DNA of 42,649 nt, from assembly GCA_903944895.1 (NCBI GenBank), contig CAJATL010000168.1:1-42649 (forward strand). The letters run 5' to 3'. The stretch comes from an uncultured Bacteroidota bacterium (lineage in GTDB: Bacteria > Bacteroidota > Bacteroidia > Bacteroidales > 4484-276). Each line of letters opens with the position of its first letter. Within the stretch, counting starts at the first letter, position 1. The notes below the pieces were generated by a model. That model did not search any database, was not told the DNA's origin, and saw nothing but the letters and a program-made list of their open reading frames with translations. The translations under genes and the position numbers were made by a program. Positions 1 to 42,649 of the stretch are shown here, one piece after another.

Positions 1-555
1 AAAATCGAGTTTTGCGGTGGCAATTTCAATATCCCGGAGGATATCGTTCATCCCTTTTTTGTAAATTTTACTTCCGGCAACGGTATGCCCGGGTGCCCGC
101 TGCTCCTGAAACTCGGTAAACATCCCGGCTTTGTAAGCATCCAGCCAGGCTTCGTCCACGTTGGCCATCACTTTTTCGCGGTTGCTCTTGCCTTTCCAGA
201 AAGGAATAATCACATCGCGATAAGCAGTTTTGGTTGCTTCATCGGCTTTAAAGTAAACTTTTGAGCGTGTGTCGAGGACTTCGAGGTCTTCCAGCGTATG
301 AAGGCTTACTTCGGGATAGGTGGGCGTGGCCTTGGGTGCCGGGCCGCGCTCGCCAACAATAAGTTCGCCATCGTTGATGCAGATGTGTTTATTTTTCAAA
401 ATGTGTTCAAAAGCCAGGGCGCGCCTTACCGGTACTGAAAATTCAAGCATCTGGCTGCTTTTATAAAATTCAGTTACCAAAAGTGCCCGCTCTGCCGAAA
501 TCCGGTTAACGGCGTTCAAGCTTTGTTCTCTTAATTTTTTTATGCGATCGTTCAT
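1..555 (-). CDS. hypD: HypD-like glycyl radical enzyme (trans-4-hydroxy-L-proline dehydratase), N-terminal part
   Basis: The frame is open from an ATG at 553–555 to the left edge, giving the first 185 residues; the rest lies outside the window. The stretch containing INDGELIVGERG, the motif YPEVSLHTLEDLEV near residue 85 and TEFQEQRAPGHTVAG near residue 150 are what I recall from the N-terminal PFL-like domain of trans-4-hydroxy-L-proline dehydratases, which remove water from hydroxyproline to give pyrroline-5-carboxylate in anaerobes. The catalytic Cys and the glycyl-radical loop are not in the window, so substrate cannot be read directly. The gene directly upstream in the same direction (649–1446) is a glycyl-radical activase, which fits. 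Another PFL-like dehydratase of the same clade is the alternative. Confidence 0.8.
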   Translation of the reverse strand, partial: MNDRIKKLREQSLNAVNRISAERALLVTEFYKSSQMLEFSVPVRRALAFEHILKNKHICINDGELIVGERGPAPKATPTYPEVSLHTLEDLEVLDTRSKVYFKADEATKTAYRDVIIPFWKGKSNREKVMANVDEAWLDAYKAGMFTEFQEQRAPGHTVAGSKIYKKGMNDILRDIEIATAKLDF

Positions 556-618
556 TGTATTTTGTGTGTTTGTTTTCGATTTTTTTTATTTCTGAGTTAA
601 GAGTTTTTTCAGGAAAAA

Positions 619-646
619 ACCTCACCACGCTAAAAGCGTGGGTAGG
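619..646. repeat. Imperfect hairpin between activase and hypD
   Basis: An inverted repeat with core arms CCACGC and GCGTGG around a TAAAA loop (about 625–641). Further pairing of acct with aggt outside gives about 10 of 12 matched positions. It lies in the 93-bp gap between the activase stop and the hypD start, and there is no T-tract directly after it on the minus strand, so it looks more like an RNA processing/stability hairpin or a REP-like element than a terminator. Confidence 0.4.
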
Positions 647-648
647 TT

Positions 649-1446
649 TCATCCACCAATTTTGACCAGAAAACCTTCTGTTTCAAATTTTGATTTTGTA
701 TTTTGAATTTGAGATTTTTCCATAGCCTGAAGATTGATCAACTTGTTCTCTTTTTCAAACCTGCGATATTTATTTTTCGCAAAATCATGATAAGGAAGGA
801 GGTGCACTTCGCTAATTTTGCCATCAAAATTATTTAATAATTCGATCATATTTCCAATTTCATCTTCCTCGCTGTTGATGCCGGGAATCAAAGGAATCCT
901 GATAATAACATGAGCATTATTTTCGGTAAGAAAACGAAGATTTTTAAGAATTAATCTGTTCGAAACCCCTGTAAAGTTCTTGTGTTCAGCATCGTTGGTG
1001 TGTTTCAAATCAAACAGAAAAAGATCGGTTAAACCGAGAATTTCATCAAAATGCTCAGTCCTGGCAAAACCACTGGTATCAATGGCTGTGTGAAATCCTT
1101 TTTCTTTGGAAGACTTTAAAAGTCCGGTTAGAAATTCGGGTTGAAGCATCGGTTCGCCACCACTAAAAGTAACGCCACCGCCAGATTCGTCATAAAAAAC
1201 GGATTCTTTTACCAGGATTTCCATCACCTCTTCAACCGACATTAATCTGCCCACAGTTTCTGTCTTTTCGAAAGAAATACCATCGAGCAGGATTTTTTTT
1301 ACATCAGTTTCCGATTTTACATGCTGGCTTTCGGGGTTGTGGCACCACCAGCAACGCAACGGACAGCCCTTGAGAAATACCGTAGTGCGGATTCCAGGGC
1401 CATCGTGTATGGCAAAACGCTTAATATCAAATACAATACCTTTCAT
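649..1446 (-). CDS. Glycyl-radical enzyme activating enzyme (radical SAM), probable HypD activase
   Basis: This 265-residue radical SAM protein would abstract a hydrogen from the glycyl loop of its partner, using SAM and a [4Fe-4S] cluster. Visible features are the N-terminal HDGPGIRTTVF motif, the cluster motif CPLRCWWC (CX3CX2C) near residue 30, the SAM-binding GGEP motif near residue 97 and a DLKH motif near residue 147. No cysteines occur between the CX3CX2C motif and GGEP, so the 8Fe ferredoxin-like insert common in activases of this group is absent and the protein resembles PflA in size. The ATG at 1446 is preferred; a TTG one codon upstream is possible. It precedes the HypD-like gene by 93 bp on the same strand, implying one operon. 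Confidence 0.85.
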   Translation of the reverse strand: MKGIVFDIKRFAIHDGPGIRTTVFLKGCPLRCWWCHNPESQHVKSETDVKKILLDGISFEKTETVGRLMSVEEVMEILVKESVFYDESGGGVTFSGGEPMLQPEFLTGLLKSSKEKGFHTAIDTSGFARTEHFDEILGLTDLFLFDLKHTNDAEHKNFTGVSNRLILKNLRFLTENNAHVIIRIPLIPGINSEEDEIGNMIELLNNFDGKISEVHLLPYHDFAKNKYRRFEKENKLINLQAMEKSQIQNTKSKFETEGFLVKIGG

Positions 1447-1460
1447 CAAAGCGAAAAAAA

Positions 1461-1506
1461 ATGGAAAAATGGAAAAATGGAATATTGGAACGATGGAAAA
1501 ATGGAA
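1461..1506 (+). repeat. Octamer-period repeat (ATGGAAAA)
   Basis: ATGGAAAA-type words repeat with an 8-bp period. The same word family occurs at 29729–29940 on this strand and as its complement (ATTCCA/TTCTTCC words) at 31545–31660 and 32430–32564. Confidence 0.7.
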
Positions 1507-1511
1507 CCCCG

Positions 1512-1531
1512 ATCCCGATAGCTATCGGGAT
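1512..1531. repeat. Dispersed 20-bp palindrome (CCCGATAGCTATCGGG core)
   Basis: A perfect palindrome with core CCCGATAGCTATCGGG. Perfect-core copies also occur at 31604–31623, 31664–31681 and 34608–34625; degenerate copies occur near 40471–40488 and 42391–42407. All are in spacers. Confidence 0.8.
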
Positions 1532-1789
1532 TATCGGGGGAAGAATGGAAAGGAAGAGATTGGCTCAGAACAACCAGCATTCGTACAATCCCTTGCCGAA
1601 ATGGTGATAAAGACTTAAATGAAAATTCTGCTTAAGCATTTTCTTTACAGGATTTTGAAAGGCAAAAATAGTAAGGTTTTGAGAATTTTTTTAAAAATAT
1701 TTCAATTTGGATATGCTCTAAATAATCAGTTCATCAGGCTGTTGATGCCGTAAGTGTGAAATAGATGGATGTTCGTTTGTTTATTGGCT

Positions 1790-1797
1790 TACTTTTG
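1790..1797 (+). promoter_or_regulatory. Candidate -7 box upstream of the polysaccharide operon
   Basis: TACTTTTG matches the Bacteroidota TAnnTTTG -7 consensus and is followed by GCCGCCCC. I see no TTG at the ideal -33 spacing. It would give a leader of about 100 nt before the ATG at 1904. Confidence 0.35.
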
Positions 1798-1903
1798 CCG
1801 CCCCAAAAGTTGGCGAAATTGCTGCAAACGCAACCTTTACGCGGCTTTTATCATCATAATACTTTGGTTGGAAAATCATTTTACCAGTGACGCGAAAGCT
1901 TGA

Positions 1904-3358
1904 ATGAAGAAAAAATTTTTATCAAACCTTATTCTTATTCTTTTCCTCAATCTGTTGATTAAACCGTTTTGGATACTCGGGATCGACAGGGGGGTTCAAA
2001 ATGCCGTGGGTGCCAGTGAATATGGTTTTTACTTCGTGATTTTCAACTTTTCCTTCCTTTTCAACATACTCCTCGACTTTGGAATCACCAATTTCAATAA
2101 TCGAAACATTGCCCAAAATAACCAATTGCTTCAGAAGCATTTTTCAAGCATCGTCATCATCAAGCTCTTCCTGGCAGTGGTTTTTACCATCATTACTTTT
2201 ACAGCAGGCATTTTAATCGGGTTTAGCAGCGAGCAGTTGAAGTTGCTGGCATTCCTCTGTTTTAATCAGTTTCTGTTATCGTTCATCCTTTATCTGCGCT
2301 CCAATATTTCAGGGTTGTTGATGTTTAAAACCGAAAGTATTTTATCAGTACTCGACAGGGTTCTGATGGTGGTTATTTGCGGGGTTCTGCTCTGGGGCAA
2401 TATTACACATGAGAAATTCAAAATTGCCTGGTTTGTTTATTCGCAAACTACGGCATATCTTATTACCGCAATAATCGCCATGCTGATCGTCGTAAAAAAA
2501 GCTGAATTTAAACGGCTTAACTGGAACTGGCCATTTTTTGTGATGATCATCAAGCGTAGCTTTCCTTTCGCCATTCTGGTTTTGTTGATGACTTTTTACA
2601 ACCGGATCGATTCGGTGATGATTGAGCGCCTTTTGCCAGAAAATATTGGCACCGAGCAGGCAGGGATTTATGCCTCGGCTTATCGCTTGCTGGACGCATC
2701 AAATATGATTGCTTACCTTTTTTCGGTGTTGCTTTTGCCTTTGTTTTCGAGGATGATCAAGGACAAGGAACCGGTTTTGCATGTTGTAAAACTCGCCTTT
2801 ACTTTGCTGATTATCGTTTCGGTGATTGTTTCGTTTGGTTCGTGTTTTTACAGTACCGAACTGATGAATTTGCTTTACAAGGAGCACGTTGAACAGTCGG
2901 CGGCAGTATTCAGGCTGATCATGTTTGGTTACATCGCGATTTCTTCGACCTATATTTTCGGAACTTTGCTAACTGCAAACGGTAATCTTAAAGAACTTAA
3001 CCTGGTTGCCGGCGGTGGCATGATTATTAATTTTTTGGTAAACCTGATTTTAGTTCCCGAACTTTTAGCCGTTGGATCGGCCTATGCCAGCCTGATTGCT
3101 CAGTTTGCAACTGCCATTGTCCAGGTTTTTCTGGTAAAGAAATTCTTCAAACTCGAAACTAATTACTGGTACATCACTACAATTGTGGTATTTGTAGGCG
3201 GTGTTATGCTGATCAATTATTTTTCGAAGATGGTTTTTGATAACTGGATTTTTAATTTTTTGCTGATGCTCGTTGCGTCGGTTTTGTTGGCTACAATCCT
3301 TAAATTATTAAATATCAGAGGATTTATTAAGATTTTAAAAAGTAAGGAATCCTTCTGA
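1904..3358 (+). CDS. Polysaccharide flippase (Wzx/MATE-like, polysaccharide biosynthesis protein family)
   Basis: A 484-residue integral membrane protein with about 12–14 hydrophobic segments spread over its length. This and the N-terminal FWILGIDRGVQNAVGASEYG stretch are typical of Wzx-like flippases of Bacteroidota, which move lipid-linked sugar repeat units across the inner membrane. Charged residues sit in short loops, such as YNRIDSVMIERLLP near residue 230. It is first in a plus-strand operon with a Wzz-like and a Wzy/WaaL-like gene, which supports a role in surface polysaccharide export. No glycosyltransferase lies next to it, so the sugar is unknown. The ATG at 1904 starts a Lys-rich leader before the first membrane segment. 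Confidence 0.85.
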   Translation: MKKKFLSNLILILFLNLLIKPFWILGIDRGVQNAVGASEYGFYFVIFNFSFLFNILLDFGITNFNNRNIAQNNQLLQKHFSSIVIIKLFLAVVFTIITFTAGILIGFSSEQLKLLAFLCFNQFLLSFILYLRSNISGLLMFKTESILSVLDRVLMVVICGVLLWGNITHEKFKIAWFVYSQTTAYLITAIIAMLIVVKKAEFKRLNWNWPFFVMIIKRSFPFAILVLLMTFYNRIDSVMIERLLPENIGTEQAGIYASAYRLLDASNMIAYLFSVLLLPLFSRMIKDKEPVLHVVKLAFTLLIIVSVIVSFGSCFYSTELMNLLYKEHVEQSAAVFRLIMFGYIAISSTYIFGTLLTANGNLKELNLVAGGGMIINFLVNLILVPELLAVGSAYASLIAQFATAIVQVFLVKKFFKLETNYWYITTIVVFVGGVMLINYFSKMVFDNWIFNFLLMLVASVLLATILKLLNIRGFIKILKSKESF

Positions 3359-3447
3359 TTAATACATTCCTAAAATTCCGGCACAGGTTTTCGGGGTAGT
3401 TAATTTCGACGGAGGTAAATTTACCAAACACGCTTACGAAAATATTC

Positions 3448-3455
3448 TATTTTTG
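3448..3455 (+). promoter_or_regulatory. Candidate -7 box upstream of the Wzz-like gene
   Basis: TATTTTTG fits TAnnTTTG. Transcription from it would begin near 3461, which favours the ATG codons at 3483/3492 over the TTG at 3453 as the Wzz start. No clear -33 TTG. Confidence 0.4.
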
Positions 3456-3482
3456 TGCCTTCATTTTGATAGTGACAGTAGT

Positions 3483-5720
3483 ATGGTATTCATGAAAGAC
3501 GATAGTGAGAATTTTGATTCGACAAATATTTTGTTGTTTCTGCATAAATGGCAAAAGCCATTAATTTTTGTAACTTCCCTTGCGATTATTGCCTCCGTGG
3601 TGTTTTCGTCCTCCTTTTTCATTACCCCAAAATTCAAATCTACTGTTATCCTCTATCCGGCGGCTTCAAACGCCATTTCAAAAGCCTTGCTTACCGAAAA
3701 TCCAAGTGCTACCGATGATATTTTAAAGTTTGGTGAAGAAGAAGAAACCGAACAGATGCTTCAAATCTTGAATTCCAACAAGATTCGTGATAAAATTATC
3801 GCCAAATATCATTTGATAGAGCATTACGGCATTTCACCAACTTCGGGATACAAAAACACACTCCTTTACGAGGAATACGATCAAAACATTACTTTCAGGC
3901 GAACTGAATTTATGGCCATCAAAATAACCGTACTCGACAAAGATCCGCAAATGGCCGCTGATATTGCCAATGATATTACTGCATTGCTCGATTCGACCAA
4001 GAATGATATGCAGCAGGAGCGTGCCCAGAAAGGTTACCAGATCGTTAAAGAAAAATACTTTAAACTGAGAGATGAAGTCCAGGTGATGGAAGATTCGCTC
4101 AAAGTCCTCCGTGAATATGGTGTAATCGATTATGAAACCCAGGCTGAGATGATTAATCAGCAACTGGCCATCGAACTTGCCCATGGAAACAGTGCTGCCG
4201 TTAACCGCTTACAATCAAAACTCGATGTACTTGCCAAATATGGTGGTTCCTATGTTTCGATACGTGATGCGCTTGAATATGAGAAGAAACAGCTTAGCAT
4301 GCTCAAAGCCAAGTACGAAGAGGCAAAGACCGATGCAGAGCAGGTTTTGCCTACAAAATTTGTTGTAAACAGCGCTTATAAAGCCGAAAAAAAGACCTAT
4401 CCGATCCGCTGGATAATTGTACTCATTACAACAGTTTCTGCTTTTTTGCTCACAATAGTTATTATTCTCATTATCGAAAATCTGAGCAATTACTTTCCCT
4501 CACAGTTGGAGTTTTTAAATAACACAAAACAAAAAACCTATCATAAAGGAGCATCTGAACTTATCAAAGAGCCTCCCATTCCGCCCGGAGAGCCAGCAGT
4601 GAGGGCCCAGGAATATCAGGTAACCCATGAAAAACCACTACCCTACACTGAACCGGAACCCGGGAAACCAAAACAAAAAGAGATAATAATACAAGAAAAG
4701 ATAAAATATTCAGAGAAGCCGGAAAATGATGAATTAGTCAATAACCAGGAAAATCAAATGGAGATGTATTTTAAAAATATCAATATTCTCAAGACATTAT
4801 TCAAATGGAAGACACATTTGGGTGTTATCGTTCTGGTAAGCATCATTGCTGCAATGATCTTTTCGGGGCCATTTTTTATCAAACCAAAATTTGAGTCTTT
4901 TGCCATTGTTTATCCTTCAAATATGGCTCCATATTCCGAAGAGAGTGAAACAGAGCAAATGCTTCAGTTTTTTCAGTCAAAAGACATTCGTGATAAGATT
5001 ATCCAAAAATATGATCTTGCCAAACGATATAAAATTGATCCTTCCTACAAATATTACCAGACTGCGATTATTGGTGTGTATTATGAAAATGTGAGTATCA
5101 CCAAAACACCTTACGAATCGGTTAAAATTGATGTGATGGATACAGATCCCCAGGTGGCCTGTGAAATGGTAAATGATATCATCAATTTTTATAACGAAAA
5201 GGTTTTGGAAACCCATCGTACAAAATACCGCGAGGTTGTTGATTTCCTGGGTAAGCAGCTTGCGCAGAAAAAGCTGGAAATTGATACTGTTGAAGCTCAT
5301 TTACTGGTGCTCAGGCAACAATACGAACTTTTCGACTATCCAAATCAATCACGTGAAATTGCACGAGGATATTTGCGCACCGTTGATGGCAATAATTCAT
5401 CAAATATTAACTCGAAAGATGTGATGCGTTGGAAAGGCAACATTCAGGAAAAGGGTGGTGAATTTGTATTTTATAACGACCGGTATTATGACCTTGTTAA
5501 AGAATATGGAAGCAGAGTGAAAGATTATGACGAGGCAGTTAAAAACCTCACAAAGGAAATAACCTTTGCCAGTGTGGTTTCAAAGCCATTTCCTAGCGAC
5601 AAAAAGGCTTACCCTGTTCGATGGGTGATTATAGCCATTGCAGCAATTGCGTCCCTGTTTTTCTCTTTCATTCTGGTAATGATTATCGAGAATTATCAAT
5701 CGGTTTCGAAAAAACTTTAA
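3483..5720 (+). CDS. Tandem double Wzz-like chain-length determinant protein
   Basis: About 745 residues in one frame, containing two homologous Wzz-type modules. Each has an N-terminal membrane helix, a long periplasmic alpha-helical part and a C-terminal membrane helix. Paired motifs show the duplication: TEQMLQILNSNKIRDKII against TEQMLQFFQSKDIRDKII, and KKTYPIRWIIVLI against KKAYPVRWVIIAI. A Pro/Lys/Glu-rich linker of about 80 residues (roughly 4510–4760) joins them and should be cytoplasmic. Wzz proteins set polymer length together with Wzy, and the Wzy-like gene follows after 12 bp. Starts at 3453 (TTG), 3483 or 3492 (ATG) are possible; I prefer an ATG because of the upstream promoter-like box. 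No tyrosine-kinase motif is present. It could be an ancestral gene pair fused in frame. Confidence 0.85.
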   Translation: MVFMKDDSENFDSTNILLFLHKWQKPLIFVTSLAIIASVVFSSSFFITPKFKSTVILYPAASNAISKALLTENPSATDDILKFGEEEETEQMLQILNSNKIRDKIIAKYHLIEHYGISPTSGYKNTLLYEEYDQNITFRRTEFMAIKITVLDKDPQMAADIANDITALLDSTKNDMQQERAQKGYQIVKEKYFKLRDEVQVMEDSLKVLREYGVIDYETQAEMINQQLAIELAHGNSAAVNRLQSKLDVLAKYGGSYVSIRDALEYEKKQLSMLKAKYEEAKTDAEQVLPTKFVVNSAYKAEKKTYPIRWIIVLITTVSAFLLTIVIILIIENLSNYFPSQLEFLNNTKQKTYHKGASELIKEPPIPPGEPAVRAQEYQVTHEKPLPYTEPEPGKPKQKEIIIQEKIKYSEKPENDELVNNQENQMEMYFKNINILKTLFKWKTHLGVIVLVSIIAAMIFSGPFFIKPKFESFAIVYPSNMAPYSEESETEQMLQFFQSKDIRDKIIQKYDLAKRYKIDPSYKYYQTAIIGVYYENVSITKTPYESVKIDVMDTDPQVACEMVNDIINFYNEKVLETHRTKYREVVDFLGKQLAQKKLEIDTVEAHLLVLRQQYELFDYPNQSREIARGYLRTVDGNNSSNINSKDVMRWKGNIQEKGGEFVFYNDRYYDLVKEYGSRVKDYDEAVKNLTKEITFASVVSKPFPSDKKAYPVRWVIIAIAAIASLFFSFILVMIIENYQSVSKKL

Positions 5721-5732
5721 CAGCCTTGCGTT

Positions 5733-7202
5733 TTGACCGATAAAGTAAAATTATATTGGGTTTACGGAATCAGTATTGCGTTCATTGCTTTGAACATTGT
5801 ACTGATTTTAAATGAGTTTTATTGGTCATTGCTTTTGCCATTGGTAGTGGTGGTTTTGCTGATGTACATTTTTGCCCTCGATAAACTGCTTTTGCTGATT
5901 ACTTTCCTGACTCCCCTGGCCGTTGTATTGCGGAATATGGATGTCGGACTCGGGGTTTCACTGCCAACAGAGCCTTTGATGTTTGGGGTTTTGGTAATCT
6001 TCTTTCTGAAAATATTTTCAGGGTTCCGATACGATAAAAAGGCACTGACACATCCCATTTCGATCACAATTTTTATCAGTTTAAGCTGGTTATTGATTTC
6101 CACCTTTACCAGCGAAATGCTGATTGTTTCGATCAAATTCTTTTTATCAAGGCTTTGGTTTGTTGTACCATTCTTTTTTGTGGGAATCATTCTTTTTAAG
6201 AAATTCGATAATATCAAAAAGTTTATCTGGCTTTATGTAATATCGCTGGTTGGAGTCATTTTTTACACCCTCATCAATCATTCCCAATATGGATTTGATG
6301 AAGAAACCGGCCACTGGGTAATGACGCCATTTTACAATGATCATACTGCTTACGGTGCAGTGCTAGCCATGTTTATTCCGGTAATCCTTGGTTTTTCGCT
6401 TAATAAAAATTCCACCAGATCGCACCGGATAATCGCATTTTCTGTTTTTATATTGTTGATTATAGCAGTTATTTTCTCGTACAGCAGGGCTGCCTGGGTA
6501 AGCCTGGTATTTGCCCTTGGAATTTATATTTTAATCAGGTTAAAAGTGAGATTTTCGTGGATTGCAGCTGTATTTGTTGTGCTGGTAATCATGTTTTTCA
6601 GTTTTCAACACCAGATTATTGATACCCTTGAGCGTAACGAGCAGGATTCGTCAACAAATTTTGTTGAACACATCAAATCCATTTATAATATTTCTTCAGA
6701 TGCTTCTAATCTCGAGCGCATTAACCGCTGGCAGGCGGCAATAAGGATGTTCAACGAACGCCCTTTTTTGGGATGGGGACCCGGGACTTACCAGTTTTTA
6801 TATGCGCCTTTCCAAAGAAGTAAGGAAAAGACCATTATCAGCACCAATGCCGGCGATTTGGGGAATGCACACAGCGAGTACATTGGCCCCATGGCTGAAC
6901 AGGGAGTTTTAGGGTTGATAACAGTTTTACTCATCATCATTTATTCGGTGATCACTGCCTTAAAAATCTATAAGAAGTCGGTTGACCAGGAGGTTAGACT
7001 AATCAGCATGCTGATGCTGATGGGATTAATCACCTATTTTGTGCATGGCTTATTAAATAATTTTCTGGATACCGATAAAGCCTCAGTTCCTGTATGGGGA
7101 TTCCTGGCAATCATAGTTGCCCTCGATATTTATCATACCCGCGACGCCAAAGAAGCCAAAGAAGCCATCGAAACCAAAGAATTGCCTGAAATATCCAAAT
7201 AA
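5733..7202 (+). CDS. O-antigen ligase/polymerase family protein (Wzy/WaaL-like)
   Basis: A 489-residue polytopic membrane protein with about 11–12 hydrophobic segments. The PF04932-type core is visible: FSYSRAAWVSLVFALG near residue 250, then a periplasmic loop with NERPFLGWGPGTYQF and NAHSEYIGPMAEQGVLG near residues 345–395. These enzymes polymerise or ligate lipid-linked glycan units at the outer face of the inner membrane. The start is probably a TTG at 5733, 12 bp after the upstream stop; the next ATG would remove the first membrane helix. The C-terminal tail contains a short near-repeat (DAKEAKEAIETKE) made from GCCAAAGAA units. Whether it is polymerase or ligase cannot be decided from sequence alone. 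Confidence 0.85.
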   Translation: MTDKVKLYWVYGISIAFIALNIVLILNEFYWSLLLPLVVVVLLMYIFALDKLLLLITFLTPLAVVLRNMDVGLGVSLPTEPLMFGVLVIFFLKIFSGFRYDKKALTHPISITIFISLSWLLISTFTSEMLIVSIKFFLSRLWFVVPFFFVGIILFKKFDNIKKFIWLYVISLVGVIFYTLINHSQYGFDEETGHWVMTPFYNDHTAYGAVLAMFIPVILGFSLNKNSTRSHRIIAFSVFILLIIAVIFSYSRAAWVSLVFALGIYILIRLKVRFSWIAAVFVVLVIMFFSFQHQIIDTLERNEQDSSTNFVEHIKSIYNISSDASNLERINRWQAAIRMFNERPFLGWGPGTYQFLYAPFQRSKEKTIISTNAGDLGNAHSEYIGPMAEQGVLGLITVLLIIIYSVITALKIYKKSVDQEVRLISMLMLMGLITYFVHGLLNNFLDTDKASVPVWGFLAIIVALDIYHTRDAKEAKEAIETKELPEISK

Positions 7203-7203
7203 A

Positions 7204-7242
7204 AAAACTGCCATCCTTTTCGGATGACAGTTCGTTTTTTTT
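7204..7242. terminator. Rho-independent terminator, probably bidirectional
   Basis: Arms AACTGCCATCC (7206–7216) and GGATGACAGTT (7222–7232) pair with one G·T and a TTTTC loop. An eight-T run follows at 7235–7242, and an A-run precedes on the left. It directly follows the stop of the ligase/polymerase gene and could also stop minus-strand transcripts from the lipid A cluster. Confidence 0.85.
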
Positions 7243-7257
7243 ATTGGAATAGGTTCA

Positions 7258-7450
7258 CTTCTGCCTGCTTACAACCGCAATTGCTATCGGGTTTATCAAC
7301 TGCCATCTGCCAACTGGCAACTATTGATTTCAGATTTATGATTGACTTACGCCTTACGCTTTACGACTGGCAACTATTGATTTTTGATTGACTTACGCCT
7401 TACGCCTTACGACTGGCACCTGCCGACTTCCGACTTCCGACTTCCCACTT
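7258..7450 (+). repeat. Heptanucleotide-period repeat tract
   Basis: A degenerate tract of 7-bp words such as CTGCCAA, CTGGCAA, CGCCTTA and CTTCCGA, the same vocabulary as the large array at 27478–28800 and in the same orientation. It fills the gap between the terminator and the 3' end of the second lpxD. Confidence 0.75.
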
Positions 7451-7459
7451 CTTCAAATA

Positions 7460-8389
7460 CTATTTTATCTTCATAATCAGATCGGGTAACATGCGCAAAG
7501 CGGCCAATTCGCGCCATTTTTTGCGGGCTTCCATCACAGGTGCTCCGAAATAAGTTTTTCCACCTTCGATGGTTTTGTCAACACCCGAATGAGCCAGGAT
7601 AATGGCTCCTTTTCCGACAACCAGATCTTTGTTTATCGAAACCCGTCCCCATAAAATTACGTCGTCTTCGATAACGGTAACGCCTGCAATGGCTGCATGT
7701 GAGCCGATGAGGCAGTTTTTGCCGATGTACGTATCATGGCCAATCTGGCAATGGTTGTCCAGTTTTGTGCCTTTATCGATTACTGTGTCGCCGGAAACAC
7801 CGCGGTCGATGGCGCAGAGCGCACCAATCTCAACATTATCTTTAATAACCACATTTCCGCACGATTCGAGCTTGCGGTAACCTTCGGGGCGCCGCTGAAA
7901 ATAATAAGCATCTGCTCCTAAAACACTGTTAGAGTGAATCACCACATTGTCGCCAATAATCACATGGTCGTAAATGCTCACGTTGGCATGGATGGTGCAG
8001 TTTTTCCCGATTTTTACATGGTTTCCCACAAATGCGCCTGGCTGAATCATGGTTCCTTCACCAATTTCTGCCGATGGACTAATAAATGCTGATGAAGGCT
8101 GAAAACTCCTGAACTTTCTGACCAATTTCACATAATCACCGAACGGGTCGGTCGAGATGATTAAACCTTTTCCTTCGGGGCATTCCACTTCTTTGTTAAT
8201 AAGAATTGTTGTAGCTTTCGAGTTGAGCGCTTTGTCGTAATATTTCGGATGATCGACAAAGGTGAGATCTCCGGCTTCAACCATGTGGATTTCGTTGATT
8301 CCTGAAACCTGATGATTTGGATCACCATCAATTTTAGCACTTAAAAAATCGGCTAATTCGCCGATCGAATAATTCCTGTCTAATTTCAT
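7460..8389 (-). CDS. Second LpxD-type UDP-3-O-acylglucosamine N-acyltransferase paralogue
   Basis: A 309-residue left-handed beta-helix acyltransferase. The N-terminal LpxD-type domain contains GINEIHMVEAGDLTFVDHPK (about residues 29–48), followed by isoleucine-patch hexapeptides from about residue 105 to 270. The histidine in CQIGHDTYIG occupies the place of the catalytic His in LpxD, where canonical LpxD has AHN. It is shorter than, and divergent from, the lpxD at 11451–12476, so the two may use different acyl chains or substrates. In many Bacteroidota a gene of this type sits after efp in the lipid A cluster, as here. The canonical function is transfer of a 3-hydroxyacyl chain to the glucosamine amine in lipid A synthesis; the exact substrate is inferred. 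Confidence 0.8.
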   Translation of the reverse strand: MKLDRNYSIGELADFLSAKIDGDPNHQVSGINEIHMVEAGDLTFVDHPKYYDKALNSKATTILINKEVECPEGKGLIISTDPFGDYVKLVRKFRSFQPSSAFISPSAEIGEGTMIQPGAFVGNHVKIGKNCTIHANVSIYDHVIIGDNVVIHSNSVLGADAYYFQRRPEGYRKLESCGNVVIKDNVEIGALCAIDRGVSGDTVIDKGTKLDNHCQIGHDTYIGKNCLIGSHAAIAGVTVIEDDVILWGRVSINKDLVVGKGAIILAHSGVDKTIEGGKTYFGAPVMEARKKWRELAALRMLPDLIMKIK

Positions 8390-8420
8390 TTGTTATTTGA
8401 TTAACACGTTTACAATCTGG

Positions 8421-8455
8421 TAAAAAAATGGCACAAGCTGCGATAAGCCTGTGCC
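8421..8455 (-). terminator. Rho-independent terminator after efp
   Basis: GGCACAAGC and GCCTGTGCC (8430–8455) pair with one mismatch around an 8-nt loop. Read on the minus strand, the hairpin is followed by a seven-T run (8422–8428). It lies between efp and the second lpxD, so the latter depends on read-through or an unseen promoter. Confidence 0.75.
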
Positions 8456-8478
8456 CGGTCTTGTATTTCTTTAAAAGT

Positions 8479-9045
8479 TTAGTTTTTTACTCTTTCTGAA
8501 TAAACACCAGTGCGGGTATCAACTTTGATGCGTTCGCCGGTTTCGATAAAAAGCGGAACACGAACCAATGCACCCGTTTCAACGGTTGCTTCCTTAAGTG
8601 CGTTGGTAGCTGTGTTTCCCTTTTCACCAGGCTCGGTGTAAGTTATCTCCAACTCAACGTACGAAGGCAGTTCGCACGAAAGCGCTGTTTCTGTATCGGC
8701 GTGGAAAAGAATCTCCACTTCCTGTCCTTCTTTAAGATATTGAGGAGCGTCGATGATTGCTTCATCAATAAATGTTTGCTCATAGTCCTGGGTATGCATA
8801 AAATGGTACGAGGAGCCATCTTTATATAAAAACTGGTAGGGGCGGCGTTCGACACGTTGAACTTCGATTTTAACGCCTGCATTAAAGGTGTTGGGAATTA
8901 CCCTGCCGGTTTTGAGGTTTTTTAATTTTGTACGGACAAAAGCGCCGCCTTTGCCAGGTTTAACATGCTGAAACTCGACGATGGTGTACAATTCTCCGTT
9001 GAATTCGATCACCAGTCCGTTTCTGAAATCTGCTGTTGTTGCCAT
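8479..9045 (-). CDS. efp: Elongation factor P
   Basis: 188 residues, the normal EF-P length. EF-P binds between the P and E sites of the ribosome and relieves stalling at consecutive prolines. The domain I loop is [14 protein letters not shown], with a lysine at position 32 as the likely modification site (a Lys-type rather than Arg-type EF-P). The C-terminal OB domain ends with [15 protein letters not shown], matching the family signature. The gene sits within the lipid A cluster, 103 bp after lpxA, an arrangement common in Bacteroidota. The ATG at 9045 gives the usual N-terminus [17 protein letters not shown]. Confidence 0.97.
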
Positions 9046-9148
9046 AAAATATACTGTTGAAAAAGTTAATGCTGAATTTATTGATTATCTAATTGAATTT
9101 ATTTTATTTGGAAAAGGTAAGCCATTTATTATCTGATCAAACACCAAT

Positions 9149-9946
9149 CTAACCATTCTTTTTATCAATTCGCGAATAGCCTTTCATGATACCACTGGTG
9201 GATTTTTGAATGAAGGTTAGAATTTCATCCCTGTCGGGTGTAGCAGGAAAGTCGGCTTCGATTATCGAAACAGCCTGAGAAACATTGTATCCTTTAAGGT
9301 AAATATAACGGTAAATGTCCTGAATGGCGTTGATCCGATCGTTTGTAAAACCTCTGCGACGTAACCCAATGGAGTTGATGCCCACATACGACAGTGGTTC
9401 ACGGGCAGCCTTGCTAAATGGCGGGACGTCTTTGCGGACCATTGCTCCTCCCGAAATGTAACAATGCGCTCCTATCCGGATGAACTGCTGAACTGCAGCC
9501 AGGCCGTTAACAATCGCATAATCGTCGATGGTGATGTGGCCTGCAAGGGTGGCGGCATTGGCCAGGATAACATTGTTCCCGATAATGCAGTCGTGGGCAA
9601 CGTGAACGTATGCCATGAGCAGGCAATTATCACCGATAACGGTTTCCATATTGGCTTTTGTGCCACGATGGATAGTAACAAACTCACGTATGGTTGTGTT
9701 GTTGCCAATTTTTACGGTTGTATCCTCACCTTCATATTTTAAATCCTGTGGGGTGGCTGCTATAACGGCCCCAGGAAAAATCCGGCAGTTTTTTCCAATC
9801 CGGGCACCTTCCATAATGGTAACATTGGAACCTATCCAGGTGCTTTCACCGATTTCGACGTTTTTTTCGATATTTACAAAAGGCTCAATCACAACATTTT
9901 TTGCAACTTTTGCCTGGGGATGAACATATGCTAAAGGTTGATTCAT
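9149..9946 (-). CDS. lpxA: Acyl-ACP–UDP-N-acetylglucosamine O-acyltransferase
   Basis: 265 residues, the standard LpxA length. It transfers a 3-hydroxyacyl group to the 3-OH of UDP-GlcNAc, the first step of lipid A synthesis, in the cytoplasm. The left-handed beta-helix hexapeptides run from about residue 5 to 190. The catalytic histidine is H118 in HVAHDCIIG (E. coli H125 region), and a C-terminal helical domain follows with INAIQDIYRYIY. Its ATG overlaps the lpxC/fabZ stop by 4 bp (9943–9946), so the two are translationally coupled. Confidence 0.95.
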   Translation of the reverse strand: MNQPLAYVHPQAKVAKNVVIEPFVNIEKNVEIGESTWIGSNVTIMEGARIGKNCRIFPGAVIAATPQDLKYEGEDTTVKIGNNTTIREFVTIHRGTKANMETVIGDNCLLMAYVHVAHDCIIGNNVILANAATLAGHITIDDYAIVNGLAAVQQFIRIGAHCYISGGAMVRKDVPPFSKAAREPLSYVGINSIGLRRRGFTNDRINAIQDIYRYIYLKGYNVSQAVSIIEADFPATPDRDEILTFIQKSTSGIMKGYSRIDKKNG

Positions 9947-11334
9947 TTTACTTGTTTTTTAACGATTTGTGCAAGCATCTCAGCTTCCATTACTATTTTA
10001 TTTCCAACGTAGGCGACGCCTCTCATGTGGCAGAGGCCGCGACGTATCGGGGCGATCAGGTCGAGTTTAAAAAGCAGGGTGTCTCCCGGAACAACTTTGC
10101 TCCGAAATTTTACCCCATCAATTTTCAGGAAAAAGGTAAGATAATTTTCAGGATCAGGTACCGAATTCATCACCAGAATGCCGCCTGTCTGCGCCATCGC
10201 TTCAATCTGAATGACGCCTGGCATAACAGGTTCATCAGGAAAATGGCCTACAAAGAAGGTTTCGTTCATGGTCACATTTTTGATGCCCACAACATGTTCT
10301 TTGCTCATTTCCAAAATTTTGTCAACAAACAAAAATGGAGGCCGGTGTGGGAGGAATCGCATGATTCCCTGAATGTCGAAAAGCGGTGGCTTATTCAGAT
10401 CGTAAACAGGAATTTTTTCCTGAGCTGATTTTTCGATTTCCTTACGGAGAAGTTTTGCAAATTCAACGTTGGCTTTATGGCCTGGCCTGGTGGCGATGAT
10501 GTGCCCTTTGATAGGTTTTCCGGCAAGTGTGAGGTCGCCGATTACATCGAGGAGTTTATGACGGGCAGGTTCATTGGGGAAATGAAGGTCGAGGTTGTTG
10601 AGAATGCCTTCGGGTTTTACGGCAACTGTTGGCTTGTTAAATAATCCGGCCAGCCGGTCGAGTTCATCCTGGCCGACGGCTTTGTTCACAAAAACGATGG
10701 CGTTGTTGAGGTCGCCGCCTTTGACAAGATTATTTTTGAGAAGATATTCGAGTTCGTGTAAAAACACAAAAGTCCGGCAAGGGGCAATCTGCTTTTGAAA
10801 ATCGCTGATTTTATTCAGGTTTGCGTTTTGCGATGTCAGCACATTGCTTTCAAAATCAATCATCACCGAAACCTTAAAATCCTGTGCCGGGATTGCGATA
10901 ATCTCGACTTTATTCTGAGGGTCAGCAAAACTGATCACCGATTCGATAACAAAAAAGTCTTTTTCGGCATTTTGTTCTTCGATCCCTGCATCGATCAGCG
11001 CCTCTACAAAATACCTGGCACTGCCGTCCATAATTGGCGTTTCCGGCCCATCCATCTCGATGATGGCATTATCGATTTCGAGGCCGGCCAGCGATGAAAG
11101 CACATGCTCGATGGTTTGAACGCTCGCATTATTATGTTCGAGGGTAGTTCCGCGGGAAGTGTCGGTTACAAATTTAACATCAGCCGGAATTTCGGGTGAG
11201 CCTTCCAGGTCGGTACGTTTGAAAACATACCCGTGGTTTACAGGTGCCGGCCTGAAAGTCAGGTTAACTTCCCTGCCGGTGTGCAGACCCAGGCCTTTAA
11301 CAGAAACGGCTTTTTTAATCGTTTTTTGCATCAT
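9943..11334 (-). CDS. lpxC/fabZ: Bifunctional LpxC deacetylase / FabZ 3-hydroxyacyl-ACP dehydratase
   Basis: 463 residues with two enzymes in one chain, a hallmark of Bacteroidota. Residues 1 to about 300 are LpxC, the Zn-dependent UDP-3-O-acyl-GlcNAc deacetylase: H77 in TIEHVLSSL, the HKLLDVIGDL motif with zinc-ligand His and Asp, and GHIIATRPGHKAN. Residues from about 318 are FabZ: FLPHRPPFLFVDKI with the active-site His and GHFPDEPVMPGVIQIEAMAQ with the catalytic acid. The fusion ties the committed step of lipid A synthesis to hydroxyacyl-chain dehydration. Two ATG codons (11334, 11331) are adjacent. A promoter-like box lies about 50 bp upstream. Confidence 0.97.
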   Translation of the reverse strand: MMQKTIKKAVSVKGLGLHTGREVNLTFRPAPVNHGYVFKRTDLEGSPEIPADVKFVTDTSRGTTLEHNNASVQTIEHVLSSLAGLEIDNAIIEMDGPETPIMDGSARYFVEALIDAGIEEQNAEKDFFVIESVISFADPQNKVEIIAIPAQDFKVSVMIDFESNVLTSQNANLNKISDFQKQIAPCRTFVFLHELEYLLKNNLVKGGDLNNAIVFVNKAVGQDELDRLAGLFNKPTVAVKPEGILNNLDLHFPNEPARHKLLDVIGDLTLAGKPIKGHIIATRPGHKANVEFAKLLRKEIEKSAQEKIPVYDLNKPPLFDIQGIMRFLPHRPPFLFVDKILEMSKEHVVGIKNVTMNETFFVGHFPDEPVMPGVIQIEAMAQTGGILVMNSVPDPENYLTFFLKIDGVKFRSKVVPGDTLLFKLDLIAPIRRGLCHMRGVAYVGNKIVMEAEMLAQIVKKQVK

Positions 11335-11381
11335 AAGCTATCGATAAAAAAATGGTTAACAAAAATTCCATTTTAGGGCTG

Positions 11382-11389
11382 CAAAAGTA
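11382..11389 (-). promoter_or_regulatory. Candidate -7 box for lpxC/fabZ
   Basis: On the minus strand this reads TACTTTTG followed by CAGCCC, matching TAnnTTTG. The start would be about 42 nt before the lpxC ATG. No clear -33 TTG at the ideal distance. Confidence 0.45.
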
Positions 11390-11450
11390 TCAAAAATTTC
11401 AAATTAAAGAAGTTAGGAGAAATTAATGTGATTTCGATCCTTTGCGTAAC

Positions 11451-12476
11451 TTAATCTCTTTTCGCCAGTGCCTCCAGCCTATCAATGCGGGCAACGATTT
11501 TTTCGAGATTACGGAAATGTACATAAGCTTTGCGATATTTTGAAGCCTCAAAAGCCGGTGATCCAAAAAGGATTATCCCATCTTTTACAGATGTTGAAAT
11601 ACCGGACTGCGCCGAAATTTTAACGTTATCACCAATAATGATGTGGCCGATTATTCCAACCTGGCCGGCAATCATACAGTTTTTGCCGATTTTTGTTGAG
11701 CCTGAAATCCCTGTTTGTGATGCTATCACCGTGTTTTCGCCAATTTCGACATTGTGTGCAATCTGGATAAGGTTATCCAGTTTTACGCCTTTCCGGATAA
11801 TTGTCGAGCCGAGCGTAGCCCTGTCGATAGTGGTGTTGGCGCCAATTTCAACATCGTCTTCGATGATAACGTTCCCGATCTGGGCGATTTTTTTATAATT
11901 TTTGTCTTCCTGCGGAGCAAAGCCAAAACCATCGCCGCCGATAACTACACCGGAATGAAGGATACAGTCGTTTCCTATTTCGCAATCCGGATAAATTTTT
12001 ACACCCGAAAAAATAGTTGTGCTTTTCCCTATTTTTGAGTTCAGGTCAACAAAAGCCTGGGGGTAAATTTTCGCATTGTCGCCAATTTGAACATGCTCAC
12101 CAACGTAGGCAAACTCACCGATGTAAACATCTTTTCCAACAGTCGCCGTTTCAGAAACAAAAGCAAGCGATGAGATGCCTTTTTTCTCCTTTTTTGCATT
12201 GTTGTAAAAATCAAGCAGGCTCGCAAAAGCCACGTAAGCGCTTTCGACCCTGATGAGGGTGGTGCTGACCGGACTTTCGGGCTGAAAATCTTTGTCAACA
12301 ATTACAATCGAAGCCTTTGTTGAATAGATAAACTGGGTGTATTTTGGATTAGCCAGAAAGGAAATGGAGCCTGGCTTACCTTCTTCGATTTTTGAGATGG
12401 TATTTACGCTCACGGTTTCATCACCTTCGATGATACCACCAAGCATTTGAGCAATTTCTTTCGCTTTAAAATTCAT
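11451..12476 (-). CDS. lpxD: UDP-3-O-(3-hydroxyacyl)glucosamine N-acyltransferase
   Basis: About 341 residues, the normal LpxD length. It adds the second 3-hydroxyacyl chain, to the 2-amino group. It shows an N-terminal uridine-binding domain (MNFKAKEIAQMLGG, then SFLANPKY), a long hexapeptide beta-helix including GGDGFGFAP, and LIQIAHNVEIG with the catalytic histidine. A C-terminal helix (FRNLEKIVARIDRLEAL) follows. The ATG at 12476 is preferred; a TTG two codons upstream is in frame. It is 116 bp upstream of lpxC/fabZ and downstream of an HD phosphohydrolase, the usual Bacteroidota order. Confidence 0.95.
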   Translation of the reverse strand: MNFKAKEIAQMLGGIIEGDETVSVNTISKIEEGKPGSISFLANPKYTQFIYSTKASIVIVDKDFQPESPVSTTLIRVESAYVAFASLLDFYNNAKKEKKGISSLAFVSETATVGKDVYIGEFAYVGEHVQIGDNAKIYPQAFVDLNSKIGKSTTIFSGVKIYPDCEIGNDCILHSGVVIGGDGFGFAPQEDKNYKKIAQIGNVIIEDDVEIGANTTIDRATLGSTIIRKGVKLDNLIQIAHNVEIGENTVIASQTGISGSTKIGKNCMIAGQVGIIGHIIIGDNVKISAQSGISTSVKDGIILFGSPAFEASKYRKAYVHFRNLEKIVARIDRLEALAKRD

Positions 12477-12586
12477 TTTCAAATTGTATTATTTTAAAAA
12501 AGCCTTGCAAGATACCAAATATTGAGCATATCAGACAAAAAAACGCCGGAATCCAATATTTTCGGGGAATTAGCTGGTTCATTTTA

Positions 12587-13834
12587 TCATAAACCAGCGA
12601 CCTGTTTTGGGTAGCACAAAAAATATTTGGTTACGGTTTTCGAAAGTATTTCGATGTTGAGCTGGTCGGAAGCTTCGGTTATGTCCTGAACTTTCCCGTC
12701 GCGGAACAAGATGTTAATCCTGTCGTTAAAAGGGTTGTACGCACTGTTGCGCGCAATATCCGAGAAAACAAAGTAATCAGCATCCGCCGGACTGATGCCA
12801 TAAAGTGTGGCGGTTTTTTGTTTCAGACCGGTCACCAATTCCTGGCTGAAATGTTTGTTTTGTATTTCGTTGCGGAACAATTGCCGGTTCACCAGGTTTT
12901 GCGACAGCGTCGAAAGCACCTTGTCGTTGGCTTTTGTCCACATTTTTATCGAAGCAAAAACATCAAAATCATCCAGTTCGCCAAAGGTTTCGAGGATGGA
13001 AGGATTTTTAATAAAATCATCTTTACCAATTTCATTTTGGAGAAACATGCCGAAAGCGTCGGTGGTAAAGAGTTTTTCACCATTCAAAGCTAAAAATCTG
13101 GCGCGCCGGATAACCTGCATCAGCATATTTTCGGCCGAAAGCACGGTTTTGTGGAGGTAAACCTGCCAGTACATCAGCCGGCGGGCAATAATGAATTTTT
13201 CGACGGAATAGATGCCTTTTGCTTCTACAACCAGCTCATCATCCACCATATCGAGCATTTTAATGATGCGGTCGGTGTTGATAACTCCTTCGGAGACGCC
13301 GGTAAAAAAGCTGTCGCGTTTGAGGTAATCAAGGCGGTCCATGTCGAGCTGGCTCGAAACTAGTTGATGCAGAAAATGTTTGGGGTAATCATTATTAAAG
13401 ATGGCGATGGCTGTGTTGAGCGCACCTGAAAACTCGGTATTCAGCCGCTCCATAAAAATCAGCGAAAGTTCTTCGTGGCTTATTTCGGCCACAATCGAAT
13501 TTTCGAGAGTGTGCGAGTAAGGCCCATGGCCGATGTCGTGGAGCAAAATGGCGATCTGCGCTCCGTTTTCCTCATCCCTGGTAATTTCGTGACCTTTGGA
13601 GCGGAGCACCTCGATGGCCTGGTGCATCAGGTGCATGGTGCCGATGGCGTGATGAAAGCGCGTATGCAGCGCCCCGGGATAAACCAGGTGCGTCAATCCC
13701 AGTTGTTTTATCCGCCTGAGCCGCTGGAAATACCGGTGCTCGATCAAATCGAAAATCAGGTCATCCTGAATCGAGATAAACCCGTAAACAGGGTCGTTCA
13801 GGATTTTTTTCTTATTCCGGTTGTTTGCGTCCAC
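12587..13834 (-). CDS. HD-domain phosphohydrolase (dGTPase/SAMHD1-like superfamily)
   Basis: 415 residues. The metal-binding HD motifs are clear: H61/H62 in LHTRFHHAIGTMHLMH, H99–D100 in LLHDIGHGPYSH, and a later Asp in SQLDMDRLDYLKRD near residue 188. Family members hydrolyse phosphate esters, often of nucleotides; the substrate here is unknown. The gene lies immediately upstream of lpxD, an arrangement often seen in Bacteroidota, which may reflect co-transcription rather than shared function. The apparent start is a GTG at 13834, with no nearby ATG before the conserved NDPVYGFI segment. Confidence 0.85.
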   Translation of the reverse strand: MDANNRNKKKILNDPVYGFISIQDDLIFDLIEHRYFQRLRRIKQLGLTHLVYPGALHTRFHHAIGTMHLMHQAIEVLRSKGHEITRDEENGAQIAILLHDIGHGPYSHTLENSIVAEISHEELSLIFMERLNTEFSGALNTAIAIFNNDYPKHFLHQLVSSQLDMDRLDYLKRDSFFTGVSEGVINTDRIIKMLDMVDDELVVEAKGIYSVEKFIIARRLMYWQVYLHKTVLSAENMLMQVIRRARFLALNGEKLFTTDAFGMFLQNEIGKDDFIKNPSILETFGELDDFDVFASIKMWTKANDKVLSTLSQNLVNRQLFRNEIQNKHFSQELVTGLKQKTATLYGISPADADYFVFSDIARNSAYNPFNDRINILFRDGKVQDITEASDQLNIEILSKTVTKYFLCYPKQVAGL

Positions 13835-13987
13835 TATTTTTATGATAAGATTTTAAAGTTCATTTTCCCGCCTCAGTTTTCTAATTTGCCTGCCACAGCA
13901 GCCATCTGGCTTTTGTTATGTTAAAAAATACTAAGGCTTTAAAATATTTAAACCAAAGCACCTGTTTATTAGCAGACTTGAAGGTAG

Positions 13988-13995
13988 CAAAAATA
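13988..13995 (-). promoter_or_regulatory. Candidate -7 box for the HD phosphohydrolase/lipid A operon
   Basis: On the minus strand TATTTTTG fits TAnnTTTG, with a TTG about 16 bp upstream (slightly short of the usual spacing). It lies in the divergent spacer shared with porX. Confidence 0.3.
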
Positions 13996-14022
13996 CATCT
14001 AAAAATTAATCCAAAATTATTT

Positions 14023-15576
14023 ATGGACAAAATCAAAATTTTATGGGCAGATGATGAAATTGATTTGCTGAAACCGCATATTATTTTTCTCGAACAAAAA
14101 GGATATGATGTTTCAACAGCAAATAATGGCAGCGATGCCCTCGATCTTCTGAAAGAGCAGCCTTTTGACATCGTTTTTCTGGATGAGAATATGCCCGGAT
14201 TGTCGGGGATAGAAACACTCTCGGAGATAAAAGCTATGCAGCCCAACCTCCCGGTGGTGATGATCACCAAAAGCGAAGAAGAGGCCATCATGGAAGATGC
14301 CATCGGATCGAGGATTGCCGACTACCTGATAAAACCGGTAAAACCAAACCAGATCCTGTTAAGCCTTAAAAAGAACCTCGAAAATAAAAAAATCGTCAGC
14401 GAAAAACGGAGCTTCGCCTATCAGCAGGAGTTCAGGAATATTGGCATGGAAATCTCCAACAACCTCAATCACAAAGAATGGGTTGATGTGTATAAAAAAC
14501 TGGTGCGCTGGGAGCTTGAACTTGCTAAAAACGACGACGAGGGCATCAACGACATTTTGAGGATGCAAAAGGAAGAAGCCAACAAAATGTTTTCGAAATT
14601 TATCGAGAAAAATTATGTCGATTGGATAAATGGCCGCAGCAGCGATAAACCAGCTCAGTCGCACACGGTTATCAAAGACAAGGTTTTGCCGCGCCTCACC
14701 AAGGATAGCAACGATTTTCTTATTCTGATCGATAACATGCGTTACGACCAGTGGAAAGTGCTGCAACCCATTATCGAAGAGTATTTCCGCATCGAAAGCG
14801 ACGAAATTTATTACAGCATCCTGCCCACCACAACGCAGTTTGCACGTAATGCGCTTTTCGGGGGATTATTACCCTCTGAAATCGAAAAAAAATACCCGCA
14901 ATATTGGGTTAACGAAGACGAAGAAGGTACCAAAAACCAGTTTGAACAGGAACTTTTTGCCGAGCAGCTTAAACGCCATGGAAAAGACCTCAAAATCTCA
15001 TACCATAAAATCCTGAATCTTAATGCTGGTCGCAGGCTCGTAGAAACGCTGCCAAACCTGATGAAGAATAATCTCAACATCATCGTTTACAATTTTGTTG
15101 ACATGCTTTCGCATGCCCGCACCGAAATGGAAATCATCCGCGAACTTGCCGATGACGAGCCGGCATACAGGTCGCTCACCATCTCGTGGTTCCAGCATTC
15201 GCCGCTCATCGAAATTATGAGGTATCTCTCCGAAAAAGGCGCCAATGTTATCCTCACCACCGACCACGGCTCGGTAAGGGTGCAAAATCCTGTTAAAGTC
15301 ATCGGCGATCGCAACACCAATTCAAACCTCCGCTACAAAACTGGCAAAAGTTTGAATTACAACAAAAAGGAGGTTTTTGAAGTAAGAAATCCTTCCGACA
15401 TTTATCTGCCCAAAATGAATGTGAGTTCATCGTACATTTTTTGCCAGAACAACGACTTCTTCGCCTATCCCAACAACTACAATTATTATGTAAACTATTA
15501 CCGCAACACTTTCCAGCATGGCGGTGTTTCGATGGAGGAGGTGCTGATTCCGTTCATCCGGCTCAAAGCAAAATAA
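14023..15576 (+). CDS. porX: PorX-type response regulator with PglZ (alkaline phosphatase-like) domain
   Basis: 517 residues from the ATG at 14023. This start places the phospho-acceptor in VFLDENMPG at D54, as in PorX of Porphyromonas; an upstream in-frame extension to 13918 is unlikely. The receiver domain (about 3–120) has the acidic pair DDE near residue 10, T and K of the switch (MITKS, LIKPVKP). A helical linker and a PglZ/alkaline-phosphatase-superfamily domain follow, with ILIDNMRYDQW, the Thr cluster TTTQFARNA (269–271) and TTDHGSVRV. PorX with the kinase PorY regulates type IX secretion genes in Bacteroidota, and PorX proteins are reported to have phosphodiesterase activity. PorY is not in the window; a T9SS cargo gene lies 2 kb downstream. 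Confidence 0.93.
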   Translation: MDKIKILWADDEIDLLKPHIIFLEQKGYDVSTANNGSDALDLLKEQPFDIVFLDENMPGLSGIETLSEIKAMQPNLPVVMITKSEEEAIMEDAIGSRIADYLIKPVKPNQILLSLKKNLENKKIVSEKRSFAYQQEFRNIGMEISNNLNHKEWVDVYKKLVRWELELAKNDDEGINDILRMQKEEANKMFSKFIEKNYVDWINGRSSDKPAQSHTVIKDKVLPRLTKDSNDFLILIDNMRYDQWKVLQPIIEEYFRIESDEIYYSILPTTTQFARNALFGGLLPSEIEKKYPQYWVNEDEEGTKNQFEQELFAEQLKRHGKDLKISYHKILNLNAGRRLVETLPNLMKNNLNIIVYNFVDMLSHARTEMEIIRELADDEPAYRSLTISWFQHSPLIEIMRYLSEKGANVILTTDHGSVRVQNPVKVIGDRNTNSNLRYKTGKSLNYNKKEVFEVRNPSDIYLPKMNVSSSYIFCQNNDFFAYPNNYNYYVNYYRNTFQHGGVSMEEVLIPFIRLKAK

Positions 15577-15621
15577 GTTTTCATCTGGTTATAATTTGTT
15601 TTTTTATTGTCAGATGGAATC

Positions 15622-15674
15622 GCATGATTAAAATAATCATTACTGCGGGTGTTTAATAATTATTTTAATCATGC
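15622..15674. repeat. Long AT-rich hairpin (21-bp arms)
   Basis: Arms 15622–15642 and 15654–15674 are complementary over 21 bp with a single mismatch, separated by an 11-nt G-rich loop. It lies in the porX–tsaE spacer just before the terminator and has no T-tract of its own. It may be an mRNA-stabilising structure, a regulator-binding site or a miniature element remnant. Confidence 0.75.
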
Positions 15675-15692
15675 TTATTTCATTTGTAATAA

Positions 15693-15723
15693 AAGGCAGC
15701 CTTAAAATTAGGTTGCCTTTTTT
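15693..15723 (+). terminator. Rho-independent terminator after porX
   Basis: AAGGCAGCCT (15693–15702) pairs with AGGTTGCCTT (15710–15719) with one G·T pair, followed by a T-run. It separates porX from tsaE. Confidence 0.8.
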
Positions 15724-15744
15724 CTTTGAAGTTCACTAACTTTG
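15713..15744 (+). promoter_or_regulatory. Candidate promoter of tsaE
   Basis: TTG (15713–15715), a 21-bp spacer and TAACTTTG (15737–15744) fit the Bacteroidota -33/-7 pattern. Transcription would begin about 10 nt before the ATG at 15759, supporting that start. The TTG overlaps the right arm of the porX terminator. Confidence 0.5.
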
Positions 15745-15758
15745 TTAAAAATATCAAG

Positions 15759-16178
15759 ATGAAGCATCAGATCATTTCCTCTTCACCCGATGACCTGCCA
15801 AAGGTTGCGCAGGCATTGTCAGAGGCACATCCTTCGGCACGGATTTTTGCAATTTATGGCCGGATGGGTGCCGGAAAAACAACATTTGTCAAGGCTTTCT
15901 GCGCAAGCGTTGGCGTTACCGAAACAGTTAACAGCCCAACTTTTGCGCTGGTCAACCAATACGTGGCCCCGGAAGGTGAAAGTGTGTTTCACTTCGATTT
16001 TTACCGGATCAAAAAACTGGAAGAGGTTATGGATATTGGCTATGAGGATTATTTTTACAGCGGTAGTTTCTGCCTCATCGAATGGCCCGAAATGGTTGAA
16101 GAATTGCTCCCGCCTGGCGCCGTTGAAGTAAAAATTGAAGAAGATGAAGCAAGTGGACGAAGGATTTTTACTTTTTAG
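15759..16178 (+). CDS. tsaE: tRNA threonylcarbamoyladenosine biosynthesis ATPase TsaE
   Basis: 139 residues from the ATG at 15759. TsaE is the ATPase that works with TsaB/TsaD in forming t6A37 on tRNAs reading ANN codons. The Walker A motif YGRMGAGKTTFVKAF is at about 33–47, followed by the conserved switch SPTFALVNQY and the FHFDFYRI segment carrying the Walker B-like Asp. It ends with FCLIEWPEMVEELLP, typical of the family. An upstream TTG (15726) would overlap the promoter and add an unconserved leader. It is followed after 70 bp by alanine dehydrogenase. Confidence 0.93.
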   Translation: MKHQIISSSPDDLPKVAQALSEAHPSARIFAIYGRMGAGKTTFVKAFCASVGVTETVNSPTFALVNQYVAPEGESVFHFDFYRIKKLEEVMDIGYEDYFYSGSFCLIEWPEMVEELLPPGAVEVKIEEDEASGRRIFTF

Positions 16179-16211
16179 GCATCTTTTCGGAGGAGGCGTT
16201 TAAAATATTTT

Positions 16212-16219
16212 TAATTTTG
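16212..16219 (+). promoter_or_regulatory. Candidate -7 box for alanine dehydrogenase
   Basis: TAATTTTG matches TAnnTTTG and would give a leader of about 23 nt before the ATG at 16249. No good -33 match. Confidence 0.35.
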
Positions 16220-16248
16220 ATAAACAGGATTTAACTACAATACTCAAG

Positions 16249-17472
16249 ATGGGACCTCAAAGTAATGGTTATGTGAATTATTCAGCCCGTGAATCGTTGA
16301 TGCCACAGGAAGAAAAACTGGAAACCCGAAAGTGGGGTAAAAGTTTAAAAATTGGCCTTCCGAAAGAATCCTCTTTTCAGGAGCGGCGGATTTCACTGAT
16401 TCCTCATGCGATTAAAACCCTGGTCGATAATGGCCATGAGGTTGTTGTAGAAAGAGGTGCAGGTGAGGCCGCACACTTTGCCGACAGAGATTTTTCCGAA
16501 GCAGGAGCAACGCTTGTTTCGACGGCTGAGGAGGTTTTTAAAACGGATATCATCCTTAAAGTTGCACCAATCTCGATGAGCGAAATTCAACTGCTGCGGG
16601 GAAACCAGATACTTTTGTCGGCACTTCACCTGGGTTCGCACAGCAAAGAATATTTCAGAAAGCTGGTCATGAAAAAAATGACAGCCATTGCTTTCGAATC
16701 AATCAAAGATAAAACCAATGCTGCGCCTGTAGTGCGCTCGATAAGCGAAATTGCGGGAACCACTTCGATCCACATCGCCTCTGAATATCTGAGTCATCCC
16801 GAATACGGTACCGGCAGGATGCTTGGAGGATTTACCGGCATCGCGCCTTCGGAGGTTCTGATACTTGGCGCCGGCACCGTTGGCGAATATGCTGCCCGCA
16901 CAGCCCTCGGTCTTGGCGCTTTTGTAAAAGTTTTCGATAACTCCATTTACAAACTCCGCCAGCTTCAATCACGGCTGCATCAAAATATTTATACTTCAAC
17001 AATTCAGACTTCAGAACTCATCAATTCCCTCAAAACTGCCGATGTTTTAATTTGTGCCGTTCATTCAAAACATCAGCGGGCCCCAATATTGGTAACCGAG
17101 GAAATGGTTGCCCAGATGAAGGAGGGCGCCATCATTGTGGATGTCAGCATCGATCAGGGCGGCTGTGTTGAGACTTCACACATCACCACCCACAGCGACC
17201 CTGTTTTCAGGAAACACGGAGTTACGCACTACTGCGTTCCCAATATTGCCTCCCGGGTTCCACAGACTGCCTCGGTGGCCATCAGCAATTTTTTCGCTCC
17301 GGTATTGTTAAAAGCCGGCGAGCTGGGTGGCCTCGAAAAGTTGTGGGAAGCTGATTACTTTTTCAGGCAGGGAGTTTATCTTTTTAACGGCATTTTGGTA
17401 AATAAATTTATCTCCGAATATTACGACCTTCCTTTCCAGGATATCGATTTGCTGATGGCGGCGTTTAAGTAA
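16249..17472 (+). CDS. ald: Alanine dehydrogenase (AlaDH/PNT family)
   Basis: 407 residues. The N-terminal AlaDH/PNT domain starts at LKIGLPKESSFQERRISLIP (about 32), with KVAPIS and SALHLGSHSKE carrying the expected substrate-binding Lys and active-site His. The NAD-binding Rossmann motif LILGAGTVGEYAA is near residue 205, and DVSIDQGGCVETS near 303 is the family signature. The enzyme interconverts L-alanine and pyruvate plus ammonia with NAD. The chain is about 35 residues longer than classic Ald because of an N-terminal extension. PNT-alpha (transhydrogenase) is unlikely because there is no membrane segment and no partner gene. Confidence 0.88.
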   Translation: MGPQSNGYVNYSARESLMPQEEKLETRKWGKSLKIGLPKESSFQERRISLIPHAIKTLVDNGHEVVVERGAGEAAHFADRDFSEAGATLVSTAEEVFKTDIILKVAPISMSEIQLLRGNQILLSALHLGSHSKEYFRKLVMKKMTAIAFESIKDKTNAAPVVRSISEIAGTTSIHIASEYLSHPEYGTGRMLGGFTGIAPSEVLILGAGTVGEYAARTALGLGAFVKVFDNSIYKLRQLQSRLHQNIYTSTIQTSELINSLKTADVLICAVHSKHQRAPILVTEEMVAQMKEGAIIVDVSIDQGGCVETSHITTHSDPVFRKHGVTHYCVPNIASRVPQTASVAISNFFAPVLLKAGELGGLEKLWEADYFFRQGVYLFNGILVNKFISEYYDLPFQDIDLLMAAFK

Positions 17473-17567
17473 ACCAGTTGAAAAACTCAGGAAAGTATTT
17501 TCCGAAACTGCAAATAGTCACAAATTATTTTTATTTGGATGGATTCATCTACTTTCTCCTATAAACG

Positions 17568-17658
17568 CTGACAGGTCCTTTGGACGCTGTCAGGTTACCA
17601 AAAGGTTTCACCTTTTCAAAAGGTGAAACCTTTAAGATTAAGAAAAGGTGAAACCTTT
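17568..17658. repeat. Cluster of hairpin repeats
   Basis: First, CTGACAG (17568–17574) pairs with CTGTCAG (17587–17593), with inner GTCC/GGAC pairing. Next, AAAGGTTTCACCTTTT (17601–17616) is the exact complement of AAAAGGTGAAACCTTT (17618–17633), a 33-bp palindrome with a single central base. Finally, a third, direct copy of AAAAGGTGAAACCTTT is at 17643–17658. All lie between convergent genes, before the shared terminator. Confidence 0.8.
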
Positions 17659-17673
17659 AAACGTCGGCAAAAA

Positions 17674-17708
17674 AAAAGCCCCACCTTGCGGCGGGGCTTT
17701 TAAATTTT
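17674..17708. terminator. Bidirectional rho-independent terminator
   Basis: AAAAGCCCCACC (17674–17685) pairs with GGCGGGGCTTTT (17690–17701) with one mismatch and a TTGC loop. It has an A-run on the left and T-rich sequence on the right, so it can serve both ald (plus) and the giant secreted-protein gene (minus). Confidence 0.85.
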
Positions 17709-17721
17709 CCTTCAAAAGGTT

Positions 17722-20700
17722 TTATTTAACCACAACTTTCTCGATACGGAGAACGCTGTTGCCAGTAAACTTAATGAAGTAAACACCCTTAGGTTGGGAA
17801 GTGAGGTCGATTTCCTGAGAATTCAGTAATTTGCCTTCAACAACCTGCTGCCCTTGAGCATTCATAATTACATAATCGATATTGTTATCCATGCCATTAA
17901 CGCTGATATTGAAAATACCGGTTGATGGGTTTGGATAAATGGAGAGTCCGCTCAATGACGGGTTATTGATGCCGGTGATGCTCATGGTGAAGTTATCGAT
18001 AACCGATAAACCACTAACAGCAAACAAGCCATCAAAATTTGGTGATTGAACATTGTAGGTAACGTCAAGAATAAATTCTTCGTTGGTTGATGGACGCATC
18101 ACGCGGAAGTTGAGCATTTCGCCTTCGGCAAAACCATCAACATCATTTGTGGAGATATCATCAGCAAAGAGCGACATAGCCGTTGTGGTGCTGTTAACAA
18201 TCGTCATACCAGCGCACAATCCACCGTTTGTAAAGGCTCCGATAACGTCGCCGTTTACGAGCAATGAAGATGTGTTTTCGCTGAAGATAACCGTATGGCT
18301 TACGCCGGTATAGCTAACATCGTTCCAGTTGGTGATGTTTTCGCTGCGGACAGGCTTGTTGTAAGAATAACCCTTGTCGGCAACGCAAGCCGGGAAGGTG
18401 AATGTACCGGCAGCAGTCGTTTTAACATAGTAAGCTTTGCCAGGAACCAGCTCAAGCAAGGTATTGATGTTATAGGCAGGATAGTAAACACCGTTTCCGG
18501 CAATTTCAACTGCGATTACGAAACCATCAATATTGAGCAGTTCGGCTGCATCAACGTTACATGTTGAGAGTACAGGGAAAATGTTCCATCCGGCATTTAC
18601 AGCAACTGTTGTAGAAGCATAATCACCAGTAATGGTCAACGAAGCCTGGGCTGACATTTTGGTAAGATAACCGTGAGCATTTGAGAAATCACCCATGGTG
18701 TTGATACCGTAAGCTGGCCAGTAAAGATTTCCGAAGTACTGCGAAATGATCATATCAGCAGCAACAGGAGCTACAATTCCGGCAAAAGTTGCTTTTGCAG
18801 CAGGTGCAATGAATGATGACCATCCATTCCAGCCTAAAGGCATCGGGATAACCTGTGTTGGAGGTACAACTTCGTAAACTGAAACATCATCAATGTACCA
18901 GTCATCTGCATCATATCCCTGGTAAACAAAAGCAATGTGAACAACTTCACCAGCATAGGCTGATAAGTCGAGGTTCCATTCTGTCCAGGCAGCAACGCCT
19001 TCTCCCATTTCATAGAACTCTACAAAGTCGCCATCAGCAGGATCGGCACTTCCGGTCGAAATATAAACTGCTCTGTAAAAATAATATGTCGGGAATGCAA
19101 CATAATCCCAGAAGGATAATTGAGGTGCTGTTACTGTCGTTAAATCTAAACCAGGTGTAACCAACCAACCATCTTGTCCTAATGGATCAGCAGTACTATA
19201 ACCATGTTTTGCTGAATGTGTCGGAGAATGGGCATAGGTTGTCGAACTTGACCAAAATGTTCCCAAACCGTCGATGTCGTATGCATTCCAGCAAGCTGGC
19301 GGGAATACAACACCTTCGAAATCTTCACTAAATGGAAGACCTGATAATGGGCATGCTGTTGTGAAAGTATAAGGGCCAGCCCAGTCACTTTGCAAATCGA
19401 TGCAATCGTTCTGAACGTAGAATGAATAGGTTGTTGAAGCGTCTAATCCACCCAGTGTGTAAGGATTGGCAACAACACCAGGAACTAAAGTACCTTCACC
19501 TTGTACAAATCCAAATTCACCATATTCGATGTTCCAGAGTGTACCTGCTGAATTCCATCCAAGGTCGGCTGAATTCATGGTAAAATTGGTTGCTGTAAGC
19601 GCTGTTGGAATAGCACATGGAGGGCATTCGCCAATTCCTGCGTATAGTACAGTTCCTACAAGACCGGCGCCAATCGGGCTGACATTGTATAAAGTAGTGC
19701 CGGCAGGATCGATAATTTGTAATCCCATTTCTGCTGGCCACGAACCAGCAAAACTCCAGAATGCGTCGAAATCGAAACCGTCACAAATCGATACATATTG
19801 CGTAAAGGTTGCACCGGATGTAAATAAAGTTCCTAATGTAGCTACGACCAAACCGTTCTGACGAACCTGCATTAATCCACCATTCCAGCCGTCACCGTAA
19901 GTATCTTTCAGGATGAAGGTGTAATCACATGCGTATTCACACGAAGTAAGGAAGCTTACTGGGCCAGCCCATTCGCTGATGTAAGTTTCGCTGCAATTGG
20001 CCTGAACATAAACATCATAGCCGGTAAACGAATCGAGGTTGCCTAACACGTATGTTTTAGCTGCTAAATCAGGAACTAATGTACCTTCGGTGAGTGGGTC
20101 AAAACCAACCGGACCATAAACTAAATTCCAGGTGAGCTCGTTGCTTCCTGCAGCCCAGGTCAAGGTTGCTGAGTTTGTTGTAACATTGCTAACAGCAAGA
20201 TTTGTAGGAACAGGGCATTCAACAGTAACGCAAAGTTCGTTGGATTGTAAGGTTTCACCACCGGTAGCTGGAGCAATTACTTCACTTACTGTGTAGCAAT
20301 ATTCCGAACCCATCACAACATCACCATCATAATAGGTGTTACCATAAACATTGGCGATATCTGATCCATCACGGAATACATTGTAGTATGGAAGGAAAGC
20401 ATCAACTGCGGTAAGCTCAGCCACGTAATTATTATAATTACCACATGGATTTCCAACAAAAAGCTGGTTTCCAACCCATAGCCAGTATTTTCCCGGAGGT
20501 ACAGTTGCTGTAGCTACGGCAGTGCCGCAAGCCATTGCAGTTGCATCATCTAAAATGGTAAGACCAGCACACGCTGCATTTCCATCAATAATAAAGGCTA
20601 ATACAGGGAATTCGGCAGAAACTGTCCATGTTAATGTTTTTGGTGTCTCAATGGTCAATTCATACCAGTCGGTATCTCTCGAACCGCCATTGGCCCATGC

Positions 20701-23700
20701 TGAACCACAATAAACATCGCCAATCGAAATTGGAGTATAAGTAGGAATTGCAGGAGTTAAAGCATTGCAACCACTGTTTAAGTCCTGGCCGCAGAGTTCG
20801 CCTTCAGCTAATGAGCCAACCGGGCACTCAACAAGACAAGGTTCACCAAGTTCAATAGTGAAGTCAAATCCTGTAGTTTCCCAGGTATCAATCCAGGATA
20901 TCTTGTAGGTAATGCCTGCAACTGCATTAAAGGTAACGCCAGATGAAAACTCATAAGATACACAACCTTCGAGTAAATCATCATTTGCGGCAACTAACAA
21001 ACCACCGCAAGCATCATAAACTTCCAGGTCAGTATCAACTTCCTGTCCATCAAGACAGGAGGAAATTGTGATTGCTTTGTTTTCGGTAGGTGTAAATTCG
21101 AACCAGTAAGGTGCCTGAGGTGCAGTGTTTAAACCAACAACAGCAGGAATTGCTAATTCACAGGATTCACCGGGTTGAGGAGTATAATCTTCAACAGTGA
21201 AGTTAAAGGCTGCGATACAATTTGGTGTTGGCCAGGTATCCATCATAATGTAATAAGTACCGGCAGCAAGTTGCTGGGTAATGGTAACTCCACCTGCACT
21301 AACATTGGTGGCTGTTGCAATACAGGTTGCTCCCGGAGGGCATGCATCAGTAACCAACATTCCTGTCCAGGTATCGGTAGTAGTCATGGTAAACTTAATG
21401 GTTTTTGTTTCGGTAAGAACAAGCTGATAAATAATGTCCTCACCACCATCATAATATCCAAGACAGGTCGCATCGTAGGTATTACCGCGTCCGCAGGTAG
21501 TATTTGCATCGGTGTATGGTAATGCTCCGATTACGATAGGATTGGTGCAATCGTCGCCAATTGCTCTGCCTGATCCGTTTTCAACAACCATGGTAGGTCC
21601 GTGCAGTAACTCAGCTTTATTGGCTTTGGAATTCATTTGTTTTCCATTTGCCATATTTCCGGTATTGCCTTCAATTGCAGTGAGTGCCCTTGCAGCTTTT
21701 TCCTGATTACTTTCCCATTCAAGGAAAATTTCAAGACCGGCCTGTTCGGCTGTGATGAGTGTAGGAGGAGGCATAATACTAACATAGGCAGGAAGTGTAG
21801 CTGCCGATTCGCCCTGAGGATAAACTCCCTTAACGGTGTAGGCATAGTCGCCTGCTGCAAGGTTAAAATCATCATACGATAAGCCTGTTGAATTACCAAC
21901 CAAACTACCATCCCTATAGATGTTGTAACTGGTCAGAGGCCTTGTTCCGCCATTTTCGGTAATCGAAACTGTTGGAGGATCAACCAAAACTGGTCTTGAT
22001 ACCAATGTTCCGGTATTGATAACCTTTGAAGTATTGTTAACAACAGGCTGTGGCATTGAGGCACCTTTGGCGGCGTCAATATAAGCTTTAATAGCCCAGT
22101 TGTAAGTGAGAGCTACATTAAGTGCTGTAAGTGTTGTCCAGGCACCGTTCCAATACATCATATTACCCAAACCTTCATCCTGAGGACCGGCATCACAACC
22201 AGCAGGATAACCAGCAGTTGTATTAACATTGTATCCAACCCAGAGTTCTTTGGTGGCATCAATGGCAACTGGTGTTTGTAGTGTTAATTCATTCCATACG
22301 TCAGTAACAATTGATGCAGTAGATATTACCTCTGAGTAGATCAATGTTGGTGGAGATACACCTTCCCAAATCTTAATGGTATAGGTACAAACTGTTCCTG
22401 CTTCGCCGGGCCAGAATTGTACTTTCGTTACCGAACCACCTTCGAGAAGAGCCAGGTCGGCAGGTAAAAACCGTGCTGCAACATCAAAGTTGGCCGGGCC
22501 ATTAACACCGATCGAATTTGAAATGGCATCCTGCGAATAGGTAAGCCATGCAGGTGTAAATCCTCCCGGGCCAATCCAAGAAAGGTGAACATCAAAATAA
22601 TCAACAACATGGGCTTGTAAACCTGCCGGTGGAGTTAGATACAAGTTCAGTGCAAAGTTTTTTGTAGTCGTTAAGTTCGGAAGTACTACAACTGGTGCAG
22701 TCTGTGTTACATAAGCTTCCAATTCAGCTTTTACAGTGTAGTTTCCTTCAGGAACTTTTAAGAACTCATAAAAACCATTGGCATCTGTTGTATCACTTAA
22801 TGATCTGAGTTCGTCAGCAGTAATCACAACACCTTCCAAAGGCTGATTGTTGTATGCATCGGTAACAGTTCCATTAAGTGTTCCTTCACCTTTGGTACCA
22901 AATGTCCAGACTGTACCTAAAGTTGTACCGGCTGAGTTTTTGCTGGTAATCTGCCAGTTGTAGGTGGTTTGCTTTAATAATTTCAGATTTATTGAGGCAG
23001 CATCCCATGAATTACCGGCAAAGTATGGTGATTGATAAACAGTGGTCAACGGTGGTTTTGTGATCTTAATCCTGACCGAATCGGTTCTTGCTCCATTGGT
23101 CCAGCTAAATACAGGCTGGGTAGGAACAAGTGTTGAACCATTTGCAGGATATGGATTGGTAGCCACAGCAGGAGCTGTTAACCAGGCAACATTTAATGTT
23201 ACCGGAATTTCAATGCTTCCTTTTGCATCAGGAAGAGCGTTATGGTCAATGCTAATTATTGCTGACTGAGTTGAAGGGTCAATAAGTCCGGTAGCATCAA
23301 AATTAACATTAACATCTTGAGATTCACCCGGATTCACGGTTCCACTATAATTGTCCAGTGAAATCCATTTAGGACCAGCATTGGCAAGTTCTAATATCCA
23401 AACCACATCATTTTGTGATACACCCATAATTGACCATTTTCCAGGTACAGCACCGTCGGAAATTTCAAGGCCTCCTGAAGAAGTTGCTGCTGCTGTTATT
23501 CCGAAAGCAGCTAAATTAAATGTCTGTACAGTGGCACCCGTCATATCAACCTGAATAATAATATGTGTATTTGTGCCAGTTGCAGGTGTATAGGCCCAAA
23601 TAAACGGACCTCCTGGTGTAACATTGTCGTAAGCAAGTCCGCTGATTCCACCAAATGCAGGAGTAACTGTCTGTACTACTGCTCCTGAACGGTTAATTAG

Positions 23701-26700
23701 TCTGAATGGCCCCGTAAAACTTGCTGCAGTTACCCAGAAACCGTCATTATCAGGATCGTAAGCAATACCACGAACCTGACTACCTGTTGCAGTGATTGTA
23801 CTTACCAATGTTTTGGTTGTAAAATCCATCTGATAAATTACTGCACTGTTGGGTGAGCCATAAAAGTACTGACCATCATAAGCCAGATCTCTTGTAAGAC
23901 CAGCTCCCGGAATTGAGAATGATTCAATCCATGTTCCATCCAAATTGTATTTGTCATATTGATTTAAGTTCCACCTGCCTGTGTAAAGGAAATTACCATC
24001 AGATGCTACTGCGTATGTACCCGCAACATCATGAACAGGGAAAGAACCCAAAAGATCAAACACTTCATCAGTAGCCTCAGGTTTATAATTGGAAGGATTG
24101 GGATCAACTTCATCGGATGAAGCAACTGTTTTTGGTTGAGTTTGTTTTAATATCTGCAAGTTACTATGTCTGGGTTCTACTGGCAGAACTACTGCACTCC
24201 AATCCAAAGGACCTGTACCTCCAACGTTGGAGATCGAGAGCACCTGGCTTGCCGTTTGTTCCGGCTCAAGTGATTGAGTGAAAAGTAATGGACTTACCTG
24301 AATTTTTGGGAAAGTAAGTGCAAAATTCTGTGTGGTTGTTTGCCCTAAAACAATGGTTACCGGAGCAGTAGCAGTGAGGTATCCTGCTGCGCTGCAGGTA
24401 AAAGTGTAACTTCCAATGCCAATCACAGGAAAACTGTAATAACCTGTTGCATCAGTAGTAGCAGAATATACGCCAGATTGTACCACGGCGCCTGCAATTG
24501 GTCCTTTGGCTGTTGCAGAGGTAACATAACCTTCAAGGCTACCTATTTGTGCCTGTAGAACATTTACTTTGTAATCTTCGGTTTCGCCCCATGAGCTGAC
24601 AAGGCAAGGTCCGGTAGTTGAAGATTCTTTACAAACTACCCTCATTAGAGTATTTCCTAAGGTTGCCGTAATTGGAACGTTAATATTGGCATTAATGATG
24701 TGTGTGTTTGAACTGGCAAATGGCCAGATAATTGACTCTTCACCCGGGTCTGTTAATACACCATTCTGATTCCAGTCGAAGTAAACCCGTACATCATGTC
24801 CATAAGCAGTACCTGCGCACTCAGTGACCTGAACAGAGATTGCTGCTGCAGAAGCGGCTGTAATATCTGTGGCTGCAATTGAAGTAAAATTACTGTACAA
24901 ATCTGCTGTACCTGTTGCAGTACCTTGCGAGCCTGTAAGGCTGGCACATGCACTTGTATTATTCAGGGTGGTGCCGAAGGTAACCGCCGTAATGTCTTCA
25001 TCACCTGCACTGGCTGCGCCGGATGGGCAATAAGATGCAAAAAGATCAGAATTACCCGTAACGGCAACATTGCCGGTAGCTCCACCGCCAACATGGGTAA
25101 CGTTTCCGGTGTAATAAGTCATTGGTGCAGTTGGTGCACATCTGACATAGACTGTAGCTGCAGCCAAAGTTCCTGAAGTGTATGGAATATTCACGGTATT
25201 ACCAAATCCTGAACCTGAGGCAAGTGATACCTGGAAATTTGCAGGTGCGGTAACTACGATGTTGGATGGAAATCCGGTAAGATTGGCTCCGGCAATAGTA
25301 TAACTCTGTGGAGGTGAATATCCGCTAACAGGTCCGTAGCCGCAAGCAATCGTTGTTTCAGGAATAAAAGTAAAGAAAGGTGCTAATGGAGTAGCAGCTA
25401 TGGTAATTTGATCCACATTGATACTCAATTGATCACCGATACTGAAACAATGCCAACCTACGTAATAGGTACCTGTTGTTGCAGGAGTGAAGGAACCGGT
25501 CCCCAATGTAAAAGCTGCTTTGTAAAAGCTAACGTCGCTGAATATTGCCGGGCTTGTCATTCCAGCTGCAGTTGGTGCATCGCCCCACTTAACTTCAAGG
25601 CTTTCTAAATAGGTTGCCGAACCTCCTTTATAGTAAAATTTAACATCGTAACTCTGGCCACCAGTTAAAGCCAAACCCTGAGTAATGTACCAGTCGTTCT
25701 GCGTTACGCCGGCGGCACTGTATCCAATGCGAAGATTGTTAAGTCCATTATAGGGAGTTGTGGTCGAATTAACCCATTTAACAAGGTCGGCATTTGCGTC
25801 AATAATAACTCCGCAACCAACTGCAGGCACAGTGTAACTATCAAAGTTTTCGACAAACGGGACTGTAGTGGCACCACAAACAGTGGTAAAACTCCATATT
25901 GCTCCATTTGTAACCAAAGCATTATAATACTCAATAACCTGCCATTGATAAGCAGAATTGCTGGTAAGATTGGAATAGGTGTATGATCCGGTAGCACCTG
26001 CAGTGCCGCCTGTAACAACCTGTGTCATGTTTCCGGTAGGTCCAAATTTAAGGTCATAGGTAAGTGTGTTTGCTCCAAAAGTCCAGGTAATATTACCATT
26101 TAAGGGTATTCCGGTTGCCGCATTAGCAGGGTTGGGATTTGAAGGAGGAACTGGTTGATTTGGATCTGCAGGAGCAAAAGTGAAAGTTTGTCCTACTATT
26201 GGAATAATTCCTGGTGCAAATGTGCAGGTTGCAGCATTGCTGGCTCCGGCTACTGTAGCAGCCCAGTTGGTAGTTGTGCTTCTGTTATTATAATCAGCAT
26301 TTGTTGCCCCGCGCAATCCAACTTGTAAGGTTGCAGTTGTACTTGTTGTTGCAATAGTACCGCCATAAACAAATGTAATGGCTCCGGTTACGGTGTTCAA
26401 TCTGGCTTGAAAGCTCAGGATATGTGTTGTGAAGGTAGTTCCATACCTTCTTATATCCTGCCATTGAACAACAATCTCGTTACCAACTGCTGTGTTGTAC
26501 GAAATTTTTGGAGAGCCGGAGGCTGCATTTTGAAGGTCGTTGGCATATGGGGCAATTGCCCCCGGATAAGTTCCAGTGCCGCTAATAGGTACGTAACCGG
26601 AAGGTGCAACAGCACCTAATGTCAACCAGCCGTTTGCCGATACATACATGGTTGTGTAGGCGACTCCGTTGTAAGTAAAACTTGGAATGGTAATGGCTGC

Positions 26701-26865
26701 AGAGACGTTATCATCAAATGTCGCCGACCACAGCACTGTTTCAGAAGCAAGGGCAGTGTAGGCCCCCGATGAACCCGCAAAGGTGTATGTGCTCACCGCT
26801 GCGTTTGTGTTCCAGGCGAGCGCCAGGAACAGCATTAACAAAATCAAACTTGTAACTCTTTTCAT
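17722..26865 (-). CDS. Giant multidomain T9SS-secreted protein (3047 residues)
   Basis: It starts with a signal peptide (KRVTSLILLMLFLALAW, cleavage near NAA). Approximate layout: choice-of-anchor/MAM-like beta-sandwich (335–490); GEVED-type domain (610–770, FDWNQNG, WGETEDYKV); carboxypeptidase-regulatory-like domain (773–850); WD/NHL-like propeller segment (925–1145); BACON/Fn3-like parts (1160–1320); second carboxypeptidase-regulatory-like domain (1325–1400); Fn3-like units; Cys-containing prepeptidase-like domains (1768–2130); a DTYGDGWNGG domain (about 2305); Fn3; and a second MAM-like domain (2508–2670). The C-terminus (about 2965–3047) is a type A T9SS sorting domain: LSIYPNPSTGIFNISV, then YVIMNAQGQ and GVYFIKF. 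I recognise no protease or glycosidase core, so adhesion or a matrix role is inferred. The gene stands alone, with a good promoter upstream and a terminator downstream. Confidence 0.9.
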   Translation of the reverse strand: MKRVTSLILLMLFLALAWNTNAAVSTYTFAGSSGAYTALASETVLWSATFDDNVSAAITIPSFTYNGVAYTTMYVSANGWLTLGAVAPSGYVPISGTGTYPGAIAPYANDLQNAASGSPKISYNTAVGNEIVVQWQDIRRYGTTFTTHILSFQARLNTVTGAITFVYGGTIATTSTTATLQVGLRGATNADYNNRSTTTNWAATVAGASNAATCTFAPGIIPIVGQTFTFAPADPNQPVPPSNPNPANAATGIPLNGNITWTFGANTLTYDLKFGPTGNMTQVVTGGTAGATGSYTYSNLTSNSAYQWQVIEYYNALVTNGAIWSFTTVCGATTVPFVENFDSYTVPAVGCGVIIDANADLVKWVNSTTTPYNGLNNLRIGYSAAGVTQNDWYITQGLALTGGQSYDVKFYYKGGSATYLESLEVKWGDAPTAAGMTSPAIFSDVSFYKAAFTLGTGSFTPATTGTYYVGWHCFSIGDQLSINVDQITIAATPLAPFFTFIPETTIACGYGPVSGYSPPQSYTIAGANLTGFPSNIVVTAPANFQVSLASGSGFGNTVNIPYTSGTLAAATVYVRCAPTAPMTYYTGNVTHVGGGATGNVAVTGNSDLFASYCPSGAASAGDEDITAVTFGTTLNNTSACASLTGSQGTATGTADLYSNFTSIAATDITAASAAAISVQVTECAGTAYGHDVRVYFDWNQNGVLTDPGEESIIWPFASSNTHIINANINVPITATLGNTLMRVVCKESSTTGPCLVSSWGETEDYKVNVLQAQIGSLEGYVTSATAKGPIAGAVVQSGVYSATTDATGYYSFPVIGIGSYTFTCSAAGYLTATAPVTIVLGQTTTQNFALTFPKIQVSPLLFTQSLEPEQTASQVLSISNVGGTGPLDWSAVVLPVEPRHSNLQILKQTQPKTVASSDEVDPNPSNYKPEATDEVFDLLGSFPVHDVAGTYAVASDGNFLYTGRWNLNQYDKYNLDGTWIESFSIPGAGLTRDLAYDGQYFYGSPNSAVIYQMDFTTKTLVSTITATGSQVRGIAYDPDNDGFWVTAASFTGPFRLINRSGAVVQTVTPAFGGISGLAYDNVTPGGPFIWAYTPATGTNTHIIIQVDMTGATVQTFNLAAFGITAAATSSGGLEISDGAVPGKWSIMGVSQNDVVWILELANAGPKWISLDNYSGTVNPGESQDVNVNFDATGLIDPSTQSAIISIDHNALPDAKGSIEIPVTLNVAWLTAPAVATNPYPANGSTLVPTQPVFSWTNGARTDSVRIKITKPPLTTVYQSPYFAGNSWDAASINLKLLKQTTYNWQITSKNSAGTTLGTVWTFGTKGEGTLNGTVTDAYNNQPLEGVVITADELRSLSDTTDANGFYEFLKVPEGNYTVKAELEAYVTQTAPVVVLPNLTTTKNFALNLYLTPPAGLQAHVVDYFDVHLSWIGPGGFTPAWLTYSQDAISNSIGVNGPANFDVAARFLPADLALLEGGSVTKVQFWPGEAGTVCTYTIKIWEGVSPPTLIYSEVISTASIVTDVWNELTLQTPVAIDATKELWVGYNVNTTAGYPAGCDAGPQDEGLGNMMYWNGAWTTLTALNVALTYNWAIKAYIDAAKGASMPQPVVNNTSKVINTGTLVSRPVLVDPPTVSITENGGTRPLTSYNIYRDGSLVGNSTGLSYDDFNLAAGDYAYTVKGVYPQGESAATLPAYVSIMPPPTLITAEQAGLEIFLEWESNQEKAARALTAIEGNTGNMANGKQMNSKANKAELLHGPTMVVENGSGRAIGDDCTNPIVIGALPYTDANTTCGRGNTYDATCLGYYDGGEDIIYQLVLTETKTIKFTMTTTDTWTGMLVTDACPPGATCIATATNVSAGGVTITQQLAAGTYYIMMDTWPTPNCIAAFNFTVEDYTPQPGESCELAIPAVVGLNTAPQAPYWFEFTPTENKAITISSCLDGQEVDTDLEVYDACGGLLVAANDDLLEGCVSYEFSSGVTFNAVAGITYKISWIDTWETTGFDFTIELGEPCLVECPVGSLAEGELCGQDLNSGCNALTPAIPTYTPISIGDVYCGSAWANGGSRDTDWYELTIETPKTLTWTVSAEFPVLAFIIDGNAACAGLTILDDATAMACGTAVATATVPPGKYWLWVGNQLFVGNPCGNYNNYVAELTAVDAFLPYYNVFRDGSDIANVYGNTYYDGDVVMGSEYCYTVSEVIAPATGGETLQSNELCVTVECPVPTNLAVSNVTTNSATLTWAAGSNELTWNLVYGPVGFDPLTEGTLVPDLAAKTYVLGNLDSFTGYDVYVQANCSETYISEWAGPVSFLTSCEYACDYTFILKDTYGDGWNGGLMQVRQNGLVVATLGTLFTSGATFTQYVSICDGFDFDAFWSFAGSWPAEMGLQIIDPAGTTLYNVSPIGAGLVGTVLYAGIGECPPCAIPTALTATNFTMNSADLGWNSAGTLWNIEYGEFGFVQGEGTLVPGVVANPYTLGGLDASTTYSFYVQNDCIDLQSDWAGPYTFTTACPLSGLPFSEDFEGVVFPPACWNAYDIDGLGTFWSSSTTYAHSPTHSAKHGYSTADPLGQDGWLVTPGLDLTTVTAPQLSFWDYVAFPTYYFYRAVYISTGSADPADGDFVEFYEMGEGVAAWTEWNLDLSAYAGEVVHIAFVYQGYDADDWYIDDVSVYEVVPPTQVIPMPLGWNGWSSFIAPAAKATFAGIVAPVAADMIISQYFGNLYWPAYGINTMGDFSNAHGYLTKMSAQASLTITGDYASTTVAVNAGWNIFPVLSTCNVDAAELLNIDGFVIAVEIAGNGVYYPAYNINTLLELVPGKAYYVKTTAAGTFTFPACVADKGYSYNKPVRSENITNWNDVSYTGVSHTVIFSENTSSLLVNGDVIGAFTNGGLCAGMTIVNSTTTAMSLFADDISTNDVDGFAEGEMLNFRVMRPSTNEEFILDVTYNVQSPNFDGLFAVSGLSVIDNFTMSITGINNPSLSGLSIYPNPSTGIFNISVNGMDNNIDYVIMNAQGQQVVEGKLLNSQEIDLTSQPKGVYFIKFTGNSVLRIEKVVVK

Positions 26866-27050
26866 AAAACGTTAGGTTTAAATTAATAATAAGAAAAATT
26901 AAATTTAAAATGAAAATTTGCAAGGAAATGAATGAAAGGAAAAACCAGCTAATTGATTGAATGTCAATAAGCAGAATTTAAAATAGTAACATGAAGGAGG
27001 ATAAGTGTAATGTTCAATCATAGGCTATTTCAATTAATTACCATATGGTG

Positions 27051-27080
27051 CAAATATAGAAAATTTTATTAAAAATCAAG
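27051..27080 (-). promoter_or_regulatory. Promoter of the giant T9SS protein gene
   Basis: On the minus strand: TTG (27080–27078), a 19-bp spacer, then TATATTTG (27058–27051), the full Bacteroidota -33/-7 pattern. The leader would be about 180 nt before the ATG at 26865. Confidence 0.6.
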
Positions 27081-27357
27081 TTTAAAAAAAATTTATTGAA
27101 AGCCAAATTGACAATTCTGCTCAATCATGAGTAAAAATCACTCTTTTGGCTAAACTTTTTTACTGATACTATTTTTCGCAAAATGTTAACTATAAGTTAA
27201 ATTACTATTTGTAAATCAATCAAAAGTGATTGGTCTGTAATGATTCTGGCTCTAATTTTGGTTCTCCAGTAAATCCGTTAAAAATCATTAAAAAGTTTTA
27301 AAATCATCATTTACCGAATGCAAAAAGACACTTTTTTGCACAAAAATAAGCAAGCTG

Positions 27358-27472
27358 ACATCTAAAGACAAAACACAAAAAGCAAAACTCAAAAAGCAAA
27401 ACTCAAAAAACAAAAAACAAAAAACAAAACTCAAAAAACAAAACTCAGATTGCAAAGCGCAGAGCGCCCAGC
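27358..27472 (+). repeat. A-rich heptanucleotide repeat
   Basis: Seven-bp words AAAAAGC, AAAACTC and AAAAAAC follow one another in register, ending in AAAGCGC AGAGCGC words. The same family recurs at 32255–32310 (inside the end of the NusG-like gene) and 42315–42365. Confidence 0.8.
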
Positions 27473-27477
27473 AGTGA

Positions 27478-28800
27478 TCAAACTGCCACCTGCCCACTGC
27501 CGACTGCCTACTGCCACCTGCCGACTACCTGCCCACTGGCGACTGACTACTCCTTAAGCCTTACGCTTTACGCCTCACAACTTCTGACTTCCGACTGGCA
27601 ACTGGCGACTGCCAACTCCTCACTCCTTAAGCCTTACGCCTCACGCCTTACGCCTGACAACTCCCGACTTACGACTTCTGACTTCTGACTTCTGACTGCC
27701 CACTGCCCACTGGCGACTGCCAACTCCTTACGCCTTACGCCTTACGCCTCACAACTTCCGACTCCCGACTCCCGACTGCCACCTGCCCACTGGCGACTGC
27801 CTACTCCTTACTCCTTACTCCTTACGCCTGACAACTCCCGACTTCCGACTTCCGACTTCCGACTTCTGACTTCCGACTTCCGACTGCCCACTGCCCACTG
27901 GCGACTGCCAACTCCTTACGCCTTACGCCTTACGCCTTACGCCTCACAACTTCTGACTCCCGACTCCCGACTCCCGACTTCCGACTTCTGACTTCCGACT
28001 GCCCACTGCCCACTGGCGACTGCCAACTCCTTACTCCTTACGCCTTACGCCTCACCACTTCTGACTCCCGACTCCCGACTACCACCTGCCCACTGGCGAC
28101 TGCCAACTTCTGACTCCCGACTCCCGACTCCCGACTGCCACCTGCCCACTGGCGACTGCCTACTCCTTACTCCTTACTCCTTACGCCTGAAAACTCCCGA
28201 CTTCTGACTTCCGACTCCCGACTTCCGACTTCCGACTTCTGACTTCCGACTGCCCACTGCCCACTGGCGACTGCCAACTCCTTACGCCTTACGCCTCACG
28301 CCTTACGACTTCTGACTCCCGACTCCCGACTGCCACCTGCCCACTGGCGACTGCCAACTTCTGACTCCCGACTCCCGACTTCCGACTTCCGACTTCTGAC
28401 TTCCGACTGCCAACTTCTGACTCCTTACTCCTTACGCTTTACGCCTCACAACTTCTGACTTCCGACTCCCGACTGCCACCTGCCCACTCCCAACTGCCAA
28501 CTCCTTACGCCTTACGCCTTACGCCTCACAACTTCTGACTCCCGACTCCTGACTCCCGACTCCCGACTCCCGACTGGCAACTGGCAACTGCCGACTCCTC
28601 ACTCCTTACGCCTCACAACTTCTGACTTCTGACTCCCGACTCCTGACTCCCGACTCTCGTCTGCCCACTGGCAACTGGCAACTGCCGACTCCTCACTCCT
28701 TACGCCTAACGCCTAACGCCTTACGCCTCACAACTTCTGACTCCCGACTTCCGACTTCCGACTTCTGACTTCCGACTGCCCGCTCCCCACAACTGACTGA
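27478..28800 (+). repeat. Large heptanucleotide repeat array (consensus CTNCCNA)
   Basis: About 1.3 kb of 7-bp words such as CTCCCGA, CTTCCGA, CTTCTGA, CTGCCCA, CTGGCGA, CTGCCAA, CTCCTTA and CGCCTTA. They are ordered into larger cycles: TGGCGACTG recurs at 27711, 27791, 27899, 28014, 28094, 28150, 28265 and 28345. The intervals are 80, 108, 115, 80, 56, 115 and 80. Cycles containing a CACAAC junction are 7n+3 long; the one lacking it (56) is exactly 7n. There are no unique spacers and no coding potential. Confidence 0.9.
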
Positions 28801-28814
28801 CGGCTGGCTACTGC

Positions 28815-28855
28815 CAACTTTGCTCTGCTCTCTGCGCTTTGCGCTCTGCCCTCTT
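28815..28855 (-). repeat. GC-rich heptads, complement of the AGAGCGC words
   Basis: TCTGCGC, TTTGCGC and TCTGCCC words form the inverse complement of the AAAGCGC/AGAGCGC words at about 27455–27468. The large array is thus bracketed by related words in inverted orientation. Confidence 0.6.
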
Positions 28856-28896
28856 CAAAATAACTACGCTAAAGTCAGAAATGTAATCAGAAGTTT

Positions 28897-28904
28897 TACA
28901 TTTG
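28897..28904 (+). promoter_or_regulatory. Candidate -7 box for the CCG-domain gene
   Basis: TACATTTG followed by CACC fits TAnnTTTG; the start would be about 20 nt before the first ATG. It sits right after the repeat array; no -33 TTG. Confidence 0.4.
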
Positions 28905-28927
28905 CACCATAATTTATAGATACTTTA

Positions 28928-29674
28928 ATGGTGATGGAAGTTGATATTTTTATTCCTTGTTTTATTGATCAGTTTTATCCCGAAACAGGCTTTAACATGG
29001 TTAAAGTACTCGAAAAATCAGGGGTGAAGGTACATTATAACACTAACCAGACCTGCTGCGGACAAATGGCCTTTAACAACGGTTTCTGGGACGATGCGCG
29101 CAACCTGGGAATTAAGTTTATCGGTGACTTTGCAGGAAACAGGCCGGTAGTAGGGCCTTCGGCATCTTGTATTGGTTTTATTAAAAACTATTACGAAAAG
29201 CTTTTTTATAATTCCGCCTGGCATCTCGAGTACAAAAAGCTGAAGGATAATATTTACGAAATCACCGATTTTATGGTTAACGTCCTCAAAATCGTTGATG
29301 TTGGTGCGACCTTCGATGCAAAAGTTACCTACCATGATTCCTGTTCTGCTTTGCGCGAATACCGCCTGAAGGACGAACCAAGGATTTTACTTTCGAAAGT
29401 TAAGGGACTTACACTCATCGAGATGGAAGAAACCGATGTCTGTTGTGGATTCGGTGGTACTTTTGCTGTGAAACATGAACCAATTTCAACAGCTATGGCT
29501 GAGCAAAAAATACATCACGCCCTTCAAACCGGAGCTGAATACATCGTTTCCACCGATTCGTCCTGTCTCATGCACATGGATGCCTACATCAAAAAACAAA
29601 ATCTGCCTATCAAGGTGATACATATTATTGATCTATTGGCACAGGGGATGGAGAATAGGAGAATGGGAGAATAG
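28928..29674 (+). CDS. CCG-domain Fe–S oxidoreductase subunit (LutA/YkgE-like)
   Basis: 248 residues with two cysteine-rich CCG domains: PCFIDQFYP and QTCCGQMAFNNG (C43–C44), then DSCSALREYRL near 140 and DVCCGFGGTFAV near 175. STDSSCLMHMD near 213 supplies the last Cys. This matches LutA/YkgE, which works with LutB and LutC in L-lactate oxidation, or similar heterodisulfide reductase-like subunits. No lutB or lutC is adjacent, so the partner must be elsewhere. ATG at 28928 or 28934 is possible; the family usually starts close to the second. The last residues (MENRRMGE) and the stop codon are encoded by the octamer repeat that follows, so the natural C-terminus has been replaced or extended by repeat DNA. 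Confidence 0.82.
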   Translation: MVMEVDIFIPCFIDQFYPETGFNMVKVLEKSGVKVHYNTNQTCCGQMAFNNGFWDDARNLGIKFIGDFAGNRPVVGPSASCIGFIKNYYEKLFYNSAWHLEYKKLKDNIYEITDFMVNVLKIVDVGATFDAKVTYHDSCSALREYRLKDEPRILLSKVKGLTLIEMEETDVCCGFGGTFAVKHEPISTAMAEQKIHHALQTGAEYIVSTDSSCLMHMDAYIKKQNLPIKVIHIIDLLAQGMENRRMGE

Positions 29675-29816
29675 GAGAATAGGAGAATAGGAGAATGTAA
29701 CAATTCGACAATTCGACAATTCGATAATGGAAGAATCGAAAGATGGAAAGATGGAAGAATGGAAAAATGTAACAATTCGACAATTCGACAATTTGATAAT
29801 GGAAGAATGGAAAAAT
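29649..29816 (+). repeat. Octamer repeats (GGAGAATA, ACAATTCG, GGAAGAAT)
   Basis: Three successive 8-bp word families: GGAGAATA from within the end of the CCG-domain gene, ACAATTCG from about 29698 and 29767, and GGAA(A/G)GAT/GGAAAAAT between them. The period is strictly 8, unlike the 7-bp arrays. Confidence 0.8.
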
Positions 29817-29857
29817 GGAATGTTGAGGCGTTAGCCGAAATCCCGCTTCGGCGGGAG
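29817..29857 (-). repeat. 41-bp hairpin element, copy 1
   Basis: This is the reverse complement of the elements at 31555–31595 and 32452–32492 with one mismatch. It contains CCCGCTTCGGCGGG, a five-pair stem closed by a C(TTCG)G tetraloop, then GCCGAAAT and GAGGCGT segments. Confidence 0.85.
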
Positions 29858-29940
29858 ATGAATGGGAGAATGGAAGAATGGAAGAATGGAAGATTGGAAA
29901 GATGGAAGAATGGAAGAATGGAATAGTGGAAGCATGGAAA
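29858..29940 (+). repeat. Octamer repeat (GGAAGAAT)
   Basis: GGAAGAAT-like words with an 8-bp period, continuing the family interrupted by the hairpin element. Confidence 0.75.
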
Positions 29941-29959
29941 ATTGTTACAAATTGCTTAC

Positions 29960-30212
29960 TGATGACTGGCAGCTTACGTCTTACGCCATATGTCTTACTC
30001 CTCATGACTGCCTACTGGCGACTTCTTCCGCCTTATGCCTTACGCCTGCCAACTGCCAACTGGCAACTGGCAACTTCTTCCGCCTTCCGCCTTCCGACTG
30101 CCCACTGCCCACTGCCCACTGCCAACTGGCGACTTCTTCCGCCTTATGCCTTACGCCTGCCTACTGCCAACTGCCAACTGCCGACTTCTTCCGCCTTACA
30201 CCTCATGACTAA
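29960..30212 (+). repeat. Heptanucleotide repeat tract
   Basis: CTGCCAA, CTGGCAA, CTGCCCA, CGCCTTA and CTTCTTC words in the same orientation as the large array. It contains a near-duplicate block beginning with CTTCTTCCGCCTTATGCC at about 30021 and 30133. Confidence 0.75.
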
Positions 30213-30232
30213 TGCTTAAACACGAATACTAA

Positions 30233-31153
30233 ATGATACAACCAATAAATTTTGCATTGATAGGAGCGGCGGGCTATATCGCACCGCGCCACATGAAAGC
30301 TATCAAAGATACAGCAAACAACCTTGTGGTGGCTCTTGATCCTTTCGACAGCGTTGGAACCATGGACAAGTTTTTCCCGCAGTCTGATTTCTTTACCGAA
30401 CCCGAGCGTTTCGACAGGTACCTGGATAAACTCCGACGAACAGGACCAGGAAAACAGGTTGATTACGTGAGTATTTGTTCGCCAAATTACCTGCACGATG
30501 CACATATCAGGCTGGCACTCAGGAATGGCGCCCACGCCATCTGCGAAAAACCCATCGTGTTAAATCCGTGGAATATCGATGCGCTGCAGGAAATCGAAAA
30601 GGAGAGTGGCCGTAAAATTTTCACCATTCTGCAGCTTCGTCATCATCCGGCATTGATCGGACTCAAAAACAAAATAGCCGAAGGGCCTAAGGATAAAGTT
30701 TATGATGTCGACCTTACCTATTTGACAAGCCGTGGCCGCTGGTATTTTATCTCCTGGAAAGGCGACATTCAAAAATCCGGCGGTGTTGCTACAAATATTG
30801 GTGTTCACTTTTTTGATATGCTGAGCTGGATTTTTGGAAAAGTTACCGATGTTCAGGTGACAATGTCGAAACCTGAAAAAGTAAGTGGTTACCTGGAGCT
30901 GGAGCATGCCCGTGTAAATTGGAAACTGAGCCTTGACGTTAACGATATCCCAACCGAAATCCTCGAAAAAAAACAGTTTACTTATCGCTCGATTAAAGTC
31001 GAAGGCGAAGAAATCGAGTTCAGTGACGGGTTCACCGACCTGCATACCTTATCGTACCAGAAAATTCTGGCTGGCGAAGGTTATGGTCTTGAGGCAGCCC
31101 GCAACAGCATCGAAATTGTGCATAAAATCAGGAACTTCAAATCAGGACTTTGA
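30233..31153 (+). CDS. wlbA: Gfo/Idh/MocA sugar dehydrogenase, WlbA/WbpB-like
   Basis: 306 residues. The Rossmann segment NFALIGAAGYIAPRHMKAI (6–24), ALDPFDSVG, the SPNYLHDAHI stretch and the catalytic-lysine motif CEKPI near residue 105 match WlbA/WbpB. These oxidise UDP-GlcNAc-3-uronate (UDP-GlcNAcA) at C3 to give the 3-keto sugar for diaminouronate or related glycans. RGRWYFISWKG and GVATNIGVHFFDML, with the expected active-site His, agree with this subgroup. The partner aminotransferase and acetyltransferase genes (WlbC/WlbB type) are not in the window. The ATG is preceded by a repeat tract without a visible promoter. The assignment supports nearby surface-glycan synthesis. Confidence 0.85.
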   Translation: MIQPINFALIGAAGYIAPRHMKAIKDTANNLVVALDPFDSVGTMDKFFPQSDFFTEPERFDRYLDKLRRTGPGKQVDYVSICSPNYLHDAHIRLALRNGAHAICEKPIVLNPWNIDALQEIEKESGRKIFTILQLRHHPALIGLKNKIAEGPKDKVYDVDLTYLTSRGRWYFISWKGDIQKSGGVATNIGVHFFDMLSWIFGKVTDVQVTMSKPEKVSGYLELEHARVNWKLSLDVNDIPTEILEKKQFTYRSIKVEGEEIEFSDGFTDLHTLSYQKILAGEGYGLEAARNSIEIVHKIRNFKSGL

Positions 31154-31424
31154 TTTTCGATTTTCAGGATTTCTCGGTTTGAGATAAAGAATTGAGTAAA
31201 TTCGTTGTTCAAGTGAACATTTTTTAAGTTCATTACTTATTATTATGCGATCATCCGGGCTAACTGAAAGAAAGCAGTTTTTTTTGGTTTCTTTTATTTG
31301 ATCGGTTTTATTTTATGATTCAGATAAATTGATTCTGAACTAATTAAGAAAAGTAGTTTTTAAATAAATTGTAGCAAAAAGCTTTTTCAGCCATTCTTCA
31401 AAATGTGACTGACGGGGCGAAGCT

Positions 31425-31530
31425 GTGTAAATATCAAAAATCAAAATTTCAAATAGCAAATTTCAAAATAGCAGTTGGCAGTTGGCAGTCAGCAGTTGTC
31501 AGTTGCCAGTCGGCAGCCGCAGTTTTAATT
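31425..31530 (-). repeat. Heptad tract in inverse orientation
   Basis: CAAAATT-type heptads are followed by GGCAGTT/GTCAGTT words, which are the reverse complement of the CTGCCAA family seen on the plus strand elsewhere. Confidence 0.65.
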
Positions 31531-31554
31531 CGGATCTTTAATCATTCCATCATA

Positions 31555-31595
31555 CTCCCGCCGAAGCGGGATTTCGGCTTACGCCTCAACATTCC
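31555..31595 (+). repeat. 41-bp hairpin element, copy 2
   Basis: Begins CTCCCGCCGAAGCGGG and ends with CCTCAACATTCC. Identical to the copy at 32452–32492 and inverted relative to 29817–29857. Confidence 0.85.
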
Positions 31596-31603
31596 CCCCG
31601 ATA

Positions 31604-31623
31604 ATCCCGATAGCTATCGGGAT
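31604..31623. repeat. 20-bp palindrome, copy 2
   Basis: ATCCCGATAGCTATCGGGAT, identical to 1512–1531. Confidence 0.85.
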
Positions 31624-31663
31624 CGGGGTTCCATCATTCCACCATTCCACTATTCCATTGTCG

Positions 31664-31681
31664 CCCCGATAGCTATCGGGG
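31664..31681. repeat. 18-bp palindrome, copy 3
   Basis: CCCCGATAGCTATCGGGG; same 16-bp core, 40 bp from copy 2. Confidence 0.85.
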
Positions 31682-31736
31682 GTCGAATTATCGAATTCTT
31701 CCAATCATCAATCAGAAATCATAAATCCATCAAATC

Positions 31737-32306
31737 TTGAATACCGAAGAAATTAATACAGCTCCCTGGAATGTGCTTTACACGACTCCCCGAGCCGAAA
31801 AGAAAGTTTACAACAGGCTTGTCGAAATAGGCATCGAGACCTACCTGCCGCTTTATAAAACCATCAGGCAATGGAGCGACCGGAAGAAAAAAGTTGAAGT
31901 ACCTTTATTTAACTCCTACATCTTTGTAAGAAGTTCCGAAAAGCAACGATTCGAAATCCTGTCGGTTTATGGAGTGGTGAGATACCTTTATTATCTGGGT
32001 AAACCTGCCATAATCCGACAGAAAGAAATCAACGGCATCAGGCGGTTTCTCAACCAGACCGAAGGTTATAAAATCAGCGTTGAGGTAGGCGATAAAGTCG
32101 AAATTGCTTCCGGCGTTTTCGAAGGCGTTTTTGGAGAAGTAATCAGGGTAGGGAAGGGGAAGCTTGTTTTACAGATCGAACAGTTGGGCATGAACCTCGT
32201 CGCCGAAGTTGATCGTGATATGGTGAAAAAGAAGCCAGAAAAGCTGGAAGAACAAAAAGCAAAACCCAAAAAACAAGACTCAAATCGCAGAGCGAATAGC
32301 GAATAG
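31737..32306 (+). CDS. NusG-like transcription antiterminator (UpxY/RfaH-like paralogue)
   Basis: 189 residues from a TTG start. The NGN domain begins WNVLYTTPRAEKKVYNRLVE (about 11–30), with LFNSYIFVR near 60. The KOW domain is at VGDKVEIASGVFEGVFGEVIRV (about 117–138). Specialised NusG paralogues of this size stand at the head of surface-polysaccharide operons in Bacteroidota (UpxY) and let polymerase pass terminators. Here it precedes a sulfate-activation gene set. The C-terminal tail (KLEEQKAKPKKQDSNRRANSE) is basic and is encoded by the A-rich heptad repeat, so the repeat has supplied the end of the protein. It is not the housekeeping NusG, which normally sits with ribosomal protein genes. 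Confidence 0.88.
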   Translation: MNTEEINTAPWNVLYTTPRAEKKVYNRLVEIGIETYLPLYKTIRQWSDRKKKVEVPLFNSYIFVRSSEKQRFEILSVYGVVRYLYYLGKPAIIRQKEINGIRRFLNQTEGYKISVEVGDKVEIASGVFEGVFGEVIRVGKGKLVLQIEQLGMNLVAEVDRDMVKKKPEKLEEQKAKPKKQDSNRRANSE

Positions 32307-32385
32307 CGCAGAGCGACAGAAGGATAAGAAAGCAATAAATAACAAATCACAAACAACAAATCACAAGTAGCAAATCACAAATACC
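32255..32385 (+). repeat. A-rich heptads overlapping the end of the NusG-like gene
   Basis: AAAAAGC, AAAACCC, AAAAAAC and AAGACTC words run through the last codons of the NusG-like gene into AGAGCG words. ACAAATC heptads then run from about 32340 to 32382. Confidence 0.75.
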
Positions 32386-32387
32386 TG

Positions 32388-32406
32388 CACTGAGCTTGTC
32401 GAAGTG
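32388..32406. repeat. Dispersed CACTGAGCTTGTCGAAGTG element
   Basis: An imperfect palindrome whose ACTGAGCTTGTCGAAGT core also occurs near 40374–40390, there preceded by a related ACTGAGCGAAGTCGA segment. Confidence 0.6.
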
Positions 32407-32451
32407 ACAAACAACCCTATCACAACTGACAGATTCCAACATTCCAACATT

Positions 32452-32492
32452 CTCCCGCCGAAGCGGGATTTCGGCTTACGCCTCAACATTCC
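32452..32492 (+). repeat. 41-bp hairpin element, copy 3
   Basis: Same 41 bases as 31555–31595, flanked on both sides by ATTCCA-type octamers. Confidence 0.85.
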
Positions 32493-32564
32493 ACTATTCC
32501 ATTGTCGAATTGTCGAATTTTCAAATTATCACATTCTTCCATTCTTCCACCATTCCACTCTTCC
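32493..32564 (-). repeat. Octamer repeats running up to the cysC start codon
   Basis: ATTCCACT, TGTCGAAT and ATTCTTCC words (inverse complement of the GGAAGAAT/ACAATTCG families) fill the leader directly up to the ATG at 32565. Confidence 0.75.
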
Positions 32565-33173
32565 ATGACTTCACCAACCAACATCCATCCGGTTTTCGAC
32601 CAGATTCTGACACGTCAGGATAAAGAAAAACTTTTAAGGCAACATTCGAAGGTTGTCTGGTTTTCGGGACTCTCCGGTGCCGGCAAAACTACGCTGGCTA
32701 AAGAACTCGAAGTAATTCTTCATAATAAGGGCTATCTTACCCAGATTCTCGACGGCGACAATATCCGGACAGGGATCAACAATAATCTGGGCTTTAGCGA
32801 CGACGACCGTAAAGAGAACATCCGCCGTATCGCCGAAGTTTCCAAACTACTGGTTTTTAGCGGAGTTATTGCGCTTAACAGTTTTATCAGTCCTACCAAA
32901 GAAATCCGGGACCTGGCAATCGGCATCATCGGAAAAGAGAATTTTATCGAAGTTTTTGTTGATGCTCCCCTCGAAGTCTGCGAACAACGCGACGTAAAAG
33001 GACTCTACAAAAAAGCCCGGGACGGAAAAATCAAGAATTTTACCGGGATTGATGCTCCCTTTGAGCGGCCTGAAACACCCGACATCATCATAAATACAGC
33101 AGAACTTAGTATTGCCGAAAGCCTCGACAGACTTTTGGCGCTCGTTTTACCAAAAATTACCTATTCATTATGA
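32565..33173 (+). CDS. cysC: Adenylyl-sulfate (APS) kinase
   Basis: 202 residues from the ATG at 32565; an upstream in-frame extension to 32502 only translates repeat DNA. The enzyme phosphorylates APS to PAPS. All canonical motifs are present: Walker [12 protein letters not shown] (35–45), [17 protein letters not shown] (63–79), the phosphorylated-Ser region [11 protein letters not shown] and [20 protein letters not shown]. The C-terminus resembles other stand-alone CysC proteins. Its stop overlaps the cysD start by 4 bp (33170–33173), so the two are coupled. A second, degenerate APS-kinase domain is fused to CysN downstream, which suggests this copy carries the activity. Confidence 0.95.
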
Positions 33174-34078
33174 CAGGATACAGTTTAACAAATCTACAGG
33201 AACTGGAGGCCGAAGCCATCCACATTATCCGCGAAGTAGCTTCTGAATTCGAAAATCCGGTGATGCTTTATTCCATCGGAAAAGATTCATCGGTCATGGT
33301 TCGCCTCGCCGAAAAGGCCTTTTTTCCCGGCAAGGTCCCGTTTCCATTGATGCATATCGACTCCAAATGGAAATTCGGCGAGATGATCGAATTCAGAGAT
33401 AAATACGCCAAAGAAAAGGGCTGGGATTTGATCGTTCATTATAATAAGGAAGGATTTGAATCAGGCGTCGGGCCGTTTACACACGGCAGCAAAGTCCACA
33501 CCGACATCATGAAAACCCAGGCGTTGCTCGAAGGTCTGAGCAAATATAAATTCGATGCAGCCTTTGGCGGTGCCCGTCGCGACGAAGAAAAATCGAGGGC
33601 CAAAGAAAGGATATTCTCCTTCCGCGACCGCTTTCACCAGTGGGACCCAAAGAACCAACGTCCCGAACTGTGGAATATTTATAATACACGCATCCACAAA
33701 GGCGAATCCATCAGGGTTTTCCCACTCTCAAACTGGACCGAACTAGACATCTGGCAATACATCCGTCTCGAAAATATTCCGATTGTCCCGCTATATTTTG
33801 CCAAAGAAAGGCCTATCGTCGAAGTCAACGGCAACCTCATCATGGTCGACGACGACCGCACACCCGCCGATGTTGCAGCAAAAGCAAAGATGCGGATGGT
33901 CAGGTTCCGCACCTTAGGCTGTTACCCGCTCACCGGAGCCATCGATTCTGAAGCCGACACCATCGAAAAAATCGTCGAAGAGATGATGACCGTTACCAAA
34001 TCCGAACGCACCACCCGCGTCATCGATTTCGACCAGGAAGGCAGCATGGAGCAGAAGAAAAGGGAAGGTTATTTTTAG
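33170..34078 (+). CDS. cysD: Sulfate adenylyltransferase subunit 2
   Basis: 302 residues, the normal CysD length. With CysN it makes APS from sulfate and ATP. The PP-loop motif [18 protein letters not shown] is at about 34–51. [20 protein letters not shown] (about 131–150) and [16 protein letters not shown] are family signatures. It overlaps cysC by 4 bp and is followed by a small four-helix-bundle gene before cysN, an unusual interruption of the cysD–cysN pair. Confidence 0.96.
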
Positions 34079-34080
34079 GG

Positions 34081-34160
34081 AAAATCTCAAACAACAAATC
34101 TCAAACGTCAAACATCAAACATCAAATTTCAATTCTCAAAACATTAAAACATTAAGATTT
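34081..34160 (+). repeat. CAAACAT heptads
   Basis: CAAACAA, CAAATCT, CAAACGT, CAAACAT and CAAATTT words in a 7-bp register, directly after the cysD stop. Confidence 0.6.
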
Positions 34161-34170
34161 TGTAACAGTG

Positions 34171-34536
34171 ATGCAAGAATCAGAAAATAGGCATGTTTAC
34201 GATTTGGAGGAGCGGACATTTCAATTTGCAAAGGCAGTTCGGCTATTTATTAAAAAATTACCACGAACCATTGCAAATATTGAAGATGCAAAACAGTTGG
34301 TAAAATCTTCCGGTTCAACAGGAGCCAACTATATTGAAGCAAATGAATCACTAAGCCCAAAAGATTTTCTAATGAGGGTCAAGATTTCCAGGAAGGAGGT
34401 GAAAGAATCTGCCTATTGGCTTAGGTTGATTCATGAAACCAACGAATTTGATGCGGATGATGAAATTGTATCGTTAATGAACGAAGCAGGAGAATTATTA
34501 AAAATCTTATCTGCGATCATCAATAAACACAAGTAG
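34171..34536 (+). CDS. Four-helix-bundle protein (S23 / 23S rRNA intervening-sequence protein family)
   Basis: 121 residues from the ATG at 34171 (a GTG one codon upstream is also in frame). The pattern LEERTFQFAKAVRLFIKKLP, then SSGSTGANYIEANESLSPKDFLMRVKISRKEVKESAYWLRL is characteristic of the small S23/four-helix-bundle family. The gene is enclosed between cysD and cysN and flanked on both sides by heptad repeats, so it looks like an inserted cassette. Members occur inside 23S rRNA insertions, near diversity-generating retroelements and scattered in Bacteroidota; the molecular role is not known and I do not assign one. Confidence 0.85.
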   Translation: MQESENRHVYDLEERTFQFAKAVRLFIKKLPRTIANIEDAKQLVKSSGSTGANYIEANESLSPKDFLMRVKISRKEVKESAYWLRLIHETNEFDADDEIVSLMNEAGELLKILSAIINKHK

Positions 34537-34554
34537 CCAATTTTTTTTAGTTTC

Positions 34555-34672
34555 TAATATTGTTGCTTTATTTGAAAATTGTTTGAGTTTTGAGCTTTGT
34601 TGTTTGTTCCCGATAGCTATCGGGATGAATTTTGTAATTTGAATTTTGTAATTTGTTATTTGAATTTTAACC
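34555..34672 (-). repeat. TTTGTAA/TTTGAAT heptads with a palindrome copy
   Basis: TTTGTAA TTTGAAT TTTG-type heptads, the complement of the CAAATTT family, fill the spacer up to the cysN start. They enclose the TCCCGATAGCTATCGGGA palindrome at 34608–34625. Confidence 0.7.
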
Positions 34673-34673
34673 A

Positions 34674-36578
34674 ATGGACATAAAAGAATTTTTAGATCAG
34701 GATCAGAAAAAAGATCTGCTCCGTTTACTCACTGCCGGATCGGTTGACGACGGAAAATCGACGCTTATTGGCAGGCTGCTGTTCGACAGCAAAAAACTCT
34801 ATGAAGATCATCTTCAGGCACTCGAACGCGACAGCAAACGTATCGGCCATGCCGGCGAGGAGATCGATTACGCTTTATTGCTCGATGGCCTCAAAGCCGA
34901 ACGGGAGCAAGGCATCACCATCGATGTTGCCTACCGCTATTTTTCGACTGCAAAGCGAAAGTTCATCATCGCCGATACGCCCGGACATGAGCAATACACG
35001 CGCAACATGGTCACCGGCGCTTCAACAGCCAACCTTGCCATCATCCTCATCGATGCGCGAAAAGGCGTGATCACACAAACAAAGCGCCATACGTTTATCG
35101 TGTCGCTGCTGGGAATCAGGCACATTGTGCTGGCCGTTAACAAGATGGATCTGATGGGCTATAAAAAGGAGGTTTTCGACAGCATCTGCGACGATTACCG
35201 CTCATTTATCACAGACCTCGATATTCCGGATGTTAACTTTATCCCGTTATCGGCATTAAAAGGCGAAAATGTAGTCGATGTTTCGGATAAAATGCCCTGG
35301 TATCACGGCAGCAGCCTCCTCGAATTCCTGGAAAGCGTGCATGTGAGCAGCGACAGGAATTTCTCTGATCTGCGTTTCCCGGTGCAATATGTGCTCAGGC
35401 CCACCCTCGATTTCAGGGGATTTTCGGCAAGAGTGACTTCCGGAATTATCCGCAAAGACGACGAAATTCGTGTTTTACCTTCCGGGAAAAGGAGCAAGGT
35501 TACTTCGATAATCACGTATGACGGAGAGGTCGATTATGCCTATCCGCCGCAGTCGGTCACGGTGACCCTCGAAGATGAGATTGATATTTCGAGAGGTGAT
35601 ATGATCGTCCACACCGACAACCTTCCCAAGATAGAAAGGCATTTCGAGGCCATGCTAGTATGGATGGATGAGAAGCCCATGTCGTCGGAAACCCAGTTTT
35701 ACCTGAAGCACACCACCAATACCACAAAAGCCAGGATTGATACGATCCGCTATAAAATTGATGTCAATACCCTCGAGAAGTCCGGGATTGAGCGGTTTAC
35801 GCTGAACGATATCGGCAGGGTGGTCATCACAAGCCATAAGCCTTTGTTTTTTGATCCATATAAGAAAAACCATGGTACCGGGGCTTTTGTCCTCATCGAT
35901 CCTGTTTCGAACAACACCTGTGCTGTCGGGATGATCATCGATCAGCTCAAGGATCAGGACCTGCCATCCAGGATTACCGACATGGATCTGAAAAAGATCG
36001 AACGCGGTGAGTGTCTGATTTCAAGAGAAGAACGCGAAAAATTCTACGACCAGCGGGGGGCAACGATCTGGATTACCGGTTTGCATGGCTCAGGCAAGAA
36101 TCATCTGGCTTATACGCTCGAAAAACGGATGTTCGATGAAGGTGCAACCGTTGTTTTGCTTGATGGCAGCACCGTAAGGTCAGGGTTATCCAAAGAACTC
36201 GATTATTCACCGGCTGACCGCACCGAACATTTGCGCCGCGTTGCCCATGTTGCCAGGTTGCTCAACGAGCAGGGGATTATTACCATTTGTTCTTTCATCT
36301 CACCGGACGAAGACATTCGCCGGCAGGTAGCCGAAATCATCGGAAAGGATCGGTTTCACCTGGTTTACATGGATGCTGACCTGGAGTTTTGCCGCAACAA
36401 TAAGCCACTATTATATCAGAAGGCCGATGCCCACGAAATCGAAAACATGCCTGGCGTTGATATCACTTTCGAAATTCCACAGGCAACCAAGTTGACCCTT
36501 CGTCCCCAGGAAAACGACCGTAATTGTGATGTAATTCTTGATTACCTGGCAAAGGAAAAGATTTTTCCATTCCAATAA
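34674..36578 (+). CDS. cysN/cysC: Sulfate adenylyltransferase subunit 1 fused to an APS-kinase-like domain
   Basis: 634 residues. Residues 1 to about 450 are the CysN GTPase, which drives APS formation with CysD: G1 [17 protein letters not shown] (21–37), G3 [13 protein letters not shown]4 NKMDL and two beta-barrel domains. Residues about 460–634 form an APS-kinase-like domain whose motifs depart from the family. The P-loop is GLHGSGKN (469–476) with Asn replacing the Ser/Thr after the lysine. The usual DGDN(I/V)R is DGSTVR, and the KGLYKKAR segment is [22 protein letters not shown] is kept. The kinase half may be inactive or altered, while stand-alone CysC in the operon is canonical. Confidence 0.93.
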
Positions 36579-36586
36579 AGAACGAA

Positions 36587-36682
36587 CCTTTATTTAAAAG
36601 ATGGTCGCAACCTGTCTTGATCTGAATAGTATCATTGGCCTTGCCTCAACCGCCTTTATTTAAAAGATGGTCGCAACCTGTC
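36587..36682. repeat. Two 30-bp direct repeats separated by 36 bp (CRISPR-like pair)
   Basis: An identical 30-bp sequence, beginning CCTTTATTTAAAAG and ending CGCAACCTGTC, occurs at 36587–36616 and 36653–36682. The 36 bp between them are unrelated to the repeat. No third copy and no cas genes are in the window, so this is recorded as a repeat, not a CRISPR array. Confidence 0.8.
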
Positions 36683-36832
36683 CAGATTAGTCGGGAGAAA
36701 ACAAAAATCTGTATAAAAATTAGATGTTCCGGACGAAGTATCTACCAAAACGGTATTTTTTAAGAAAACAAATCAAATCCATCCTCAACCATTAACGTGT
36801 TAAATTTTTACCATTTATTTTCCCATTTTCGC

Positions 36833-36840
36833 TATCTTTG
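36833..36840 (+). promoter_or_regulatory. Candidate -7 box for Rpn copy 1
   Basis: TATCTTTG fits TAnnTTTG; the predicted leader is about 12 nt. The identical box at the same position exists before Rpn copy 2 (39300–39307). Confidence 0.5.
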
Positions 36841-36857
36841 AGTAAATATCCACTGTC

Positions 36858-37883
36858 ATGAAAATAATTAATCCACTTTACGACAAAGCCTTCAAGTATT
36901 TGATGGAAAACAACAAGTTAGCCAAAAAAATACTGTCGGTTATTTTAGATGTGGAAGTTATTGAAGTAGCTTTAAGTCAGCAGGAAACCACCCTTCCCGA
37001 CGAAAGAAGAGGACTCACGCTATTTCGTCTTGATTTCAAAGCCATAATCAAACAAGCTGATGGAAGCCGGAAAACTGTTTTAATCGAACTTCAGAAATCC
37101 AAATACCCCACCGACATACAAAGGTTCAGGAATTATCTGGGCTCCAGTTATCTGGCAAAGAACCGGGAAATCGAGGACAAATCCATTGTAGCCGAAGATA
37201 AGCCCGCCGAATACCAATCCATTTATCCCATCATCGCCATTTATATCCTTGGCTATAATCTCGACGATTTGCCTTACATGGCTGTTACCGTGAACCGCGA
37301 TGTGATCAATTCGGTGAGCAAGCAAAAAATTGAAGTATCAAGTTTTTTTGTGGAGCACCTCACGCATCAGTCGCACATCATACAGGTGAGGCGTTTACCT
37401 GAAAAGCGTCAGACCCTTTTGGAGAAATTCTTTGTGTTGTTCAATCAGGCCTGGTGCACCGAAAATAATTTCATCATCGACCTGCAAAACATTCCCGAAG
37501 AGTTTAAGGATGTTGTAAAATACCTTCAGGGACCGGTCATGGATGATAATTTCCGTCGCCAGCTGGAAGCCGAAGAACAGTTAGACGCCATTTTTGATGC
37601 ACAGGAGGCAAAGTATCTTAAAATGATAGCCGAAGTCCTCGACGAAAAAGAAGCAGCAGAGGAAAGAGAACAGGAAGCGAAAAAATCAAAAGAAGCGGCC
37701 GAAGAAAGAGAACAGGAAGAGCGCAAACAAAAAGAAACAGCAAACAAACAAAAAGAAGCCGCCGAAGAAAGAGAAAGACAAGCGCTCTGCAAACTCGCAC
37801 GGCAGATGAAAAATTATGAAGCATCAAAAGATGATATAGTAAGAGAAACGGGATTATCAATTGAAGATATTGAAAAATTGTAG
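36858..37883 (+). CDS. Rpn-family PD-(D/E)XK nuclease, copy 1
   Basis: 341 residues. The N-terminal catalytic core has D59 in LFRLDFKAII and E77-x-Q79 in VLIELQKSK, the PD-(D/E)XK pattern of the TIGR01784/PDDEXK_2 family often labelled 'recombination-promoting nuclease/putative transposase'. The middle part (about 120–230) is the family's conserved region. From about residue 245 a charged coiled coil (AEEREQEAKKSKEAAEER) made of repeated codons leads to a small C-terminal motif, DDIVRETGLSIEDIEKL. It is not flanked by inverted repeats and is not a typical transposase. An almost identical paralogue lies at 39325–40308. Confidence 0.85.
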   Translation: MKIINPLYDKAFKYLMENNKLAKKILSVILDVEVIEVALSQQETTLPDERRGLTLFRLDFKAIIKQADGSRKTVLIELQKSKYPTDIQRFRNYLGSSYLAKNREIEDKSIVAEDKPAEYQSIYPIIAIYILGYNLDDLPYMAVTVNRDVINSVSKQKIEVSSFFVEHLTHQSHIIQVRRLPEKRQTLLEKFFVLFNQAWCTENNFIIDLQNIPEEFKDVVKYLQGPVMDDNFRRQLEAEEQLDAIFDAQEAKYLKMIAEVLDEKEAAEEREQEAKKSKEAAEEREQEERKQKETANKQKEAAEERERQALCKLARQMKNYEASKDDIVRETGLSIEDIEKL

Positions 37884-38027
37884 TTTTTTATATCAGGAAC
37901 CAAAAATGAAAACATTCCGAATTTCGTTTTTACAAGTTTAAATCTTACCAAAAAGAACCCTGAATCCAGAATTCATAAAACCCGGAACCTTCTTTAACCT
38001 AAAACAAATCTAACCCGAAAAAACATC

Positions 38028-39149
38028 ATGGACACCAACATCACCATTATTGGGGCAGGCGTAGTAGGATTAGCCATTGCAGCTAAACTTTCAGAGACAT
38101 TTCCCGATGTATTTGTTCTCGAAAAGCATGACAACTTCGGGCAGGAGACTTCCAGCAGGAACAGCGAAGTCATTCATTCAGGCATATACTATCCTGCTGA
38201 TTCCCTTAAAGCAAGCTTATGTGTTGAGGGTAACAGGATGCTTTACGATTACTGTATTAAAAAGGATGTAAACCACAAAAAATGTGGGAAATTGGTAGTT
38301 GCAACGGATCAGCCTGAGGAGGAAATTCTGCTGAAGGTCTTTAAGCAATCGAAGATTAATGGAGTTTTGGATGGACTTTTGCTTACAAAAGATCAGGCAC
38401 TTAAGTTGGAACCCAATATTTTTTGCACTGCTGCCATTTTTTATCCTTCCACCGGAATTGTCGATTCACACGGATTAATGAAGCGGTTGGAATCGGATGC
38501 AGTAATCAATCAGGCGACTTTTGCATATAATGCTGAAGTTGTTGGAATCGAAAAGTTAGAAATGGGATATTTGATAAGTGTCAAAGAGGCCAGTGGGACC
38601 TATTCATTTACTGCAAATACTGTGATTAATGCAGCAGGGTTAGCATCAGATGAAATTGCAGGATTATCAGGAACTTTCGAGCCATCCTATAAGTTGTATT
38701 TTTGGAAAGGATCCTATTTTGGCGTTGGAAACCGGAAAAATAAGCTGATCGAACACCTGGTTTACCCCGTGCCTCACGAAAATACTACCGGATTAGGTGT
38801 TCATGCCACCCTCGATTTGAACCATGGCATGAAACTGGGTCCGGATGCCACATTTCTCGAGAATAAAAAAATCGATTATACAGTCCCGAAAACCAGACAA
38901 GCTGATTTTTATCAGGCAGCCAGAAAATTCCTGCCATTTCTTGAAGAAGGCGATATACATCCCGATCAGGCGGGCATTCGGCCAAAACTTCAAAAGCCCG
39001 GAGACCCCACCAGTGATTTTATCATTAAAGATGAGCATGCTAAAGGAATGCCTGGTTTCATCAATCTCATCGGAATCGAAAGCCCGGGATTGACAAGTTG
39101 TTTGTCGATCGCTAAAATGGTCAGCAGGTTTAGTATATTTGCGAAGTAA
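38028..39149 (+). CDS. FAD-dependent oxidoreductase, L-2-hydroxyglutarate oxidase (LhgO)-like
   Basis: 373 residues. The FAD-binding motif IIGAGVVGLAIAAKL is at 6–20, followed by the E-containing segment VLEKHDNFGQETSSRNSEVIHSG, of which SRNSEVIHSGIYYP is highly typical of LhgO/L2HGDH. The C-terminal part has LGVHATLDLNHGMKLGPDA and IRPKLQKPGDPTSDF with GIESPGLTSC. These enzymes oxidise L-2-hydroxyglutarate to 2-oxoglutarate; a related DAO-family activity cannot be excluded. It stands between the two Rpn copies with spacers of 144 and 175 bp and no clear operon partner. Confidence 0.87.
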   Translation: MDTNITIIGAGVVGLAIAAKLSETFPDVFVLEKHDNFGQETSSRNSEVIHSGIYYPADSLKASLCVEGNRMLYDYCIKKDVNHKKCGKLVVATDQPEEEILLKVFKQSKINGVLDGLLLTKDQALKLEPNIFCTAAIFYPSTGIVDSHGLMKRLESDAVINQATFAYNAEVVGIEKLEMGYLISVKEASGTYSFTANTVINAAGLASDEIAGLSGTFEPSYKLYFWKGSYFGVGNRKNKLIEHLVYPVPHENTTGLGVHATLDLNHGMKLGPDATFLENKKIDYTVPKTRQADFYQAARKFLPFLEEGDIHPDQAGIRPKLQKPGDPTSDFIIKDEHAKGMPGFINLIGIESPGLTSCLSIAKMVSRFSIFAK

Positions 39150-39299
39150 ATTTTAAGATTACAACACTAAACAAATAAATCCGGATTACAAATTTCAAAC
39201 ATCAGCCTTGAGTCTGTGAAGTGGCGAACAACGAACAACAAACACAAAACACCAATCCCTGAACTCCCGTAATTTTAATGATTTAATTTATGATTTCAC

Positions 39300-39307
39300 T
39301 ATCTTTG
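39300..39307 (+). promoter_or_regulatory. Candidate -7 box for Rpn copy 2
   Basis: TATCTTTG located as in copy 1 relative to the ATG (18 bp before it). Confidence 0.5.
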
Positions 39308-39324
39308 CGTAAAGATTATCTGTC

Positions 39325-40308
39325 ATGAGAATAATTAATCCACTTTACGACAAGGCCTTCAAGTATTTGATGGAGAACAACAAGTTAGCCAAAAAAATAC
39401 TCTCGGTTATTCTGGATGTGGAAGTTGTTGAAGTAGCCTTAAGCCAGCAGGAAACCACCCTTCCCGATGAAAGGAGAGGGCTGACACTTTTTCGTCTCGA
39501 TTTCAAAGCCATCATCAAACAAGCCGACGGAAGCCGGAAAACTGTTTTAATCGAACTTCAAAAATCCAAATATCCGACCGACATACAACGGTTCAGGAAT
39601 TATCTGGGCTCCGGTTACCTGGCAAAAAACCGGGAAATCGAGGATAAGTCCATTGTAGCCGAAGACAAGCCCGCCGAATACCAATCCATTTATCCCATCA
39701 TCGCCATTTATATCCTTGGCTATAATCTGGACGATTTGCCTTACATGGCCGTTACGGTAAACCACGATGTGATCAATTCGGTGAGCAAGCAAAAAATTGA
39801 AGTATCAAGTTTTTTTGTGGAGCACCTCACACATCAGTCGCACATTATACAGGTGAGGCGTTTACCTGAAAAGCGTCAGACCCTTTTGGAGAAATTCTTT
39901 GTGTTGTTCAATCAGGCCTGGTGTACCGACAACAATTTCATCATCGACCTGCAAAACATTCCCGAAGAATTTAAAGATGTTGTAAAATATCTTCAGGGGC
40001 CGGTGATGGATGACAATTTCCGTCGCCAGCTGGAAGCTGAAGAACAGCTAGACACCATTTTTGATGCACAGGAGGCAAAGTATCTCCGTAAGATTGCCGA
40101 AGCCCTTGATCAAAAAGCAGCCGCTGAAGAAAGAGAATTAGAGGAGTGGAAACAAAAAGAAGAAGCAAACAAACAAAAAGAAGAAGCCAATAAACAAAAA
40201 GAAATGCTTGCAATAAAACTTGCCCGGCAAATGAAAAAATATGGTATCCCCTTTTCTGAAATATCAAAAGAAACGGGTTTATCAGTCGAATATATCGGGA
40301 AATTGTAG
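39325..40308 (+). CDS. Rpn-family PD-(D/E)XK nuclease, copy 2
   Basis: 327 residues, co-linear with the protein at 36858–37883. I count six substitutions over roughly the first 250 residues. Catalytic D59 and E77-x-Q79 are kept. The proteins part in the charged coiled coil: this copy has shorter repeats (KQKEEANKQKE, twice) and ends PFSEISKETGLSVEYIGKL, a related but distinct C-terminal motif. The conserved core with variable tail and the shared upstream promoter box point to recent duplication followed by change in the repetitive C-terminal part. Confidence 0.85.
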   Translation: MRIINPLYDKAFKYLMENNKLAKKILSVILDVEVVEVALSQQETTLPDERRGLTLFRLDFKAIIKQADGSRKTVLIELQKSKYPTDIQRFRNYLGSGYLAKNREIEDKSIVAEDKPAEYQSIYPIIAIYILGYNLDDLPYMAVTVNHDVINSVSKQKIEVSSFFVEHLTHQSHIIQVRRLPEKRQTLLEKFFVLFNQAWCTDNNFIIDLQNIPEEFKDVVKYLQGPVMDDNFRRQLEAEEQLDTIFDAQEAKYLRKIAEALDQKAAAEERELEEWKQKEEANKQKEEANKQKEMLAIKLARQMKKYGIPFSEISKETGLSVEYIGKL

Positions 40309-40658
40309 GATTCTAAAATCCGTAACTCTTCGCGCAACAAACACTTGCACTGTGATGCACTGAGCGAAGTCGAACTGAGCTTGTCGAAGTATCCGCGTTC
40401 CATATCGATTAGAAAGCAGATAAGAACGCTGTAAAATGTTTTCATACATAATTATCCTCTAAAATGTTGTCCCAGATAGCTATCGGGGTTATCCACTTCG
40501 TGTTACCAACAACCATCACAACAATCACAACCCGACAACAATCACAACAATCCAAATGAAATAATTTGTAGCATCCATCAGGAAGTTATTAATTTTGCCA
40601 AAGCATGGCGAGATGGATTTAACCGCTTGCCAGCGATTTAAACAAAAAAAATTGAACG
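40309..40658. other. Gene-free spacer with dispersed repeats
   Basis: Contains the CACTGAGCGAAGTCGA/CTGAGCTTGTCGAAGT element (40358–40390), a degenerate CCCGATAGCTATCGGG palindrome (about 40471–40488), ACAATC/ACAACA-type words (about 40500–40555) and a promoter-like site upstream of the next gene. Confidence 0.6.
40566..40597 (+). promoter_or_regulatory. Candidate promoter of the WecD-like gene
   Basis: TTG (40566–40568), 21 bp, TAATTTTG (40590–40597): full Bacteroidota-type pattern. Leader about 55 nt. Confidence 0.5.
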
Positions 40659-41396
40659 ATGCAGGTTAATGTTTTAAAAACTGAATCAAAACTGATGGGA
40701 CGGAATATGTTGCGCATCCATGAGTGGGAAACCGCCGGAGAAATTCTTTCTGCCGAAGCCGAAATCATCTCACGATACCATCCCGCCTATATTTACCTCG
40801 AGGTTGATGCTACCGACCTTTTTTCGATGCATCAACTCGAAGAAAATGGATACAGTTTCAGTGAGTTTCGCATCAGGACTCGTCTCAATACTTCAGATCT
40901 GGATATCAGCACACGCTCATTTTTTCCGTTTAAAATGGAGTTGATCGGTGAGGAAGAACTGTACGAAAAATCTGTCGAAATACTGATGACTTCCCATGAT
41001 GATGATCGTTTCTCGAATGATCCGCTTATCGGACACCAATTTTCGAAAGACCGCCTTGTGGCTAATTTGCGGAAGTCTTTTACAGCCTACCCTAAGGAAT
41101 TTCTTCTCGGACTGGTGAATTCAAATACAGATGCGCTGATTGGATTTCGCTCGGGTGCATTTATCTCGAATACCGAAGCAATTTACTATCAATATGGGAT
41201 TGCCTCAGGTTATGATCACGACCATACTGCAAATATGCTCGAAGCGTTTACCATCGACTTTCTGAAAAACAGAGGCATCGGTATTATTAATGCGGTTTCG
41301 ACGGGATATAATATTGCCGTGCTCAATAACCTGATCAAAAAAAATGACTTTGTGATCGCTTCAAGTTCGGTGCTGATGAGAAAAGTTTTTGAATAG
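40659..41396 (+). CDS. Probable GNAT-type acetyltransferase (WecD-like)
   Basis: 245 residues without signal peptide or membrane segments. The layout recalls TDP-fucosamine acetyltransferase WecD. An N-terminal part has LEVDATDLFSMHQLEENGYSF and EFRIRTRLN. A conserved-looking linker follows with SHDDDRFSNDPLIGHQFSKDR. The C-terminal GNAT-like half contains LLGLVNSNTDALIGFRSG, YYQYGIASGYDHDHTANMLEAFTIDFLKNRGI and a closing strand/helix near FVIASSSVLMRKVF. Such enzymes acetylate amino sugars or small amines. Substrate is not readable; the nearby WlbA-like gene makes an amino sugar possible, but the genes are 10 kb apart. Assignment rests on fold-level resemblance. Confidence 0.55.
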   Translation: MQVNVLKTESKLMGRNMLRIHEWETAGEILSAEAEIISRYHPAYIYLEVDATDLFSMHQLEENGYSFSEFRIRTRLNTSDLDISTRSFFPFKMELIGEEELYEKSVEILMTSHDDDRFSNDPLIGHQFSKDRLVANLRKSFTAYPKEFLLGLVNSNTDALIGFRSGAFISNTEAIYYQYGIASGYDHDHTANMLEAFTIDFLKNRGIGIINAVSTGYNIAVLNNLIKKNDFVIASSSVLMRKVFE

Positions 41397-41575
41397 AATC
41401 ATGAAAATTCAATCATCTGGATGTTTCTGCACTTTAACCTGCAAATTCGTGGTTCAAAATCTAACTTCGAAAAGTTGACTGTGATTATTCCGTTAAAAAT
41501 GGTTTTAAAGGATGATGAATTTTATCATTGATCTGTTTTACGATGAGGATGAAGTGTAAATTGTTTACAACGGTT

Positions 41576-42313
41576 ATGATGCAAAATAGACTATTACGGC
41601 TCCTTTCAGGACTTTTGATCCTCATTGTCTTTTGGATGCTTTCAACAAATGCTATGGCACAGGCAACAACCGGCTTCTCTGGTTATTTCAGTATCCCTGC
41701 TGCCGAACTGAGTCCTGAAAAATCGGTAAACATCGGCTATAATCAGCTCAGCGGTAAATATTATGGATTTTACAATGGCTCATACGACCTTGATGTTGGC
41801 TTTGCTGATATAGGATTTTTACCTTTCATGGAGGTGGGAATTCGAATGACAAGACCCCGTGGGTTTCAAACTGAAAACAAAACCACCTGGGACCGGATGA
41901 TTTGTACAAAACTTTTGCCGTTGTATGAAACCCGTTATTTCCCTGCTATTGCCGTTGGATTTCAGGGTTTTTTTACTACCGGTGAAGGTGGAGGTGCAAA
42001 TTATTTCAACTCGACCTACATCGTTGCCACCAAGAATTTGAAAATGAACAGGGTTATCGAAAACATCGGGATTTCGCTTGGTTATGGTGAAGACTTGATG
42101 GAGGCTCAAACCTACCAGTTTATTGGTGTTTTTGGAGGGATCAAAATCACACCAAAATCGATGGAATATCTTGAGCTGATGCTCGAGTATGATGCCGAAA
42201 AATGGAATGCCGGAGCCAGAGTCACCCTGTTAAAACACATCATTTTGTTAGCCGGCTACGAAGGAATGGATTCATTTTCATGCGGCCTGAGCTATCGCTT
42301 CCAATTACCCTGA
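41576..42313 (+). CDS. YjbH-like outer-membrane/exopolysaccharide-associated protein
   Basis: About 245 residues from the ATG at 41576 or 41579, where RLLRLLSGLLILIVFWML is a signal-peptide core and cleavage is likely after AMA. Upstream starts (TTG 41528, ATG 41543, 41549) would give an over-long leader. The mature part begins TTGFSGYFSIPAAELSP, recalling YjbH proteins. It alternates short beta strands with turns (FLPFMEVGIRMTRP, YFPAIAVGFQGFF, GISLGYGED, WNAGARVTLLKHIILLAGY) and ends in an aromatic strand (LSYRFQL), as expected for an outer-membrane barrel. Bacterial YjbH is tied to exopolysaccharide production. It is shorter than full-length YjbH, so only a YjbH-like domain is claimed. Confidence 0.65.
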   Translation: MMQNRLLRLLSGLLILIVFWMLSTNAMAQATTGFSGYFSIPAAELSPEKSVNIGYNQLSGKYYGFYNGSYDLDVGFADIGFLPFMEVGIRMTRPRGFQTENKTTWDRMICTKLLPLYETRYFPAIAVGFQGFFTTGEGGGANYFNSTYIVATKNLKMNRVIENIGISLGYGEDLMEAQTYQFIGVFGGIKITPKSMEYLELMLEYDAEKWNAGARVTLLKHIILLAGYEGMDSFSCGLSYRFQLP

Positions 42314-42314
42314 A

Positions 42315-42511
42315 CCAGAAAAAGCAAAACTCAAAACTCAAAAAACAAGACTCAAAACTCAAATAATTTCGAATCTTACAGTGTTTTTGTCCCGATAACT
42401 ATCGGGATGACTAATGTAATATCTGCCAAAAAAAACCTCAATTTCGAAATTAAGATACCAAACCCAGACTGCCCACTGCCTATTTCTGCCTTCTGCCTTC
42501 TTACTTCATAC
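42315..42511 (+). repeat. Terminal repeat mix
   Basis: A-rich heptads (AAAAAGC, AAAACTC, AAAAAAC; 42319–42365), a palindrome copy with one mismatch (CCCGATAACTATCGGG, 42391–42406) and CTGCC-type heptads (about 42463–42511). Confidence 0.7.
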
Positions 42512-42543
42512 TTTCATCTAACCTGTCATGAATTTGGTGATAA

Positions 42544-42649
42544 TTAAGCACATAGAGAAAGTTGTTTTTCTGTTAAAAGCAGCTTTCTTCTAAGATAATC
42601 CAGTTTCTTTTCGAGGTTATTTTGGGTTTTTCGTTGTTCAAGTGATTCA
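42544..42649 (-). CDS. 3' end of an unidentified gene
   Basis: On the minus strand an open frame enters from the right edge and ends at the TAA at 42546–42544, giving the last 34 residues. They are rich in Lys, Glu, Gln and Leu (TQNNLEKKLDYLRRKLL, then TEKQLSLCA) and look like an amphipathic or coiled-coil C-terminal helix. No family can be named from this fragment, and it could be an open frame by chance. Confidence 0.4.
   Translation of the reverse strand, partial: ESLEQRKTQNNLEKKLDYLRRKLLLTEKQLSLCA

Follow-up and report, generated by a model that had tools for sequence, protein, structure and literature searches.

The window, the whole 42,649-bp stretch of DNA analysed here, is one contig (C168) of a 7.17-Mb genome assembled in 424 contigs (G000). 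Its main feature is a degenerate heptamer array that fills the 2,062-bp gap between two divergent genes, one encoding a very large protein with a T9SS sorting tail and the other a protein with a CCG cysteine-rich domain (Table 1). From its known distribution, the sorting tail presumably points to a Bacteroidota host. The array ends ~70 bp before the CCG-domain gene, and between the two, at ~28897, lies a TAnnTTTG-like box that we take to be the Bacteroidetes -7 promoter motif. As this box comes after the array, the predicted promoter of the CCG-domain gene looks spared.

Table 1. Coordinates of the genes, arrays and array subunits in the window.
Feature	Position	Strand	Details
Heptamer array right after lpxD-like stop codon	7294..7462	.	
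3047-aa protein gene	17722..26865	-	Por_Secre_tail (T9SS sorting), GEVED, fn3, CarboxypepD_reg
A-rich heptamer flank, (AAAAACAAAACTCA)n, period 7/14	27364..27447	+	TRF; lag-7 stretch from 27350
GCAAAGCGCAGAG edge word, left	27452..27464	+	
Main degenerate heptamer array (ACTNNNN / ACGCCTN words)	27478..28820	+	Autocorrelation, word parse
Long cycle, 108 bp	27603..27710	+	Kin: 27791-27898, 27899-28013, 28150-28264
Short cycle, 80 bp	27711..27790	+	One of three; starts 27711, 28014, 28265
251-bp superblock (115+80+56), copy 1	27899..28149	+	91% ungapped identity with copy 2
251-bp superblock, copy 2	28150..28400	+	TRF period 251 across 27846-28474
GCAAAGCGCAGAG edge word, right	28830..28842	-	Inverted relative to left
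CCG cysteine-rich domain (PF02754) protein gene	28928..29674	+	
Octamer arrays (GGAGAATA, ACAATTCG, GAATGGAA), next gap	29633..29954	+	TRF
Second heptamer array, same vocabulary, before GFO_IDH_MocA oxidoreductase gene	30012..30215	+	TRF, lag 7
Heptamer array right before cysN-like start codon	34622..34675	.	

Other repeats are scattered through the same DNA. Octamer arrays coexist with the heptamers at 1439-1517, 29633-29833, 29843-29954 and 32476-32576 of the window and at 19-142 of locus L257 (GAATGGAA, ACAATTCG and alike), and a further contig of this genome, L102, is octamer-rich. The perfect palindrome CCCGATAGCTATCGGG is found at 1514, 31606, 31665 and 34609, with near-copies close to 40480 and 42399; across 59 loci of the genome (633 kb, mostly array-selected) it has 22 sites in 13 loci, 15 of them no more than 150 bp away from an array of lag 7 or 8, and it resembles a short palindromic element of the dispersed kind. 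A second dispersed element, with the core CCCGCCGAAGCGGGATTTCGGC, occurs on either strand at 29825, 31557 and 32454 and at loci L055, L059 and L072, and is 87-100% alike over 23-52 bp among several array flanks. Two mostly near-identical ORFs, 36858-37883 (341 aa) and 39325-40308 (327 aa), lie either side of a third ORF and end in charged EEREQEE/KQKE-like tails; the 341-aa ORF had no Pfam match at E <= 0.001, and we take both to resemble a transposase-associated nuclease family.

Internal organization of the array

Autocorrelation of 27478-28820 confirmed the 7-bp period reported in the initial annotation, with a dominant lag-7 peak of 0.753 (lag 14, 0.685) against a highest value of 0.356 at lags 4-29 in 500 first-order Markov shuffles. 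Other peaks include 80, 87-129, 188-195, 251, 547-575 and 662-697 bp. The limits first given for the array, 27478-28800, were too narrow, since the array is bordered by A-rich heptamers and by words of the GCAAAGCGCAGAG type, and the periodic stretch extends, by the lag-7 threshold, from 27350 to 28858. There are 11 copies of GCAAAGCGCAGAG in the genome, including those at both array edges, and none of its reversed-letter control. The + strand of the array is pyrimidine-rich (68% C+T, GC skew -0.50). When parsed from AC to AC (n=158), its commonest words are ACTCCCG (26), ACTTCTG (21), ACTTCCG (20), ACTCCTT (16) and ACGCCTT (12). It had been described as consisting almost entirely of words of the form CTNCCNA and variants; CTNCCNA itself accounts for fewer than half (ACTNCCN before A, 71/158), the remainder being ACTTCTG, ACTCCTT, ACGCCTN, ACTGGCR and others.

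The array is organized at three nested levels, from 7-bp words through cycles of 80 and 108-115 bp to a 251-bp superblock. The TGGCGACTG anchors that delimit the cycles are present at all eight positions listed previously (27711, 27791, 27899, 28014, 28094, 28150, 28265 and 28345), and two more, at 27537 and 27603, were missed earlier. Together the anchors define nine intervals, of 66, 108, 80, 108, 115, 80, 56, 115 and 80 bp, all of them 7n+3 save 56. Pairwise identity is 0.94-0.95 among the three 80-bp cycles and 0.81-0.90 among the four long cycles (108, 108, 115 and 115 bp), while a fourth 80-bp stretch, 28345-28424, the end of which was set without an anchor, is 0.74-0.78 identical to the first three. 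Because the superblock is composed of 115+80+56 bp, the exact-7n 56-bp cycle is the end part of its first copy. Identical words are adjacent in 37/176 cases in the main array (mean 12.3 and maximum 24 in 2000 order shuffles) and in 144/754 cases in other ACT-type arrays of the genome, against 80.3 expected; neighbouring words that are unlike differ by 1.7 bases, random pairs by 2.4. The earlier proposal of growth by slippage of 7-mers together with duplication of larger units fits this pattern of identical neighbours, similar cycles (0.81-0.95) and near-repeated superblocks.

A 3-bp slip in register had been tied to a CACAAC junction thought to be present in every 7n+3 cycle. Every interval but 56 is indeed 7n+3, but literal CACAAC occurs in only two of the six such cycles listed previously, the other four carrying GACAAC, CACCAC, GAAAAC or TTACGAC at its place. 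Runs of ACGCCT in the main array are left through the triplet ACA, ACC, AAA or ACG. In other arrays of the genome the exit from such runs is +3 (mod 7) at 34 of 45 junctions, in 20 of 27 arrays, and the remaining 11 junctions have distances of 0, 2, 4 or 6. The entry from ACT words into ACGCCT, for which ACTTACGCC or alike is the usual sequence, is 4 mod 7 in 43 of 51 cases there, 0 in six and 1 in two. An entry of 4 and an exit of 3 make 7, so that these arrays show no net slip. In the main array the exit is +3 in 12/12 and the entry, via ACTCCTTACGCC, is 0 mod 7 in 11/11; its net 3 bp therefore stem from the entry, since the exit is as elsewhere and the entry is 0 instead of 4. The slip is thus real and was assigned to the wrong junction: a CACAAC-type exit is usual genome-wide, and the odd part is the entry, ACTCC/TTACGCC (the slash marking the junction). 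The register change at this entry would have arisen once and then been copied within blocks.

Related arrays in this and other genomes

A BLAST search with 390 bp of the array gave at least 52 matches in its own genome (40 of 125 candidates scored), five within the main array and at least 47 outside. A repeat-selected set of 41 loci (414 kb; 32 BLAST-match stretches, eight edge-word stretches and the window) contained 80 lag-7 and 30 lag-8 arrays, against one of each in one Markov shuffle. Twenty further contigs were picked by number and the 18 without long N runs (219 kb) were used, with N-masked L099, L104, L108 and part of L111 excluded. They held nine lag-7, five lag-8 (on a single contig) and five lag-14 arrays, with 0-1 at every other lag from 4 to 15, and lag 7 was the commonest under four threshold settings (9, 8, 7 and 6 arrays).

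These 59 loci, 41 repeat-selected or the window and 18 number-picked, have 89 lag-7 arrays in all, with tandem ACGCCTT pairs in 21 and tandem ACTTCCG pairs in 20. In this largely repeat-selected sample 74% of array bases fall outside ORFs of at least 90 aa, compared with ~15% of all bases. Nineteen of the 89 arrays lie more than half inside such ORFs and nine at locus ends; when these 28 were left out and the background was drawn from the same loci, observed and expected arrays per gap type were 37/38.3 for tandem, 9/13.9 for divergent and 15/8.8 for convergent gaps (three-way chi-square p = 0.048). The main array, in a divergent gap, thus belongs to the class in which arrays are scarcer. Within tandem gaps, 28/37 arrays are closer to the upstream stop than to the downstream start, the first start codon being taken as the ORF start.

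Transitions between words in the main array are found again elsewhere in the genome in 66/397 cases (0.166; 500 run shuffles, 0.088 +/- 0.013, maximum 0.127), and long-range word order is weakly common between loci, with 8/55 arrays above all 40 shuffles where ~1.3 would be expected. Comparison of 173 array flanks with repeats masked gave 28 cross-locus matches (E <= 1e-4). Five matching flanks that were inspected contained either CCCGATAGCTATCGGG palindromes or one of two elements, CCGAAGCGGGATTTCGGC and GGGCTTTAGCCC, with no common array flank. The idea that the arrays are parts of a larger mobile element was rejected, as the flanks are mostly mismatched.

When the main array was used as a query against 29 relatives, four were matched at E <= 0.001 (G001, G002, G003 and G008), so the vocabulary is narrow. 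A pattern of four ACTGNNN units was found in 116/296 genomes of the window's phylum, and five units in at least 120 stretches from many phyla. The reversed-letter control of this pattern was also frequent, for example 208+227 in G142 and 117+141 in G150, and the commonest dominant 4-mers of at least 111 lag-7 arrays lying away from ACTGNNN matches were ATTA, AAAA, CTTC and GTTA. A universal ACTG core was accordingly rejected, the control being frequent and ACTG not being among the 20 commonest dominant 4-mers listed. Since the dominant 4-mers differ and the control is frequent, it is the period that is shared, not a core word. The 120 loci (L135-L254) span cyanobacteria, Chloroflexi, Planctomycetes, Acidobacteria, Bacteroidetes and other groups. 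Away from the ACTGNNN matches they have at least 111 lag-7 arrays, at least 68 at lag 14, a multiple of 7, and at least 19 at the next lag (lags 4 to 15); they were selected for heptamers, so these counts are no unbiased survey of lags.

Four array sites of the window were compared with the corresponding sites in relatives, a sample from one window that is too small to give a rate. In G008, G002, G006 and G004 a secreted-type gene is divergent from the CCG-domain gene; the gap between the two measures 766, 408, ~398 and 535 bp, respectively, against the 2,062 bp here, and a lag-7 or lag-8 array was absent from all four gaps. By sequence similarity one of them, G008, has a clear counterpart of the 3047-aa gene: its divergent neighbour matches the N-terminus of that protein (41% over 241 aa), and its CCG protein is 77% identical to the one in this genome. 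The neighbours in G002, G006 and G004 (319-367 aa compared) best match inner repeated domains of the 3047-aa protein (42-51% over 93-155 aa) and are likely to be its true counterparts. The G003 contig starts inside an octamer array ~200 bp upstream of its CCG gene, no counterpart of the CCG gene was found in G001, G005 or G007, and the same search matched in G012-G015, with no array at the G014 and G015 loci.

The gap between the CCG and oxidoreductase genes measures 558 bp in this genome, where it holds octamers and ACTGCCA-type heptamers, and 186 bp in G008, where the heptamers are GGTTCGA and CCAAACG; in G002, G006 and G003 the matched parts lie 41-66 bp apart and the gap is free of arrays. 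After lpxD, the 169-bp array of this genome is represented in G001, a member of the same genus, by about four like words seen by eye and below threshold, and no array was called at the loci of seven other genomes, that of G005 extending only ~250 bp downstream. Words of the TTTTGAA/TTGTAAT type precede the cysN-like gene in both this genome and G001, at different lengths, while G005 has CTCCATG/CTCCAAG-type and G002 GCGCCAT-type heptamers at this position and G003 and G004 have none. We note that a 122-aa ORF (34168-34536), presumably of the four-helix-bundle type, lies between the cysD-like and cysN-like genes in the window, whereas no such ORF was observed in G001 over the 700 bp that precede its cysN-like gene.

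The comparison of the four sites therefore indicates that arrays are gained and lost, that their length changes within a genus and that the period can outlast the words across genera. A tentative and rather doubtful extension is that array sites may be conserved across the genera of the family while each genome replaces the words they contain, much as eukaryotic satellites evolve in concert. The same picture at these four sites would, however, also result if permissive sites had gained arrays independently. Word replacement, if true, would imply that bacteria have a genome-wide copying or homogenising process that keeps the period and not the sequence.

Origin and possible function

We propose that the array is probably non-coding heptamer satellite DNA which grew by slippage and block duplication, was spread by copying and is tolerated where promoters are spared. 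Units would be gained singly or a few at a time by slippage, and the polymerase may prefer units of ~7 nt, following the polymerase-contact hypothesis as it is given in the available part of Rehm (2015; PMC4692102). Block duplication would have produced the 80-115 bp cycles and set the 251-bp superblock in tandem. New sites may be seeded by words and junctions copied from arrays of the same genome through illegitimate recombination or template switching, which we infer because the vocabulary and the junction register are common to many loci. The shared transitions and junction register, the weak long-range order and the unlike flanks would fit the copying of small pieces between sites better than they fit a mobile unit whose ends are fixed. 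Points against the proposal are the weak long-range order, the narrow vocabulary and the siting of the array in the gap class where arrays are scarcer; nor does neutral slippage by itself account for one vocabulary at many sites. An array would persist wherever promoters are undamaged, and need have no function.

One alternative, which we regard as unlikely, is that the array has a regulatory or insulating role: it would keep the divergent promoters apart or, as has been suggested for TAACTGA repeats, offer a binding site to a protein or RNA-binding factor. Its location between divergent genes, with its end ~70 bp before the CCG-domain gene and the putative promoter spared, would suit such a role, and a translational role has been suggested for Beggiatoaceae heptamers (MacGregor, 2015; PMC4679880, available part). 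The chief predicted fold is a 4-bp hairpin, TGGC-GACT-GCCA, and one of four folded pieces was somewhat more stable than its shuffles (z -2.0); the remaining three, however, gave z values of -1.1, -1.2 and -0.2. Also against regulation, the divergent pair occurs without an array in four relatives, arrays run antisense to tandem genes (12) about as often as sense (10), and at two shared sites different genera carry different words. The window contained no Rfam match at gathering score. A coding role was rejected, as all six frames have 8-23 stops each and the longest open run is 100 codons. Given the lack of an Rfam match, the weak folding, the even orientation, the stops in all frames and the array-free relatives, the observations at the array require no function, and it may still have an insulating effect.

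Another possibility is that a dedicated enzyme makes or moves the arrays, by a transposition process or through a reverse transcriptase or telomerase-like activity. Such an enzyme would account for the fixed period and shared vocabulary, and seeding by it is consistent with like words and junction register at many sites, with the inverted GCAAAGCGCAGAG edge words at both sides of the array, which outnumber their control in the genome, and with the satellite transposition proposed for heptamer-derived families in the available part of PMC6749651. We nevertheless consider it distinctly unlikely, as the array flanks are mostly unlike each other and words within a run shift stepwise, which is unexpected from synthesis on a single template. 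It is very unlikely that the array is an assembly artefact or a mis-joined repeat. This is a draft genome in 424 contigs and the G003 contig begins in an octamer array, but the similarity of both G008 proteins indicates that the flanks belong together, and like arrays occur at many other loci; the exact copy number as assembled could be wrong. Repeat expansion in a hypermutator that had lost mismatch repair is hardly credible, its one point in favour being a repeat-rich genome, for a full-length MutS without a stop is encoded here (893 bits, over cut-off), as MutS over cut-off is in 11 of the 13 genomes searched, this one included; seven-nucleotide loops are thought to escape MutS.

Comparison with known heptamer repeats

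The array has the general properties of bacterial heptamer arrays, a 7-bp period above chance, many dispersed copies and a mainly intergenic location, and is one more case of this known and poorly explained class. A survey of bacterial repeats made in 2007, reportedly by Mrazek et al., is relevant here. As cited in the available part of Rehm (2015; PMC4692102), it found heptamers to be over-represented. Bacteroidota are among the phyla with a high density of short repeats, according to the part of PMC12699852 available to us.

The initial annotation likened the array to the STRR sequences of cyanobacteria. STRR words (CCCCAGT/CCCCAAT, TTGGTCA and CAACAGT) are few and fixed. The resemblance stands as one of kind, since the STRRs of Calothrix and Nostoc also have a 7-bp tandem unit and dispersed copies; it does not extend to the words, of which 27350-28858 contained neither tandem pairs (any rotation or strand) nor single copies, or to the host, which here is probably Bacteroidota and not a cyanobacterium. 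The word set of the array is, in addition, degenerate and nested in blocks of 80-251 bp. Three heptanucleotides are mentioned for Calothrix in the same part of Rehm (2015; PMC4692102).

TAACTGA repeats, known from Beggiatoaceae, cyanobacteria and five Bacteroidetes, and reaching 43 copies in arrays of several Bacteroidetes and cyanobacteria (MacGregor, 2015; PMC4679880), were likewise absent from 27350-28858, both as tandem pairs and as single words. In the available part of that paper, the one match of a literature search on intergenic Bacteroidetes heptamer repeats, they resemble the present family in forming intergenic arrays mixed with other heptamers and in that the gaps of relatives are shorter, with no obvious repeats. 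They differ in consisting of one word and, in Guaymas Maribeggiatoa, in lying mostly just upstream of start codons, and no nested cycles of the present kind are described in that part.

As far as the available parts of the respective papers go, three further families share some of these features. The GGGAATC / GGGGA(C/T)T repeats found in Xanthomonas and Nostoc (PMC4692102) are also dispersed, mainly non-coding and scarce between divergent genes, and at a given site relatives differ in their length and sequence; unlike the present array, they prefer four units and form G-quadruplexes. No G-quadruplex motif (four G3 runs, loops 1-7) was found on either strand of our array, and its - strand has 23 two-G quadruplex-type motifs. 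The (GATAGRA)n repeats of Chloroflexus aurantiacus (PMC6749651) are a species-specific heptamer family across one genome for which copying between sites has been suggested, but have a single consensus word. The GGGACCG elements of Geobacter metallireducens (PMC2700814) comprise 49 dispersed heptamer tandems between and within genes, but have four units and one consensus and are proposed to be regulatory RNA.

In the accessible parts of the literature on bacterial heptamer repeats, neither the nesting of heptamer cycles nor the replacement of words at shared sites was found described. This case adds to the class a superblock, a slip reassigned to another junction, a vocabulary used genome-wide, related sites that are free of arrays and a lead, namely that at shared sites the period outlasts the sequence. 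Dozens of arrays in this genome draw on one vocabulary, related sites occur both with and without an array, and blocks are nested; combined with strain-level data, this material could allow slippage, block duplication and between-site copying to be told apart.
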